From Oscillospiraceae bacterium (GTDB lineage Bacteria > Bacillota > Clostridia > Oscillospirales > Ruminococcaceae): a stretch of DNA of 64,000 bases. The translations under genes and the position numbers were made by a program. Position 1 is the first letter of the stretch. Each line of letters begins with the position of its first letter. Below the pieces are notes generated by a model. That model searched no databases. It saw only the letters and a list, made by a program, of their open reading frames with translations, and was not told where the DNA came from. The stretch lies in contig SVMZ01000007.1 in the NCBI GenBank assembly GCA_015067185.1, positions 31,533 through 95,532 of the forward strand, in the 5' to 3' direction. This document shows positions 1 to 64,000 of this stretch, piece by piece.

Positions 1-512
1 GAAAGGATGGTTACTCTGAGACCAAGTTGAGGTTTTTCTGCTGCCACAAAAAAACTTTGGAACAACAACTGCAAAATAAAAAAGGGAAGAGCTGCAAGGT
101 TGATGCGCGCATAAACAATACAGTTTCCAAGAAGGTCGCCCTCTGCTCCAAGAAGAATGGCAATGGGGCGAATGAAGAGGATGCCCAGTATGGCGAAGAT
201 GATACCTAAAAGAAAAGCTACGTAAATAAAGAGCGAAAAGTAGCTGTTGGATTTTTCGCTATCGCCTTCTCCAAGAGTTTTGGCGACGATAGCGGTACCG
301 CCGGTACCAAACATAAATCCAACGGTTGCCATAACCATTAAAAAGGGCATAATCAGATTGACGGCAGCGAAGGGAGTTTTTCCGGCAAAATTTGAGACAA
401 AAAAACCATCCACAACGCCATATATGGAGGTGAAGATCATCATAGCGATGGAGGGTAGGGTGAAACGAAGCAGTTTTCCGTAGGTAAAGTGATCTGAAAG
501 CTGAATATTCAT
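1..512 (-). CDS. MATE family efflux transporter (partial, C-terminus beyond window start)
   Basis: Reverse-strand translation MNIQLSDHFTYGKLLRFTLPSIAMMIFTSIYGVVDGFFVSNFAGKTPFAAVNLIMPFLM... is typical of a MATE N-terminus; open to the window edge. Confidence 0.85.
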   Translation of the reverse strand, partial: MNIQLSDHFTYGKLLRFTLPSIAMMIFTSIYGVVDGFFVSNFAGKTPFAAVNLIMPFLMVMATVGFMFGTGGTAIVAKTLGEGDSEKSNSYFSLFIYVAFLLGIIFAILGILFIRPIAILLGAEGDLLGNCIVYARINLAALPFFILQLLFQSFFVAAEKPQLGLRVTIL

Positions 513-543
513 TATGTTCTCCTGAAAAAATGAAAAAAATATA

Positions 544-981
544 TTATAAGAATAGAATCTGTTTCTGAAGAGAGGTGGTATATTTGGCCATAAGGCGAAT
601 ATGCATATCAATTTCTTCTTCTGTCCAATCTTCAAAAGCTGCAATCTCTGCATCATATAAGCGTTTGGCGGTTAGAGAAAGATAATCTTTTCCTTTAGCG
701 GTCAAAAGAACTCTTTTGCTGCGTCCTTTATATGCTTCCAGATAGAGAATATTGTCTTTCTCCAACTTGCGGATTGCCGAATTAACGGTTTGCTTGCTGA
801 TTCCGGATTGTTTGTAAATATCACTGAGCAGGCAGGTTTCTCCATGGTCATAGAGGGTATAGAGAATTCGCATAACACTGTCGGCCACGCCTATTTTAAA
901 GGCAGCCTGATGGTACAGTGCATCTGTTTCTGCAACATAATAATTGATTTGGTGGATTTTAGCCGAGGTATCACCGTGCAT
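544..981 (-). CDS. MarR family winged-helix transcriptional regulator
   Basis: MHGDTSAKIHQINYYVAETDALYHQ...SDIYKQSGISKQTVNSAIRKLEKDNILYLEAYKGRSKRVLLTAKG; internal ATG preferred over the ORF-track start. Confidence 0.8.
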   Translation of the reverse strand: MHGDTSAKIHQINYYVAETDALYHQAAFKIGVADSVMRILYTLYDHGETCLLSDIYKQSGISKQTVNSAIRKLEKDNILYLEAYKGRSKRVLLTAKGKDYLSLTAKRLYDAEIAAFEDWTEEEIDMHIRLMAKYTTSLQKQILFL

Positions 982-1090
982 AATATCTCTCTCCTGTATG
1001 AAGTTATACTCAGGTATTATAGTACGATTTCGTACATGCGTCAAGTGTGACTTGTAAAAAGATTGTTTTATAAAGGCGGAACGGACACCT

Positions 1091-1135
1091 TTCATATAAA
1101 AAAGGACGAGATCTTCTCGTCCTTTTTTATATGAA
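1091..1135. terminator. Rho-independent terminator with 20-bp perfect arms (PH-domain/AI-2E unit)
   Basis: ttcatataaaaaaggacgag-atctt-ctcgtccttttttatatgaa, with A/T tracts on both sides. Confidence 0.8.
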
Positions 1136-1179
1136 AATTTGAATTGTAGGGCTATATACTTGTGAAAAACAAAAAAAGA

Positions 1180-1569
1180 TCAAAGCAGTTCGTGGTCATC
1201 GTCTGCGTCCATAAATTCACGGTTAGAGACACGCTTGATTTCACGCTGCTTTTCAACGAGATCAGAAATAATATTTTTGACCTCACGGGAATTTTTGATG
1301 TGCTTGATATCAAATTCAGGGGTGGATTTATCGGCAGAGCAGCAATGAATGGTACCAAGCCCAAACAGCCTTTCGCCAAAAGAACGGTTGAGGGTGAGGT
1401 CCATAATGCGGTAGAGACGTACTTCATCCTCTCGTTTATTGAAAAAACCTGTGGAGACGAGAAGCTTTTCTTCCTCAAGCATATACACGGTAAAAGACCA
1501 GGGAAGACCAAAAATGATGCGTTTTCTGTCTCTCCAGATATAGTTTTCCTGTTGTTGTTTTTTGGCCAT
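1180..1569 (-). CDS. PH-domain (bPH/YdbS-like) protein
   Basis: MAKKQQQENYIWRDRKRIIFGLPWSFTVYMLEEEKLLVSTGFFNKREDEVRLYRIMDLTLNRSFGERLFGLGTI: bacterial PH-like pattern. Confidence 0.65.
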   Translation of the reverse strand: MAKKQQQENYIWRDRKRIIFGLPWSFTVYMLEEEKLLVSTGFFNKREDEVRLYRIMDLTLNRSFGERLFGLGTIHCCSADKSTPEFDIKHIKNSREVKNIISDLVEKQREIKRVSNREFMDADDDHELL

Positions 1570-1599
1570 AAAAACACCTCATATTCAGAAAAGTTATTG

Positions 1600-2790
1600 T
1601 CAGAATTCAATGGGGTTTTTCTCAGACGCATATTCCCGTGTATTGATGGGCAGACCTTTTTCAATCAAGCGTCGGTTGAAATATTCCCGCATAAATGTGT
1701 AGAGAATTGCGAAAATAGGTACACCGATAAACATTCCCACAAAACCGAAGAGATCGCCGCCGACCAGAATGGCGAAGATGACCCAGAAAGGGGAAATTCC
1801 GGTGATATCGCCAATCACCTTGGGGGTAATAATGTTTCCTTCCAGCTGTTGGACGGCAAGAATGAAGAGAATAAACCAGATGACTTTACCCGGTGAGACG
1901 AGGAAGATCAGGACAGCACTGGGAATGGAACCAATAAACGGACCAAAATAAGGAATAATGTCGGTGATGCCGACAACCAATGCAATGAGCAGCGGATAGG
2001 GCATTCTCAGAACGATCATACCGATATAGCAGATCACAGTCATAATTACGGAGGTGAGCAGCTTACCGGTAATGAAACGGCTGAAGGTGACGTTGCTGGC
2101 ATCAGCCACCCGCAAAAGAGTACAGACCTGTTTCTCGGAAAGAACAGAGCAGGCGAACTTTTTGGCTTTGGCGAGAATTTTTTCTTTGCTGTAAAGAAAG
2201 TAAACAGAGATAACTAAGCCGATGAGACTGTCTGCAATGCCGGAGATAAGCTGTTTGGAAAAGTTGATTGCCCAAGGAACCGCCGAGTTAATGATGTTTT
2301 CCAGATTGGTGAACAGCTTATCCAGCTGAAGACCAAGGCCGTTATAGAAGTTTTGGAAAAGCTCGGAACGGGAAAAGAAATTTTCCAGAATGCGGTCCAA
2401 AGAATTGATGTAGCTTTCAATATTGTTTGCAAGAGAGACAAGGCTGTCATAAATTTGAGGGAGAACGATGGCAATCGCAGCGGTTGTAAGGGTAAGCAGC
2501 AGAATAATAGTGAGGGTGATGGAAAGAATTCTGCGCAGTTTGGGACGGGGTTTGCCTTTATCACAGAAAGAAAACAGTTTTTTATCAAAAAACATGACCG
2601 GAATATTGAGGATATAAGCGAGAGCAAAACCGATAAGAAAAGGAGACAAAAGAGAGAGAAGTTTTCCAAGTGTATCTTTTACCTCGTCAAACTTCTGAAT
2701 GAAAAAATAGAGGAGCAGACCAATGGCTACAACTACAACAGAAGAGAGAATCTTCACGGCAGTTTGTTTGCTGATTTCAAGCTTTTTCAT
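1600..2790 (-). CDS. AI-2E family transporter (PerM-like membrane protein)
   Basis: Multi-TM protein with ITDIIPYFGPFIGSIPSAVLIFL and QQLEGNIITPKVIGDITGISPFWVIFAILVGGDLFGFVGMFIGVP. Confidence 0.9.
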   Translation of the reverse strand: MKKLEISKQTAVKILSSVVVVAIGLLLYFFIQKFDEVKDTLGKLLSLLSPFLIGFALAYILNIPVMFFDKKLFSFCDKGKPRPKLRRILSITLTIILLLTLTTAAIAIVLPQIYDSLVSLANNIESYINSLDRILENFFSRSELFQNFYNGLGLQLDKLFTNLENIINSAVPWAINFSKQLISGIADSLIGLVISVYFLYSKEKILAKAKKFACSVLSEKQVCTLLRVADASNVTFSRFITGKLLTSVIMTVICYIGMIVLRMPYPLLIALVVGITDIIPYFGPFIGSIPSAVLIFLVSPGKVIWFILFILAVQQLEGNIITPKVIGDITGISPFWVIFAILVGGDLFGFVGMFIGVPIFAILYTFMREYFNRRLIEKGLPINTREYASEKNPIEF

Positions 2791-2819
2791 TCTTTCGCCT
2801 CCCTTTTACAGATTAGAAA

Positions 2820-3470
2820 TCAGATGTTGGCAAGAACATCGGGAAGTTCAATAATCTTTTGGATAACACGGATGGCACCGGCCTGACTGAGTTCGTCGGC
2901 AGTAAAGGTACCGGGCACACCGATACATTCTGCACCTGCCCGGATTCCGGCTGTAATACCGGCAACAGCATCCTCAATGACAAAGCAGTTGGCGGGATCT
3001 TCTCCCATAGCCTGAGCGGTGGTGATATAGATTTCGGGATCTGGTTTCTTCTTTTCCACATCGCTGCCGGTGGTGACAACTTCAAAATCTTCAGGAGTGA
3101 CACCGACGCAGCGAAGGTTGATGCAAACCTTGGTATGGTCTGCAGCAGAAGCAACAGCAATGCGATAGCCGCGACGTTTCAGTTCCATCAGCATCTCTTT
3201 TGTGCCCTCAGTCACTTCCACGAGATCACCGGCCAGTTGGTCATAGATCTCATAAGAGCGGATTTTCATTTCTGGGACATATTCTCCGCCATGTTTGGCA
3301 ACCACACCGCCGATGAACTTGTCTTCACCCATACCGGTGAATTCGATGAAATCCTCGTGTTCAGCGGTAATGTTCCATTCTTTGAGAGCAAGAATGGCGG
3401 AATGCCGCATGCAGTATTCCGAGTTGACGAGAACACCGTCCATATCAAACATAATGGCTTTTTTGCTCAT
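2820..3470 (-). CDS. HAD family hydrolase, beta-phosphoglucomutase-like
   Basis: MSKKAIMFDMDGVLVNSE...VASAADHTKV...KKKPDPEIYITTAQAMGEDPANCFVIEDAVAGITAG. Confidence 0.85.
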   Translation of the reverse strand: MSKKAIMFDMDGVLVNSEYCMRHSAILALKEWNITAEHEDFIEFTGMGEDKFIGGVVAKHGGEYVPEMKIRSYEIYDQLAGDLVEVTEGTKEMLMELKRRGYRIAVASAADHTKVCINLRCVGVTPEDFEVVTTGSDVEKKKPDPEIYITTAQAMGEDPANCFVIEDAVAGITAGIRAGAECIGVPGTFTADELSQAGAIRVIQKIIELPDVLANI

Positions 3471-3472
3471 TT

Positions 3473-5722
3473 TCAGTTGTTCTGCTCCTTGTAAAAGTTG
3501 ATAAGGCAACCAGCGAGGATGATCTTACGCTCGTCGTCGGTAAGTCCTGCAAGCTTCATGGTAAAGGGCAGTGCCTTTCCGTCGCGGAGGATGTAGGCGG
3601 AGATCTCTTCACGTTTTTCAGCAACGGCAGAACGGATATCGGTGATAAAGAGGAAGTCGCCGTCTTCGAAAGCCGGGTCGCCGTCAATGATGAAGGGGAG
3701 CATGCCCCAGTTGATCAGGTTGCTGCGGTAACGTTTGGTAGCATATTCGTTGGCGATGTTGGCCCAACCGCCGAGAACCTTCTGGCAGGAAGCGGCCTGC
3801 TCACGGGCAGAACCATCGCCGGGCTTAATGGCAAAGATGGTGCTTCCAATACCGGTATCAAGGGCAGAGAGATCTGCCTTGATGGTCTGGGCGGTCTTGA
3901 AAGCATCAGCCAGACCGGCAGCAAGGGGAAGAGGATCACTGCCGGCAAGTCTTGCCTTTTCTGCGCCCTGAACTTCCTTGGCTTTGCCGACATAGTCGGG
4001 AGCTTTGCGGGAGAGAGTGAATTCGGCAAGCTTGAGGGGATTGGAGCGATAGGAAGAGGTCTCACCGGAGGGGATAAGCTCGTCGGTAGTGGTGACGGGA
4101 TCGTTGATCTTGCAGACTACCTTGAGGAAAAGATTCTCAGTGAGGGGAGACATCTCGGGCCAGTCGGCAATGTTGGGACCAAAGCGCAGGGGGATGGAGT
4201 CGTCAGCTTTACCGAAGCCAAAATAGCAGCGGTTCTGGTATACGTTACCGTCAAAGTTATATTTTACTTCAGGAGTTTTGAAGTCGATATCGGTAGCAGG
4301 GGTAAGCAGACCTTTGTTTGCAGCGGTGGCGGCGATGGAGCGGGCATCCATCAGCGCAACGGATGCGATCTGCCCGTCACCGGGCTTGGAGCCTTCGCGG
4401 TTGGGGAAGTTGCGGGTGGAGTGACGGATGCTCAGTGCATTATTGGCGGGGACATCGCCGGCACCGAAACAGGGACCGCAGAAAGCGGTGCGAATGGTGG
4501 CGCCTGCACCCACGAGAGAGGAGAGGGAGCCGTTTCTCATCAGCTCGAGGAAGACAGGCTGGCTGGAGGGGTAGACACTAAGGGCGAAATCGCCGTTGCC
4601 GATGGAGCTGCCATTCAGGATGGAAGCAGCGGCGACAAGGTTTTCAAAGGTACCGCCGGCGCAGCCTGCAATAACACCCTGGTCAATGCGGAGCTTGCCG
4701 TTTTCCAGTTTGTTGGTGAGGACAAAATCCTTTTTGCCGAGAGAATCAGCAGCATATTTTTCAACGCCGCGGAGGATATCGCCTGCGTTGCGGTTAAAAT
4801 CTTCGATTGTGTAGGCGTTGCTGGGATGGAAGGGCAGAGCAATCATCGGCTTAATTTTGCCAAGGTCAACCTTGACAAGGCAGTCATAGTAGGCGATCTC
4901 TGCCGGGGCCAGCTTTTTGTAATCGTTGGCACGACCATGCATGGCAAGGAATTCTTCCGTTTTGGAATCGGTCATCCAGATGGAGGTGAGACAGGTAGTC
5001 TCGGTGGTCATAACGTCGATGCCGTTGCGGAAATCCATGCTGAGACCGGCAATGCCGGGGCCAATGAATTCCATGACCTTGTTTTTGACAAAGCCGTTGG
5101 CAAATACGGCACCGATGATGGCGAGAGCCACGTCCTGCGGGCCAACACCGGGAGCAGGAGTGCCTTCCAGATAGATACCGGCTACCTTGGGCATATCTAC
5201 ATCATATGTACGGCTGAGCAGCTGTTTAACCAGTTCAGGACCGCCTTCGCCGATAGCTATGGTGCCCAGAGCACCATAGCGGGTGTGGCTGTCGGAGCCA
5301 AGGATCATCTTTCCGCAGCCGGCCATCATTTCACGCATATACTGGTGAATAACGGCCTGGTGGGCAGGAACATAGTTGCCTCCGTATTTCTTTGCAGCAG
5401 AGAGACCGAAGAGGTGGTCATCCTCGTTGATGGTACCGCCGACTGCACACAGACTGTTGTGGCAGTTGGTAAGAACATAAGGGATAGGGAATTTGGTGAG
5501 TCCGCTGGCACGTGCGGTCTGTATAATACCGACATAGGTAATGTCGTGAGAGGTAAGTGCATCAAATTTAATGCGGAGTTTTTCATCGTTGCCGGAGGTG
5601 TTGTGAGCAGTCAGGATAGAATAAGCCATCGTACCGCGTTTGGCGGCAGCAGCATCCTTGCCGTCAGCAAGAATTTCAAGTCCGTTGGAGACGAAAACTC
5701 CCTGATCGTAGAGTTTTATCAT
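3473..5722 (-). CDS. aconitase-family hydratase
   Basis: 749 aa; [102 protein letters not shown]. Confidence 0.85.
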
Positions 5723-5843
5723 AGTATTACTCCTTAAAATAAAATATACTCTTTTATTTTACCACGTTAAAGTTATTTTGGCAATGTGGTTATGTGAGAA
5801 GAAGGTCAAAAAGTTTCATTTTTTCGGATTTTCAGAAAATGTA

Positions 5844-6551
5844 TCAGGAATCCGAGATATCGTCGTCTGCCTGAGAGATATGGCAAAGGTTATAACAGTA
5901 GAGTTTTCCCCTCTTGCTGTTGTCGCAGAGAAAAATGCGGCGGCGGCTCTGTTCAAACATAACACGGCGAATACCGGTTTCTTCCGCTGAGGAATCGGTA
6001 ATCATTCCTTCTTCGGAGATACCCAGGCTGGAGAAAAAGAAGAGGTCGGCATTAAAACGGCGGATAAAATCGGTGGCATAATCACCGATATAGGCGAGGG
6101 AGTTGTGCAGCATCAATCCGCCGGTGCAGTAGACCGTGTGGTTAAGGGGCCGCAGTTCCTGTGAGGTTTTGAGTCCATTGGTAATGACAGTCAGATTTTT
6201 GAATTGCTCAAAGTAAGGGATAAGATACATGGCGGTGGAGGAGGCATCCATGAAAATCACCTGACCGTCACGGAGGTATTTGGCAGCCTTGGCGGCGATG
6301 AGGCGTTTGGCTTCCACATTCTGCTGCTCCCGCAGATAGAGCGGAACCTCTCTGCTCACACCATCAATGAGCACAACACCGCCATGGATGCGTCTGACAA
6401 AGCCGCGCCGTTCCAGCTCATTCAGGTCGCGGCGGACGGTAGCCTCGCTGACGTAGAGATGGGTGGAGAGCTTTTTTACGGTAGCCGTTTGGGTTTGACG
6501 GAGGAGAGCAAGGATCTGTTCAAGACGTTCCATTTCAAACATAGCTGTCAT
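5844..6551 (-). CDS. DeoR/GlpR family transcriptional regulator
   Basis: MERLEQILALLRQTQTATVKKLSTHLYVSEATVRRDLNELERRGFVRRIHGGVVL; divergent from the sugar genes at 6725. Confidence 0.9.
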   Translation of the reverse strand: MTAMFEMERLEQILALLRQTQTATVKKLSTHLYVSEATVRRDLNELERRGFVRRIHGGVVLIDGVSREVPLYLREQQNVEAKRLIAAKAAKYLRDGQVIFMDASSTAMYLIPYFEQFKNLTVITNGLKTSQELRPLNHTVYCTGGLMLHNSLAYIGDYATDFIRRFNADLFFFSSLGISEEGMITDSSAEETGIRRVMFEQSRRRIFLCDNSKRGKLYCYNLCHISQADDDISDS

Positions 6552-6724
6552 TCCTGTTCATGAGTGATTGAATGTGATTGTTTTTGCTTGAATGCTGCAA
6601 TAGCTTGCAAATTTATCGGCGGGTATTGCGTTAAAATGCGGAAAAGTATATAATCAATATAGCATATCGATCAAAAACTTGCAAGAGATAAAGGAATATT
6701 GATAAGGAAAAAGGAGAGCGAAGA

Positions 6725-7396
6725 ATGAATAAAGCGATGTTGGCGCCTTCCATGATGTGTATATCCGAGTGGAGAGGTGCAGAGAAAGCACTGGATGAAC
6801 TGGAAAAAGGAAAAATAGAACTTCTGCATGTGGATGTCATGGACGGTATTTTTGTTCCCAACCTGATGATTGGAACAGAGAGCACCAAAAATCTGCGTAA
6901 AGCCAGCAGCATACCGCTGGATATCCATCTGATGATAGAAAGACCGGAAGACAAATTGGATTGGTTTGATATTCAGCCGGGAGAATTTGTTTCTGTTCAT
7001 GCGGAGAGCACCAAGCATCTGCAGCGTGTTCTTGCCAAAATCCGCTCTTACGGGGCCAGGCCCATGGCAGCCCTTAACCCTGCCACACCGCTCTGTATGA
7101 TTGAAGAGGTTCTGGACGATGTAGATGCAGTGCTTTTGATGACAGTTAACCCTGGATATGCGGGACAGAAGCTGGTGGTGCAGACACTGGATAAAATCCG
7201 CCGTCTGCGTGAGATGTTGGATAAGAGCGGAAGAGAAAAGGTATTGATCGAAGTGGATGGCAACGTCAGCTTTGAGAATGCGGTAAAAATGCGTGCGGCG
7301 GGTGCGGATATTTTTGTCTGCGGTTCCTCCAGCATTTTCTGCAAGGATACCCCGATTGAAGAGAATATCCGCCGTTTCAGAGCGTGCGTGGAATAA
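6725..7396 (+). CDS. ribulose-phosphate 3-epimerase family protein
   Basis: LLHVDVMDGIFVPNLMIG, DIHLMIERPED, LLMTVNPGYAGQKL, IEVDGNVSFENA. Confidence 0.85.
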   Translation: MNKAMLAPSMMCISEWRGAEKALDELEKGKIELLHVDVMDGIFVPNLMIGTESTKNLRKASSIPLDIHLMIERPEDKLDWFDIQPGEFVSVHAESTKHLQRVLAKIRSYGARPMAALNPATPLCMIEEVLDDVDAVLLMTVNPGYAGQKLVVQTLDKIRRLREMLDKSGREKVLIEVDGNVSFENAVKMRAAGADIFVCGSSSIFCKDTPIEENIRRFRACVE

Positions 7397-7418
7397 GAGA
7401 AAACAGGGAGTGATCAGA

Positions 7419-8456
7419 ATGAAAGCGGTCAGACTGCATGCCATCGGTGATATCCGATGCGATAATATAGAGATTCCGGTGCCGCACGGTGAAGAACTGC
7501 TGCTGAAGGTGGGAGCCTGCGGTGTATGCGGATCCGACCTGCCCAGAACCTTTGAACACGGTACCAGCAGCGGAAAATATCCACTGACTATCGGTCATGA
7601 ATTTGCGGGAGAGGTGGTTGCTGTCGGCGAGAAGGCAGATAAATCACTGATTGGAGCCAAAGGGGCTATTTTCCCGTTGATTCCCTGTCGCAAATGTGAT
7701 CCCTGCGTGACAGGCAAATATGCCATGTGCGAAAACTACGACTATCTCGGTTCGAGAAGCGACGGTGGTTTTGCGGAATATTGCCTGATTCCCTCCGCAT
7801 GGCACCTGATTCGTTCCCAGTCTGCTCCGATGGAGCTGTTGGCCATGACCGAGCCTGCCTGTGTGGCACAGCATGCCGTGCGCCGTGCAAAAGTTACTGC
7901 CGGACAGTGTGTGGTTATTTTTGGTGCAGGCCCTATCGGAATTATGGCTGCAAGATGGGTACGTATTTTTGGTGCGGAGCCGATTTTGGTGGATATCGTA
8001 GCTGAAAAGGTAGCCTTTGCAAAAGAAAAAGGGTTTATGGCGGTCAATTCCCGCGAAGAAGAACTGCTCGGGGCGATCCGGACATATAACAGAGGCCGTC
8101 TCGCCGATGCAGCCATTGAGGGAACCGGTTCGGGCAAAGCCTTGGTCAGCTGTGTGGAAAGTGTTCATGCCGGCGGATGCATTTCCCTGTTGGGCAACCC
8201 CATGGGCAACACCGAAATTCCGCTTAAAATACACAGCATGATGCTCCGTAAAGAGGTGGAGATTAACGGCGTATGGAACTCCAGCCGGGCACCCTATCCC
8301 GTGGATGAGTGGAAATACACCGTCAGAATGATGGACGAAGGAAAATTTGAGGCGGCTGATCTGATCACCGACAGACCCTCCCATGAAGAGCTGCCCGCAA
8401 TATTGAAAGAACTGAAAGACGGAACAAGAAAATCGATTAAGGTGATGTGTATATGA
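7419..8456 (+). CDS. zinc-dependent alcohol (polyol) dehydrogenase, galactitol-1-phosphate 5-dehydrogenase-like
   Basis: GACGVCGSDLPRTFEHG...LTIGHEFAGEVVAVGEKAD...IPCRKCDPCVTGKYAMCENYDYLGSRSDGGFAEY; GAGPIGIMAARW. Confidence 0.85.
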   Translation: MKAVRLHAIGDIRCDNIEIPVPHGEELLLKVGACGVCGSDLPRTFEHGTSSGKYPLTIGHEFAGEVVAVGEKADKSLIGAKGAIFPLIPCRKCDPCVTGKYAMCENYDYLGSRSDGGFAEYCLIPSAWHLIRSQSAPMELLAMTEPACVAQHAVRRAKVTAGQCVVIFGAGPIGIMAARWVRIFGAEPILVDIVAEKVAFAKEKGFMAVNSREEELLGAIRTYNRGRLADAAIEGTGSGKALVSCVESVHAGGCISLLGNPMGNTEIPLKIHSMMLRKEVEINGVWNSSRAPYPVDEWKYTVRMMDEGKFEAADLITDRPSHEELPAILKELKDGTRKSIKVMCI

Positions 8457-10009
8457 AAACCGTAATTGGTATCGATTTCGGAACCCAATCGGCAAGAGCG
8501 GTTTTGGCAGACACCGAAAACGGGACGATATTGGCCTCGCATACAGTCAACTATCTTCATGGTGTGCCGGAAGATTCACTGATTCCTGTCAGTGACTATG
8601 ACAATGCACTGACAGAATTGATGGAGGCTGTCACCGACAATGCTTATGCCGAAAGTGTCGCCGCCATCTGTGTGGATGCCACAGCACTCACACTGGTGCC
8701 GATAGGAAAGGACGGCAGAGCACTGGGATGGTATCCTGAGTTTGCCGACCGCCCAAATGCACAGATTAAACTTTGGAAAAGGCATACGGCCCAGAAGCAG
8801 GCCAATGAAGCGATTGCGCTTGCCAAACAGAGGCAGGAACCGTTCCTTGGCCGCACCGGAGGCAGCGTTTCCAGCGAGTGGACACTCCCGAAATTGTTGG
8901 AGACACGGGACGAAGATCCCGAAGTGTATGCAGCGATGGATCTGGCGATGGACCTTTGTGAGTATCTCACCTATCTTCTCACAGGAGAAAAAACCAGAAG
9001 TATCGGATCCATGAGCTACAAAGGATTGTGGGCAGAGGATCTCGGTTTTCCGTCAGATGGATTTTTGAACGGACTGCGCGAAGGCTTTGCAGAAGAGTAT
9101 AAGCATTTGATGCGCGGCGAGGTGAAGAGAACCGGCGAAGCAGCAGGAACGCTGAAAAAAGAACTTAGCCGGCGTTTTGGTCTCAGAGAAGATGTCATTG
9201 TGGCTTCCGGCACACTGGATGGACATACCGCACTGGTATCGCTCGGTGCAATGAAAGAAGGAGAGGCGGCGCTGGTCATCGGAACCTCCAATGTGCTTGC
9301 GGTGCAGACAGAATCTGTCCGCGATGTGGAGGGAATCTGCGGTATTGCACAGGATGGTTTTATCCAGGGTGTATGCAGTATCGATTCGGGGCAGAACTGT
9401 ACCGGTGAAATGCTGGGGTGGTTTATGGAGAATATGCTCCCGGCCGCAGCAGCTGAGGAGGCAAAACAAAAGGGAATATCTTCTCACGATCTGTTGATTC
9501 AGAAGGTCAAAGAACCGTGGAACAATAGGGCTGTGGCGGTGGATATGTGGAATGGCAGCAGAAATGCGCCCTGTGATCTGGAGCTTCGCGGTATGTTTGC
9601 CGGCATGTCGCTGGAGACAAAACCGGAGGATGTCTATCTTGCGCTGCTTCAGGCTATTGCCTGCGGGACAAGAGAAATTATGGAGTGGTGTGAGCGGGAC
9701 GGTATCCGGGTGGAACGTTTGGCAGCTACCGGTGGTATAGCACTGAAAAATCCGCTGCTGATGCAGCAGTATAGTGATATTCTGAACCTTCCGGTGGATG
9801 TGGGTGTGGTAAAAGAGGGTCCAGCTCTGGGTTCTGCCATGTTTGCGGCGGTTGCTGCCGGTATATACAGCAGCCCGATCGAAGCTTACGAGCATATGGG
9901 CAACACCAAATTTATCCGCTACACGCCGGATGAACAGCACCGTGCGGAATATGAAGAGATTTACCGCAGAAACCATTTGCTTCGTGAAGCGGCAAAGCTG
10001 TTTAAATAA
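8447..10009 (+). CDS. FGGY-family carbohydrate kinase, ribulokinase (AraB)-like
   Basis: IGIDFGTQSARAVLADTENG...; DMWNGSRNAPCDLELRGMFAGMSLETKPEDVYLALLQAIACGTREIMEW; AATGGIALKNPLLMQQYSDIL. Confidence 0.85.
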   Translation: MYMKTVIGIDFGTQSARAVLADTENGTILASHTVNYLHGVPEDSLIPVSDYDNALTELMEAVTDNAYAESVAAICVDATALTLVPIGKDGRALGWYPEFADRPNAQIKLWKRHTAQKQANEAIALAKQRQEPFLGRTGGSVSSEWTLPKLLETRDEDPEVYAAMDLAMDLCEYLTYLLTGEKTRSIGSMSYKGLWAEDLGFPSDGFLNGLREGFAEEYKHLMRGEVKRTGEAAGTLKKELSRRFGLREDVIVASGTLDGHTALVSLGAMKEGEAALVIGTSNVLAVQTESVRDVEGICGIAQDGFIQGVCSIDSGQNCTGEMLGWFMENMLPAAAAEEAKQKGISSHDLLIQKVKEPWNNRAVAVDMWNGSRNAPCDLELRGMFAGMSLETKPEDVYLALLQAIACGTREIMEWCERDGIRVERLAATGGIALKNPLLMQQYSDILNLPVDVGVVKEGPALGSAMFAAVAAGIYSSPIEAYEHMGNTKFIRYTPDEQHRAEYEEIYRRNHLLREAAKLFK

Positions 10010-10031
10010 GTGTTTTATGTTGGAATAAAAA

Positions 10032-10066
10032 AGATGAGCCGATGGAGATCTTCGTCGGCTCATTTT
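10032..10066 (+). terminator. Rho-independent terminator
   Basis: gatgagccgatggagatcttcgtcggctcatttt after the kinase gene. Confidence 0.75.
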
Positions 10067-10254
10067 CTTTGTTGTTTTGAGAATATCGGTACGGAAAAAA
10101 GGGGCGGAATGGATAAAGGCGGAACCATATCTGTTCCCTTCGACAGGCATCTTATCAGGACTTGACACACCGATACCTTTCAATATATAATAAAAACACG
10201 TATCCGGATCCTCGGATAAACAATAGTTTACAACACTACAAGAGGAGAAAAGTT

Positions 10255-11886
10255 ATGATTGTTCCACGCGTAAAACAGGAGAAAAAAGGAAATAATACGG
10301 TTCTGGTTGATACAGCCATTACTTTGAGTGTTTGTGAAGAATATGCCTCAAAAGCTTCTCGCGCGCTGGCTGCTTTTTTGCCTCAGTGCCAGGTGATGGA
10401 ACAGAAGGAAAACGCGCTGGTCACCGTGGAAAAGGAACCGGGTTTTGCTGATAAGCCGGAAGCCTATCGACTGACGATTCTGAACGGGAAGGTTACTATT
10501 GGATGTATCTCCTATCTTGGCCTGCGTAACGCGTTGGCAGCCTTTTCTCTCACGGTTCGCTGTGTCGGCGGGAAACTGGCTTTGCCCGATACTACTATTG
10601 AAGACTGGCCGGATGCCGAATTCCGCAGTATTATGCTGGATATTGCCTCTATTGTCAAGCCGGTGGATGAGCTGAAGGGTGATCTCGTCCTGTTTGCCAA
10701 GTCCCGCATGAATTATGCACAGATTTATCTGTCTGACCGTCATGGCATTTGCCTGCGTTTGGATTGTCTGCCGGAAAAGATGTTCCTGAAAAACGCCTAC
10801 ACCAAAGAAGAGATGTGCGATATATGCGAATTTGCAGATATGCTGGGAATTGAACTGATTCCGCAATTTGATATGCCTGCACACTCAGGACTTCTGGTAA
10901 CATTATTTGACGCAATGATCTGCGATGCCCCCGAAGAGATCCTGCAGCGCAAAACCATGACTGCCTGCACTGGTGATCCCGAGGTGTACAGGATCTACGA
11001 AACCATCATCAACGAGATACTGGATATCTTTCCAGGTCGTTACTTCCACATGGGCGGTGATGAGTTGGAGATGTTGGATCTCTCCAGTTACTGCCATTGG
11101 GATTACTGTAACAAATGCCTTAAGCTGCGCGAGGAAAACGGACTTGCAGATCGTCAGGATCAATACAACTACTTTGTCAAGCGCATTCATGATATGGTAA
11201 CCAGGAGAGGCCGTTCTCTCATCATGTGGAACGATCAGGTGGATTGCCCCCGCGGTCCCGTTCTTCCCACCGATATCGTTATGGAGTTTTGGCGTGTAGC
11301 TGCTCCCGGCAGAGGTCCGGTGGAAGGCTGTTCTATGAATGCGCTGGCAGAAATGGGATATAAGGTCATCAATGCCTATTATCCCTACACCTATCTCTTT
11401 ACCGGAGAGCCTGTGATTCCTTTTACCTCCGAACTGCTGGGTAGTTGGATCTGGGATGAGGATCCCCCCTGCAACAAAGAATATGCTGCCAATATTATAG
11501 GCACTGAGCTGTGCGCATGGGGCTATTGCAGTCCAATTACCAAGTATCTCTATTATGCCCAGCCCTCCGCCTTTGTCCTCACGGCAGACAAGCAGTGGAA
11601 TAAGGATAGAGTTGTATATGATGAAGAGTTTGCACAGGCTCTGACCCGTACTCTGTTGGGTGTTTCTGTTCCCGAGGGTTTCAATCCCTTTGTTGGTATA
11701 GGCGATGTAGTGCCTCCGTTGGAGGATGGTAAGTTGGCGCATTGTGAGCGGGTTACCTGTTCCGATGAAGAACTGTCCGATATCGTCACCACCCTGTCGC
11801 GTACTGATATTATTCAGGGAGCAGATGCCGCAAGAGCCGCCATCTACCGTGAATGTGTAGAGTACGCACAGAAAAACAGAAAATAA
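10255..11886 (+). CDS. glycoside hydrolase family 20-like beta-N-acetylhexosaminidase
   Basis: DIFPGRYFHMGGDELEM (GH20 HxGGDE motif), GIELIPQFDMPAHSG; RBS agaggag before ATG at 10255. Confidence 0.8.
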   Translation: MIVPRVKQEKKGNNTVLVDTAITLSVCEEYASKASRALAAFLPQCQVMEQKENALVTVEKEPGFADKPEAYRLTILNGKVTIGCISYLGLRNALAAFSLTVRCVGGKLALPDTTIEDWPDAEFRSIMLDIASIVKPVDELKGDLVLFAKSRMNYAQIYLSDRHGICLRLDCLPEKMFLKNAYTKEEMCDICEFADMLGIELIPQFDMPAHSGLLVTLFDAMICDAPEEILQRKTMTACTGDPEVYRIYETIINEILDIFPGRYFHMGGDELEMLDLSSYCHWDYCNKCLKLREENGLADRQDQYNYFVKRIHDMVTRRGRSLIMWNDQVDCPRGPVLPTDIVMEFWRVAAPGRGPVEGCSMNALAEMGYKVINAYYPYTYLFTGEPVIPFTSELLGSWIWDEDPPCNKEYAANIIGTELCAWGYCSPITKYLYYAQPSAFVLTADKQWNKDRVVYDEEFAQALTRTLLGVSVPEGFNPFVGIGDVVPPLEDGKLAHCERVTCSDEELSDIVTTLSRTDIIQGADAARAAIYRECVEYAQKNRK

Positions 11887-11910
11887 AGTTTGTCATCATA
11901 AGAATTTTCC

Positions 11911-11945
11911 GGGGCTGTCTCATCTGCTTGTGAGACAGCCCCTTG
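11911..11945 (+). terminator. Rho-independent terminator-like hairpin
   Basis: ggggctgtctcatctgcttgtgagacagcccctt. Confidence 0.7.
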
Positions 11946-12082
11946 AGTTCTGAAAAACGTCAGCTGGTCGTAAGGGTATTTGTGTTGTGTTTTTCAGTTG
12001 TTTGAAAATATCGGCACGGGAAAAGTCGGAACAGACATGAGCTTTTTTGATACAATCAAAAACAGAAAGGAGGCGTGTGGGT

Positions 12083-12961
12083 ATGAATATACTCAGACAG
12101 TTGGATGAAGCGGTTGGTTATATCGAGAAGAATCTGTGTGCGGAGATCGATGTGGAAAAGGCTGCAGCCATTGCCTGTGTTTCCGCAGATAGTTTTTCGC
12201 GATTTTTCAGTTATATGACCGGGATGACACTGAAGGAATATGTGCGCTGCCGCCGAATGACTCTTGCCGCCGATGACCTGATAAATACGGAGAAGCGCGT
12301 GATCGATATTGCTGTCCAATACGGTTATGACAGCGCAGATGCTTTTTCGAGGGCCTTTGCCAGACAGCATGGAATAACACCGACAGAATACCGGAAAAAT
12401 GGCGGTTCTCTGAAAATATATCCCCCGGTCTCCTTTCATATCATCATCAAAGGAGCGAAAGAAATGAATTTCAGAATGGAAGAGCGGCAGGAAAGCAGGG
12501 TTTACGGGATATCCAGACAATTCGAGGGCGAAGGGTATCAAAACAAGGAAGAACTGCGCCACCTCATGTGGTCGGAAGAATGTGAAGATATTCCGGGAAA
12601 ATTGTGTGAGGGAAGATGGAATCAGCCGGGGAATACCAACTATGATGGCATCTGGTATGGAATTTGGCAGAACGGAAGATATATGATTGCCAGAGAAAGG
12701 GAGGCTGTTCGGGACGGTGGGTTTGAAATGAATATCATTCCCGGTGGAAGTTATGCTGTGTTTCAGACAGAAGCCGGTGGTTTGGCATGGGAGGAACTAC
12801 CGAAGCTGTTTGAATTGATCTGGGAATCCTGGCTGCTAGGTTCAGATTATCGGCAAAGAGCCCCCTTTGTTGTGGAGGTCTATCATTTGTGGACGGATTA
12901 TAAGAAACGTAAGGAAAGGCGGTATTATGAGGTGTGGATCCCCATCGAATGCAAAAAGTAA
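12083..12961 (+). CDS. AraC family transcriptional regulator with GyrI-like C-terminal domain
   Basis: N-terminal AraC HTH (VDIEKAAAIACVSADSFSRFFSYMTGMTLKEYVRCRRMTLAADDLI...RAFARQHGITPTEYR) and effector-type C-terminus. Confidence 0.85.
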   Translation: MNILRQLDEAVGYIEKNLCAEIDVEKAAAIACVSADSFSRFFSYMTGMTLKEYVRCRRMTLAADDLINTEKRVIDIAVQYGYDSADAFSRAFARQHGITPTEYRKNGGSLKIYPPVSFHIIIKGAKEMNFRMEERQESRVYGISRQFEGEGYQNKEELRHLMWSEECEDIPGKLCEGRWNQPGNTNYDGIWYGIWQNGRYMIAREREAVRDGGFEMNIIPGGSYAVFQTEAGGLAWEELPKLFELIWESWLLGSDYRQRAPFVVEVYHLWTDYKKRKERRYYEVWIPIECKK

Positions 12962-13089
12962 CAGTTCAAGTATTTCTTGAGTGAAAGAAAGAGAAATTCA
13001 AGCACAGATTGCTTTTTTAGCAGAGAAAAAATTGTTATGATGGAGACAACAGATACGGAAAAAATTCCGTAAAGGAAAGGAGAAAAAAC

Positions 13090-13857
13090 ATGTTTAATAT
13101 GGAATCGGTAGGCCGTAAAATTGCGGAATTGAGGAGAAAACGTGATATGACCCAGATGGAACTGGCAGACAAGCTGGGGATCAGTTTTCAGGCTGTTTCC
13201 AACTGGGAACGAGGAAATTCCATGCCGGATATCTCTAAACTTCCCGAACTGGCAGAATTGTTTGAAGTAACGATTGATGAACTGTTGAACGGAGAATCAA
13301 AGCTGATTGAAAGTATCGCCAAGGGAGAGACTGAGGAGTATCTTAAAGAAAACGAGGTCGGTCTTGAAGAGTTGAAGGAGATGGCAGGCATACTGAAACC
13401 AAGTCAGGTAGGTAAAATTGTGGAGAAAGGAGAATATAAAAGTTTAGAGGAAATAGAAGATATTCTGCCTTTTTTAGATGAGGAAACAACAGAAAAACTT
13501 GCGAGAAAAGCGGTGAAAGAGGAGAACTATCGGAATTTGGAATGCGTTGCACCGTTTATCAATAAAAACGTTTTGGATAAAATAGCCTGTGAAGTGTATG
13601 AGAAAAACGGGCTGACGGCAATAGAAGAGATTTTACCGTTTATTTCGTCAGAACAACGGAAGAAGATAGCTGACCGGGAATATAAAATGAGCGGGTTGAA
13701 AAATTTTGAGGATATTGCTCCCTTCCTCAACAGGGATTACCTGAATCAGCTTGCCAAAGAGGCTATCGAAAAAGATGGTATTAAGGCGATCAGCAACATA
13801 GCACCTTTTATAGGAAGAGAAGTTCTGGCAGAATATGTAAAAGAACAATATCTGTAA
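13090..13857 (+). CDS. XRE-family HTH regulator with C-terminal 'PFI' helical repeats
   Basis: IAELRRKRDMTQMELADKLGISFQAVSNWERGNSMPDISKLPELAELFEVTIDELL, then repeated ~28-30 aa units containing I.PFI. Confidence 0.85.
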   Translation: MFNMESVGRKIAELRRKRDMTQMELADKLGISFQAVSNWERGNSMPDISKLPELAELFEVTIDELLNGESKLIESIAKGETEEYLKENEVGLEELKEMAGILKPSQVGKIVEKGEYKSLEEIEDILPFLDEETTEKLARKAVKEENYRNLECVAPFINKNVLDKIACEVYEKNGLTAIEEILPFISSEQRKKIADREYKMSGLKNFEDIAPFLNRDYLNQLAKEAIEKDGIKAISNIAPFIGREVLAEYVKEQYL

Positions 13858-13996
13858 ATGAAAATTCAAAGATAAAAGAAAGCAAGGACGCATATCTTTT
13901 TTGATATGCGTCCTTACTTATAGAAATGATTAGTTTACTGGTTTTATCTGCGATGTTTCAGATCGTCCGGAATATCGGAGATTCGGTTGTGCCTAT
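13836..13996. repeat. Imperfect long direct repeat, copy A (XRE 3' end, terminator, aminotransferase 3' end)
   Basis: gaatatgtaaaagaacaat...agcaaggacgcat...tttatctgcgatgtttca..atcggagattcgg matches copy B at 16180-16345. Confidence 0.85.
13883..13918 (+). terminator. Terminator-like hairpin (copy A of the direct repeat)
   Basis: aaggacgcatatcttttttgatatgcgtcctta. Confidence 0.75.
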
Positions 13997-14106
13997 TTTG
14001 AACGGTAATCCCGGCATCCATAAAAATGTGGCGGAAGGCCAAATACTTGATGTTGATCAATTCCCTTCCCGTGGGAGAGATCCTGCGGGTGTTTGTTACT
14101 TTTCCA
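13926..14106 (-). pseudogene. Gene-tail remnant ending in an aminotransferase-like C-terminus (NRISDIPDDLKHRR*)
   Basis: Minus-strand open frame VHGKVTNTRRISPTGRELINIKYLAFRHIFMDAGITVQNRHNRISDIPDDLKHRR* has no obvious start; the tail matches the intact aminotransferase end SRISDFLDDLKHRR* at 16292. Confidence 0.5.
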
Positions 14107-14115
14107 TGAACTCTC

Positions 14116-14144
14116 TTGACAGAATTAATACCTCGTGATATGAT
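14116..14144 (+). promoter_or_regulatory. Sigma-A-type promoter for the padR operon
   Basis: TTGACA - 17 bp - TATGAT. Confidence 0.75.
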
Positions 14145-14168
14145 GTATGACGTAAGAGGAGGTATTAT

Positions 14169-14489
14169 ATGGATGTTCAGTTGAAACGAGGACTCTTGGA
14201 TGTCTGCGTTTTGGCAGCAATCAAGAGCGAAGACTCATACGGCTATAAAATCATAAAGGATATGAAACCGTATATTGAACTTTCCGAATCGACCCTATAT
14301 ACCATTCTGAAACGCTTGGAAACAGCGAATATGCTGACCGTTCGCACTGCAGAACACGGCGGCAGACTTCGGAAGTATTACCATATTACCGCTGAAGGTC
14401 TGAAGCGCATTGAAGATTTTAAGGTCGAATGGAAAGAACTCTTATCGATATACCGATTTGTAACTAAGGAGGATGATGGCAATGAGTAA
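14169..14489 (+). CDS. PadR family transcriptional regulator
   Basis: LKRGLLDVCVLAAIKSEDSYGYKIIKDMKPYIELSESTLYTILKRLETANMLTVRTAEHGGRLRKYYHITAEG. Confidence 0.92.
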   Translation: MDVQLKRGLLDVCVLAAIKSEDSYGYKIIKDMKPYIELSESTLYTILKRLETANMLTVRTAEHGGRLRKYYHITAEGLKRIEDFKVEWKELLSIYRFVTKEDDGNE

Positions 14490-15081
14490 ACAGGAATTCC
14501 TTGCACAGTTGCGTAAAGGTTTATCCGGATTGCCCCAGGATGACATAGAGGAACGTTTGACTTTTTACAGTGAAATGATTGAAGATCAAATGGAAGAAGG
14601 AATTTCAGAGGAGGAAGCAGTTTCGGCAGTAGGTTCTGTTGAGAAAATCGTTGCACAAACAGTAGCAGAAATGCCTCTTGCCAAAATTGCTAAGGAAAGA
14701 GTAAGAGCCAAAAAACGTCTAAGCGCAGGAGAAATCGTACTTTTGGCTCTTGGTTCTCCCATATGGATTTCCTTGGGTATTGCCGCATTTGCCGTTATTC
14801 TTTCGCTTTACATTTTGTTGTGGTCTGTGATTATTTCTTTATGGGCTGTTTTTGCTTCGCTTGCCGCCTGTAGTGTTGGAGGCATATTGGCATGTGTCAT
14901 TTTTGTTGCAGGAGGTAACGAGGCTTCGGGTTTTGCCATGTTCGCCGCAGGTCTTGTTTGTGCGGGTCTTACTATTTTTATGTTCTATGGATGTAAGGCA
15001 GTAACAGACGGCATCGTGATACTCACAAAGAAAATGGCAATATGGATTAAAAATTGCTTTGTCAAGAAGGAGGAAGCATAA
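14482..15081 (+). CDS. DUF1700-domain membrane protein
   Basis: MSKQEFLAQLRKGLSGLPQDDIEERLTFYSEMIEDQMEEGISEEEAVSAVGSVEKI plus TM segments. Confidence 0.85.
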   Translation: MSKQEFLAQLRKGLSGLPQDDIEERLTFYSEMIEDQMEEGISEEEAVSAVGSVEKIVAQTVAEMPLAKIAKERVRAKKRLSAGEIVLLALGSPIWISLGIAAFAVILSLYILLWSVIISLWAVFASLAACSVGGILACVIFVAGGNEASGFAMFAAGLVCAGLTIFMFYGCKAVTDGIVILTKKMAIWIKNCFVKKEEA

Positions 15082-16061
15082 TGAGGACGAGAACAAAGCT
15101 ATGGCTTATTATAGCAGCTTCTCTTGTGTTGATTGGCTGTATTCTCTTTGCAGTTGTTATGACAACGTGTGGTTGGAATTTTATAGAGCTTGCGACCGTT
15201 GAATACAAAACAACTACTTACGAAATCAGCGAAACATTTGAAGGTATATCTTTAAATACAGATACTGCAGACATTGTGTTTGCCGTTTCTGATAATGGCA
15301 AGTGCAGCGTAGAGTGTCACGAGGAAGAAAATGAAAAACATTCTGTGACTGTAAAAGATGGTATACTCACCATTGAATTGGTTGATGAAAGATCTATACA
15401 GGACTTTATCGGATATATCGGGTTAAACTTTGAATCACCTAAGATAACGGTTTATCTGCCGAAAACAGCATACGCAACCCTGTACATCCATGGAGATACT
15501 AGTGATGTTGAAATACCTGATGATTTTATGTTTAAGGAGGTTGATATTTCTTTAAGCACGGGTGATGTTGATTTTTATGCATCTGCTTCTGAAATGATTA
15601 AAATAAAAGCAAGTACAGGAGATATTTGTATGGAGAATCTCTCCGCTGGCTCACTTGACCTTTCAGTTTCCACAGGCAAGGTAACAGTTTCATCTGTGAA
15701 CTGCGGGGGAGATGTTACGGTCGGTGTTTCAACAGGCGATACAAATTTGACTGATGTCTGGTGCAAAAGCGTTGTTTCAAGCGGGAACACAGGTGATATC
15801 TCTTTAAACCATGTTATTGGCGAGGAAAAGTTCTCAATTAAGAGAAGCACCGGCGATGTGCATTTTGAAAACAGCGATGCTGCCGAGATTTTCGTAGAAA
15901 CAGATACCGGATACGTTACAGGAACTTTGCTTACCGATAAGGTGTTTTTTGTCAGCACGGATACAGGGAAAACAGATGTACCCAAAACCGTAACAGGAGG
16001 CAGATGCGAGATTACCACCGATACGGGAGATATCAGGATAACGGTTAAGCAACAGAGATAA
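15081..16061 (+). CDS. DUF4097-family beta-strand repeat protein
   Basis: N-terminal TM, then repeated (S/D)TGD motifs: LSTGDVDFY, ASTGDICME, VSTGKVTVS, VSTGDTNLT, RSTGDVHFE, DTGYVTG, DTGKTDV, DTGDIRI. Confidence 0.85.
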   Translation: MRTRTKLWLIIAASLVLIGCILFAVVMTTCGWNFIELATVEYKTTTYEISETFEGISLNTDTADIVFAVSDNGKCSVECHEEENEKHSVTVKDGILTIELVDERSIQDFIGYIGLNFESPKITVYLPKTAYATLYIHGDTSDVEIPDDFMFKEVDISLSTGDVDFYASASEMIKIKASTGDICMENLSAGSLDLSVSTGKVTVSSVNCGGDVTVGVSTGDTNLTDVWCKSVVSSGNTGDISLNHVIGEEKFSIKRSTGDVHFENSDAAEIFVETDTGYVTGTLLTDKVFFVSTDTGKTDVPKTVTGGRCEITTDTGDIRITVKQQR

Positions 16062-16179
16062 AACCCACTGCAAAAACCGCTTCCATACAGTGTTCTCTCC
16101 TGATCCAACGTAAATATTTTTTCGGTGAGGGAAAACGAGGAAATCCAGGTTTAATATCTCCGGATTCCCTGAATCGGCG

Positions 16180-16345
16180 GAATATGTAAAAGAGCAATAG
16201 CTGCAAATAAAATTTTAAAGATAAAAGTAAGCAAGGACGCATCTCATTTTTGAGATGCGTCCTTGCCTATGGGAATGATTGATTTGTTGGTTTATCTGCG
16301 ATGTTTCAAGTCATCCAGGAAATCGGAGATTCGGCTGACTGCCTC
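16180..16345. repeat. Imperfect long direct repeat, copy B
   Basis: gaatatgtaaaagagcaat...gcaaggacgcatc...tttatctgcgatgtttca..aatcggagattcgg; includes an XRE-like tail (AEYVKEQ*) and the true aminotransferase 3' end. Confidence 0.85.
16233..16267. terminator. Terminator-like hairpin (copy B)
   Basis: caaggacgcatctcatttttgagatgcgtccttg. Confidence 0.75.
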
Positions 16346-17476
16346 TTTCAGATCTTCCATAGAGGTGGCATAGCAGGCACGGACATGCATCTTTCCGGCA
16401 TCGCCAAAAGCATCTCCGGGGATAACCAGCACCTTTTTGCGCTCCAGCAGCTGTTCACAGAACTGGGTACAGCTGAGTCCGGTAGCTTCAATGGAGGGGA
16501 AGGCATAGAAAGCACCTTCCGGGTTGGCACAGGTGAGGCCCAGTGCATTAAAAGCGCCGACCAAATATTTACGGCGGGCATCATATTCGGCAATCATAGC
16601 ATTGACATCTGCCCAACCGGTCTCAAACCCCTGTTCAAGCGCGTAGCAGCCGGCAATCTGAGCTGTCGTCGGTGCACAGAGCACGGTAAGCTGATGAATC
16701 TTGGTCATCATGGATATGAACTCAATGGGGCCAACGGCAAAGCCAAGCCGCCAACCGGTCATGGAGAAGGATTTAGAGAAACCGTTAAGGACAATGGTGC
16801 GCTCTTTCATGCCGGGGAGGGATGCGATGGAAACATGACGTTTTCCGTTATAGGTGAGTTCAGCGTAGATCTCATCGGAGATAATGGTAATATTAGTTTC
16901 GCGGATGACTTCGGCAATAGCCTCCAGGTCTTCTTTTTCCATGATTCCGCCGGTGGGGTTAGTGGGATAGGCGAGGAGAAGAACTCTGGTCTTCGGTGTA
17001 ATGGCAGCGCGAAGTACATCGGGTGTGAGTTTAAAATGATGAGCGGCGTCTGTCACTACGGGAACAGGAACACCGCCTACAAGGCGGATACCAGGTTCGT
17101 ATGTGACATAAGTCGGTGTGGTATAAATAACTTCATCGCCAGGATTGATTGCAACGCGAAAGGCAAGATCGGCAGCGTGTCCGGCACCGATGGTGATGAG
17201 TGAATTCTGGATCTCATAACCATCCAGTCCGAAACGATCGGAAATATAATCAAGAACGAGCTGACGCAGCTTGGGCATGCCGGCATTGGCGGTATAGGGT
17301 ACCTTGTTGTGGTAGATGGTTTCCGCAGCAGCATGACGAATACTATCCGGCGTCGGGAAATCCGGTTCACCAACACCGAGACTGATACAGCTGTCGTCCA
17401 GCAGATCAAAATACTTTCTGATTCCGGACGGTTTGATATCGAGAACCGTCTCGTTGATCACGGGATTATATGACAT
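16292..17476 (-). CDS. pyridoxal phosphate-dependent class I/II aminotransferase
   Basis: SLGVGEPDFPTPDSIRHAA, YPTNPTGGIMEKEDLEAIAEVI, SDEIYAELTY, LNGFSKSFSMTGWRLGFAVGP. Confidence 0.93.
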   Translation of the reverse strand: MSYNPVINETVLDIKPSGIRKYFDLLDDSCISLGVGEPDFPTPDSIRHAAAETIYHNKVPYTANAGMPKLRQLVLDYISDRFGLDGYEIQNSLITIGAGHAADLAFRVAINPGDEVIYTTPTYVTYEPGIRLVGGVPVPVVTDAAHHFKLTPDVLRAAITPKTRVLLLAYPTNPTGGIMEKEDLEAIAEVIRETNITIISDEIYAELTYNGKRHVSIASLPGMKERTIVLNGFSKSFSMTGWRLGFAVGPIEFISMMTKIHQLTVLCAPTTAQIAGCYALEQGFETGWADVNAMIAEYDARRKYLVGAFNALGLTCANPEGAFYAFPSIEATGLSCTQFCEQLLERKKVLVIPGDAFGDAGKMHVRACYATSMEDLKEAVSRISDFLDDLKHRR

Positions 17477-17787
17477 TTTTACAGTAACTCCTTAATATTA
17501 CAGAATATCGATCCTCCCCTCTTCGGGGACTGCTGCACTTCGCATGTCCGTTAGACCCCCTTCAAAATTTGACCGCTGTTGGTATAGAATCGGTAATCTC
17601 AAAAGAATACCGGTTTAAGAGTGCAAAGCGTTAATACTATGCATTGATTCAGTAATGAAGATATTTTATCACAGTGCACCAAAAAATTCAAGTGTTTTTT
17701 AGTACAATCCAAAAGGGTGGAAGAAAAAAGATTTTTTGCACAACAGTGAGATTTGTTTGTTAATTGGCAGACTTGGCAGACAGAGCG

Positions 17788-18291
17788 TTATTCTTTTATA
17801 TAAAGATCGGTAACTTCTGCAATATACATGCAGTGATAATCTTTGTCAGGATAATAGCGGGGGATGGGTGCTGTCTCAACGAAGCAGTCTTCCTGCAGAA
17901 ACTGGGCATAGAGTTTTTTGCAGAGAAGAACGGTATGGGACTGCTCAATAACGGGAATTCCATCCACTTCGCAGGTGGAAAGACCGCACTGTGTCAGCTT
18001 ATCCCCATCACGTCCGGAGTGGCTGCCGCAATAGCCAAGCGCTTTACGGTATTCTTCACCGGGAATGCAGAGGCTGAAGCGGTCGGTATTTTCAATCAGA
18101 CCGAAAGTATGGCGTTGGGGACGAATGAAAATGTAAGCGGCGGGTTTTCCCCACATAACGCCGAGACCACCCCAACTTGCTGTCATGGCATTGACTTTGT
18201 TGCCGTCTTTGGCAGTAATCAGAAGCCATTCGTCTCCGATTGTGGTAAAGGCATTGCCTTCCCACTGAGAAAGTTCAATCTTCTTAAACAT
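17788..18291 (-). CDS. flavin reductase family protein
   Basis: MFKKIELSQWEGNAFTTIGDEWLLITAKDGNKVNAMTASWGGLGVMWGKPAAYIFIRPQRHTFGLIENTDRFSLCIPGE. Confidence 0.85.
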   Translation of the reverse strand: MFKKIELSQWEGNAFTTIGDEWLLITAKDGNKVNAMTASWGGLGVMWGKPAAYIFIRPQRHTFGLIENTDRFSLCIPGEEYRKALGYCGSHSGRDGDKLTQCGLSTCEVDGIPVIEQSHTVLLCKKLYAQFLQEDCFVETAPIPRYYPDKDYHCMYIAEVTDLYIKE

Positions 18292-18439
18292 AATGATTCC
18301 TCCGTTGTATAGGGTAACGTAGTTTGTTGTAATACAGTATATGGCAGGATGGAAAATATTAGTGTGCTGAATTTTAAAGCAGCGGCCCGACAATACTTCT
18401 TTTAGAATCGGTGGATTACCGATTGAAAGGAAAAGGGAG

Positions 18440-19219
18440 TTGGGATATGTGTATGTGGGCAAGGTTGAAATTTGCGGAGTCAACACGGCAAAGCTGCCGG
18501 TGCTCAAAGAATGCGATAAAAGTCGGTTGTTGAAAAGTGCCCGGGAAGGAAATAAAGCTGCTCGCAGTCAGTTGGTAGAGGGAAACCTGAGACTGGTGTT
18601 AAGTGTTGTGCAAAAATTTGCGAACAGAGGAGAAAATCCGGACGATCTGTTTCAGGTGGGATGTATTGGTCTTATGAAAGCAATCGATAATTTTGATATC
18701 AGCCAGAATGTCCGTTTTTCCACCTATGCAGTACCGATGATCATCGGTGAGATTCGACGGTATCTGAGAGATAACAACAGCATCCGTGTCTCACGTTCGA
18801 TGCGGGATACGGCATATAAAGCCATGCAGACCAAGGAAGAGCTGATCAACCGAGACCTGAAAGAGCCAACTGTAGAGCAAATTGCCAAAGAAATGGGGAT
18901 AAACAAAGCGCAGGTAGTGACAGCATTGGAGGCGATTGTTGAGCCGATGTCCCTGTATGATCCGGTTTATTCCGATTCGGGAGATACCATTTATGTGATG
19001 GATCAAATCGGGGATAAGAGCAGCGACACCGACTGGATTGAGGAAATTGCCATCAAAGAAGCGGTAGAGAGGTTGGATGCCAGAGAAAAACGAATTCTCT
19101 CCCTGCGTTTTTTTAATGGGAAAACGCAGATGGAGGTATCGAAAGAGATTGGTATCTCTCAAGCGCAGGTGTCACGACTGGAAAAGAGTGCTTTGGATCG
19201 GATCAAAAAGCAAATCTAA
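18440..19219 (+). CDS. sigG: RNA polymerase sporulation sigma factor SigG (true start probably GTG at 18449 or 18455)
   Basis: GKVEICGVNTAKLPVLKE...NLRLVLSVVQKFANRGENPDDLFQVGCIGLMKAIDNFD...RFSTYAVPMIIGEIRRYLRDNNSIRVSRSMRD closely resembles B. subtilis SigG. Confidence 0.92.
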   Translation: MGYVYVGKVEICGVNTAKLPVLKECDKSRLLKSAREGNKAARSQLVEGNLRLVLSVVQKFANRGENPDDLFQVGCIGLMKAIDNFDISQNVRFSTYAVPMIIGEIRRYLRDNNSIRVSRSMRDTAYKAMQTKEELINRDLKEPTVEQIAKEMGINKAQVVTALEAIVEPMSLYDPVYSDSGDTIYVMDQIGDKSSDTDWIEEIAIKEAVERLDAREKRILSLRFFNGKTQMEVSKEIGISQAQVSRLEKSALDRIKKQI

Positions 19220-19372
19220 TGCAGAGTGGTCTGGCATATCACGGAAAATGCAGGCAAGCAATCTTTCAACTTATAATTATTATACTGTTTTTTGTTGCAA
19301 AAAGCAACAGATGGGGAACAGATAGCGGCAGGAGAGGCATAGTATAAGAAAATGAGAAAAGGGGGAAGAGGT

Positions 19373-20518
19373 ATGGAATTTCGTGACCTGAAACGTCAGT
19401 ATCATGCGCTGCGGGAGGAAATAACACACAGAACGGAAAGAATTCTGGAAGAAAGCAGATTTATTGGCGGGCGGGAGGTGACGGAGCTGGAGGCAAAGCT
19501 GGCAGACTATGTGGGCGTGAAACACTGTATTACCTGCGGAAATGGCACCGACGCACTGACCCTGATGCTGACGGCAGAGGGAATTGGGAAAGGGGATGCG
19601 GTGATAGTGCCCGATTTCACCTTTTTTGCCACGGCAGAAGCGGTTTCACGGACAGGTGCGGTTCCGGTTTTTGTGGAACCGGAGGAAAATGGGTTTAATC
19701 TGTCGGTGGAGGGTGTAGAGCGGGAAATACGACGTGTTTCAGAGGAAGGGAGTCTGTGTCCCAGGGCTATTCTGGCTGCAGATTTATTTGGGGTACCGGC
19801 AAATTATCCGGCATTGGCCGGGGTAGCAGAAAAGTACAAAATGCTTTTGTTTGAAGATGCCGCCCAGAGCTTTGGGGGCAGTATTGGTGAAAAGATGGCA
19901 GGCAGTTTTGGAATGGCCGCAGCTGTGTCCTTTTTTCCATCTAAGCCTTTGGGGTGCTATGGTGACGGGGGTGCAGTGTTTACCAATGACGACACAGCAG
20001 CAGAGCGGATTCGTTCCCTGAAAGAACACGGAAGAGGAGAAAGCAAGTACGATAATCTGCGGATTGGATGCAATTCCAGACTGGATACGGTGCAGGCGGC
20101 TGTATTGCTGGCAAAGCTGGCGGCTTATAAAAGATATGAGAGAGAGGCAGCGCAGCAGGTTGCGGATATGTACAGCCAAAAACTTTTCACAGCAGCAATG
20201 GTATTGCCCAAAATTCCGGAGGACTTTCGTTCTGCATGGGCACAGTATACGGTGATACTGTCGGGTCCCGGGGAACGCAGCCGATTGCAGGCGGCATTGC
20301 AGGCGAAAAAGATTCCTTCTATGGTCTACTATCCCCGCCCACTGAGTCTTCAGCGAGCATACAAAGCACTCCAAACGCCCGAAGCAATATCAGAGCGGAC
20401 GCAATGGCTTTGTGATCGTGTATTGTCGCTGCCGTTTTATCCTTACATGACAGAGACGGAAGTTGACAGTGTTTGTCGGGTCTGCAGAGAATTCAGCAGG
20501 AACGAAACAGTGTGGTAA
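19373..20518 (+). CDS. DegT/DnrJ/EryC1/StrS-family aminotransferase
   Basis: CGNGTDALTLMLTAEGIGKGDAVIVPDFTFFATAEAVSRTGAVPVFVEP...LLFEDAAQSFGGSIGEKMAGSFGMAAAVSFFPSKPLGCYGDGGA. Confidence 0.93.
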   Translation: MEFRDLKRQYHALREEITHRTERILEESRFIGGREVTELEAKLADYVGVKHCITCGNGTDALTLMLTAEGIGKGDAVIVPDFTFFATAEAVSRTGAVPVFVEPEENGFNLSVEGVEREIRRVSEEGSLCPRAILAADLFGVPANYPALAGVAEKYKMLLFEDAAQSFGGSIGEKMAGSFGMAAAVSFFPSKPLGCYGDGGAVFTNDDTAAERIRSLKEHGRGESKYDNLRIGCNSRLDTVQAAVLLAKLAAYKRYEREAAQQVADMYSQKLFTAAMVLPKIPEDFRSAWAQYTVILSGPGERSRLQAALQAKKIPSMVYYPRPLSLQRAYKALQTPEAISERTQWLCDRVLSLPFYPYMTETEVDSVCRVCREFSRNETVW

Positions 20519-20528
20519 AGGCGACAGG

Positions 20529-20568
20529 ACGGTCTTCTTTCGATACCGATGAGAAGACCGTTTGTCTT
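20529..20568 (+). terminator. Rho-independent terminator
   Basis: acggtcttctttcgataccgatgagaagaccgtttgtctt. Confidence 0.75.
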
Positions 20569-20702
20569 ATTATAATAGGGTATGGGGAAAGCGAAGAATC
20601 CGAAAAGGTCAGAGGGATTGTTAACAGTTTGTACATCACTTACGGTTGCAACTGTGATAAAATTGAATAGCTGCTGAGTGCAGCAGAAAAGACAATGTAT
20701 AT

Positions 20703-20778
20703 CCGGGTGTAGCGCAGTTGGTAGCGCGCCTGCTTTGGGAGCAGGATGCCGGGGGTTCGAATCCCTTCACTCGGACCA
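20703..20778 (+). tRNA. tRNA-Pro (anticodon TGG), CCA encoded
   Basis: ccgggtgtagcgcagttggtagcgcgcctgctttgggagcaggatgccgggggttcgaatcccttcactcggacca; acceptor CCGGGTG/CACTCGG, anticodon loop TTTGGGA. Confidence 0.95.
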
Positions 20779-20975
20779 TATCAGCATGATGGTTTTGATA
20801 CGAAACCGTCGTGCTTTTTCTATATTGATTGATATTTACATAGCAATTTGATACAATCTATTCGACAAACTTGAATTTGATGTAAATATGTGTGAAATTT
20901 TTCCTTCAACCCTATTGACCTTCACGGAACGTCATAGATTATAGTAATTTCATCAGGGAAAGGAGTCTTAACAGA

Positions 20976-21824
20976 ATGAGGACAGTAAGAGAAATTGCAG
21001 AACTTACGGGTATCAGCGCGCGCACGCTCCACTACTATGATGAAATTGGCTTGTTTGCTCCCACTTCAAAAAGTGAAGCTGGATACAGGCTTTATGACGA
21101 TAAAGCACTTGAAACATTACGGCAGATTTTGTTTTTCCGTGAGTTTGATATTCCTTTAAAAGAAATCAAAGCTGTTATCGAAAATCCTAACTTTGACAAA
21201 AACCAAATTCTACAAATGCAGAGAAAAATGTTGGTGACAAAAAAGGAACGCATGGAGCGTTTGATTGCCAGTATTGATGATATTCTGAAAGGAGACAATA
21301 GTATGGACTTTACGGTATTTGATGAAACAGAAATTCATACCATGTATGACAGCATGATGGAAAACATGAATGATGAACAGAAGAGAATATTTATTGAGCA
21401 TTACGGAAGCTTAGATGCATTTAAGGAACATTTCTTAAAAAATGCCGCTTCCGAAAGGGTTCAAAAGAGTTTTGCAAAAGTTGTTGAATGGTACGGAAGT
21501 AAGGAAGCTACATTAGAAGCCACAAAGACTTCTCGCGGTTCTGAAGTAATGATCGCTTATCAGAAACGTATAGGTAATATTCAAAAGAAACTCGCTTCTA
21601 AAATTGGAATGGATGTAAATTCATTTGAGGTTCGTGAATTAATTGGCGAATATGATTTTGTTGCAAAAAAACTGTATCAGATGGAAGATGTAACAAAATT
21701 GATGCTGGAAATTGCAAAGGTGTACCGAAGTAATTCTGAGGCTAAAGCAGGAGTTGATTCTGTATATGGTACAGGTTTTGCATCTTACATGGGAGAAGCG
21801 ATAGAAGCATTTTATAACAGATAA
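20976..21824 (+). CDS. MerR family regulator with TipAS-like C-terminal domain
   Basis: MRTVREIAELTGISARTLHYYDEIGLFAPTSKSEAGYRLYDDKALETLRQILFFREFDIPLKEIK; C-terminal helical antibiotic-binding type domain. Confidence 0.88.
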   Translation: MRTVREIAELTGISARTLHYYDEIGLFAPTSKSEAGYRLYDDKALETLRQILFFREFDIPLKEIKAVIENPNFDKNQILQMQRKMLVTKKERMERLIASIDDILKGDNSMDFTVFDETEIHTMYDSMMENMNDEQKRIFIEHYGSLDAFKEHFLKNAASERVQKSFAKVVEWYGSKEATLEATKTSRGSEVMIAYQKRIGNIQKKLASKIGMDVNSFEVRELIGEYDFVAKKLYQMEDVTKLMLEIAKVYRSNSEAKAGVDSVYGTGFASYMGEAIEAFYNR

Positions 21825-21888
21825 ATTCCAATTTGACAAACTGATTAGCATAGTTTCAGTCCCAAAAGAGAGTTTCACTTCCCGTTTG

Positions 21889-21925
21889 ATAGTTTCATTT
21901 TTTGAGTGAAACCAAATGAAACTAT
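21889..21925. repeat. 12-bp perfect inverted repeat in a GTTTCA/TGAAAC cluster
   Basis: atagtttcattt-tttgagtgaaacc-aaatgaaactat; further gtttca copies at ~21853 and ~21872. Confidence 0.75.
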
Positions 21926-22069
21926 TTCAAAGCCGTTGGTTTTCAAGATGTTATTTTGGAAAAGGCAGAAACCTATACTGTACTTGGCGAAGAATGGAAA
22001 TGTTTAGAGCTTGAAAAGAATCTTTGATTTCCCGATTCAATGTTTTATCCTGTTTGAGGCTTTTACAAG

Positions 22070-22106
22070 AAAAAAGGAAGAGGATAGGCAAGGCCCATCC
22101 TCTTTT
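22070..22106 (-). terminator. Rho-independent terminator of the ribosomal protection-like gene
   Basis: Minus strand: aagaggatgggccttgcctatcctcttccttttttt. Confidence 0.75.
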
Positions 22107-22122
22107 GGTATAAAGCTGTAAA

Positions 22123-24057
22123 TTAATCCAAATTAAAGATACCGCCTTCGAGAGCGCTTCTGGCAGCCAGTATGTATTTGCTGGTATCCAGTGGGTCAAC
22201 GCTTCGTCTCCTGGAGGTGCGGCCCAGTTCCGGCGGACACTCTCTATAACTGTGAAGCTGAACACTCATGGTGCCGCGCCCCCCTGTAAAGGCGGCCAGC
22301 GTGATGGAATAATCCAGACTGGACTGAACAGGGATCAGGGCATTGAGAATCACCCGATCGCCATCATGGATACTGTCAACAACCTCACCGCGCATGGTGA
22401 TGACATCACTCATGACCCGACCGACATATTCACTGGGTAAGATAAACCGTGCAGCCAGGATAGGTTCCAACAGCGTGCTGCCCCCACGCTGCAAGCCGTC
22501 CTGAATTGCCATGGGGGTTGCTACAATAAAATCCAGCGGATGGGTGTGGATCAGATGGTGGTTGCCGTCAACCAGTTTAATATTGACGTCGGTGACCTGC
22601 CAACCTAAGCGTCCCTGATTCAGCGCAAGGGGGATGGCCTGTTCTACCTGATGTTGATAACGAGCCATGATTTTTCTGACCGGAACATCGGAGGAAAAAG
22701 TGACGCCGCTTCCTCGTTCGGCCGGATCAATTTCAAATTTAAGGATTGCCCAACAGGGTTTGGGCATGGTGTATGCTACAAAGCCCTCGCAGTGGGAAGA
22801 TACCGTTTCTTTATAGATGATGGCGGGGGCCCCGAAGGTGACGCTTAAATCAAAACGGGTCTGCAGCAGTTCTTCGATAATCTCCAACTGTATGGTACCC
22901 ATTACCCGCAGATGAAGTTCGTTGAACATACGGATATACTGTACCTGCAGAAGGGGGTCTTCTCCCGAGAGGATTCCGCATGCACGGCGAAGTTCCTGCA
23001 TTTGATCGGGTTTGGAAGGGATCACCTGAACAGTAATGAGCGGAGAACGCAGTTGTCCCGGTTCGATCCTTCTTGGCAGAATGCTGCTGTTTCCCAAAAT
23101 CTGACCGATCTGAATGTCGCCGAGACCATAGACTACACCGATCTCGCCTGAAGAGAGGCTTCCGGATGGAACGAGGTTGGCGTCATGGATCTGGGTAATT
23201 TTATGCTGTATCTGTTTAGGATCGCCGGTGATGGGGTCTATGCCTGCATCAAGGGTAATCACTTCACGGTTTTTGAGGGAGCCGCCGTATAAGCGCACCC
23301 AAACGCCCCGGCCCAGATTTTTATCCTGTTGCGCGGCAAATACTACACCGCACAGCTCGTTTTCCTGCTTCGGTGTGGGGAGGTAGTTTACAATGCTGTC
23401 CAACAGCGTTGTGATACCGTCATCTTTTAATGCGGAGCCGCACAGCACGGGATGGGCACGACGGGTATGTGTCAGTTCGGCCAGTTTTTCATCCAGGAGC
23501 AGCCGGGAGAATTGTTCGCCGTCCAGGTAACGCTCCATCAGATCATCCCAGTTGTCGCAAATAATCTCACTGACCCTATCCGTATCTGTAAGAACAACGG
23601 CTTTGGGAGTCAGTAACCGGTGAATTTGTGACACGACCAGCGGAACATTGGCGTTTTCACGATCGGTTTTATTGATGAAGAACAACACAGGAAGATTTTG
23701 TTTGACCATAGCTTCAAACAGAACCTCTGTTTGGGGCTGTACGCCTTCCACAGCACAGATTACCAGAATAGCACCATCCAGGGCCCACATGGATCGCTCC
23801 ATCTCTGCCGAAAAATCAACATGTCCAGGGGTGTCGATAAGGTTGATCTGTACATTTTGATAATGAAATGACACGCAGGTGGCTTTGACCGAGATCCCTC
23901 TTCTGCGTTCTACGGGGAGGTTATCGGTGTGAGCGGTTCCCGAGTCAACACTGCCAAGGGAACGAATGGCGCCGGCATGGGACAATATTTGTTCGGATAA
24001 TGTAGTTTTTCCGGCATCCACGTGGGCGAATATGCCTATGTTTCTGATTTGACTCAT
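22123..24057 (-). CDS. TetM/TetW-family ribosomal protection-type translation GTPase (divergent)
   Basis: IRNIGIFAHVDAGKTTLSEQILSHAGAIRSLGSVDSGTAHTDNLPVERRRGISVKATCVSFHYQNVQINLIDTPGHVDFSAEMERSMWALDGAILVICAVEGVQPQTEVL; EF-G-like C-terminus. Confidence 0.85.
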   Translation of the reverse strand: MSQIRNIGIFAHVDAGKTTLSEQILSHAGAIRSLGSVDSGTAHTDNLPVERRRGISVKATCVSFHYQNVQINLIDTPGHVDFSAEMERSMWALDGAILVICAVEGVQPQTEVLFEAMVKQNLPVLFFINKTDRENANVPLVVSQIHRLLTPKAVVLTDTDRVSEIICDNWDDLMERYLDGEQFSRLLLDEKLAELTHTRRAHPVLCGSALKDDGITTLLDSIVNYLPTPKQENELCGVVFAAQQDKNLGRGVWVRLYGGSLKNREVITLDAGIDPITGDPKQIQHKITQIHDANLVPSGSLSSGEIGVVYGLGDIQIGQILGNSSILPRRIEPGQLRSPLITVQVIPSKPDQMQELRRACGILSGEDPLLQVQYIRMFNELHLRVMGTIQLEIIEELLQTRFDLSVTFGAPAIIYKETVSSHCEGFVAYTMPKPCWAILKFEIDPAERGSGVTFSSDVPVRKIMARYQHQVEQAIPLALNQGRLGWQVTDVNIKLVDGNHHLIHTHPLDFIVATPMAIQDGLQRGGSTLLEPILAARFILPSEYVGRVMSDVITMRGEVVDSIHDGDRVILNALIPVQSSLDYSITLAAFTGGRGTMSVQLHSYRECPPELGRTSRRRSVDPLDTSKYILAARSALEGGIFNLD

Positions 24058-24240
24058 GACTCGTTGGCTCCTGTTACTGTTTGACTCCCGCATATTTGGT
24101 TTGTTATATCGATAGTATAACAAATTTTGGAAACAATGACAAGAGGGATCCAGGAAGGAGATTTTGACTTTCGGTTATATGAATTAATACTTAAAAGGGT
24201 AAATCTCGACTTGTAGAAAAATAATTCTGAAACCGACATG

Positions 24241-24269
24241 TTGTGGCATGGAAGATCTTATGGTATAAT
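24241..24269 (+). promoter_or_regulatory. Putative sigma-A promoter upstream of the GNAT gene
   Basis: TTGTGG - 17 bp - TATAAT. Confidence 0.55.
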
Positions 24270-24438
24270 ATAAAAGGATCGGCATAAAAACCGGTCAAAT
24301 ACAAATTTATTTCAGGAGATTGCTGTTTGAAGAGAAACAACACCTTAGAGACTGTAGGCTAACCGGGAGGTTTGCGTAAATACAGTTTCAGACAAACCTC
24401 CCAGTATTGCAGTCAACAATCATCAGGAGGAAAAAACA

Positions 24439-25068
24439 ATGAATAAAAATGACTATTGCATTCGTTTGGAGAGAAAAGAAGACCACTATGAAGTGGAGAA
24501 TTTGATTCGGGAAAGCTTTTGGAATGTCTACCGTCCGGGTTGTTTGGAGCATTATGTGATCCATTTGTTGAGAGATGACCCTGCGTTTGTGAGAGAATTG
24601 GATTTCGTCATGGAAAAGGATGGCCGCATTATAGGACAGAACATGTTCATGCGGGCGGTTATCCATGCGGATGACGGCAGAGAGATACCGATTATGACGA
24701 TGGGGCCGATCTGTATCTGTCCGGAACTCAAGAGAAGGGGATACGGTAAAATCCTGCTGGATTATTCTTTGGAAAAAGCTGCGGAAGCCGGCTGCGGCGC
24801 ACTGTGCTTTGAAGGGAATATCCGTTTTTACGGGAAAAGCGGATTTACCTATGCCTCCGAATACGGAATCCGGTATCACGGTCTGGCAGAAGGAGAGGAT
24901 GCATCCTTTTTCCTGTGCAAGGAACTGCTTCCAGGATATCTCACCGGAATTACGGGTGTGTATACACCGCCGAGAGGCTATTTTGTGGACAAAGATGCCG
25001 CAGAGGAATTTGATAAGGCATTTCCAAGCAAAGAAAAATTGGTCCTGCCCGGTCAGCTTTCCAGATAA
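24439..25068 (+). CDS. GNAT family N-acetyltransferase
   Basis: IPIMTMGPICICPELKRRGYGKILLDYSLEKAAEAGCGALCFEGNIRFYGKSGFTYAS. Confidence 0.85.
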   Translation: MNKNDYCIRLERKEDHYEVENLIRESFWNVYRPGCLEHYVIHLLRDDPAFVRELDFVMEKDGRIIGQNMFMRAVIHADDGREIPIMTMGPICICPELKRRGYGKILLDYSLEKAAEAGCGALCFEGNIRFYGKSGFTYASEYGIRYHGLAEGEDASFFLCKELLPGYLTGITGVYTPPRGYFVDKDAAEEFDKAFPSKEKLVLPGQLSR

Positions 25069-25078
25069 ACGAAGAGAC

Positions 25079-25115
25079 AAAAGAGCCATGTACCTGAAAG
25101 GTACACGGCTCTTTA
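25079..25115. terminator. Convergent/bidirectional terminator
   Basis: aaagagccatgtacctgaaaggtacacggctcttt between convergent genes. Confidence 0.75.
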
Positions 25116-25149
25116 CCGTTGTATAGTATGATTTGGCAATTAGGATATT

Positions 25150-26511
25150 TTAAAAAATGGCAGGTTTCAGTGTCCAGGTTTGAAGCAACGCATGGCGTAC
25201 AACTTCAGAAGTATCCAGATTCTCAGGGAAAATGATCCAGTCTTTGGCCCAGTCATATGAGGTGTTGACATGCCGAACCGGAAGAAGCCGGCCTTCTCCC
25301 ACGGAAAGCGTAATTTTTTGGTCTGCTGCAATACCTTCTGCCACTGCGCGGCGGAGATTGCAGAACATGTCTATGGGGTTAAGCAGGTTTTCTCTTACCT
25401 GATACAGAGCGGGAAGCTGTTTGTAGCCGAGAACGAGATCGTATTGCTCTGCCACAGCCTTTGCCAGTTCATACGGTGTCACGGCAGTATAGACTTCGGA
25501 AGGGTGATCGGATTCGGGCCCATAGAAAAATTCGGGAGTTCGATGCAGCCCGAGTATGCTGCGGGAAAAGAGAGAAAGTATCTCGGAGGCGCAAAGAGAA
25601 CGGTTGCCGCACTGATAGTAATCCGGACCGTTCGTAAGAGTGTGTGCTATCTCAAGAACTTCCTCCCTGGTAATCGGGTTGGGATCTGTTTTTTCGTAGA
25701 GACAGGATTGTTGTGCGGTAATATATTCCACGCCGGGATGTTCCAGGGTATATTTTAGAAATGTACCCAGAAGATCGACACGGCGGTGCATTTCTTCCTT
25801 GGTGCGCAGTGGGGCCGGTTTCCAGTTCTCTCTCGGAGGGGTGGCTCCTTTGCAGAAATTGACGCCGTCCCAAAACTCGGTGCAGGAAAATTCACAGGGA
25901 TGATAGTAGATGCTGACAAGCTGCAGATCTCCTGCACGCTCGCAGTACCGATCAAACTGCGATTTTGCCGTTTCCAGTCCACCTTCTTCAAATTCGAGAC
26001 GCATGGTGCTCCACAGACGGGTCAGGTTCAGGATACCGCCGTAGTGAAACGGCTCTTCGTTTACAGACAGAAGATAATGGCTGTCTAAATAGGTGGGGAT
26101 CCCCCATTTTTTTAGTACGGGAAACGCCTGAGGTACCCAGCTGGCTCCAGGCTGACCGTAACTGGTGGGAAACTGTCCGCACAAATTTTGAACATCCTCA
26201 AATCCCTTGTGTTCCCTCCGTTCAAATTCCAGAGCACCTTCAGCAAACCCTTTATCGCACATATATTCGGTCTGTGTCGGATGAACGCTGTGGTTTTCCG
26301 TGTGATAACAAATCTCGTGTCCGGCAAGTTTTTTCAGAATATCAGTCCGGCCGCGTTCTGTAAGGACCCGAATTTTTTCACCGACAATTTTAAAGGAACC
26401 CCGGATTCCAAGAGAATCCATCATGTTGATCAGTGCAAGCAGCGCGTCGTCTGATTCCGGAGTGATAAAATCCTCCACATCGAACCAAAGCATGATTTTA
26501 AGATTTTTCAT
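25150..26511 (-). CDS. polysaccharide deacetylase-like (NodB-fold) protein
   Basis: MKNLKIMLWFDVEDFITPESDDALLALINMMDSLGIRGSFKIVGEKIRVLTERGRTDILKKLAGHEICYHTENHSVHP. Confidence 0.65.
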   Translation of the reverse strand: MKNLKIMLWFDVEDFITPESDDALLALINMMDSLGIRGSFKIVGEKIRVLTERGRTDILKKLAGHEICYHTENHSVHPTQTEYMCDKGFAEGALEFERREHKGFEDVQNLCGQFPTSYGQPGASWVPQAFPVLKKWGIPTYLDSHYLLSVNEEPFHYGGILNLTRLWSTMRLEFEEGGLETAKSQFDRYCERAGDLQLVSIYYHPCEFSCTEFWDGVNFCKGATPPRENWKPAPLRTKEEMHRRVDLLGTFLKYTLEHPGVEYITAQQSCLYEKTDPNPITREEVLEIAHTLTNGPDYYQCGNRSLCASEILSLFSRSILGLHRTPEFFYGPESDHPSEVYTAVTPYELAKAVAEQYDLVLGYKQLPALYQVRENLLNPIDMFCNLRRAVAEGIAADQKITLSVGEGRLLPVRHVNTSYDWAKDWIIFPENLDTSEVVRHALLQTWTLKPAIF

Positions 26512-26841
26512 TACAACACCGACTTTCTGTGTTTGAAAATTTGGAATATTTGTTTTTAAAAAACAGTTCTGCACATCAGGGTATAAGGGTATATAATCAT
26601 CTGATGACGACTGGCGGCGCTTAAAATAGCGGCGGTAGGAAAAACGAAAAATGTTTGCTTCAAAAGCGTATTGGACGGAAGGGAAAAGCTGAATTTGCTG
26701 TATAGTTTTTACCATTGTAGCATATTTTATTGTACTGTTCAATATGAAATAGAGAAGAGACGATGTTATGCGTGTAGTGCTTAGTATTGCAGTAGCGGTA
26801 AAAATTTACAAAAGAAAAATTGAAAACTTAAAAAGGAAGTA

Positions 26842-26870
26842 TTGACATCGAAAGATTGATGATGTAAAAT
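26842..26870 (+). promoter_or_regulatory. Sigma-A promoter for the T-box/aspS-gatCAB operon
   Basis: TTGACA - 17 bp - TAAAAT. Confidence 0.75.
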
Positions 26871-26889
26871 ATATGGGTAAAAATTTAAA

Positions 26890-27132
26890 AGCTGTGATGG
26901 AGACAGTATCGCAGGATATTCATTCAAAGAGAGTTGTCGGTTGGTGAAAAGACAGTATTGAACCCTGGGAGAAGAACACTCCGGAGCTTGCGGAAGAAAG
27001 CCTATGGGTGATTAGAACCGCCGTTGCATCGCGTAAAGATGAAATCGAGGTGGGCTGTTTCATACAGTCAATTTGGGTGGTATCGCGGAAGTTGTCTTTC
27101 GTCCCATGTTGGGGGCGAAGGGCATTTTTTAT
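26890..27132 (+). promoter_or_regulatory. T-box leader, apparent specifier AAC (Asn) at 26975-26977
   Basis: Stem I AGTA (gacagtatcgc) and GAAGAACACTCCGGAG; T-box core tttgggtggtatcgcgg; terminator gtctttcgtcccatgttgggggcgaagggcatttttt. Confidence 0.88.
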
Positions 27133-27218
27133 TGCAAAAAACAGTGCCGAGAGCTCCCGGCGGCAGCTGAAAAGGCTGTAAAAACGATAAATTTAAAGAA
27201 ATTTGGAGGAGAGCGCTT

Positions 27219-28949
27219 ATGCTGAGAACACACAATTGTAACGAACTGAATTTTGATAATATCGGGCAGAGAGTTACTCTAACCGGTTGGGTAGACACCA
27301 TCAGAGACCACGGTGGCGTTTTGTTTGTGGATCTCCGTGACCATTATGGCGTTACCCAGATCGTATTCAATGATGACAGCCTGCTGAACGGTATCACCAA
27401 GGAATATGTTATTTTGGTTGAAGGCAATGTCACAGAGAGAGATCCCGACACAGTCAACCCGAAGATCGATACAGGTAAAGTGGAAGTGCGCGCCGATAAG
27501 CTTGAGGTGCTTGGACCCTGCAAGATGAATCTTCCCTTTGAAATTGACGCTTCCACACAGACAAGAGAAGATGTAAGATTGAAATATCGCTATCTCGATT
27601 TGAGAAACAGAAAGATTCACGACAATATTGTTCTGCGCTCCAAGATACTCAGTTATCTCAGAAGCCAGATGGAAGAGCTTGGCTTCCTTGAGATCCAGAC
27701 CCCCATCCTCACCGCTTCCTCCCCCGAGGGCGCAAGAGACTATCTCGTACCCAGCAGAAAACACAAAGGAAAGTTCTATGCACTGCCCCAGGCACCCCAG
27801 CAGTTCAAACAGCTGCTCATGACCTCCGGCTTTGACAGATACTTCCAGATCGCTCCCTGCTTCCGCGACGAGGATGCACGTCAGGACCGTTCTCCCGGCG
27901 AGTTTTATCAGTTGGACTTTGAGATGGCATTTGCCACACAGGAGGACGTATTTGAGGTTGCAGAAACCGTTGTCTACAACACCTTCAAAAAATTCTCCGA
28001 TAAGCCGGTATCCCAGCCTCCCTTCAAGCGCATTACTTTTGCCGATTCCATGCTGAAATACGGCTCCGATAAGCCTGACCTCCGCAACCCGCTTATCATT
28101 CAGGATCTCACCGATTTCTTTGCAACCATCGATTTTCCGCTGTTTAAGGGCAAGCCGGTACGCGGAATTGTTGCCAACTGCGCGGGAAGATCTAAGAAAT
28201 TCTTCGAGGATTCCCTCAAGTTTGCGCTCAGCATCGGCATGAAGGGCCTCGGCTACCTCACCCTCTCCGGTGACGAATATAAGGGCCCCATCGCCAAGTT
28301 CCTCACCCCAGAAAAGAAGGAAGAGCTCACCAATCTTGTAGGCATCAAAGAGGGCGAGACTGTGTTCTTCATCTGCGACGCCATCTCTGTTGTAAACCGT
28401 CTTGCCGGTGAAATCAGAACCTGGCTGGGCGAGACCCTTGAAGTGATCAACAAGGATACCTATGAGTTCTGCTTCATCGTTGATTTCCCCATGTACGAGA
28501 GAAATGCAGAAACTAACAAGATCGATTTCACCCACAACCCGTTTTCCATGCCCCAAGGCGGAATGGATGCCCTTTTGAACAAGGATCCTCTGGAGATCTT
28601 CGCATATCAGTATGATATCGTTTGCAACGGCGTAGAGCTCTCCTCCGGTGCTGTTCGAAACCACAATCCGGATATCATGAAGAAGGCATTTGAGATTGCA
28701 GGTTACGGCGAAGAGGATGTCAAGGCCAAGTTTGGTGCTCTCTATACCGCATTCTCCTTTGGTGCACCTCCCCATGCAGGTATGGCTCCCGGCGTTGACA
28801 GAATGATCATGCTCATCGCAGGCGAAGAAACCATCCGTGACGTTATTGCGTTCCCCCTCAACGGCAATGCTCAGGACGTTATGATGGGTGCTCCTGGCGG
28901 AGTTACAGAGCAGCAGCTCAGAGAGGTTCATATTAAAGTAAGAGACTGA
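27219..28949 (+). CDS. aspS: aspartyl-tRNA synthetase (bacterial type, likely non-discriminating by context)
   Basis: MLRTHNCNELNFDNIGQRVTLTGWVDTIRDHGGVLFVDLRDHYGVTQIVF...SPEGARDYLVPSR...ALPQAPQQFKQLLMTSGFDRYFQIAPCFRDEDARQDRSPGEFYQLD. Confidence 0.96.
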   Translation: MLRTHNCNELNFDNIGQRVTLTGWVDTIRDHGGVLFVDLRDHYGVTQIVFNDDSLLNGITKEYVILVEGNVTERDPDTVNPKIDTGKVEVRADKLEVLGPCKMNLPFEIDASTQTREDVRLKYRYLDLRNRKIHDNIVLRSKILSYLRSQMEELGFLEIQTPILTASSPEGARDYLVPSRKHKGKFYALPQAPQQFKQLLMTSGFDRYFQIAPCFRDEDARQDRSPGEFYQLDFEMAFATQEDVFEVAETVVYNTFKKFSDKPVSQPPFKRITFADSMLKYGSDKPDLRNPLIIQDLTDFFATIDFPLFKGKPVRGIVANCAGRSKKFFEDSLKFALSIGMKGLGYLTLSGDEYKGPIAKFLTPEKKEELTNLVGIKEGETVFFICDAISVVNRLAGEIRTWLGETLEVINKDTYEFCFIVDFPMYERNAETNKIDFTHNPFSMPQGGMDALLNKDPLEIFAYQYDIVCNGVELSSGAVRNHNPDIMKKAFEIAGYGEEDVKAKFGALYTAFSFGAPPHAGMAPGVDRMIMLIAGEETIRDVIAFPLNGNAQDVMMGAPGGVTEQQLREVHIKVRD

Positions 28950-28965
28950 GAGAGGAGCTTGAAAC

Positions 28966-29247
28966 ATGACAAAAGATTCTTTGCAGAAACTTGAAAAACT
29001 GAATCAGCTTTGCCTCACAGAAGAGGAAAAAGAGAGCGTTATCGCATTCTTTGCAAAGCAGGATGACGAGTTTGCAACTCTTGAAAATATCGATACCGCC
29101 AATGTGGATAGAATGGTGCATGTTATGCCTATTCTCACCGTTGTGCGTGAAGATGTGGAGAAGAAGCTGTTCACACGCGAAGAACTTCAGCGTAATGCTC
29201 CGGAGACCATGGACGGCTATTGGCAGGTTCCCCGTCTTGTGGAGTAA
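28966..29247 (+). CDS. gatC: Asp-tRNA(Asn)/Glu-tRNA(Gln) amidotransferase subunit GatC
   Basis: 93 aa between aspS and gatA; ...LENIDTANVDRMVHVMPILTVVREDVEKKLFTREELQRNAPETMDGYWQVPRLVE. Confidence 0.88.
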   Translation: MTKDSLQKLEKLNQLCLTEEEKESVIAFFAKQDDEFATLENIDTANVDRMVHVMPILTVVREDVEKKLFTREELQRNAPETMDGYWQVPRLVE

Positions 29248-29302
29248 GCTGAGGATATAAACTCAGTTTCAAATATTCGTGTTAAGATATTTGAAAGGAT
29301 GA

Positions 29303-30514
29303 ATGGTTATGAAATTGTATGTTAGTCAGAACAGCACCACACCAGGTTGTGTCGCTGTAGACGATATGATATTGACAACAGATCAGCCTACTGCTGCTGG
29401 TTCAAAAATGTTGGATGGCTATATGAGCCTTTTCGGTGCAGAGGTTGTTGAAAAGATTAAAGCCGTAGGTTATAAGGTCGGCGGCAAGGTGAATGTAGGC
29501 GAGTTCTCCGTTGATATGCTGGGGGAAACATCCTTCTACGGCGAGTGCGCAGACGAAAGTGGCAAGCTAGCAGGCGCAGTTGCAGAGGTTGTTAAGGCTG
29601 ACGATGTCAAAGCCTGTCTCACCCTCGATGTAAACGGTATGCCCAGAAGAGCAGCCGCCATTGCAAAAACTGTCTTCATCAAACCCACCTACGGCACCGT
29701 TTCCAGATACGGCACCATCCCCGTGGCTTGCTCCGGCGAGACTGTTGGCGTTATGGCAAACACCACCGCAGATCTGAGAGATGTGCTCGAAGTTGTTATC
29801 GGTCATGATGATAAGGATGGTACCAGCCTTTCCGACGAAAAGTGCGCTCTGCTTAAGAGAGACAGTGAAGTGAAAGCAGTTAAAAAGATAGCCGTTATCA
29901 AGGCTATGACAGATAAAGTTGAAGAGACGGTTACCGCTGACATTGATGCATTCAAGGCTGTTGCCAAGAAGAACGGCATTGAGGTTTGCGAGATAGATGG
30001 CAGCGAGCTGCTTGTAGCAAAAGCCGCCTGGAACGTGCTTATGTCTGCAGAGCTCTGCAACAACGTCTCCCGCTATGACGGCGTAAAATACGGCTACCGC
30101 ACACCAAATTACACCAACATCGACGAACTCTACACCAACAGCCGCACCGAATCCTTCGGAATGCTGCTGAAGAGCGCAATCCTCTACGGTTCTCAGTCTC
30201 TGCTTTACACCGAGAAAAACAGAGGCGCATACGATAAGGCACTCAGAGTCCGCAGAGTTGTTTACGATTATATGGCAAAGCTGTTGGAAGAGTATGACGC
30301 CCTGCTTATGCCCGTCTGCTCCAAAGCAGCTTACACCAAGGCAGATACCGATAGCAACATCGCCCTTTCCTTTGAGGAAAACGTCTACACAGCACCTGCT
30401 TCCATCACAGGACTTCCCGCAGTTGTTGTAAACGGCGTACAGCTTGTGGGCAAGGCTTTCTCCGACAGCGCACTGCTGGCTGTTGCTGAAATCTGCGAAA
30501 AGGAGGGCAAATAA
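29303..30514 (+). CDS. gatA: GatA-like protein, N-terminally short, amidase catalytic residues apparently absent
   Basis: Alignable GatA segments (GSKMLDGYMSLFGAEVVEKIKAVGYKVGGKVNVGEFS; FIKPTYGTVSRYGTIPVACSGETVGVMANT; C-terminal SITGLPAVVVNGVQLVGKAFSDSALL), but KDN, GSSGGS and GSDTGGSIRQPA motifs are not present. Confidence 0.85.
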   Translation: MVMKLYVSQNSTTPGCVAVDDMILTTDQPTAAGSKMLDGYMSLFGAEVVEKIKAVGYKVGGKVNVGEFSVDMLGETSFYGECADESGKLAGAVAEVVKADDVKACLTLDVNGMPRRAAAIAKTVFIKPTYGTVSRYGTIPVACSGETVGVMANTTADLRDVLEVVIGHDDKDGTSLSDEKCALLKRDSEVKAVKKIAVIKAMTDKVEETVTADIDAFKAVAKKNGIEVCEIDGSELLVAKAAWNVLMSAELCNNVSRYDGVKYGYRTPNYTNIDELYTNSRTESFGMLLKSAILYGSQSLLYTEKNRGAYDKALRVRRVVYDYMAKLLEEYDALLMPVCSKAAYTKADTDSNIALSFEENVYTAPASITGLPAVVVNGVQLVGKAFSDSALLAVAEICEKEGK

Positions 30515-30516
30515 TC

Positions 30517-31953
30517 ATGAAATACGAAACGGTCATCGGTCTGGAAGTTCACATAGAGCTTGCCACTGAATCCAAAATTTTCTGCTCCTGCTCTGCTAAA
30601 TTCGGCGGCGAGCAAAACGACCATGTTTGCCCCGCTTGCTGCGGAATGCCCGGAATGCTCCCCATCGTCAACAAGCACGTTGTGGATCTCGGCATGGCAG
30701 CAGGTATGATGCTCAACTGCGACATCAACCGTGTAACCACATTCGATAAAAAGAGCTACTATTATCCCGATCTTCCCTGCTCCTACCAGACCACCCAGTG
30801 GTTTGCTCCCGTCAGCGTAAACGGTAGAGTGGATATCGAGACCTCCAAGGGCAAAAAGAGCATCCGCATCAAGCAGATCCATATGGAAGAGGATGCAGGA
30901 AAGCTCGTCCACGACGACTGGACCAACACATCCCTTGTTGACTTCAACAGAACCAGCGTTCCCCTCATTGAGATCGTCAGCCAGCCTGACCTCTCCAGCG
31001 CAGAGGAAGTTATTGCCTATCTTGAGCGCCTCAGATCTTTGCTTCGCTTTGCAAAGGTATCTGAGTGCAGAATGGAGCAGGGCTCCATGCGCTGCGACGT
31101 TAACCTTTCGGTACGTCCCGAAGGCAGCGACGTTCTCGGTGTAAGAACCGAAATGAAGAACATGAACTCCCTCTCCGCCATCGCCCGCGCCATCGAATAC
31201 GAGACCGCACGTCACATCGATGCCATTGAAAACGGCACAGAAGAGCTTGTTCAGGAGACCCGCCGTTGGGATGACACCAAGGGTGCCAGCTTCGCGATGA
31301 GAAACAAGGAGACAGCGGGCGACTACCGCTATTTCCCCGATCCCAACGTAATGCCCATCGTTATCGACGACGAGTGGTTCAACACCGTTAAATCCAATCT
31401 TCCTGAGTTCCCCGAGGTTAAGAAAGCACGTTATATTGACGAGCTTGGTCTTGCCGAGGGCGATGCAGAGCACTTGATCCAGAGCCGTGCATTCTGCGAT
31501 TGCTTCGAGGGCGCATACGAAGTTTGCGGCAACGCAAAAGAGGCTGCAAACTGGCTTATCTTCGATTGTTCCAAGATCCTCAACCAGAAACAGCAGACCG
31601 TTGACCAGCTGAACATCAGCGGCAAGGCTCTCGGCGAGCTTATTAAACTTGTTCTGGATGAAAAGGTCAGCCGTGCCAATGCCAAAAAGATCCTCAGTGC
31701 CATGTTTGAGGAGGAGATTGATCCCGCAGAATACGCCAAGGCAAACGGATTTATCGTCTCCAACGATACAGGCGCAATGGAAGCTGTTATTGCAGCAGTC
31801 ATCGCAGCCGATCCCAAGTCTGTCAACGACTACAAGAACGGCAAAGAGAAGGCTCTCATGGCTCTCTTCGGCAAGTGCATGAAGGAGCTGAAGGGCAACT
31901 GCAACCCGCAGGTGCTCCGTGAAATGCTTCTCAAGAGCATTGAAAATGCGTAA
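30517..31953 (+). CDS. gatB: Asp-tRNA(Asn)/Glu-tRNA(Gln) amidotransferase subunit GatB
   Basis: YETVIGLEVHIELATESKIFCSCSAKFGGEQNDHVCPACCGMPGMLPIVN...KSYYYPDLPCSYQTTQ...RIKQIHMEEDAGKLVHD. Confidence 0.96.
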   Translation: MKYETVIGLEVHIELATESKIFCSCSAKFGGEQNDHVCPACCGMPGMLPIVNKHVVDLGMAAGMMLNCDINRVTTFDKKSYYYPDLPCSYQTTQWFAPVSVNGRVDIETSKGKKSIRIKQIHMEEDAGKLVHDDWTNTSLVDFNRTSVPLIEIVSQPDLSSAEEVIAYLERLRSLLRFAKVSECRMEQGSMRCDVNLSVRPEGSDVLGVRTEMKNMNSLSAIARAIEYETARHIDAIENGTEELVQETRRWDDTKGASFAMRNKETAGDYRYFPDPNVMPIVIDDEWFNTVKSNLPEFPEVKKARYIDELGLAEGDAEHLIQSRAFCDCFEGAYEVCGNAKEAANWLIFDCSKILNQKQQTVDQLNISGKALGELIKLVLDEKVSRANAKKILSAMFEEEIDPAEYAKANGFIVSNDTGAMEAVIAAVIAADPKSVNDYKNGKEKALMALFGKCMKELKGNCNPQVLREMLLKSIENA

Positions 31954-31964
31954 CTAAACATTTA

Positions 31965-32000
31965 ACAGTCACAACAGAATCATCTGTTGTGACTGTTTTT
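31965..32000 (+). terminator. Rho-independent terminator of gatCAB operon
   Basis: acagtcacaacagaatcatctgttgtgactgttttt. Confidence 0.85.
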
Positions 32001-32069
32001 GCATAATTTGCTGCTATGTGATATGATGAAAATAAGAGACTGATAAATAAGAATTTGGCGGTGAGATAA

Positions 32070-32510
32070 ATGAATTATATTAGACAAGCAAGATATGATG
32101 ACATAGAGAGAATTGCAGAAATTTTAGTATTCAATTATAGGCTAAATTTCTATCCAATATTTCGTGATGATTGTTTCTATTTCGAAGAACTAACGGTTGC
32201 TAAACAAAAGGCTAACTATATGAATGAGTTGGACAGCATTTGGGTTTATGATGATGGTGTTGTAAAAGGATTTATTCAAATAGAAAATGCAGAAGTTAAA
32301 AAATTGTATGTAGAGCCTGCACTTCAAGGTAATTCTATCGGAGCGAAATTGTTGGAATATGCGATAGCCGAAAGTAATGTCAATTTTTTGTGGGCTTTAG
32401 AGAAAAACACAAAAGCAATAGCATTTTATAAGCGACATGGTTTTAATATAACAAATGACAAAAAATATGAAGAAGATACAACGGAATTTCTTGTTCGTAT
32501 GGAACGATAA
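32070..32510 (+). CDS. GNAT family N-acetyltransferase
   Basis: MNYIRQARYDDIERIAEILVFNYRLNFYPIFRD...VKKLYVEPALQGNSIGAKLLEYAIAESNVNFLWALEKNTKAIAFYKRHGFN. Confidence 0.88.
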   Translation: MNYIRQARYDDIERIAEILVFNYRLNFYPIFRDDCFYFEELTVAKQKANYMNELDSIWVYDDGVVKGFIQIENAEVKKLYVEPALQGNSIGAKLLEYAIAESNVNFLWALEKNTKAIAFYKRHGFNITNDKKYEEDTTEFLVRMER

Positions 32511-32545
32511 ATTCCAATTTATTAAATGGTCAGGGAGAAAATGAA

Positions 32546-32836
32546 ATGGAAAACAAAATGTCTTGTTTGCGCTGCGGCAAAAAGATGAACCATATCGGAA
32601 CGGAGAAATTGCAGCTGGGTCAGACCGGCTGGATACTTGGCGACCTGCCCAATTTGCTGGCAGGGGCAATGGAGGTTGAGATTTTCAGCTGTCCCAACTG
32701 CAGAAAGCTGGAATTCTTCGTGGCAGGCGGCGAAGAAGAGGACGCATTGCCGCAGAAAAAATGTCCCAGCTGCGGAAAAATGCACGATTTTGATTATCCC
32801 AAATGCCCCTTCTGCAAACACAATTACAACCAATAA
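32546..32836 (+). CDS. zinc-ribbon protein with three CxxC pairs
   Basis: SCLRCGKKM...SCPNCRKLEFF...KCPSCGKMHDFDYPKCPFCKHNYNQ. Confidence 0.7.
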   Translation: MENKMSCLRCGKKMNHIGTEKLQLGQTGWILGDLPNLLAGAMEVEIFSCPNCRKLEFFVAGGEEEDALPQKKCPSCGKMHDFDYPKCPFCKHNYNQ

Positions 32837-32845
32837 AACTGTATA

Positions 32846-32880
32846 AAAAACTCCGTGCTGAACATTCGGCACGGAGTTTG
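32846..32880. terminator. Convergent terminator
   Basis: aaaaactccgtgctgaacattcggcacggagtttg. Confidence 0.75.
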
Positions 32881-32902
32881 GTGTTTAGAATAATATTGCG
32901 GT

Positions 32903-33163
32903 TCACAGCAGCGAGAGCGCAAGTGCGGCTATCAAAATCAGCACGCACAGCACGATGGCAGCGATGTAGATGCGTTTGAGCAGCTTTTTGCCCTTTTCGC
33001 CACGCTTTTCAAGAAAGAACTGGCACAGCGCAAGTGCAGAAAAGAGCAGCACGCAGAATGCGTTGTAAATGAGCACGGGGAGAGGTCTGTCGGTGAAAAA
33101 ATTCACGGCACCGGCAGCCAGCCACACGGCGGAGAGGATCAGCCATTGATACCATTTTTTCAT
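32903..33163 (-). CDS. small membrane protein, three predicted TM segments
   Basis: MKKWYQWLILSAVWLAAGAVNFFTDRPLPVLIYNAFCVLLFSALALCQFFLEKRGEKGKKLLKRIYIAAIVLCVLILIAALALSLL. Confidence 0.7.
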   Translation of the reverse strand: MKKWYQWLILSAVWLAAGAVNFFTDRPLPVLIYNAFCVLLFSALALCQFFLEKRGEKGKKLLKRIYIAAIVLCVLILIAALALSLL

Positions 33164-33224
33164 ATAATCGCCTCCGAATAACCGATGTTTTATAATTCCG
33201 TTATATCAAAAAACGCGCAAAAAA

Positions 33225-35174
33225 TCAAATATATAATACATCATCCTGAGCGGCATAAACTTTTGGAAGGTGCTTACCAAAAGGCATGGGCATTTCGAGA
33301 TAGACGGTGCCTTCGTCTTCCGCGGCAAAGGACTGAATTTTGAGAATGCCTTCGTTGACAGGAAGAGCGCGGACATCAACCACCCAGGATTCGGGCGTTT
33401 CAGCATTGCCGTAGAGATAGAAGTCGGAGAGCATGCGGCCATCGGCATAGAAGGCAGCAAGGTTGCCCTTAGCTTTGATAACGAGATAGGTGGTATCTTC
33501 CGGCCAGCAGACACGGTATTCGGTGGTGCGGTCGGAAAGATTGAGGTGGGAGAGCATATCGTCGGCAGAAAGAGTGTTCTCTGTTTCGGCAACGCGGAGA
33601 GCGGTAAGAGATGTTGGAATATACTTTATGGGCTGTTCGAGGATAATTTGTATGCCATCGATTTCGGTAATGGGAGCAGTGAGTGTAAATTTGCGGCCAT
33701 CCGCAAGGGAGAGTACAGGCGTAAGTCCTTCCACTTCCATCAAGGTAATGCTGTGGTCGGAGAGGGCAACGGGCTGTGCGGTGATGTAGTCTATAGAAAG
33801 TCCCGCCAAAGTCAGGCCGACAGGGATAAAGAAGCAGCAATCGGAGGGAATATCCATATCGAAAGAAAGGGTGCGGTCGGTGAATGAGAAGGTAAAGGGG
33901 ACTGTGGGATAAGCAGGGCGCTTATTGAGACGCAGATGGTTGTTGATAAAAAGGAAACCACCCTTCCCATCGGTGCGCAGGGCACAGCGGACGGTGTCGG
34001 TATCAAAATGGTTTTCAGGCATCTCTTCCGGAAGGACAGAGTATGTTGGGGCGAAGATTTCGCCGTAGTTATGGAGAAATTCGTGGATCTTTTTGAGGTG
34101 GTAGTAACTCTCACGAACCTGACCGTTATCTCCCAGAGGAGCCTGGAAATCATAGGAGATCAGAGGATAATCATTGGGGTAACCGGTAGCCTTGCTCTCC
34201 TGCATAAAGGTTTTACCTTGGGGATTCAAACCTCCGTGGTACATGTAATATCCAAGAAGGTTGGCACCGCTGCCCAGCTTGCAGACAGCCAGCGTTTCCA
34301 CGTCTTTGGCATTGAACATGGGACGACGGTGGTAGGTGACCTGATTTCCTCCGCCCAGCTCACAGGTAAGGAAGGGGAATTTATCCATCAACGGAAGCGC
34401 AGAAGAAGCGGTAATATCGCCGAGAAGATCAGTTCCGATATCGCAGGCATCGGGATCGTGGGAAAAAAAGTAGTTGACATTATGAGGGATCGGTTTGGTG
34501 TGGTTTTCCCAGGGAAGACCGGGATAGCCGCCGAACATGGGCAGCAGTGTTTCGGGGAGGGTGGCATCGCCCCATGCGGTAGCGGTAAAGAGAGGCGCGG
34601 TCAGTCCGTTTTCGAGAATCAAAAGGCGTATCTTTTCCATATAATCGGGACGTTTGGTCATCTCGTTTTCCACCTGAATACCGAACAGCGGAAGTCCTTT
34701 GACCTGAGCGGCAATGGCGGCGATATAGCGGCAGACATAGCCAAAGTAAGGTTCTTCCTCGCTTCTGAGTTGATTGGCGCATGTATCACAGAGCCAGTCG
34801 GGGAAGCCGCCGTTCCGGCATTCTCCGTGAGCCCAGGGACCAATGCGGAGACAAAATTCAAGTCCCAGTTCAAGACAGAGTTCGATAAAGCTGCGGATAT
34901 CCCGGTTGCCGGAAAAATCGAAGCAGCCCTCCTCTTCCTCATGGTGGATCCAGAATACATAGGAGGCTACCACATCAATACCGCCGGCTTTCATCTTGAG
35001 AAGCTCATCTTTCCAGTTTTCACGCGGGACGCGGCTATAATGCAGCTCACCCATGACCGGAACGTACGGCTTTCCGTTTTTCAGCAGCATATGGTTTGTA
35101 ACGGTAATGGTTTCATTTCCAAAATGGGGAAGGGTGACTGAAGGAGGAAAAGAAGACGGAATATGAAATCTCAT
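33225..35174 (-). CDS. beta-galactosidase-like glycoside hydrolase, family 35
   Basis: MLLKNGKPYVPVMGELHYSRVPRENWKDELLKMKAGGIDVVASYVFWIHHEEEEGCFDFSGNRDIRSFIELCLELGLEFCLRIGPWAHGECRNGGFPDWL; FGIQVENE. Confidence 0.9.
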   Translation of the reverse strand: MRFHIPSSFPPSVTLPHFGNETITVTNHMLLKNGKPYVPVMGELHYSRVPRENWKDELLKMKAGGIDVVASYVFWIHHEEEEGCFDFSGNRDIRSFIELCLELGLEFCLRIGPWAHGECRNGGFPDWLCDTCANQLRSEEEPYFGYVCRYIAAIAAQVKGLPLFGIQVENEMTKRPDYMEKIRLLILENGLTAPLFTATAWGDATLPETLLPMFGGYPGLPWENHTKPIPHNVNYFFSHDPDACDIGTDLLGDITASSALPLMDKFPFLTCELGGGNQVTYHRRPMFNAKDVETLAVCKLGSGANLLGYYMYHGGLNPQGKTFMQESKATGYPNDYPLISYDFQAPLGDNGQVRESYYHLKKIHEFLHNYGEIFAPTYSVLPEEMPENHFDTDTVRCALRTDGKGGFLFINNHLRLNKRPAYPTVPFTFSFTDRTLSFDMDIPSDCCFFIPVGLTLAGLSIDYITAQPVALSDHSITLMEVEGLTPVLSLADGRKFTLTAPITEIDGIQIILEQPIKYIPTSLTALRVAETENTLSADDMLSHLNLSDRTTEYRVCWPEDTTYLVIKAKGNLAAFYADGRMLSDFYLYGNAETPESWVVDVRALPVNEGILKIQSFAAEDEGTVYLEMPMPFGKHLPKVYAAQDDVLYI

Positions 35175-35320
35175 GGTAATACCTCACTGATGAAAGATAA
35201 ATTGATAATATTATATCATGATGCAAGTGGGGCTTCAAGGAGAGGGGGACAAGAAAAGTAGAAAACAGAAGATTTATGTGATAAACTTAAAAAGAAATGT
35301 GTAAGATTTGAGATGGAAAG

Positions 35321-35911
35321 TTGTCTGTAGAAGTGAAAGAGAGGAGGGTATCCGTGGAAGACAGAGAAATTGTAAACCGTTATTGGGAAAGAGACAGCGG
35401 CATTATTGCTGTGACAGCAGAAAAATATGGAAGGTACTGCATGGCTATTGCAGAAAATATTGTTGGCAGCAAAGAAACGGCAGAGGAATGTGTCAATGAT
35501 ACATGGTTTGCGGCATGGAACGCTATGCCGGAGAATCGTCCTGATAATCTGAAGGCATTTCTGGGGAAGATGACAAGGAATATCTCTTTTAACAGGTATA
35601 AGCGAAAGTACACACAGAAACGGGGCGGAGAAATGTCCCTTGTGTTGGATGAATTGACAGAATGTATACCGGATAACGAAACGGTGGAGCAGAGGGTAGA
35701 CAGAAATATATTGATCGGAGAAATCAATGCTTTTTTAACCGGACTTCCGGAAATGAAAAGGGGGATATTTGTTCGCAGATATTGGTATGCCGAAAGCGTA
35801 AAAAAGATAGCGGAAAGATATGGGATGAGTGAAAACCATGTTTCGGTCATACTAAACAGGCTAAGAAAAAAACTGGCAGAAACTTTGAGAGACAGGGAGA
35901 TGAAACGATGA
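35321..35911 (+). CDS. ECF-type sigma-70 family RNA polymerase sigma factor
   Basis: EDREIVNRYWERDSGIIAVTAEKYGRYCMAIAENIVGSKETAEECVNDTWFAAWNAMPENRPDNLKAFLGKMTRNISFNRYKRK; region 4 ESVKKIAERYGMSENHVSVILNRLRKKL. Confidence 0.9.
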   Translation: MSVEVKERRVSVEDREIVNRYWERDSGIIAVTAEKYGRYCMAIAENIVGSKETAEECVNDTWFAAWNAMPENRPDNLKAFLGKMTRNISFNRYKRKYTQKRGGEMSLVLDELTECIPDNETVEQRVDRNILIGEINAFLTGLPEMKRGIFVRRYWYAESVKKIAERYGMSENHVSVILNRLRKKLAETLRDREMKR

Positions 35912-36741
35912 GCGGAGAGATGCTATTCGAAGTAATTGGAGAAATTGAGGATCATTTTGTGACGGAAGAAAATGAAAGGATGAAAGGGAGAAGAGTAACG
36001 GCGAAGCAGTGGGCAGGGCTGGCCGCCTGTATGGTGTTGGTTGTTGCAGTTGCAACCGGAATCCTTTGGAGTGAATGGAAAGGAGAAATAGCCAGTGAGG
36101 ATTCTCGCGATGAGCTGCTTGAACCGATCATTATGGCGGTATACAAGGATGCCTATTATGAAGTTGTGGAAAGTGAGAAGATATTGGAAAGATATCATCT
36201 GCCGAATGAGATAACACTGGATATGGTTGGCGAATGTTTCGGCAAGGTGACAGATGAGGGAAATGAGGAGTTGGGAGATTTTTACCGCTATTTACCCTAT
36301 GGCGAGACGTGTGATGCGGTTTATCTTTTGAGCAGCGATGGAATCCATTACCGTTTTGCCTTGTTTTGTAATTTTATCCATCCCAATGACAGAGTGTACG
36401 AGGAGGCAAGCGTGTTATTTGGACTATACGGCGTGGATACAAGCGAGGATATTGCAAGTATGACTGTCGGAAACAAAACGGTGACAGACAGAACGGAGAT
36501 TGAAAAAGTTTATACTGCTCTTTGCGAGGCAGAAGCCATGGGAAACCATGATTTTCAACGACAGGTGTTTGAAGGCAGAAGCGAGGAGGAGCAGCAAAAG
36601 CTGAGTGGAGAACTGGCAGACAATAATGTGGAGTTTCAGTTTGTAACACGCTCCGGAGCTGTGATAAAAGGGATACGATATTACAAAACGATATCGTACT
36701 TTGCATGGAGTCTCAACTACTACAGGATAACAGCGGAATAA
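35908..36741 (+). CDS. single-pass membrane protein, probable anti-sigma partner
   Basis: Start overlaps the sigma factor stop; cytoplasmic N-terminus, TM WAGLAACMVLVVAVATGILW, extracytoplasmic domain. Confidence 0.65.
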   Translation: MSGEMLFEVIGEIEDHFVTEENERMKGRRVTAKQWAGLAACMVLVVAVATGILWSEWKGEIASEDSRDELLEPIIMAVYKDAYYEVVESEKILERYHLPNEITLDMVGECFGKVTDEGNEELGDFYRYLPYGETCDAVYLLSSDGIHYRFALFCNFIHPNDRVYEEASVLFGLYGVDTSEDIASMTVGNKTVTDRTEIEKVYTALCEAEAMGNHDFQRQVFEGRSEEEQQKLSGELADNNVEFQFVTRSGAVIKGIRYYKTISYFAWSLNYYRITAE

Positions 36742-36756
36742 CTAATACGGAAAAGA

Positions 36757-36796
36757 AAAAACGGTTCAGTGCAGAAAGTTGCATTGAACCGTTTTG
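36757..36796. terminator. Convergent terminator
   Basis: aaaaaacggttcagtgcagaaagttgcattgaaccgtttt. Confidence 0.8.
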
Positions 36797-36870
36797 ATTC
36801 TGATATTATATCCGTTCTGTTAAAAGATTTGAGTTGAAAAAACGCTGTTAAACAGCAATTTAAAACACCT

Positions 36871-37128
36871 TTAATCGGACGAAATACCGGCATACTTGGC
36901 TTTGGTTGCCAATCCGCCCCGGATATGGCGTTCACTTTTGTTTTGTTCAAGAACTTCTTTTACCTGAGAGCAGAGTTGAGGATTGATTTTTTTCAGCCGC
37001 TCTGTGACATCTTTATGTACAGTGCTTTTTGAGATCCCAAACCATGCCGCCGCTTTTCTAACAGTCGCGTTATTTTCAATGATATACAGCGCAAGTGTTA
37101 CTGCGCGCTCCTCCGGCAGACCGTTCAA
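36871..37128 (-). CDS. spoIIID: sporulation transcriptional regulator SpoIIID (TTG start)
   Basis: VRKAAAWFGISKSTVHKDVTERLKKINPQLCSQVKEVLEQNKSERHIRGGLATKAKYAG: SpoIIID signature; gggaggg RBS upstream of TTG. Confidence 0.92.
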   Translation of the reverse strand: MNGLPEERAVTLALYIIENNATVRKAAAWFGISKSTVHKDVTERLKKINPQLCSQVKEVLEQNKSERHIRGGLATKAKYAGISSD

Positions 37129-37141
37129 TGCGCGACCCTCC

Positions 37142-37207
37142 CTGCATATAAGTTATGGCCTCGCGTCAGTCTGCGTCATCACGCGAGCCTTACTTATCTA
37201 TATGCAG
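37142..37207. repeat. 66-bp imperfect palindrome abutting the spoIIID RBS
   Basis: ctgcatata.../tatatgcag outer arms and ctcgcgt/acgcgag inner arms. Confidence 0.7.
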
Positions 37208-37265
37208 AGAGAACGGGGAAGATACCTTTATCAGAGGCAAATGGTAGGGAAAATTGAGAAGAAAA

Positions 37266-39419
37266 TCAGAGAATCTGGATCAGTTTGAGACCGATTCGCT
37301 TTTTATCAGGATCGCAATTGAGAACCGAAACTTTTACAATATCACCAACCTTGAGCACTTCGGATGGGTGGCGGATATATCGCTCGGAACACTGTGAAAT
37401 ATGAATCAGTCCATCCTGATGAACGCCGATGTCCACAAATACACCAAAATCCACAACATTACGGACAGTACCGGTCAGTTCCATATCAGGTTTCAGATCT
37501 TTCATCTCCAACACGTCGGTACGGAGCATGGGAGCAGGAAGCTCATCGCGGGGATCGCGCCCCGGTTTTTGCAGTTCTGTGATGATATCACGCAGTGTAG
37601 GAACACCGATGCCGCATTGTTCGGCGACAGTGGTTTCGCCCAAACCCTGCACCCGTTCTTTTAGCTTGGCAAGTCCGCCGGAACGGATATCTTTATCGGT
37701 GTAACCACAGAGTGTCAGCAGTTTTTCTGCTGCGGGATAAGATTCAGGGTGAACGGCAGTATTGTCAAGAATATTTTTACTCTCCGGAATACGGAGGAAG
37801 CCGGCGCACTGAACAAAGGTTTTGGGGCCCAATTTGGAGACTTTTTTCAGTGTTTTTCTGTCGGTGAAAATACCGTTTTCATCCCGGTAGGCAACAATGT
37901 TTTTGGCAATGGTCATATTGAGGCCGGATACACGGGCAAGCAGAGAGGGGGAGGCGGTGTTGAGATCAACACCGACACGACCGACACAGTTTTCTACAAC
38001 ACCGGTCAGTGTTTCGCCCAGACGTGCCTGGGGCATATCATGCTGATACTGTCCCACACCGATGGATTTAGGATCGATTTTAACAAGCTCAGCCAGGGGA
38101 TCCTGCAGTCTGCGGGCGATAGAGACGGCGGAGCGGAGGGAGACATCGTAATCGGGAAATTCTTCCGCGCCCAGTTTGGAGGCGGAGTATACGGAGGCAC
38201 CGGCTTCATTAACCATCATATAGGCAACGCCGGGAAGCTCCCGAAGCATTTCCGCGACAAAAATTTCGGATTCTTTGGAGGCGGTGCCGTTGCCGATGGC
38301 AATTGCCTCCACGTTGTGTTTGGCGATCAGCTTTTTGAGCGTTGCTGCTGCCTCTGCTTTTTTGTTGTGAGGTGGAGTAGGATAGACAACGGTGGTATCC
38401 AATACTTTGCCGGTGGCATCTACGACTGCAATTTTACAGCCGGTACGATAGGCGGGGTCAAAGCCGAGAGTGACGCGGTTGCGCAGCGGCGGTTGCATAA
38501 GGAGCGGCTCAAGGTTGAGACCAAACATCTTGATAGCCTGCTCGTTGGCAGAATCGGTAAGCGTGGAGCGGATCTCACGTTCAACAGAGGGGTAGATCAG
38601 GCGTTCCCAGGAATCTTCAATAGCTGTATTCACCAGACCGGAGGTAATGCTGCCGGGTTTGAGTGCGGCGCGGCGAATGACAGAAAGCGCTTCATTGGTG
38701 TCGATTTCTACCTGTACTTTAAGAAATTCTTCCTTCTCACCGCGGTTGACGGCAAGAATACGGTGACTCTGTATTTTGGAGACTGCCTCAGAAAAATCGT
38801 AGTAAAGGCGATAAACGGAATCCTCTTCTGTAGCGGCTTTGGAGGTAACTATGGCGCGCTTCATAAAAAGATCACGCAGGGTGCTGCGTATGGCGGCATC
38901 ATCGGAGATGTTTTCTGCAATAATATCGCAGGCGCCGGTAATGGCATCTTCTGTGGTTTCAACACCTTTTTCGGCATCAACATATTCAGCGGCGATTTCG
39001 TCGATGTTGCCGCGCATGATATCCTGTGCAAAAATGATTTCTGCCAGGGGTTCCAGTCCTTTTTCGCGTGCAACGGTGGCACGGGTGCGGCGTTTCTGCT
39101 TATAGGGACGGTAGAGATCTTCAAGCGAGGCAAGGGTAACGGCCTTTTCAATATCGGCGCGAAGTTCCTCTGTCAATTTTCCCTGTGTCTCGATGGAGGA
39201 AAGAATCTCTTCCCGGCGTTTATCCAAACCGCGCAGATAATCGAGTCTGTCGGCAAGCTGTCTGAGCAGCTGGTCATCCATGGTGCCGGTCAATTCTTTG
39301 CGGTAACGGGCAATGAAAGGGATCGTATTTCCCTCGTCGATCAGCTTTATTACGTTTTGCACATGCTCTTCGCGCAGATGAAGTTCTTCGGCAAGCATGG
39401 CGGCATGATTATGTTCCAT
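37266..39419 (-). CDS. RNA-binding transcriptional accessory protein Tex
   Basis: IPFIARYRKELTGTMDDQLLRQLADRLDYLRGLDKRREEILSSIETQGKL; VTLGFDPAYRTGCKIAVVD; VGQYQHDM; C-terminal S1 domain GTVRNVVDFGVFVDIGVHQDGLIHISQ. Confidence 0.95.
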   Translation of the reverse strand: MEHNHAAMLAEELHLREEHVQNVIKLIDEGNTIPFIARYRKELTGTMDDQLLRQLADRLDYLRGLDKRREEILSSIETQGKLTEELRADIEKAVTLASLEDLYRPYKQKRRTRATVAREKGLEPLAEIIFAQDIMRGNIDEIAAEYVDAEKGVETTEDAITGACDIIAENISDDAAIRSTLRDLFMKRAIVTSKAATEEDSVYRLYYDFSEAVSKIQSHRILAVNRGEKEEFLKVQVEIDTNEALSVIRRAALKPGSITSGLVNTAIEDSWERLIYPSVEREIRSTLTDSANEQAIKMFGLNLEPLLMQPPLRNRVTLGFDPAYRTGCKIAVVDATGKVLDTTVVYPTPPHNKKAEAAATLKKLIAKHNVEAIAIGNGTASKESEIFVAEMLRELPGVAYMMVNEAGASVYSASKLGAEEFPDYDVSLRSAVSIARRLQDPLAELVKIDPKSIGVGQYQHDMPQARLGETLTGVVENCVGRVGVDLNTASPSLLARVSGLNMTIAKNIVAYRDENGIFTDRKTLKKVSKLGPKTFVQCAGFLRIPESKNILDNTAVHPESYPAAEKLLTLCGYTDKDIRSGGLAKLKERVQGLGETTVAEQCGIGVPTLRDIITELQKPGRDPRDELPAPMLRTDVLEMKDLKPDMELTGTVRNVVDFGVFVDIGVHQDGLIHISQCSERYIRHPSEVLKVGDIVKVSVLNCDPDKKRIGLKLIQIL

Positions 39420-39674
39420 TTCAGTATTCTCCGTTTGATAGTAAAGTTGTAATATGCATTATACCATTTTCAAGAGGATTTGTCCAATGGAAAAACAGAA
39501 GAATAAATTTTATATTGAAAGGTAGAAAGAGTTTGGGATACCTTCGGCTGCTTTCTGCTTTTCCGGATTTTAATAACGGAAGTTGAGCTGCAACAAAGAT
39601 GTTGCTGTTGTTTTGGGAAAAACAGGGATAGCAGATTCAAAACAGTGTTGTCGTTTTGCCGAGAGAGACAGCAA

Positions 39675-39705
39675 AAAAGAACCGTACAGAGGTGTACGGT
39701 TCTTT
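39675..39705. terminator. Terminator-like hairpin
   Basis: aaaaagaaccgtacagaggtgtacggttcttt. Confidence 0.65.
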
Positions 39706-39819
39706 CGTGCGGATGTATAGGATGTGTTATGAAGGATTTAAAATTATGGGAACAGACGATGGATACAGGTCGTGTTTTTATATCAGACTAATAAATAGGC
39801 CTTGTGTGCTATATATCTG

Positions 39820-40878
39820 TCAGTTCAAGTGGCGAATAAGTTGATCGGGATGATCGGCATAATTCAAAGCAGTTTCTTTGGAAATCTTTTTTGCACGGTA
39901 AAGGGCAAGAATCGAGTTATCCATAGAGAGCATACCATCCTTCTGTCCCGCAAGAATGGCATTTTCAATTTGATAATTTTTGTTGTCGCGAATCATGGTG
40001 CGGATAGCGCCGTTGATCTGCATTACCTCAAAAACAGGGAGGTTATTGCCGGAAACATCAGGAACCATCTGTTGGGAAACCACAGTGCGCAGAACGGTGG
40101 CAAGCTGGAAACGAATCTGAGACTGAGAAGCGCCTGAAAAGCTATCGATTACGCGATCAATAGCATTGACTGCGCCCTTGGTGTGCATGGTGGCAATGAC
40201 CATATGACCGGTTTCTGCTGCGGTGATGGCTGTTCTTATAGTTTCAGCGTCGCGCATTTCTCCCAGAAGGATAACATCAGGTGCCTGGCGCAGGCAGGAA
40301 CGCAGGGCGGAGAGATAGTCTGCCGTATCGATGGCGATCTCACGCTGGCTGACGATGCTGCGCTGATTTTTGTGCAGATATTCGATGGGATCTTCCAAAG
40401 TGATGATATGACAGTCGCGTGTACGATTGATACGGTCGATAATACAGGCCTGGGTAGTGGATTTACCGCTGCCGGCCGTGCCGGTAAACAGAATCATACC
40501 ATGGGTGATATCGGCAATATCCATAACCTGCGGCGGAATGTTGATCTCTTCCCATTTTGGAATATCAAAGGAAACCACTCTTACCACCGCAGCGAAAGAA
40601 TTTCGTTGACGGTAGGTGTTGACGCGGAAACGTGATATGCCGGGAAGGGCAAAAGAGAAATCGTCATCGCCTGTTTCAAGATAACGGTCAATAGAGCGGC
40701 CGGACAATGTGTAAATATTATGGATCAACCCCTGGGTATCAGCGGGGGTGAGTTTGTTTTCTTCCAAAGGAAGAATATGACCGTCCACTTTTTCACTGAT
40801 AGGACATCCTGCGATAAAAAAGAGGTCGGAAGCGTGGTCTGCTACGGCTTTCTGAAGATAATTCTGCAGTTCGGGCAT
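39820..40878 (-). CDS. PilT-like type IV pilus/secretion ATPase
   Basis: MILFTGTAGSGKSTTQACIIDRINRTRDCHIITLEDPIEYLHKNQRSIVSQREIAIDTADYLSALRSCLRQAPDVILLGEMRDAETIRTAITAAETGHMVIATMHT. Confidence 0.92.
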   Translation of the reverse strand: MPELQNYLQKAVADHASDLFFIAGCPISEKVDGHILPLEENKLTPADTQGLIHNIYTLSGRSIDRYLETGDDDFSFALPGISRFRVNTYRQRNSFAAVVRVVSFDIPKWEEINIPPQVMDIADITHGMILFTGTAGSGKSTTQACIIDRINRTRDCHIITLEDPIEYLHKNQRSIVSQREIAIDTADYLSALRSCLRQAPDVILLGEMRDAETIRTAITAAETGHMVIATMHTKGAVNAIDRVIDSFSGASQSQIRFQLATVLRTVVSQQMVPDVSGNNLPVFEVMQINGAIRTMIRDNKNYQIENAILAGQKDGMLSMDNSILALYRAKKISKETALNYADHPDQLIRHLN

Positions 40879-40901
40879 TGAAAATCACACCTTTTTCAAA
40901 A

Positions 40902-41261
40902 TTAAGTGTTGGACGAAACAGACTGCCATTGCAGCACCGTCCAGGTTTGTCCGTCCAAACGGAGAGTAACTTCTAAATTCAGTGTCGGAGAAATGGGGCA
41001 GGAATAGAAAAAGAGATTGCCCTCCTGTGTTACCCCATCGGGAATTTGACCGAGGCGAAGAAGGGAAAAGATCTCTTCCGCCTGAAGGTCTGCTTGATAA
41101 TATTTTTCCACAGCTGTGGCATTGGCAGTGGAAAGCCGGCTCTCTGCCATGGCGGTGCTGATTGTCAAAAGGGAGAAGATGATGAGGCAGAGCACAGCAA
41201 AAATAATCAGGAGAGAAACGCCGCCCACCACAGGAGGTGCGGGAGATTTGCGTGTTTTCAT
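40902..41261 (-). CDS. pilus-operon small protein, minor pseudopilin-like
   Basis: Single N-terminal TM PVVGGVSLLIIFAVLCLIIFSLLTISTA; position in the cluster. Confidence 0.55.
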   Translation of the reverse strand: MKTRKSPAPPVVGGVSLLIIFAVLCLIIFSLLTISTAMAESRLSTANATAVEKYYQADLQAEEIFSLLRLGQIPDGVTQEGNLFFYSCPISPTLNLEVTLRLDGQTWTVLQWQSVSSNT

Positions 41262-41683
41262 TGTTCATCCTCCTGCCATCCCACAGTCAGGGAGAATATA
41301 CACTCTTCACCGCAGGAGACACGGATCTCGGATATGGAAAGAGTGGGGGTGTTTTCATTGGTGTGCGAAGGAACAGAACACAGAACATATTCGGCATCGT
41401 CTTCAACCGCGACCGGCGACCAGTTGGCATCATAAAATACAACAAGGGAGTCCTCGTCGGAAAAACCGCAGAGAATATTCGCAGCGGCATCGGTATCGCC
41501 ATGATGGGCTTTTAAAAGCTCGGCGGCATTTTGTGCCGTTCTTACTGCGTTATCCAGCATTTGACGTTCATTTGAGATGGAATTGGCCAATAAAAATCCG
41601 CGGATACAGATGGTTGCAGCCAAGGCAAAAACAGCTGCCATACAGATGAGTTCCATCAGTGAAAGAAAAGCTTTGTTTCTCAT
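41258..41683 (-). CDS. prepilin-like protein
   Basis: AFLSLMELICMAAVFALAATICIRGF: hydrophobic N-terminus with a Glu near the putative cleavage region; overlaps its neighbours by a few bases. Confidence 0.6.
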   Translation of the reverse strand: MRNKAFLSLMELICMAAVFALAATICIRGFLLANSISNERQMLDNAVRTAQNAAELLKAHHGDTDAAANILCGFSDEDSLVVFYDANWSPVAVEDDAEYVLCSVPSHTNENTPTLSISEIRVSCGEECIFSLTVGWQEDEQ

Positions 41684-42186
41684 TCCGCACCCTCCGATCT
41701 GAAGGTGAGATACAGCGTTTGAGAGGTACCGTCTTCAAAGGTGATATCCAGCACAATGTTTTGGGAGTCACGACGGAAAAAAAGATTCTCCAAAGGAAGG
41801 ATCTGCTGACCGTCGGCAGGGGCAAAAACAGAGGAATCTGCCACCGTGAACAGCTCGCGGAGATAACCTTCGTGACAATAGATGCGGGTGTAATATTTTT
41901 CCCCGTCTATCATCTCGGCAAAGCATATCGTGCTGCCGCTGTCGGAGGGCTCGGAAAGGTCAAAATCAGAGATGAACCAGGCGTCTGCGGCATCGTTCTG
42001 GTGAATACGGGTGACAAGATATTGCGATATGGTTCTGTGGTCATAGTCTGTTCTGTCGCGCGTGATCTGGGCGCGGTAAACTTTTGCACCGCCAAGCAGA
42101 ATGACCGCAATAAAAACAGAAAAGACGGTAAACAGAAAAAGCGGTGCTAATTTACTGAAATCAGTACGGGTGATTTTTGTTTTCAT
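41680..42186 (-). CDS. DUF4860-like pilus-operon protein
   Basis: N-terminal TM LAPLFLFTVFSVFIAVILLGGAKVY then soluble beta-rich domain. Confidence 0.55.
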   Translation of the reverse strand: MKTKITRTDFSKLAPLFLFTVFSVFIAVILLGGAKVYRAQITRDRTDYDHRTISQYLVTRIHQNDAADAWFISDFDLSEPSDSGSTICFAEMIDGEKYYTRIYCHEGYLRELFTVADSSVFAPADGQQILPLENLFFRRDSQNIVLDITFEDGTSQTLYLTFRSEGAE

Positions 42187-42187
42187 A

Positions 42188-42505
42188 TTATTTTTCCAAT
42201 ACAGTAATATCAGGCATTAAGTTAGAGGCAAACAGATCATATTTGATGACGAAACGCTCTTCGTTCAACTGGACACCGTAATGCTCGATCAAATATTCTG
42301 CAGAGGGAGGATATGCCCCCTCCATAGCGTAGCAAGAGACAGCAGCACGTGTTAATGCACGCTCCAGCTGATCTTTTTCCTCCGAAGCGCTGCCGGAGCT
42401 CAAATTGTTAATGCTGAAAATAAAGAAAAGGAAAACCGATGCTGCCGCAATGAAAAAAAAGAGAGGATAAAAGCGGCGCAAAGACTTTTTTTTCATAGAT
42501 AGCAC
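42188..42505 (-). CDS. pilus-operon small protein
   Basis: N-terminal TM; ALTRAAVSCYAMEGAYPPSAEYLIEHYGV. Confidence 0.55.
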   Translation of the reverse strand: MLSMKKKSLRRFYPLFFFIAAASVFLFFIFSINNLSSGSASEEKDQLERALTRAAVSCYAMEGAYPPSAEYLIEHYGVQLNEERFVIKYDLFASNLMPDITVLEK

Positions 42506-42506
42506 C

Positions 42507-43559
42507 TTACCCTATTGTATTCATAATATCGGTGAGGGGGAGCATAACCGAAAGTAAGATGGCTCCTACCATCAAAGAGGTGATAAGTACCATAAAGGGT
42601 TCAATTTTTGCTACTGTGCCTTCAAGGGCTTCCTCTGCATCAGCAGTCATTCGTGATGCAATGTTATCCATTGCAGTATCTGCATTTCCGGCGAGAAGAC
42701 CGACAGAAAGCAGGCGACAGGCGGCAGGTGTGAGAAGCTCTGCATCCTTTAATGCAGGCACCAAATCTGTACCGGCATCAACGGCTTTCAAAGCCTTTTC
42801 GCAGCGAGCCAAAGCGTAGGGTCTGTCCTGCAAAAGGGTGCTCGCCAAACGTAAACCCTCCTCGGTAGGAAGTCCCGAGGCAAAAGCCATGGCAAAAGCG
42901 CGGGCAAAGTAAGCATTATTTATCTTACGCATAACGCCTCTGTCACCGAAAAGCTTTTTAACAACATTGGTGATGCATTGGCTGAGGGAGGGAAGGAGCT
43001 GCACAACTAAAATAAAAATAAGCACAAGAGCCAGAAAAATACCGATGTAAGGAAGGGCCTGCCCGAAGAAATCGCCGATTTTCAAAAGAAGTGCAGCAAT
43101 TCCGGTCAAAGAACCACCTAAGGATGCATAGACTTCGTTAAAAATGGGGAACACTTTTATCAGCAGGACGGCAATAACTACCATCATCATAAGAAGAAGC
43201 ACGGAAGGATAGGCGAAAGCGCGGGTAAGACTGCGGCGAAGGCGGTCTTTATTCTCATAGTCAGCGGAGAGGGCTTCCAGGGCTTCCTGCGTTCTTCCGG
43301 CATACTCGGACATTTGAAGCAGGCCGGTTACGTGAGAGGGGAAGAGCTCTGTTTCTTCCAAAGCTTGATAAAAGGGGGTTCCCACCTCAAGACAGGCCGC
43401 AGTATTCTGAAGCATCTCACTGAATGCTTTATCTTCTTCCTCATCAGAGAGCAGCATCAGGGCATCGTCCAGACGGATGCCGGAATGCATCAGAAGAGCA
43501 AGCTGATGGAAAAGATCGGCAAGCATTCCATCATTGAGCTCAAGTTTGTTCTGATTCAT
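42507..43559 (-). CDS. type II secretion system F / PilC-family membrane protein
   Basis: FHQLALLMHSGIRLDDALMLLSDEEEDKAFSEML...LLQMSEYAGRTQEALEALSADYENKDRLRRSLTRAFAYPSVLLLMMMVVIAVLLIKVFPIFNEVY. Confidence 0.9.
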   Translation of the reverse strand: MNQNKLELNDGMLADLFHQLALLMHSGIRLDDALMLLSDEEEDKAFSEMLQNTAACLEVGTPFYQALEETELFPSHVTGLLQMSEYAGRTQEALEALSADYENKDRLRRSLTRAFAYPSVLLLMMMVVIAVLLIKVFPIFNEVYASLGGSLTGIAALLLKIGDFFGQALPYIGIFLALVLIFILVVQLLPSLSQCITNVVKKLFGDRGVMRKINNAYFARAFAMAFASGLPTEEGLRLASTLLQDRPYALARCEKALKAVDAGTDLVPALKDAELLTPAACRLLSVGLLAGNADTAMDNIASRMTADAEEALEGTVAKIEPFMVLITSLMVGAILLSVMLPLTDIMNTIG

Positions 43560-43573
43560 TGGAGGACCCTCTC

Positions 43574-44917
43574 TCAGTAAATATATTTAACAGTATAATT
43601 GACGGCGGTGTTTCCCCCGGTGGAGGCAAGGGTGGGATCCATTCTCTGCCAGGCGACACCGTTAAAATAGATTACCCCGTCGATCCAGCCCTGGTCGGAA
43701 GACCATACGCTGATCCAGGCGTGGTATGCGGTTCCGGCATAGCCAACGACCAACTTGCAGGGGATACCCTGGCTGCGGAGCATACCGGTCATAAGAGCAG
43801 CATAGTCAAAGCAGATGCCGCGTCGCTGTGCAAGGACCTGGTCGAGGTTAGGAAGATAGCCGCTTTTGACGGTGGCGGCCTTCTGATAGTCATAGGAGAG
43901 ATTGTGTACGACAAAGTTATATACAGCACCAACTTTGTCCAGCAGGTTTTTCTTACCGGCCACAAGAGAGGCGGCTTTGTTCATGGTGTTGGTGGCATTT
44001 TCATAGTTGACATACTGGTTGGGACGAATAAATGGGGCAAACTGGTTGGCAAGATTTGCATGGAAGTTTGCCGATAAGACTGTAGCATAACGATTTCCGC
44101 TTACATTCTGGAATACCTTGACGAGATAACCGCCGCTTCCGTCGGAGAGAGGGAAGACGGTCCATTGTTGTGCGGGCAGATTATAGGTGTAGGTGGTACC
44201 GCTGGGGCCGGTTACCTGTACTTTGAGGCGTGCAGAAGAGGGAGCACCGTATTTTACCATAACATATCCATCGCGTGCATTGGAGTAATCTACAACGGCT
44301 GCATTGCCGGAAACAGTTTGGGTACCGGAAGCCACGGGACGCAGAAGGGTGATCTGCGCAGGCTGAAGCACCGGTTCCAAAGCGGCCGCCTCCTGTTTGA
44401 TCTGTTCGGGTTCTGTTATGGCTACCTCTTCAATAACTTCCGGAGAAGATTCCTGAGGAGTGGAGGACTCAGCCTTGGAGGAGGACTCAGCCTTGGAGGA
44501 GGACTCAGCCTTGGAGGAGGACTCAGCCTTGGAGGAGGACTCAGCCTTGGAGGAGGACTCAGCCTCGGAGGAGGACTCAGCCTCAGAGGAAGATTCAGCC
44601 TTGGAGGAGGACTCAGCCTCAGAGGAAGATTCAGCCTCAGAAGAGGATTCAGCCTCAGAAGAGGACTCAGCCTCAGAGGAGGACTCAGCCTCAGAAGAGG
44701 ATTCAGCCTCAGAGGAGGACTCAGCCTCGGAGGAGGATTCGGCCTCAGAGGAGGATTCGGCCTCGGAGGAGGATTCAATCTCAGAAGAAGATTCAGTCTC
44801 AGAAGAGGATTCCATAGGAATCGGTTTATTGGAATCGCGGAAAATAATCAAGGAAATAGAGAGCGAGAGCAAAACAACAGCACATACTATAAGTGGGATA
44901 ATGACTTTTTTCTTCAC
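43574..44917 (-). CDS. membrane-anchored transglutaminase-like protein with (E/K)AESSS repeat stalk
   Basis: N-terminal TM, ~20 hexapeptide repeats, then LAQRRGICFDYAALMTGMLRSQGIPCKLVVGYAGTAYHAWISVWSSDQGWIDGV (transglutaminase Cys/His motifs). Confidence 0.85.
   Translation of the reverse strand: MKKKVIIPLIVCAVVLLSLSISLIIFRDSNKPIPMESSSETESSSEIESSSEAESSSEAESSSEAESSSEAESSSEAESSSEAESSSEAESSSEAESSSEAESSSKAESSSEAESSSEAESSSKAESSSKAESSSKAESSSKAESSSKAESSTPQESSPEVIEEVAITEPEQIKQEAAALEPVLQPAQITLLRPVASGTQTVSGNAAVVDYSNARDGYVMVKYGAPSSARLKVQVTGPSGTTYTYNLPAQQWTVFPLSDGSGGYLVKVFQNVSGNRYATVLSANFHANLANQFAPFIRPNQYVNYENATNTMNKAASLVAGKKNLLDKVGAVYNFVVHNLSYDYQKAATVKSGYLPNLDQVLAQRRGICFDYAALMTGMLRSQGIPCKLVVGYAGTAYHAWISVWSSDQGWIDGVIYFNGVAWQRMDPTLASTGGNTAVNYTVKYIY
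44460..44815 (-). repeat. 18-bp tandem repeat array encoding (E/K)AESSS
   Basis: Repeats of tcagcct(c/t)(a/g)gagga(g/a)ga(c/t) visible on the + strand. Confidence 0.92.
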
Positions 44918-45070
44918 AAAAATAACTCCTTTAGTCCAAAATACAAGGATATAGCCTTTTCAATTATACTATGTTTTAAAATATGTGTCAATAGAAGGAG
45001 GAGGGTGTAAAAAAACGGAAAAACAGTAAAATAACGCGGGAAATCTAGCATTATAATCTTGCAAAAAACA

Positions 45071-45099
45071 TTGAAAAGTGATAAAATTAAAAATATAAT
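45071..45099 (+). promoter_or_regulatory. Sigma-A promoter upstream of the SARP/NRPS operon
   Basis: TTGAAA - 17 bp - TATAAT. Confidence 0.7.
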
Positions 45100-45159
45100 G
45101 CGGTAAGTATAAGTATTTGATGCATTTGCATTTTAGCGTTTGATTTTTAGAGTGGTGAG

Positions 45160-46398
45160 GTGAGATTTTCTGTGGGAAAAATAAGCGTAAAAATGTTGGG
45201 CAGCTTCTCTGTCAGTACCGGAACGGAGACCCTTTCCGACAATGAAAACCGCTCACGGAAAATGTGGTTGCTGTTAGCATATTTAATATACAACAGAGGC
45301 AGAATCATAAGACAAAATGAGCTTATGGAGATGCTGTGGAATGAGAATGATAGTGAAATAAATTCCAACGGTGCCCTCAAGACTCTTTTTTACCGAATTC
45401 GTGCCGAACTGAATAAACTGTGGGATGGTGCAGGCAAACAGCTTATCATCAGCAAGGGTAACGGGTATGCATGGAATCAGGAATATGAGACAGAAGTGGA
45501 TTGTGAGGAGTTTGATAAGCTCAGTGAGATCATCTCACAAAAAGAAGAGGATTCTCTGGAAGAGACAATGGAGCTGTTCCGTCTCTACAGAGGAGAGTTT
45601 TTGGAACGTTTCCCGTCTGAGTTTTGGGTTATTCCTCTAGCTGCTTACTATCATAATATTTATATTCAACACCTTCTTCAGACGGTACCAATCATGTATG
45701 AAAAGCAGATGTATGAGGAATTGGCGGAATTCTGCCGCGATGCCGTATTGGTGGAACCCTTCAACGAGGAAATCCATGGTTGGTTGATGAAAGCCTATAC
45801 TGCGGTGGAGAAGCAGGGACTTGCTATCGAAGTATATCAGAAATTCAGTAATCGTCTGCTCTCGGAGTTGGGTGTTATGCCTTCCGAAGAGATACGCGCC
45901 ATTTATCATGAAGCAACCAAGAGCACCAATCAGCACATGCTTACCGTGTCCATGCTGCAGGAGCAGCTTCAGGAGGAATGCTCTGCTCCCGGTGCATTGG
46001 TTTGTGAATATGACTTTTTCCGCGTGCTTTATTTCTCTATGGCGAGATCGGTTTTGCGAAGCGGTATAGCGGTTCATATGGTGCTTCTCTCCATTAAAGA
46101 AAAAAAGGGAATCCAGCTGACTGAGAAAAAACGTGAAAAGATTATAGAAAACCTGAAGGAGGTTTTGCATGCATCTCTGCGCAGAGGTGATTCGGCAGCA
46201 AGGTGCAGTGCTCAGCAGTATGTAATTATGCTGCCGCAAGCCAATTTTGAAAACAGCCAGATGGTTTGTGAGCGTATCCTGAGGACATATTACCAGACAT
46301 ATTCAAGGGCAGACGCAGAGCTGCGTTACGAGGTGTTTCCGCTTAAGCCGGATGAAAAGGAGAATTTTGGATGGAGTCGAGAAGAGACCGGAAGATAA
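45160..46398 (+). CDS. SARP/BTAD-family transcriptional regulator
   Basis: VKMLGSFSVSTGTETLSDNENRSRKMWLLLAYLIYNRGRIIRQNELMEMLW...GALKTLFYRIRAEL (OmpR-like) and BTAD segment EEIHGWLMKAYTAVEKQGLAIEVYQKFSNRLLSELGVMPSEEIRAIYHE. Confidence 0.88.
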   Translation: MRFSVGKISVKMLGSFSVSTGTETLSDNENRSRKMWLLLAYLIYNRGRIIRQNELMEMLWNENDSEINSNGALKTLFYRIRAELNKLWDGAGKQLIISKGNGYAWNQEYETEVDCEEFDKLSEIISQKEEDSLEETMELFRLYRGEFLERFPSEFWVIPLAAYYHNIYIQHLLQTVPIMYEKQMYEELAEFCRDAVLVEPFNEEIHGWLMKAYTAVEKQGLAIEVYQKFSNRLLSELGVMPSEEIRAIYHEATKSTNQHMLTVSMLQEQLQEECSAPGALVCEYDFFRVLYFSMARSVLRSGIAVHMVLLSIKEKKGIQLTEKKREKIIENLKEVLHASLRRGDSAARCSAQQYVIMLPQANFENSQMVCERILRTYYQTYSRADAELRYEVFPLKPDEKENFGWSREETGR

Positions 46399-47297
46399 TA
46401 TCCTCTTTCTGTGTTCCATTTTCTTTCAGTATAGAGAGTGGAATGGTTTTGGAGGGGGAGAGTGAAGAAAAAGTTTTTCTGGGATTTTCCGTTGCTGAAT
46501 TAGGAGGAAGTTCTTTTATAGAGCGGATGATTCCCGCAGAAAGGGAACAGTTTCTTTCTGTATTAACGGGAAAAAACGGCGATGATCCCGAGGTGGAGAT
46601 GCTGCTTTCTCTTTGCAGAAAAGATGGTTCGTTCGGTTTTGTTTTTATGCGCGGATGGGTGGTGCTTTCGGAGCAGGGAAACCGTGAAATTCAAGGAGTT
46701 ATGGTTGAGGCGGCAAAAACAGCAAAAATCTTTTCTGCGCTGAGAAGTGATGTGGAGAAATGGCGCGTCAAGCTTTCAGAGACGGAAGATATCGTCACTT
46801 CGCTTACACTTTATGCGGAAAAGGATCCACTGACACAAATTCTCAATACGGCAGCAACGCGCCGTCAGGCAGAGGAATATCTGCAGGGAGAGAACAAAAA
46901 CTGCGCATTGATCATTATCGATATGGATGATTTCAAGCAGATCAATGATTCCTACGGGCATATGACGGGAGATGAGGTGCTTATCAACGTTGCAAAGATA
47001 ATACGCAAACTGTTTAGAAGCAGAGATATTGTCGGGCGTATTGGCGGAGATGAGTTTTTGGTGCTGATGAAAGATGTCTCCGAAAAAGAGATTCTCGCAA
47101 CAAGGTGCTCTCAGATTTTAGAGGAGATCAAAAATATACGATGCAATTCTATGACTGAAAATGAGATCAGCTGTTCGGTAGGTGCAGTATTTTCTTCGCA
47201 GGAGAATAATACATATGATGCTTTGTTTGCTGCCGCAGATAAGGCAATGTACCGTGTGAAGGGATCAGGTAAAGCAGAATTTCAAATAGAAGAGTAA
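46371..47297 (+). CDS. GGDEF-domain diguanylate cyclase
   Basis: KDPLTQILNTAATRRQAEEYL...DMDDFKQINDSYGHMTGDEVL...FRSRDIVGRIGGDEFLVLM: intact GGDEF and RxxD I-site. Confidence 0.92.
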   Translation: MESRRDRKIISSFCVPFSFSIESGMVLEGESEEKVFLGFSVAELGGSSFIERMIPAEREQFLSVLTGKNGDDPEVEMLLSLCRKDGSFGFVFMRGWVVLSEQGNREIQGVMVEAAKTAKIFSALRSDVEKWRVKLSETEDIVTSLTLYAEKDPLTQILNTAATRRQAEEYLQGENKNCALIIIDMDDFKQINDSYGHMTGDEVLINVAKIIRKLFRSRDIVGRIGGDEFLVLMKDVSEKEILATRCSQILEEIKNIRCNSMTENEISCSVGAVFSSQENNTYDALFAAADKAMYRVKGSGKAEFQIEE

Positions 47298-47329
47298 AAA
47301 GAATTATCAGAGAAAATAAGAGGTAAACG

Positions 47330-50300
47330 ATGGGTAAAGAGAGATTAGGGGAGCGTTTTCCGCTGTCATTGAGCCAGATAAATATCCTTAATCTTGAACG
47401 CACGCTCAGAGGTACGTCGGTCAACAACATCAGTACGACCATCCGTATTTCGGGACGTGTGGATTTTCATATGCTCGGACAGAGTATCCAGATGATTTTG
47501 GAGAGCGACCCGTCTCTTAATACACGCTTGGTTGAGGAAAATGGCGAGATTGTTCAGTACCATGCACCGTATGTAAAAGAAAACTTTCCTGTTTACGATT
47601 TTACCAATACCAGCCGCGAAGGAATTGAAAATTGGGAAAAAGCTGTTACCCATGAACTCATTCCGCTGATGGATAGTCCGCTCTATCGTTTTATTTTGTT
47701 CCGGGACGGCGAAAGCAGCGGAGGAATTCTTGTTAAACTGCATCACATTATCTCAGACGGTTGGTCGCAGATTTTGATCTGTAACAAAATCGGTCGAACA
47801 TATCTTGAGCTGCTTGCCGGCAAAACACCGGAGCTTCCCGAAGCCCCCAGCTATGAGCTCCATGTTATTGAAGAGCAGGAGTATCTGGATTCAAGGGCCT
47901 GCAGCAAAGACGAGCGCTATTGGAGAGAAATATTGCAGAGCAGCGGTGAGCCGTCCAGTCTGAAAGATGTGAACGGGGCTGCGATAAGTCCGGTCGGCTG
48001 CAGAAAAAGCTTTGATTTACCGGGAATTCTGAACCACGCGATACACGCTTTTTGTCTGGAAAACAGGGTTGCCCCCTTTGCTGTGTTTTATATGGCGCTT
48101 GCCATCTATTTCAAGAGGCAGGGAGGTGCGGACAATTTCACCATCGGTGTGCCGATTTTTAACCGCACCAACTACAAATTCAAACAAAGCACGGGAATGT
48201 TTGTAACAACACTGCCGTTTGTTAATGAAATTGATGACCAGTGGTCCCTCCGTCAGTTCAATGAGGTGCTGGCAGAACGCTGGTTGGAATTGCTGCGCCA
48301 TCAGAGGTATCCTTTCTCCAGAATCAGCAGTCTTTGTGGAAAAGATACCCGTTTGTTTAATATTGCCCTCTCCTATCAGGACAGTAAAATATTTGAAAGC
48401 AGAGATGCTTCGGTGATGTTCAGCGGACGCTGGCATTATTGCGGATATCAGGCAGAGCATCTCACCATCCATTTGACAAACCTCAAAAACCACTGCGAGT
48501 ATGCGGTGGATTACGACTATTTAACGCAGCTTTTTACCGAAGAGGAGATCGAAACGCTTCACAAAAATTTGTGCCATATCCTTTTTGAGACTCTTTCCGA
48601 TCCCGATCGTCCCATTCATAAGCTTAACATTCTCTCCATGGAGCAAAAAGAAGAGCTGATTTACCGTTTCAACCGGACTGAACGCTATCTGGAACCCAAA
48701 ACGGTGTATGAAGCTCTGATCGCCAATAACGTGCGTCATCTCAACAGAGCAGCTATTATTCATAATGGCGAGAGGACGTCCTATGGTACATTGTTCCAAC
48801 GCAGTTCCCAGTTTGTGGCTGCACTGGAATCCCTTAATCTTCAGCCGGAAAGCACGGTGGCAATTTATCTGCCGCGAGGGGCTGAGCTTGCTGCGGCTAT
48901 GATCGGTGTTTTGGAGGCCGGATGTGCTTTTGTTCTGCTTTCCGAAAGTTTGCCCAAAGAACGCATAAAAGTGATTCTGGAGCAGAGCGATACGGCTGCA
49001 GTGATAACCAGCGATACCAGAAAACGCCGGTTGCCTAAGGGAGATATCCCTGTTATTTTTACAGAGGATGCTGTTTTTGCGCTTTATCTCGGTTCCTCTT
49101 CTGTTTATAAAAAAGAAGAGGCCAGCGAAGATAATCTGGCTTATGTGGTTTATACATCAGGTTCCACAGGAGAACCTAAGGGTGTGGAGATAACTCATAA
49201 AAACCTTCTGAATCTGGCGCAGGAGATGAAAAATGTTTACGGTCAAGGTGCCGTGTTATCGCTTTGCAACATCGGTTTCGATGCATTTATGTTGGAAAGC
49301 ATGGTGGCGCTGCTCAACGGAAGAACAATCGTTATGCCGTTGGAGGAGGAAATTGATTCGCCGGAGCGTCTGGCCGCATTGATGAACGAATATGCGGTAG
49401 GCTTTTTTGCGCTTACGCCTTCCCGTCTTTCTGCATTTTTACAGAACAGAACCTTCCGCAGTGTTATGTGGCGGATGGAGAGTATTGTCTGTGGAGGAGA
49501 ACACTTCCCGCCGGAGCTTTTGAAAAAACTGAAACTCTGTACCAATGCAAGAATATACAATCAGTACGGACCGTCTGAAGCAACTGTCGCGGTCAGTATG
49601 AAAGAACTTTCTGCAGCAGATAAGATAACAGCAGGGGCTCCTCTCGGCAACTGCAGACTTTATGTTTTGGATCAATGGATGAATCCGCTGCCGATTGGCG
49701 GAAAAGGCCGTCTGTTTGTGGGAGGACTGTGTGTAGGACGGGGATACCGCAACCGTCCTGATCTTACGGAAAAAGTATTCAGAAATAATCCGTTTGTCAT
49801 TGATGACAGAATTTATGATACAGGTGATTTGGCCCACTGGACATCAGAGGGTGAGATCGTCCTTGCGGGTCGTGCAGACAGACAGGTCAAGCTGCATGGA
49901 CTCAGAATTGAACTGCAGGAGGTTTCGTCCTGCATCGAATCCTATCCCGGTGTGGCTGCCGCCTATGCCCGTATTTGTAAAGTGGGCGGACAGGATGTAC
50001 TTGGGGCATATTATGTTTCCGATGAAGAAATTGCGGAGGCGGAACTGCTTGCTCATACCGCTACATATCTTCCCTTGTATATGATTCCGGTGTTCCTCAC
50101 ACGGGTTTGCTGTTTTGAGACTACGGCAAACGGGAAAATAGACGAAAGCAAACTGCCGGTTCCGATTTCTGCTGCCCATACGGGGAAAGGCGCAGAGAGC
50201 GAGACGGCGCGTATTATTACTGAAATTTTCAGAGAAGTGCTTGACAGTGAAGATATTTTTGCAGACAGCGATTACTATCTTTGCGGAGGAAACTCTCTTA

Positions 50301-53300
50301 ACGCGCTGGAGACAATTCTTCATATTGAGGATGAGTTGGGCAAAAAAATCCGTGTGGCGGATCTTTATGCCTGCCGCACGCCTGCACGTCTGGCAGAACT
50401 GCTCGGCGATGCCGGATCGGTCAGAAAGGAAGCAGCCCCTGTTTTGGAAAAGGCGCCTGCTGATACCAATTATCCGCTTACCCATATTCAGCAGGGAATC
50501 TATATTCAAACCATTTTGGATACAGATGGCATCAATTATAATATGCCAGGCGCCTTTTTGTTGGAAAAGGAGCTTGATTGTGTTCGCCTTGAAGAGGCTT
50601 TCCGTGCACTCATCCGACAGGATCCCATATTCCGTACAGTGTTTGTACGGGATGAGAGCGGTGTTTCCGCGCAAATTCTGGATGAAGCAGAATTTGTGCT
50701 GGAAGAGATCCGCGCGGATAGTTATGATGAAGCTTGTATACAGTTTGTGAGGCCGTTCAAGCTCGACGAAGCACCTTTGCTTAGAGGTGCTGTTTGGCGC
50801 ACTCCTGACGGAAAGTGCTATCTCTTTATGGATAGCCACCACATTATTGGTGACGGTATGAGTACGCCGCTGGTGCTGCAGAGATTGGATAGGTTCTATT
50901 GCGGTGAAAAAGCCGAAGCCGCTTGGAATTTCTATGATTACACCTACTCTCTCCGTAAAATGGGGGAGGAAAAGCAGAAAAAAGATCTGGAGTATTGGAC
51001 TGACCGTCTGAAAGATATACCGGATCAGCTGATGCTCCCCACAGACAAAATTCCTCCTGCACGGTTTGATTTCAAAGGGAAAGAAACCGGTGTGGCAATT
51101 TCCGCAGCGCAAAGCCGTAAGATAGAAGAGTTTTGCCGTGAGAGCGGTTACTCGGAATATAATCTGTTTTTGGCGGCATGGGGACTGTTGCTCTCGGCCC
51201 TTTCAGGCGCAGAGGATTTTATCATCGGAGTACCGGTGGCAGGAAGAAATCTCGCCGGCAGCAATGCCATTTGCGGTCCTTTCATCAACACACTGCCCAT
51301 GCGTCTGAACCCGGAAAAGACACTTTCCGCTTTCGAATGGTTGAACCGTGTGCGTGATGAGATAACCGGTATGGTGGATCATGCATCTGTCGGTCTTGAA
51401 AACATTATTTCTGCGCTTGATCTCCCAAGGGGAGAACAGAATGCGCTTTACCGTGTTATGATGACCCAAAGCCCTGTGGATGAAAGCGGGTTTATGCTGG
51501 ATGGAGCAAAGTTGAATTTCTGTTCTATATCCACCGGTGCTGTAAAAATGGACCTCGTTCTGGAGCTGGCAAAGCAAGGGGAGAGTTATATACTCCGTTT
51601 CTCCTATGCCACCTCTCTGTTTGAAGAAGAGACCATCCGCTTCTATGGACGCTGTCTCACCTGTGCTGTTGAGCAGCTTATCCGTTATAAAGAAAAAGAA
51701 ATCTCTAAACTGTCGCTGATTACCTCTGCCGACAGGGAAAAATATTTGGAAGCCCCCAATTTTATTACTACACCGTTCTTTAACCGTCCGGTTCACCGTA
51801 TATTGAAGAGCCATGTGCTTCGGAAGCCGGACGATATTGCTGTGATCTGCCACGGTGCCTGTATGACCTACGGCGAATTGGAACGCCGTGCCTGTGCGAT
51901 TGCACGTTTTCTGGAGGATAAGGGTATTGCGGCCGGCGAATGTGTTGCTCTTTGTGTGAAGCGCAGCGCAGATATGATTGCGGCGATGTACGGTATACTG
52001 AAAGCGGGCTGTGCCTATATGTTCCTGCTGGATAGCTTCCCGGTTGCACGTCAGCTCAATATGCTGGGACTCTCCAAGGCAGCGCTCCTTATCTGCGACA
52101 GTGAGACGGTGCTGCCGCAGGATGCAGCGTATCCCTGCGAAATCTGCATGCTTCCTGAGGGAGAAGAGGAGGATTACGAGGAACGCCCTGTTACCGATGA
52201 TTCACTCGTCAACATTCTCTTTACATCAGGTTCCACCGGTGAACCTAAAGGGGTTATGCTGCGCCATCGTTCCGTAGCAAATCTGTGTGCGCAGATAAAA
52301 ACGCTCTTTGAGGATGCGGAAGGAAGCGTGCTCTGCTCCACTAACACTGTTTTTGATTGTTTCATCATCGAAACGTTGATTCCTCTTGCATTGGGCAGAA
52401 GCATTGTCATGGCAGACGAGGAAGAGATGCTGCTTCCCTGGAAGCTGGCAAAGCTTATGGAGGACAACAAAACGGAAATTCTCCAGATGACTCCCTCGCG
52501 GTTACAGATGTGCTTTGCCAACGAGGCGTTCTGTAGTGCAGCGAAACATATCCGCATTGCTCTTCTGGGCGGAGAAGTTTTAACAGAATCTTTGCGGGAC
52601 AAATTCTATCAGTACAGCAACGGAAAGCTGATGAATATGTATGGTCCCACCGAGTCGACGATCCTGACGGCTATGGGACAGGCTGAACCCGGAAAACATA
52701 TCACCATCGGTACAACGATGCAAAATGCAAGAGCCTATGTATTGGATGAAGCAGGTGTTCCTGTTCTTCCCACTGCCTGCGGTGAATTGTATATTGCAGG
52801 CGAATGCCTTGCTGCGGGATATGCTTCCCGACCGGAAATGACGGAAGAATTCTTTATGGATGACCCGTTCTTCCCGGGAGAAAAAATGTATCGCAGCGGT
52901 GATTTGGTTCGCAGACGTCTGGACGGCTGTTTTGACTATATCGGCCGTAAAGATCATCAGGTTAAGCTGAACGGGCAGCGTGTGGAGCTTTCCGAAATCA
53001 CATCTGCTATTAATCAATCCGGATTGGTTGTGCAGTCCGCCGTGGTGCCTCTCCGTAAAGGAGATGGCTCTATGGCTTTGTGCGCATTTTATGTTCCAGA
53101 CGGACAGGAATGCACGGAAGATGAGCTGATCAACAGTATCTCCCGGATACTTCCGGACTACATGGTGCCTTCTCATTTCATTAAGCTGGACAGCATGCCG
53201 ATGACGGCAACAGCCAAAACAGATATAAAGATGCTCCGCAGACTGGCCGAAGAATATGATTTTTCTGCAGAGGAGACCGGAATAACGGCGGCCATCCCCG

Positions 53301-55075
53301 AGGCTTTGCCGGCAGAACAGACTGCTGTTGAAAAGGCTGCTGAAGTGGCGGCTGCAGAGTCTGCACCGAAAATAACAGCAAATGCTGATTCAGTTATAGA
53401 ATATATTTTTTCTGTCTGGAGAGAGATTCTGGGCAAAGAGGTAATCGACCCCGATGTTTCTTTCTTTAAACAGGGCGGTACTTCTATGTCCGCGCTTAGC
53501 GTGATGAACCGCTACTATAACGACAATTTTGAAATGTCGATGTCCGAATTTTATAAAGCAGCTACCCCTGCAGAGCAGGCCGAGCTTTTGAAGGGGAAAA
53601 TTGCAGGAAAGCAGCTGCCTGAGACAGCAGAAGAACTCCCTGAGCAGGAAATACCGGTCGTTTTGCCGTCGGAGCGGCCGATTATTGAAGCGGTTGTCGA
53701 GAGTGCCGCAGAGAGTGAACCTGCGCAGAAAATGGAAAAAGCCAACCTTCCTGATATGGAATATGTTGTCTCTGTCTGGAGGAGAATTCTGGGCAAAGAA
53801 ACAATTGCAGACGAGGTTTCCTTCTTTAAGCAGGGCGGAACATCTATGTCCGCTCTCAGCGTGATGAACAGTTATTATAACGACGGATATGAAATGACAA
53901 TGTCCGAATTTTACAAGAATACCACTCCTAAAAAACAGGCCGAGTTTTTAATGAATAAATTTCCCGTAATTCGGCAGGAAGAGATTAAGGATGAAGGAGA
54001 GTCTGTTACAGAAAAATCCGTTTTCGTCACAGGCGCCACAGGTTTTCTCGGCATTCACATTCTTCATGAGATTGTTTTAACGGGAGAAAAGAAGGTTTTC
54101 TGTCTGCTGAGAAGCGGCGGACGTCAGCGCCTTGAAAAGGAATACCAGGAGTTTTTCGGTGAAGAACTTCCCGAAGGTGTCCAGGTTCTGACCGGCGATG
54201 TTACATTGGATAAATTGGGGCTTTCAGAGGCTGAGTATACCCTTCTCACCGAAAATGTGGGCGAGATATATCATTGTGTCGCAGATGTACGCCACTTTGC
54301 CGCAGATGAAGAGAATCACCTGAAAGTCAATGTTGACGGCACGGAGAGAGCTCTTATTTTGGCACGCGCCGCAGGAGCGGTTTTCTATCATATGTCAACC
54401 TGCAGTATTGGCGGTGAATACTTGAAAAAGGATAGCTCTGCTGAAGCAATTTTCACCGAAGATGATTTTGATATCGGACAGAACTGGGACGACAACATCT
54501 ATGTGAAGAGCAAATATTTGGCAGAAGAACGGGTATTTGATGCCGAAAAGGAAGGATTGCGTGTTAAAATCTTCCGTTTGGGACGTCTTGTGGGAAGAAT
54601 GAGTGACGGAAAATACCAAGCTAATCACAAAGGAAACACATTCTATCTTTTGGTGAAAGGCATGCTGCAGGTAGGTGCGGTTCCCGCAGATGCTGCAACG
54701 CTCCCGATCGATCTTACCCCCGTCGATCTTTGCGCAAAAGAAATCATCACCCTTAAAAACAGTGAGGATACGGTACACCATATAATATGTACTGCACCGC
54801 CTACGCTTTACAGGGTTCTCTTTGCGTTGGATCACGAAATACAGCTTGTCAGCGGGGATGAGTTTACCTCGATACTCAAAGAAAAAATTGCGGAAGAAAA
54901 TACAGAGCAGCTTGCAGTAGTGATGAATCAGTGGGTTACCTTCAAAGCAAATAAACCCAAAATTTTCGCATCCAGCAAAAAAACCGTTGCAGCACTCAAG
55001 GAGTGCGGATTTGAGATACCGAAGTTTTCGATTGAAACGGTGCTGAAAGAGTTTGGAAAGGAGAATAACGGATGA
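47330..55075 (+). CDS. nonribosomal peptide synthetase, read as C-A-T-C-A-T-T-R (terminal thioester reductase)
   Basis: HHIISDG (~47741), YTSGSTGEPKG (~49151), GGNSL (~50285), HHIIGDG (~50838), FTSGSTGEPKG (~52222), GGTSM (~53471 and ~53831), VFVTGATGFLGIH (~54020). Confidence 0.95.
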   Translation: MGKERLGERFPLSLSQINILNLERTLRGTSVNNISTTIRISGRVDFHMLGQSIQMILESDPSLNTRLVEENGEIVQYHAPYVKENFPVYDFTNTSREGIENWEKAVTHELIPLMDSPLYRFILFRDGESSGGILVKLHHIISDGWSQILICNKIGRTYLELLAGKTPELPEAPSYELHVIEEQEYLDSRACSKDERYWREILQSSGEPSSLKDVNGAAISPVGCRKSFDLPGILNHAIHAFCLENRVAPFAVFYMALAIYFKRQGGADNFTIGVPIFNRTNYKFKQSTGMFVTTLPFVNEIDDQWSLRQFNEVLAERWLELLRHQRYPFSRISSLCGKDTRLFNIALSYQDSKIFESRDASVMFSGRWHYCGYQAEHLTIHLTNLKNHCEYAVDYDYLTQLFTEEEIETLHKNLCHILFETLSDPDRPIHKLNILSMEQKEELIYRFNRTERYLEPKTVYEALIANNVRHLNRAAIIHNGERTSYGTLFQRSSQFVAALESLNLQPESTVAIYLPRGAELAAAMIGVLEAGCAFVLLSESLPKERIKVILEQSDTAAVITSDTRKRRLPKGDIPVIFTEDAVFALYLGSSSVYKKEEASEDNLAYVVYTSGSTGEPKGVEITHKNLLNLAQEMKNVYGQGAVLSLCNIGFDAFMLESMVALLNGRTIVMPLEEEIDSPERLAALMNEYAVGFFALTPSRLSAFLQNRTFRSVMWRMESIVCGGEHFPPELLKKLKLCTNARIYNQYGPSEATVAVSMKELSAADKITAGAPLGNCRLYVLDQWMNPLPIGGKGRLFVGGLCVGRGYRNRPDLTEKVFRNNPFVIDDRIYDTGDLAHWTSEGEIVLAGRADRQVKLHGLRIELQEVSSCIESYPGVAAAYARICKVGGQDVLGAYYVSDEEIAEAELLAHTATYLPLYMIPVFLTRVCCFETTANGKIDESKLPVPISAAHTGKGAESETARIITEIFREVLDSEDIFADSDYYLCGGNSLNALETILHIEDELGKKIRVADLYACRTPARLAELLGDAGSVRKEAAPVLEKAPADTNYPLTHIQQGIYIQTILDTDGINYNMPGAFLLEKELDCVRLEEAFRALIRQDPIFRTVFVRDESGVSAQILDEAEFVLEEIRADSYDEACIQFVRPFKLDEAPLLRGAVWRTPDGKCYLFMDSHHIIGDGMSTPLVLQRLDRFYCGEKAEAAWNFYDYTYSLRKMGEEKQKKDLEYWTDRLKDIPDQLMLPTDKIPPARFDFKGKETGVAISAAQSRKIEEFCRESGYSEYNLFLAAWGLLLSALSGAEDFIIGVPVAGRNLAGSNAICGPFINTLPMRLNPEKTLSAFEWLNRVRDEITGMVDHASVGLENIISALDLPRGEQNALYRVMMTQSPVDESGFMLDGAKLNFCSISTGAVKMDLVLELAKQGESYILRFSYATSLFEEETIRFYGRCLTCAVEQLIRYKEKEISKLSLITSADREKYLEAPNFITTPFFNRPVHRILKSHVLRKPDDIAVICHGACMTYGELERRACAIARFLEDKGIAAGECVALCVKRSADMIAAMYGILKAGCAYMFLLDSFPVARQLNMLGLSKAALLICDSETVLPQDAAYPCEICMLPEGEEEDYEERPVTDDSLVNILFTSGSTGEPKGVMLRHRSVANLCAQIKTLFEDAEGSVLCSTNTVFDCFIIETLIPLALGRSIVMADEEEMLLPWKLAKLMEDNKTEILQMTPSRLQMCFANEAFCSAAKHIRIALLGGEVLTESLRDKFYQYSNGKLMNMYGPTESTILTAMGQAEPGKHITIGTTMQNARAYVLDEAGVPVLPTACGELYIAGECLAAGYASRPEMTEEFFMDDPFFPGEKMYRSGDLVRRRLDGCFDYIGRKDHQVKLNGQRVELSEITSAINQSGLVVQSAVVPLRKGDGSMALCAFYVPDGQECTEDELINSISRILPDYMVPSHFIKLDSMPMTATAKTDIKMLRRLAEEYDFSAEETGITAAIPEALPAEQTAVEKAAEVAAAESAPKITANADSVIEYIFSVWREILGKEVIDPDVSFFKQGGTSMSALSVMNRYYNDNFEMSMSEFYKAATPAEQAELLKGKIAGKQLPETAEELPEQEIPVVLPSERPIIEAVVESAAESEPAQKMEKANLPDMEYVVSVWRRILGKETIADEVSFFKQGGTSMSALSVMNSYYNDGYEMTMSEFYKNTTPKKQAEFLMNKFPVIRQEEIKDEGESVTEKSVFVTGATGFLGIHILHEIVLTGEKKVFCLLRSGGRQRLEKEYQEFFGEELPEGVQVLTGDVTLDKLGLSEAEYTLLTENVGEIYHCVADVRHFAADEENHLKVNVDGTERALILARAAGAVFYHMSTCSIGGEYLKKDSSAEAIFTEDDFDIGQNWDDNIYVKSKYLAEERVFDAEKEGLRVKIFRLGRLVGRMSDGKYQANHKGNTFYLLVKGMLQVGAVPADAATLPIDLTPVDLCAKEIITLKNSEDTVHHIICTAPPTLYRVLFALDHEIQLVSGDEFTSILKEKIAEENTEQLAVVMNQWVTFKANKPKIFASSKKTVAALKECGFEIPKFSIETVLKEFGKENNG

Positions 55076-56952
55076 TATCGGATTTGTCGCTTGTCATTTT
55101 TTGTGCCACCATTGTGTGTCTCATTGTGTTTTTCATCTGGAGTCGTAAGGTGACAAAGAAACGAATGCTCCTGCATAGATTGTTTTTGGCGATCGCCTGG
55201 TCCTATATTGCGTGGGTCATTCCGCTGATCATCATGCGGTTTGTGCCGCAGGAAAACCGGTTTTGGATGTATATCCTGGACTGTGCCGTACAACCGGGCG
55301 GTGCCCTTTGTGCACCGTTGTATTTCTGCACGGCTGTTACCTTTGTATCCGGTGCGGAGAGACTGAAAAACTGGATGAAGGCTTTGTTCATCCTGCCCAT
55401 TGTATCCATTCTTGTTGTATGGACCAATCCGCTGCATCACCTCTATTATGAAAATTTCTCCGTGATCCGCAGCGAAATCGAATTTGGACCGTATGTTATC
55501 GTAACCGGTATCGGCAACTATTTTTTCCTTGTAGTACCGATTCTTTATATGATCCGCTTTGGAATAAAAAATAAGAACCCGCTTTACTGGCGGCAATGTA
55601 CCATGTTTATCATCAGTGGAATGGTGCCGCTGATTGTAAGTATTTATGCAACCTTCAGCGGTAAAGACATTTCCATTGCCGCAACACCGCTCAGTTTCCT
55701 GGTTGCCCTGCTGCTGAATGGAATTGCTATTTTCCAGCTCCACATGCTGGATATCCGTCCCATAGCAACCGAACATATCCTCAATGCGATTTCGGATAGC
55801 TACCTGGTTCTCAGCGATACGGGACTCATCATCAAATACAACCGGAGTTTTGAGGAACTGTTCGGGCGAGTATACGGGATTCAGGAGAACAAAAAACTGT
55901 CGGAGTGCACACAGCACGAAGATAAGCTGCAGAAAAATCCGTTTTACAATCTTGTGGCAGCAATGGAATCCAGCCGCCAGGGGGAAACGCATGTTTCCTA
56001 TGAGCAATCCATTATGCTTGAAAGAAACGGAGAACTCACAAAAATGTATTTTGTTGTGGATGTATCTCCGCTGAAGATCAACGGACAGGTTTCCGGGTTC
56101 GTTGCACTGTTCAAGGATGTTACCCAGCTGAGAGAAAGTATGAAAAAGCTCCAGCTCAGTCAGGAACGTATGATGGAGCAGGAGCGTTTTGTGTTCCTCG
56201 GTCAGATGATCGGCGGACTTGCCCACAACCTGAAAACACCGATTATGAGTATTTCCGGCTGTGTCTCTGCGGCGGAAGCACTGGTGGAAGAATGTGAAGA
56301 CAGCATCGGTGACGAGGATGTTACGGAAGAGGATTTCCGCGAGATATATGGAGAGATGCGCGGCTGGTTTGGAAAAATAAGAGAATCTTCAGCGTATATG
56401 TCTGATATTATTACTGCGATCAAGGGACAGGCCACCACCATTGTAACAGACGAAAAATCTACATTTACCATAGACGAAATGCTCAAGCGGAGCGTTCTGC
56501 TCATGCGTCACGAACTGCTCAACAGCGGCTGCAACCTGCAGATTGATTACGATCGCTCCAAAGAAATTTCTCTGGAGGGAGATATCAATAATCTGGTTCA
56601 GGTAGTTGGCAATCTGCTGAGCAATGCCATCTATGCCCAGAAAGAAAAGGGAAACGGCGAGATTGTGATCAGTGTCTTTTTGGATGAGCAGAAGCTTAAT
56701 ATTTTGGTGAAAGACCGTGGAACGGGCATTAACGAAAGAGTTCTGCCCAAGCTGTTTAAGATGATGGTAACCAGCAAAGGTACGCACGGAACAGGCCTTG
56801 GATTGTATTTTTCCAATATCGTAATCCGCGGTAAATTCAACGGTCAGATGTGGGGCGAAAACCGGAAGGATGGAGGAAGTATTTTTGGTATTTCCATTCC
56901 CCGTGAAATTGTTCATATCCGCAAGGAACTAGTAAATAAAGAGGAAAAGTAG
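55072..56952 (+). CDS. sensor histidine kinase with N-terminal 7TM region, PAS-like and HATPase domains
   Basis: Multiple TM helices; FLGQMIGGLAHNLKTPIMSISG (H box), VQVVGNLLSNAIYAQKE (N box), VKDRGTGI, TGLGLYFS (G boxes). Confidence 0.9.
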   Translation: MISDLSLVIFCATIVCLIVFFIWSRKVTKKRMLLHRLFLAIAWSYIAWVIPLIIMRFVPQENRFWMYILDCAVQPGGALCAPLYFCTAVTFVSGAERLKNWMKALFILPIVSILVVWTNPLHHLYYENFSVIRSEIEFGPYVIVTGIGNYFFLVVPILYMIRFGIKNKNPLYWRQCTMFIISGMVPLIVSIYATFSGKDISIAATPLSFLVALLLNGIAIFQLHMLDIRPIATEHILNAISDSYLVLSDTGLIIKYNRSFEELFGRVYGIQENKKLSECTQHEDKLQKNPFYNLVAAMESSRQGETHVSYEQSIMLERNGELTKMYFVVDVSPLKINGQVSGFVALFKDVTQLRESMKKLQLSQERMMEQERFVFLGQMIGGLAHNLKTPIMSISGCVSAAEALVEECEDSIGDEDVTEEDFREIYGEMRGWFGKIRESSAYMSDIITAIKGQATTIVTDEKSTFTIDEMLKRSVLLMRHELLNSGCNLQIDYDRSKEISLEGDINNLVQVVGNLLSNAIYAQKEKGNGEIVISVFLDEQKLNILVKDRGTGINERVLPKLFKMMVTSKGTHGTGLGLYFSNIVIRGKFNGQMWGENRKDGGSIFGISIPREIVHIRKELVNKEEK

Positions 56953-56953
56953 T

Positions 56954-58006
56954 ATGAGAAAAAGTCAGTTAAATTCTTCGTCAACTCAGATTTCCATATT
57001 GACGGTGGATGACGATGCCATCATCACCACTACCATAAAAGCCTATTTCAGCAGATCCGGATATGATGTTGACATTGAAAACAATCCTTTGACAGCCATT
57101 GAACGTGTGCGCAACGGAAAATACGATATTCTTCTTCTGGACTTTTTGATGTCTCCCATTTGTGGCGATCAGGTGGTAGAGGAGATTCGCAAATTCAATA
57201 CCGATATTTTCATTATCCTTCTCACCGGTCATAAGAGTATGGCACCTCCGGTAAAGACCATCCGTCATCTGGATATTCAGGGATATTATGAAAAGGATGA
57301 CCGTTTTGATCAGCTGGAACTCCTGGTGGAATCCTGTGTAAAATCCATCAAGCAGCTGCGCACCATCCGCGCCTATCAGGAAGATATCTCACGCGCCTAC
57401 ATGCAGACCATCGAGGTGCTTCGTTACATCGTTGAGACCAGAGACAGCGAAACGCGCGGTCATTCCGAACGGGTGGCTGGTCTGGCGGAGGCCCTTGCCC
57501 TTGAGTTGGGATTGCCGGAAAAGGATGTCTCCAACATTAAAACGGCAGGACTTTTCCACGATATCGGAAAAGTCGGCGTACCGGATGCCATTCTTTTGAA
57601 GGAGGGGGCCCTGACGGATGAGGAGTTTTCCCAGATAAAGAAACATCCGGCAGACGGTGAAAAAGTTCTCAGTACCTATTCTCCCTTCCGCAGCATTCTT
57701 CCTATTGTCCGCGGACACCACGAGAAAATCAATGGCCGGGGCTATCCGGATGGGCTGGAAGGGGATGAAATTTGCATCGGTGCAAGGATTATTGCCGTGG
57801 CAGATGCTTTTGATGCTATGATATCGAACCGTACATATCGCAAAGGTTTAGGTATGGATAGAACGATGATGGAAATTGAACGTGGAAAAGGTTCCCAGTT
57901 TGACCCCGTCATTGCAGACGCCTTGCTCACTATGATTAACCGTGTGGGCAAAGAAGAATTTTATCGGACTTATTCTCTGCAGGCGGAGGGACAGAAAGGA
58001 GTGTAA
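56954..58006 (+). CDS. response regulator with HD-GYP output domain
   Basis: ILTVDDDAIITTTIKAYF...LLLDFLMSPICGD receiver; RGHSERVAGLAEAL, AGLFHDIGKVGVPDAIL, VRGHHEKINGRGYPDGL. Confidence 0.94.
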   Translation: MRKSQLNSSSTQISILTVDDDAIITTTIKAYFSRSGYDVDIENNPLTAIERVRNGKYDILLLDFLMSPICGDQVVEEIRKFNTDIFIILLTGHKSMAPPVKTIRHLDIQGYYEKDDRFDQLELLVESCVKSIKQLRTIRAYQEDISRAYMQTIEVLRYIVETRDSETRGHSERVAGLAEALALELGLPEKDVSNIKTAGLFHDIGKVGVPDAILLKEGALTDEEFSQIKKHPADGEKVLSTYSPFRSILPIVRGHHEKINGRGYPDGLEGDEICIGARIIAVADAFDAMISNRTYRKGLGMDRTMMEIERGKGSQFDPVIADALLTMINRVGKEEFYRTYSLQAEGQKGV

Positions 58007-58010
58007 ATAA

Positions 58011-59651
58011 ATGAAAAAGGTTTATTTAAACCCCGTAGATTATTTTGAAACGTTCGATGATATGATTGAGTCCATTCCCAAGGGAATCGAAAATGAGCCT
58101 GCCATCTCTTGGTTTACCAGAAAGGGCGAGGAGAAGGGGGTCTCCTACGGCAAGTTGCGGGAGGATGTGCGCAGCCTTCAGGCAGCTATGATAAGTAAGG
58201 GTTTGCAGGGAAAACACATTGCCATCCTCGGCGAAAACAGCTATGAGTGGTTGGTGGTGTATTTTGCCACAGTCTGCATCGGTTCGGTTGCAGTCTGTGT
58301 GGATATTGAGCAGTCCAACGAAACACTGACGCAGATGTTGGATATGACAGATGTGGAATGCCTGTTTTTTGTCCCATCATTGGAGTCTATCTGCCTGTCC
58401 TATGCGGATAAAGGGGTAAAGGGATTCATGCTTAGCGGAAAAGGTGCGGTTCCGACCGTAGCGGAACTTCTGCAGGAAGGGGAAGAGCTGCGCCGCAACG
58501 GTATGGTATGGGAAAACAAGGGAAATCCCGATGCAACGGCTGCCATTGTTTTCACTTCCGGAACCACAAGTTATTCAAAACCGGTTATGCTCTCACAACG
58601 CGCGATCCTCACCAATGCCGCGGATGCCGCAGCATGCGTGGCCCTTGGCAGGGTGACTTTTTCCTCGCTGCCGTTTTATCATACCTATGGTATGACTTGT
58701 TCGATTGTAGGCGCTCTTTTGGAAAAATGTCATCTCTATATCAACGGTAACCTGAAAACGGTTATGCGTGATATGCAGGCAGCGCCGGTACACTCCCTCT
58801 TCACGGTTCCCCTGATATTGGAAACAATCCATAAAAAAATGTGGGCCAATGCTGCGGAAAAAGGGATGGAAAGAAAACTCGAAAGCCTGTTGAAATGGAA
58901 TCAGATGAAATCTTCACTTGGTATAACCAGGTTTGGTAAAAAGACCGATGAAATCCGTGAGAAATGTTTCGGTTCAGTGCGCCTCATCATCTGCGGTGCG
59001 GCTCATCTGAGTCGGGAGATTATGGAGAATCTTAATTGCCTGGGAATTACTGTGCTTCAGGGGTATGGTATCACAGAGTGTGCTCCGTTGGTCAGTGTCA
59101 ATCAAAACAATGCAAATAAATTTGAGTCTGTGGGACTGGTTATGCCTCACACGGAAATCTCTTTCCGTGACGGCGAAATTATGGTTCGCGGCGAAAACGT
59201 TATGCAGGGCTATTATAAGCTGGAACAGCTGACGGAAGAAGCTTTTGCAGATGGTTGGTTTGCTACGGGAGATCTTGGCTATCAGGATAAAAACGGCTTC
59301 CTGTATATTACAGGAAGAAAAAAGAATCTCATTGTATTTAAAAACGGCAAGAAGCTCTCTCCCGAAAAGCTGGAGGAAAAGCTTAGCCGGATTGAGTTGG
59401 TACAGGACGTATTGGTCTACGGAGCGGTAAGCGGAAGCTCTTCCGATGATGTGCAGGTAGCGGTTTCCGTGTTCCCGAATATGGAAAAAGCGGAAGGTAT
59501 GAATCGGTATGAAATACTTGAAGAGCTGCAAAGTGAGATCAGCAAAATAAACGGTGAACTGCCGCTGTATCAACAGATACAAATGGTGAACATCAGGGAA
59601 CAGGAGTTCAAAAAGACGGCACTTCAGAAAATTAAGCGTCACTTAGTATAA
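58011..59651 (+). CDS. AMP-dependent acyl ligase (fatty acyl-AMP/CoA ligase-like)
   Basis: AAIVFTSGTTSYSKPVMLSQRAIL, LQGYGITECAPLVSVN, FATGDLGYQDKNGFLYITGRKKNLIVFKNGKKLSPEKLE. Confidence 0.93.
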   Translation: MKKVYLNPVDYFETFDDMIESIPKGIENEPAISWFTRKGEEKGVSYGKLREDVRSLQAAMISKGLQGKHIAILGENSYEWLVVYFATVCIGSVAVCVDIEQSNETLTQMLDMTDVECLFFVPSLESICLSYADKGVKGFMLSGKGAVPTVAELLQEGEELRRNGMVWENKGNPDATAAIVFTSGTTSYSKPVMLSQRAILTNAADAAACVALGRVTFSSLPFYHTYGMTCSIVGALLEKCHLYINGNLKTVMRDMQAAPVHSLFTVPLILETIHKKMWANAAEKGMERKLESLLKWNQMKSSLGITRFGKKTDEIREKCFGSVRLIICGAAHLSREIMENLNCLGITVLQGYGITECAPLVSVNQNNANKFESVGLVMPHTEISFRDGEIMVRGENVMQGYYKLEQLTEEAFADGWFATGDLGYQDKNGFLYITGRKKNLIVFKNGKKLSPEKLEEKLSRIELVQDVLVYGAVSGSSSDDVQVAVSVFPNMEKAEGMNRYEILEELQSEISKINGELPLYQQIQMVNIREQEFKKTALQKIKRHLV

Positions 59652-59667
59652 AAGAAAGAGGAATAAC

Positions 59668-59910
59668 ATGGAAGAAAATCTGTTTCAATTTATTCAAAAC
59701 GTTGTGTTTGATGTAACAGGCAAAGCAGGACTTGTTTATGAGACCGATTTTGTAAAAGATCTTGGGCTGTCTTCCTTTGATATCATGAATATTGTCTGTG
59801 CATTCGAAGAGCATTTTGACGTGGATATTCCCAATCGGGATGTTTGGGGGATGCATCAGGTCAAAGATGTCATTGCCTATATGATAGATAAAGGTTTTAC
59901 AGAAGTATGA
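59668..59910 (+). CDS. acyl carrier protein
   Basis: ETDFVKDLGLSSFDIMNIVCAFEEHFDVDIP: phosphopantetheine-site Ser and ACP helix II. Confidence 0.88.
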   Translation: MEENLFQFIQNVVFDVTGKAGLVYETDFVKDLGLSSFDIMNIVCAFEEHFDVDIPNRDVWGMHQVKDVIAYMIDKGFTEV

Positions 59911-60536
59911 GCACTGCTGCAGAAAAGCTGTGGATTTATCTCATGCCGTCGGACGATTCCGTGAGCACGAATGAAAAAATACAGCTTTTGGTCAAAAAAT
60001 ATTTTTCAGAGTGCGGGTATGCCCCAAACAGAACGAGCGAACCCGTTGTTATAGAAAGAACAGAAAGAGGAAAACCCTATTTTGTTCAACCGTCAGATTT
60101 GTTTGTTTCTGTCAGCCACAGCGGAGCATATTTTGTATGTGCGCTGTGTTCCTGCCCTGTGGGTGTGGATATTCAGACGCATAATCTGCACAGAAAAGAG
60201 AGTGCTGAAGAAAGGATAAAGAGACTGCGCGGTATTGCAAAACGCTTTTTTCATCCCGATGAAGTGCCGCTGCTGGAAGAGGATACGGTGTCCCGTTTTT
60301 TTACCCTTTGGACAGCAAAGGAATGCTATCTGAAGATGACGGGGCAGGGGATCGATGATAATTTTTCTCAGATCTCCCCAGTTTCGCTTGGGTTCGGGGA
60401 TATCCTCTGTCAGGGGGAAACGCTTCGGTGGTGCGCACTGGATGCATGGTTTGAAAAAAGGCAGATTACGCAAGAGGACACTCTTTGTGTCTGTGCCCGG
60501 AAACCCTTTGAAATAACGGTCTGCAATCTTATATAA
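59907..60536 (+). CDS. 4'-phosphopantetheinyl transferase, Sfp-type
   Basis: VSVSHSGAYFVCALCSCPVGVDIQT; RFFHPDEVPLLEE; FFTLWTAKECYLKMTGQGI. Confidence 0.92.
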   Translation: MSTAAEKLWIYLMPSDDSVSTNEKIQLLVKKYFSECGYAPNRTSEPVVIERTERGKPYFVQPSDLFVSVSHSGAYFVCALCSCPVGVDIQTHNLHRKESAEERIKRLRGIAKRFFHPDEVPLLEEDTVSRFFTLWTAKECYLKMTGQGIDDNFSQISPVSLGFGDILCQGETLRWCALDAWFEKRQITQEDTLCVCARKPFEITVCNLI

Positions 60537-60549
60537 ATATTATGTCATT

Positions 60550-60586
60550 ACGTCGCCCGAATGGAAAATTTGGGCGGCGTTTTTTA
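60550..60586 (+). terminator. Rho-independent terminator closing the NRPS operon
   Basis: acgtcgcccgaatggaaaatttgggcggcgtttttt. Confidence 0.85.
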
Positions 60587-60638
60587 AAATACTTCAAAAT
60601 ATAACTACTTTTGTGACCAGCTTATCCTATAATATATC

Positions 60639-61097
60639 ATGAATTATGGGAATCTGTTTGGAAGGAGAGATCTCGTGAAGATGCAGGTTTATGGAGCATT
60701 GCCTCAGACGATGATGGTGTGTGTCGACAGTTACGCAGACAAATGCATCACAGGAAGCTTGTATAATTCGTTTTTGCAGCGTGGTGTGGCATTTAAGAGT
60801 ACTATCGAAATGCTGTTCGGCATAGAATCTATGTTAGAAGATTTGAAAATGCCGCAGTCATTTACAGGGAAGAGAAGATTCCGCTACAACGATGATAATA
60901 AAGAAGAAAAAGAAACGGTTGCCGAAATGTTGAAAGAAGGTAAACTGGCAACGTTCTCAATCAAGATCCTTTTCCGGCAGAATGCTGGCTGGCAGGGTTC
61001 AGTCGTATGGTGCGAGGGAAAGAACGAAGAAAGCTTCCGAAGTGTGCTGGAGCTGTTGACTCTGATGGACAGTGCATTGGATGCGGATGGAAAATAA
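60639..61097 (+). CDS. uncharacterised protein (true start possibly the GTG near 60675)
   Basis: ...VYGALPQTMMVCVDSYADKCITGSLYNSFLQRGVAFKSTIEMLFGIESMLEDLKMPQSFTGKRRF...RQNAGWQGSVVWCEGKNEESFRSVLELLTLMDSAL; clear coding character, no family assigned. Confidence 0.7.
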   Translation: MNYGNLFGRRDLVKMQVYGALPQTMMVCVDSYADKCITGSLYNSFLQRGVAFKSTIEMLFGIESMLEDLKMPQSFTGKRRFRYNDDNKEEKETVAEMLKEGKLATFSIKILFRQNAGWQGSVVWCEGKNEESFRSVLELLTLMDSALDADGK

Positions 61098-61275
61098 AAC
61101 ACCGGAAAGTTACAGTTTCAAAAAAAAGTTGCATTTTTAAGAAATAAAAGAAGAAAAGAATTAAAATGTGACTATTGCTGTGACTGGAAGGGCGTATGAT
61201 ATAGACAATTCCTGAGAGGAATCCCCCAAAAAAAATGATTATTCACAACCTGAACGGTGTGATAGGAGGATTACA

Positions 61276-64000
61276 ATGAAACGCTTTATGAAAACCATGA
61301 TCTCCCTGATTCTGGTATGCTGCATGCTTCTGAGCACAGTTGTTGCTTTTGGCGTAGAGCTGGACAGCAATTCCGCAGCAACCAATCCGTCCGGCGGTGC
61401 AGCTACCGTTGCTACCGGTTCCACCACCAAATCCAAAACAGCTACACAGCTCTATGATGACAAATACACCGACGTTACCCTGAAAGTCGGCGGCGCATCC
61501 TCCGAGCTGGGCGTAGATATCGTCTACATCGTAGGTGCTTTTGCAACCCATAAGGATGGTAGTCCTAATGCAGAGGGCGACGTTCTGATCAGCAGTCTGG
61601 TTGGCGCTATGACCGATATCGTCAATGCAGGTGTTCCTGTCAACTTCGGTATGGTTCCCTTCTCTTCCGACCCCTACGTTGCAATGCCTCTTACCACCAT
61701 CACCAAAGATAACCTGGCTGATCTGCCTGCTATGATAAATACAGCACTTGCTACTTGTCAGGCTGCTTATGATGGCGTAAACATGGAAAACGCTCTGCTC
61801 AAGGCGAAGCAGATGTTCAGCACCTCTCCCTTGGCAACTCACCCCGAGCGTCAGCATCTGGTAATGGTTACTTCCGGTCTTACCTACTTCTTCAACAGCG
61901 GCGCAAACAATGACTATGCTTCCACTGTTCCCGTAAACTTTATTAAAACAACAGATAAAGTTGATGAAAATGGTGAGAAAATAGTAATCAATTCAAACGG
62001 TATTTTCTATACCAATAAAGCTTGGATGCGTGCCCGTACCGAGCAGACCAACACTTATCCTATCCCCAAAGCTATTGTAAATGCATATAACGCCTCCGGT
62101 TCCACTATTGGTCTCTGGAATTACTACTGGAACTATATTGATATGTGGGCAAGAGCAGATATCGCAGCAGGTGACAGCGTTGTTTGTGAAGTTGCAACCA
62201 TTGATTCCCTTGGTTTCTATAGCTGGTATAGCTCTGGTTCCGCTTATCCCAATGATCATACTTTTAGAAACGGTGGTTTCGGTGCGTATCATCCGATCAG
62301 TGATCCGGCAGAACTTGCCAACTATGCATCTTTTGAAGCTGGCGCAAATCCTCTTACCAACGCAGCAGCAGCACATGCTATTGGTTATGAACGTGCTATG
62401 TGGGAAGCTTATCAGTATGCTCAGGCAAACATCATCGGCGCAGGTATTAACTTCTATCCCATCTACAAAGCACTGAATGCACAGTCTACAAACGGAAATA
62501 CCGAATGGTGTAACTGGACAGATCAGTACATCAACCACAGCTTCGTAAATATGCTGGCCGGCGGCACAGCAAAGAAATACGACGCTCAGGCTGACAAGAC
62601 CTTCTTCAGTGAAATTACCGAAAGTGTTATCAGTAGCATCTCCAAGGGTACTTATGTAGTAGACTATATCGGCTACAGCGAAGCAGACGGTTATGATTTT
62701 GACTTCATTCAGAGTGCAGATAAGATTATCCTGAAGGTTGGCGAAGTTGCTTATATCACTTCTGTTGTTGCTGCAAGAAACGGCGCAACCGCAAGTTATG
62801 ATTTCACCGCTCCCGGTGCTGAGACAGCAACCTTCTTCCTGGATTATTACTATGGCAACGGCACCACCGAAGAGAGATTTGTCTGGACTTTCGGTGAAGA
62901 CGTTCTCGCACAGGCTCCCACCTCCCTTACCTATACCCTCGAGCTCGTCAAGAGAAGCGAGATCCCCGGCAGCTATGATCAGGTTTACACCAACCAGAGC
63001 GCTACCCTCTATCCCAAAAACAGTGACGGCACTGACGGTTCCTTCGAAGTATTCGAGCAGCCCCACGTAAACTATGTTGTTCCCGGCATTGATATTGTTG
63101 GAACCAAGATCTGGAACGATGACAATAACCGTGACGGCGTACGTCCCGAAAGCATCACTATCAATCTCCTCGCAGACGGTTTGGAAGTTGCTGAACAGGT
63201 TGTAACCGAGGGCGAAGATGGCAGCTGGAGCTATAGCTTCACCGGCTTGCAGAAGACCAAAGACGGTGTAGATATTGTCTACACCATCACCGAAGATGCA
63301 GTAGAAGGCTACACCACAAGTGTTGAAGGCAACACCACAAGTGTAGAAGGCTACACTGTCACCAACACCCATAATCCCGCAACCACCGAGATCACCGTAG
63401 AAAAAGTATGGGATGACGAAGATGACAAAGACGGCATCCGTCCCGATTCCATCACCGTTACCCTCTATGCCAACGGCGATGAATATGCCACCGCAAAGAT
63501 CACAGCTGAAGATGGCTGGAAAACAACCTTCCCCGGGCTGTATGTCTATGAAAACGGCGAAGAGATCGTTTACACTGTGGATGAGGCTGCAGTAGAAGGC
63601 TACACCACAGTAGTCGAAGGCTACATCATCACCAACACCCATGTTCCTGAGATTGTTGAGATCACCAATCCCGCATCGGTAACCCTCCGCGGAGTTAAGT
63701 ATCTTGATCTTAATCCGGATTCCGGTTTCCTCTTTACCCTGACCGATGGAAACGGCAGAATGGTTGACTACGCAATCAGCGGAAATCAGGGTCAGTTCGT
63801 GTTCGATACCATCACCTTCACGGAGGCAGGTACCTACAGATACCGCATTACAGAAGTTGACGGCGGCAGCGACAGCATCAACTATGATACATCCGTATAT
63901 GATGTAGTTGTTACTGTAACTGAAAACGGCGAGAACCTGGTTGCAAACGTGGCAGTATCCAGAAACGGTGCAAACTACAGAGGAACCATTGCATTCTACA
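61276..64000 (+). CDS. secreted Cna-B/Spy0128-type surface protein with VWA-like N-terminal region (3' end beyond window)
   Basis: Signal peptide MKRFMKTMISLILVCCMLLSTVVAFG; VWA-like DIVYIVGAFATHKDG...; two Cna-B units (GTKIWNDDNNRDGVRPESITINLLADG; VEKVWDDEDDKDGIRPDSITVTLYANG); pilin-like GVKYLDLNPDSGFLFTLTD...TYRYRITEVDGG. Not in the ORF track because it is open at the edge. Confidence 0.88.
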   Translation, partial: MKRFMKTMISLILVCCMLLSTVVAFGVELDSNSAATNPSGGAATVATGSTTKSKTATQLYDDKYTDVTLKVGGASSELGVDIVYIVGAFATHKDGSPNAEGDVLISSLVGAMTDIVNAGVPVNFGMVPFSSDPYVAMPLTTITKDNLADLPAMINTALATCQAAYDGVNMENALLKAKQMFSTSPLATHPERQHLVMVTSGLTYFFNSGANNDYASTVPVNFIKTTDKVDENGEKIVINSNGIFYTNKAWMRARTEQTNTYPIPKAIVNAYNASGSTIGLWNYYWNYIDMWARADIAAGDSVVCEVATIDSLGFYSWYSSGSAYPNDHTFRNGGFGAYHPISDPAELANYASFEAGANPLTNAAAAHAIGYERAMWEAYQYAQANIIGAGINFYPIYKALNAQSTNGNTEWCNWTDQYINHSFVNMLAGGTAKKYDAQADKTFFSEITESVISSISKGTYVVDYIGYSEADGYDFDFIQSADKIILKVGEVAYITSVVAARNGATASYDFTAPGAETATFFLDYYYGNGTTEERFVWTFGEDVLAQAPTSLTYTLELVKRSEIPGSYDQVYTNQSATLYPKNSDGTDGSFEVFEQPHVNYVVPGIDIVGTKIWNDDNNRDGVRPESITINLLADGLEVAEQVVTEGEDGSWSYSFTGLQKTKDGVDIVYTITEDAVEGYTTSVEGNTTSVEGYTVTNTHNPATTEITVEKVWDDEDDKDGIRPDSITVTLYANGDEYATAKITAEDGWKTTFPGLYVYENGEEIVYTVDEAAVEGYTTVVEGYIITNTHVPEIVEITNPASVTLRGVKYLDLNPDSGFLFTLTDGNGRMVDYAISGNQGQFVFDTITFTEAGTYRYRITEVDGGSDSINYDTSVYDVVVTVTENGENLVANVAVSRNGANYRGTIAFY

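Follow-up and report, generated by a model that had tools for sequence, protein, structure and literature searches.

A probable insertion-duplication scar around a PadR-HAAS-Toastrack operon in an Oscillospiraceae bacterium

How does a small regulatory operon come to lie between two copies of the same host gene ends? The question is raised by a locus in the genome of an Oscillospiraceae bacterium (G000), of which a stretch of 64,000 nucleotides, hereafter the window, was analysed. To the left of the operon stands an intact gene for an XRE-family regulator (13090-13857, plus strand; HTH_3 plus PF-type helical repeats, Pfam HTH_3 E 2e-17), and to its right an intact gene for a PLP-dependent aminotransferase (16292-17476, minus strand; Aminotran_1_2 E 2e-65). 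The operon is flanked by direct repeats that both derive from a single uninterrupted stretch of host DNA, with XRE intact at the left and the aminotransferase at the right. Alignment of 13827-13999 (copy A) with 16176-16349 (copy B) by BLASTN and Smith-Waterman gives 144 identities over 174 columns (83%), with three gap columns and an E value of 4e-47, in agreement with the initial annotation, which had matched 13836-13996 to 16180-16345 at roughly 80% by eye. Both copies carry an XRE 3' end, a spacer, the aminotransferase terminator hairpin and an aminotransferase 3' end, and they agree at 27/31 positions in the XRE tail, 35/40 in the hairpin and 43/57 in the aminotransferase tail. As had also been described from the outset, the two copies are degenerate at opposite ends: in copy A the XRE end (13857) is intact and the aminotransferase tail is a relic (13943-13999, minus strand; DDLKHRR*) with F-to-I and L-to-P changes and one indel, whereas in copy B the XRE tail (AEYVKEQ*) has decayed and the aminotransferase is intact. 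The hairpin has a 17-bp stem in copy A (13880-13919) and a 19-bp stem in copy B (16228-16269, between the operon and the aminotransferase gene), each with its U-tract on the minus strand.

A repeat of this kind in a fragmented draft assembly, here of 54 contigs, invites the suspicion of an assembly artefact, or of two terminators that resemble one another by chance. The probability of either is negligible. The copies are 17% diverged and their longest common exact word is 18 nt, which makes an artefact unlikely. Similarity extends over the coding ends and spacers, which refutes the alternative that only the terminators are alike, and the hairpin pattern has just these two occurrences in the genome.

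The repeat was originally taken to be about 165 bp long, which proves to be an underestimate. To the left of the aligned part of copy B, positions 16133-16157 match 13076-13100, the ribosome-binding site and start codon region of XRE, at 20/25, and positions 16162-16178 match an inner XRE segment (13734-13750) at 15/17; in the 64-kb window neither has a second match on either strand, at thresholds of at least 19/25 and at least 14/17 respectively. Weaker similarity reaches upstream to 16108/13055, where the left end of the duplicated unit in copy A (13055-13089, plus strand), comprising the XRE leader with the palindrome ACGGAAAAAATTCCGT and the ribosome-binding site, aligns with 16108-16157 as far as the start codon. 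For this extension, 2 of 2000 shuffles gave an equal score, as did 2 of 1048 control segments; a looser test of all of 16062-16175 against the XRE gene was equalled by at most 2 of 1000 shuffles, but by 2 of 120 control segments. Because the leader and start region, the inner segment and the 3' end are collinear and in the right order, the plus-strand stretch 16108-16206, defined by the unique matches together with the 3' repeat, is what remains of a complete second XRE gene that collapsed through two deletions, of about 633 bp (13101-13733) and about 76 bp (13751-13826). The ancestral duplicated unit thus measured some 945 bp, from the XRE leader to the aminotransferase 3' end (13055-13999), with the whole XRE gene inside it.

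The operon enclosed by these copies consists of three plus-strand genes. The first encodes a stand-alone PadR-like winged helix repressor (14169-14489; Pfam PadR E 1e-16, 61 bits against a cut-off of 27), and directly after it follows a multi-spanning HAAS/DUF1700 membrane protein (14494-15081; Pfam HAAS E 1e-13, 51.5 bits against 27). The third product is a Toastrack DUF4097 protein with an N-terminal membrane segment (15081-16061; Pfam E 1e-24, 87.8 bits against 22.9), which also has a LiaG-like NCBIfam match below cut-off. The promoter (14116-14147, plus strand; TTGACA-17-TATGAT) is strong (11 of 12), and a PadR-type palindrome, TACCTCgtgatatGATGTA (14129-14147), lies over its -10 element. 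Promoter and palindrome begin at 14116, exactly where similarity to the modules of the sister species (G001) and of a genome from another genus (G131) begins. A palindrome is recognisable at the same position upstream of nearly all of the approximately 40 related modules, and the -10 site is its only exact match in the genome; the element is a suggestive candidate for a PadR operator of autorepression. A second operator-like match at 63888 was taken as chance, and falls inside a surface-protein gene; the reading frame there (61276-64000) is long and open, resembles that of a surface protein, contains repeated Cna-B-like segments and runs off the contig end.

This three-gene order is that of lltR-lmo0600-lmo0601 in Listeria monocytogenes, where PadR represses its own operon, expression rises 150-fold in the mutant and LiaI/LiaH also rise (PMC6624303). 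The Listeria operon belongs to another Bacillota class and to another location, and a flanking duplication is not described in the available part of that report. HAAS proteins with PadR-like wHTH and Toastrack partners have also been assigned to the PSP envelope-stress network as a proposed alternative to two-component signalling that senses membrane stress (PMC11237479). As in those systems, HAAS in the window has a stand-alone PadR next to it and Toastrack as a partner, whereas PspC is missing from the operon and the conserved GxP motif of the published description is replaced by GxV, namely GSV in the window (HAAS 14494-14700) and GSV or GTV in the nearest relatives. The absence of GxP is not decisive, because the motif is variable among the 21 proteins that were aligned for comparison and the protein matches the curated Pfam HAAS model. 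Given that the operon has kept its own promoter and a conserved putative PadR operator, it most likely acts as a self-repressing switch for membrane stress, of the Listeria type, a role in membrane-stress sensing that is read across from the published systems. The copy B hairpin, downstream of the operon, may serve as its transcription stop.

The history of the operon appears to differ from that of its host. PadR has 91% amino-acid identity to its counterpart in G131 and 89% to that in G001. A tree of HAAS plus Toastrack pairs G000 with G131 at a support of 100/99, beyond which pair the tree is poorly resolved, and the AU test rejects a grouping of the window operon with that of G001 (p 0.001). 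Core proteins are far closer to G001 (SigG 90% versus about 70% for G131; NCS2 89% versus 70%). The third-position GC content is 0.35-0.36 in the HAAS and Toastrack genes, against 0.47-0.53 in the kinase, aminotransferase, flavin reductase, sigG and DegT genes. Given this low GC3, and the conflict of tree and AU test with the core proteins, the operon is most likely a horizontal gain, foreign to the genus. The sister species has a PadR-HAAS-Toastrack operon of its own at another locus, flanked by ChrA and an NCS2 permease (as named from their translations), a site occupied by other genes in G000. The ChrA-NCS2 interval (L066:5990-9795 and L074:3621-13904) is itself a second variable site, and in G000 it is occupied by genes for a NUDIX-like protein, an AraC-type sensor and ABC sugar transport. 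As G001 is the one other genome of the genus that was compared and is 80% complete, loss in G001 is a possible alternative to gain. Searches for similar DNA gave no match in the phage collection and one short, PadR-sized match in the plasmid collection.

Comparison with the sister locus bears on what stood here before the operon. In G001 the aminotransferase is a 91% identical ortholog in the same DegT-sigG-flavin reductase-aminotransferase order, and it is followed by a terminator homologous to that of the window and then by a sugar kinase, with both XRE and the module absent from the site. The presence of this terminator beside the aminotransferase in G001 indicates that it belongs to the aminotransferase gene itself. 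No full-length XRE ortholog was detected in G001, the best match anywhere searched being 42% (G035), and no XRE relatives were found on the scanned GTDB contigs; XRE is either a recent neighbour confined to this lineage or a gene that G001 has lost. Among the 80 aminotransferase loci scanned on GTDB contigs, the kinase-aminotransferase order occurs in the sister alone. The interval between these two genes (window 10010-16291) is 6.3 kb here and about 200 bp in G001; in the window it contains GH20-like, AraC and XRE genes in addition to the operon (kinase and GH20-like being names taken from translations), and it is possibly an insertion hot spot.

Both copies carry the XRE-terminator-aminotransferase junction, and for this reason the adjacency of these elements is older than the event and predates arrival of the operon, in keeping with the ancestral order first suggested. 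An empty version of that junction, which the initial annotation had suggested seeking in relatives lacking the module, was found in no relative, the only sister genome having kinase, terminator and aminotransferase without XRE. As to timing, copies A and B have 28 differences from G001 in common, against 11 and 14 changes confined to single copies, and are thus sisters of one another, produced by a duplication that postdates the divergence from G001. The distance between them is about 0.20, compared with synonymous distances between species that are at least 1.6 or saturated.

The explanation that we consider probable is insertion with duplication. An ancestral XRE gene, terminator and convergent aminotransferase would have received a foreign PadR-HAAS-Toastrack operon by recombination that duplicated about 945 bp, yielding the order XRE, terminator, truncated aminotransferase, operon, second XRE, terminator and aminotransferase. 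Entry could have been by single-crossover integration of a circle carrying the operon and an XRE-terminator-truncated aminotransferase stretch, or a tandem duplication may have caught the operon at the point where its two units meet; at breakpoints of this age microhomology can no longer be seen. The redundant aminotransferase end and second XRE would then have decayed, the latter through its two large deletions, while both terminators remained foldable. The initial annotation had likewise proposed that the module entered through a duplication or recombination event, a proposal that is partly supported. The repeats, the collinear XRE remnant, the foreign phylogeny of the operon and its absence from this site in the sister species are observed; that there was one event and not two, and by which route, we infer.

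Since no genome with an empty XRE-terminator-aminotransferase site was found, duplication and operon entry could be separate events. A tandem duplication would then have come first and the operon would later have inserted into the redundant, unconstrained junction, for which a decaying duplicated segment may have been a tolerant target; no sequence feature links the two events in time. This succession is less parsimonious, as the insertion must have fallen at or very near the junction of the truncated aminotransferase with the second XRE, leaving only two unexplained spacers, one on either side of the operon, of 116 bp (14000-14115, between the aminotransferase relic and the operon promoter) and 46 bp (16062-16107), and we hold it to be quite unlikely. 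The aminotransferase relic could not be followed into 14000-14115, which 213 of 1000 shuffles equalled in alignment to the gene, and that spacer has no match in the window, at related loci or in Pfam. On the minus strand, the relic tail shares its frame with an open stretch of 74 codons (13946-14168), which has no Pfam match and may be due to chance.

A single simple duplication would also suffice, with no foreign DNA needed at that moment, if the operon had originally stood upstream of XRE. Tandem duplication would then have produced a first operon, XRE, terminator and truncated aminotransferase followed by a second operon, XRE, terminator and aminotransferase, and the first operon would later have been deleted; the short distance of 46 bp from the operon stop codon to the second XRE fits such an order. 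Yet upstream of XRE (12962-13055) there is no trace of a lost operon copy or of the operon's 3' flank, shuffles scoring equally well, and the deletion must have ended cleanly at the repeat start. This course of events is unlikely, and insertion with duplication of the host segment remains the preferred reading.

That the operon is a mobile element whose arrival produced a long target-site duplication is very improbable. Its occurrence at differing loci in differing genomes would suit such an element, but the interval holds only regulator, membrane and Toastrack genes, with no transposase, integrase or recombinase, and neighbouring gene ends are duplicated at none of the 35 other module sites whose flanks could be used. 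The view that this is no transposon footprint therefore holds, whereas the idea that the same module might lie between duplicated ends elsewhere does not, and the scar is a one-off rather than a property of the operon. We know of no target duplication of comparable length. Repeats on either side of the module in G173 (L192:2286-2471 and 6195-6379) and G133 (L213:1829-2147 and 6130-6356; in both cases with PadR turned to the plus strand) were considered as the same scar and rejected, being dispersed intergenic repeats, GC-rich or hairpin-rich, and not gene ends.

Established processes offer partial parallels to insertion with duplication. In Vibrio T6SS arrays, modules are displaced by homology-facilitated illegitimate recombination (PMC5361080); there too the incoming module is anchored by homology and remnants of a displaced neighbour stay behind, whereas in the window the duplication is additive, each side retaining a piece of one segment with no displacement. 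Transformation generates merodiploids, that is, partial chromosome duplications arising during gene exchange (PMC3784515), compared with which the scar described here is small and decayed and encloses a foreign operon.

It is a highly speculative extension of this reading that the operon travels between Clostridia without a recombinase of its own, that homology at the ends of convergent genes lets it enter on circular or linear DNA, and that sites may retain duplication scars recording such entry. Every ingredient of the locus is of a known type, and neither the operon nor recombination is understood differently as a result. What distinguishes the scar is its unusual legibility, in that the earlier gene order, the foreign operon and the decayed redundant copies can all be read from one interval for which the sister genome gives the direction, and it illustrates how stress-signalling operons may arrive at new sites with no mobile element to carry them.
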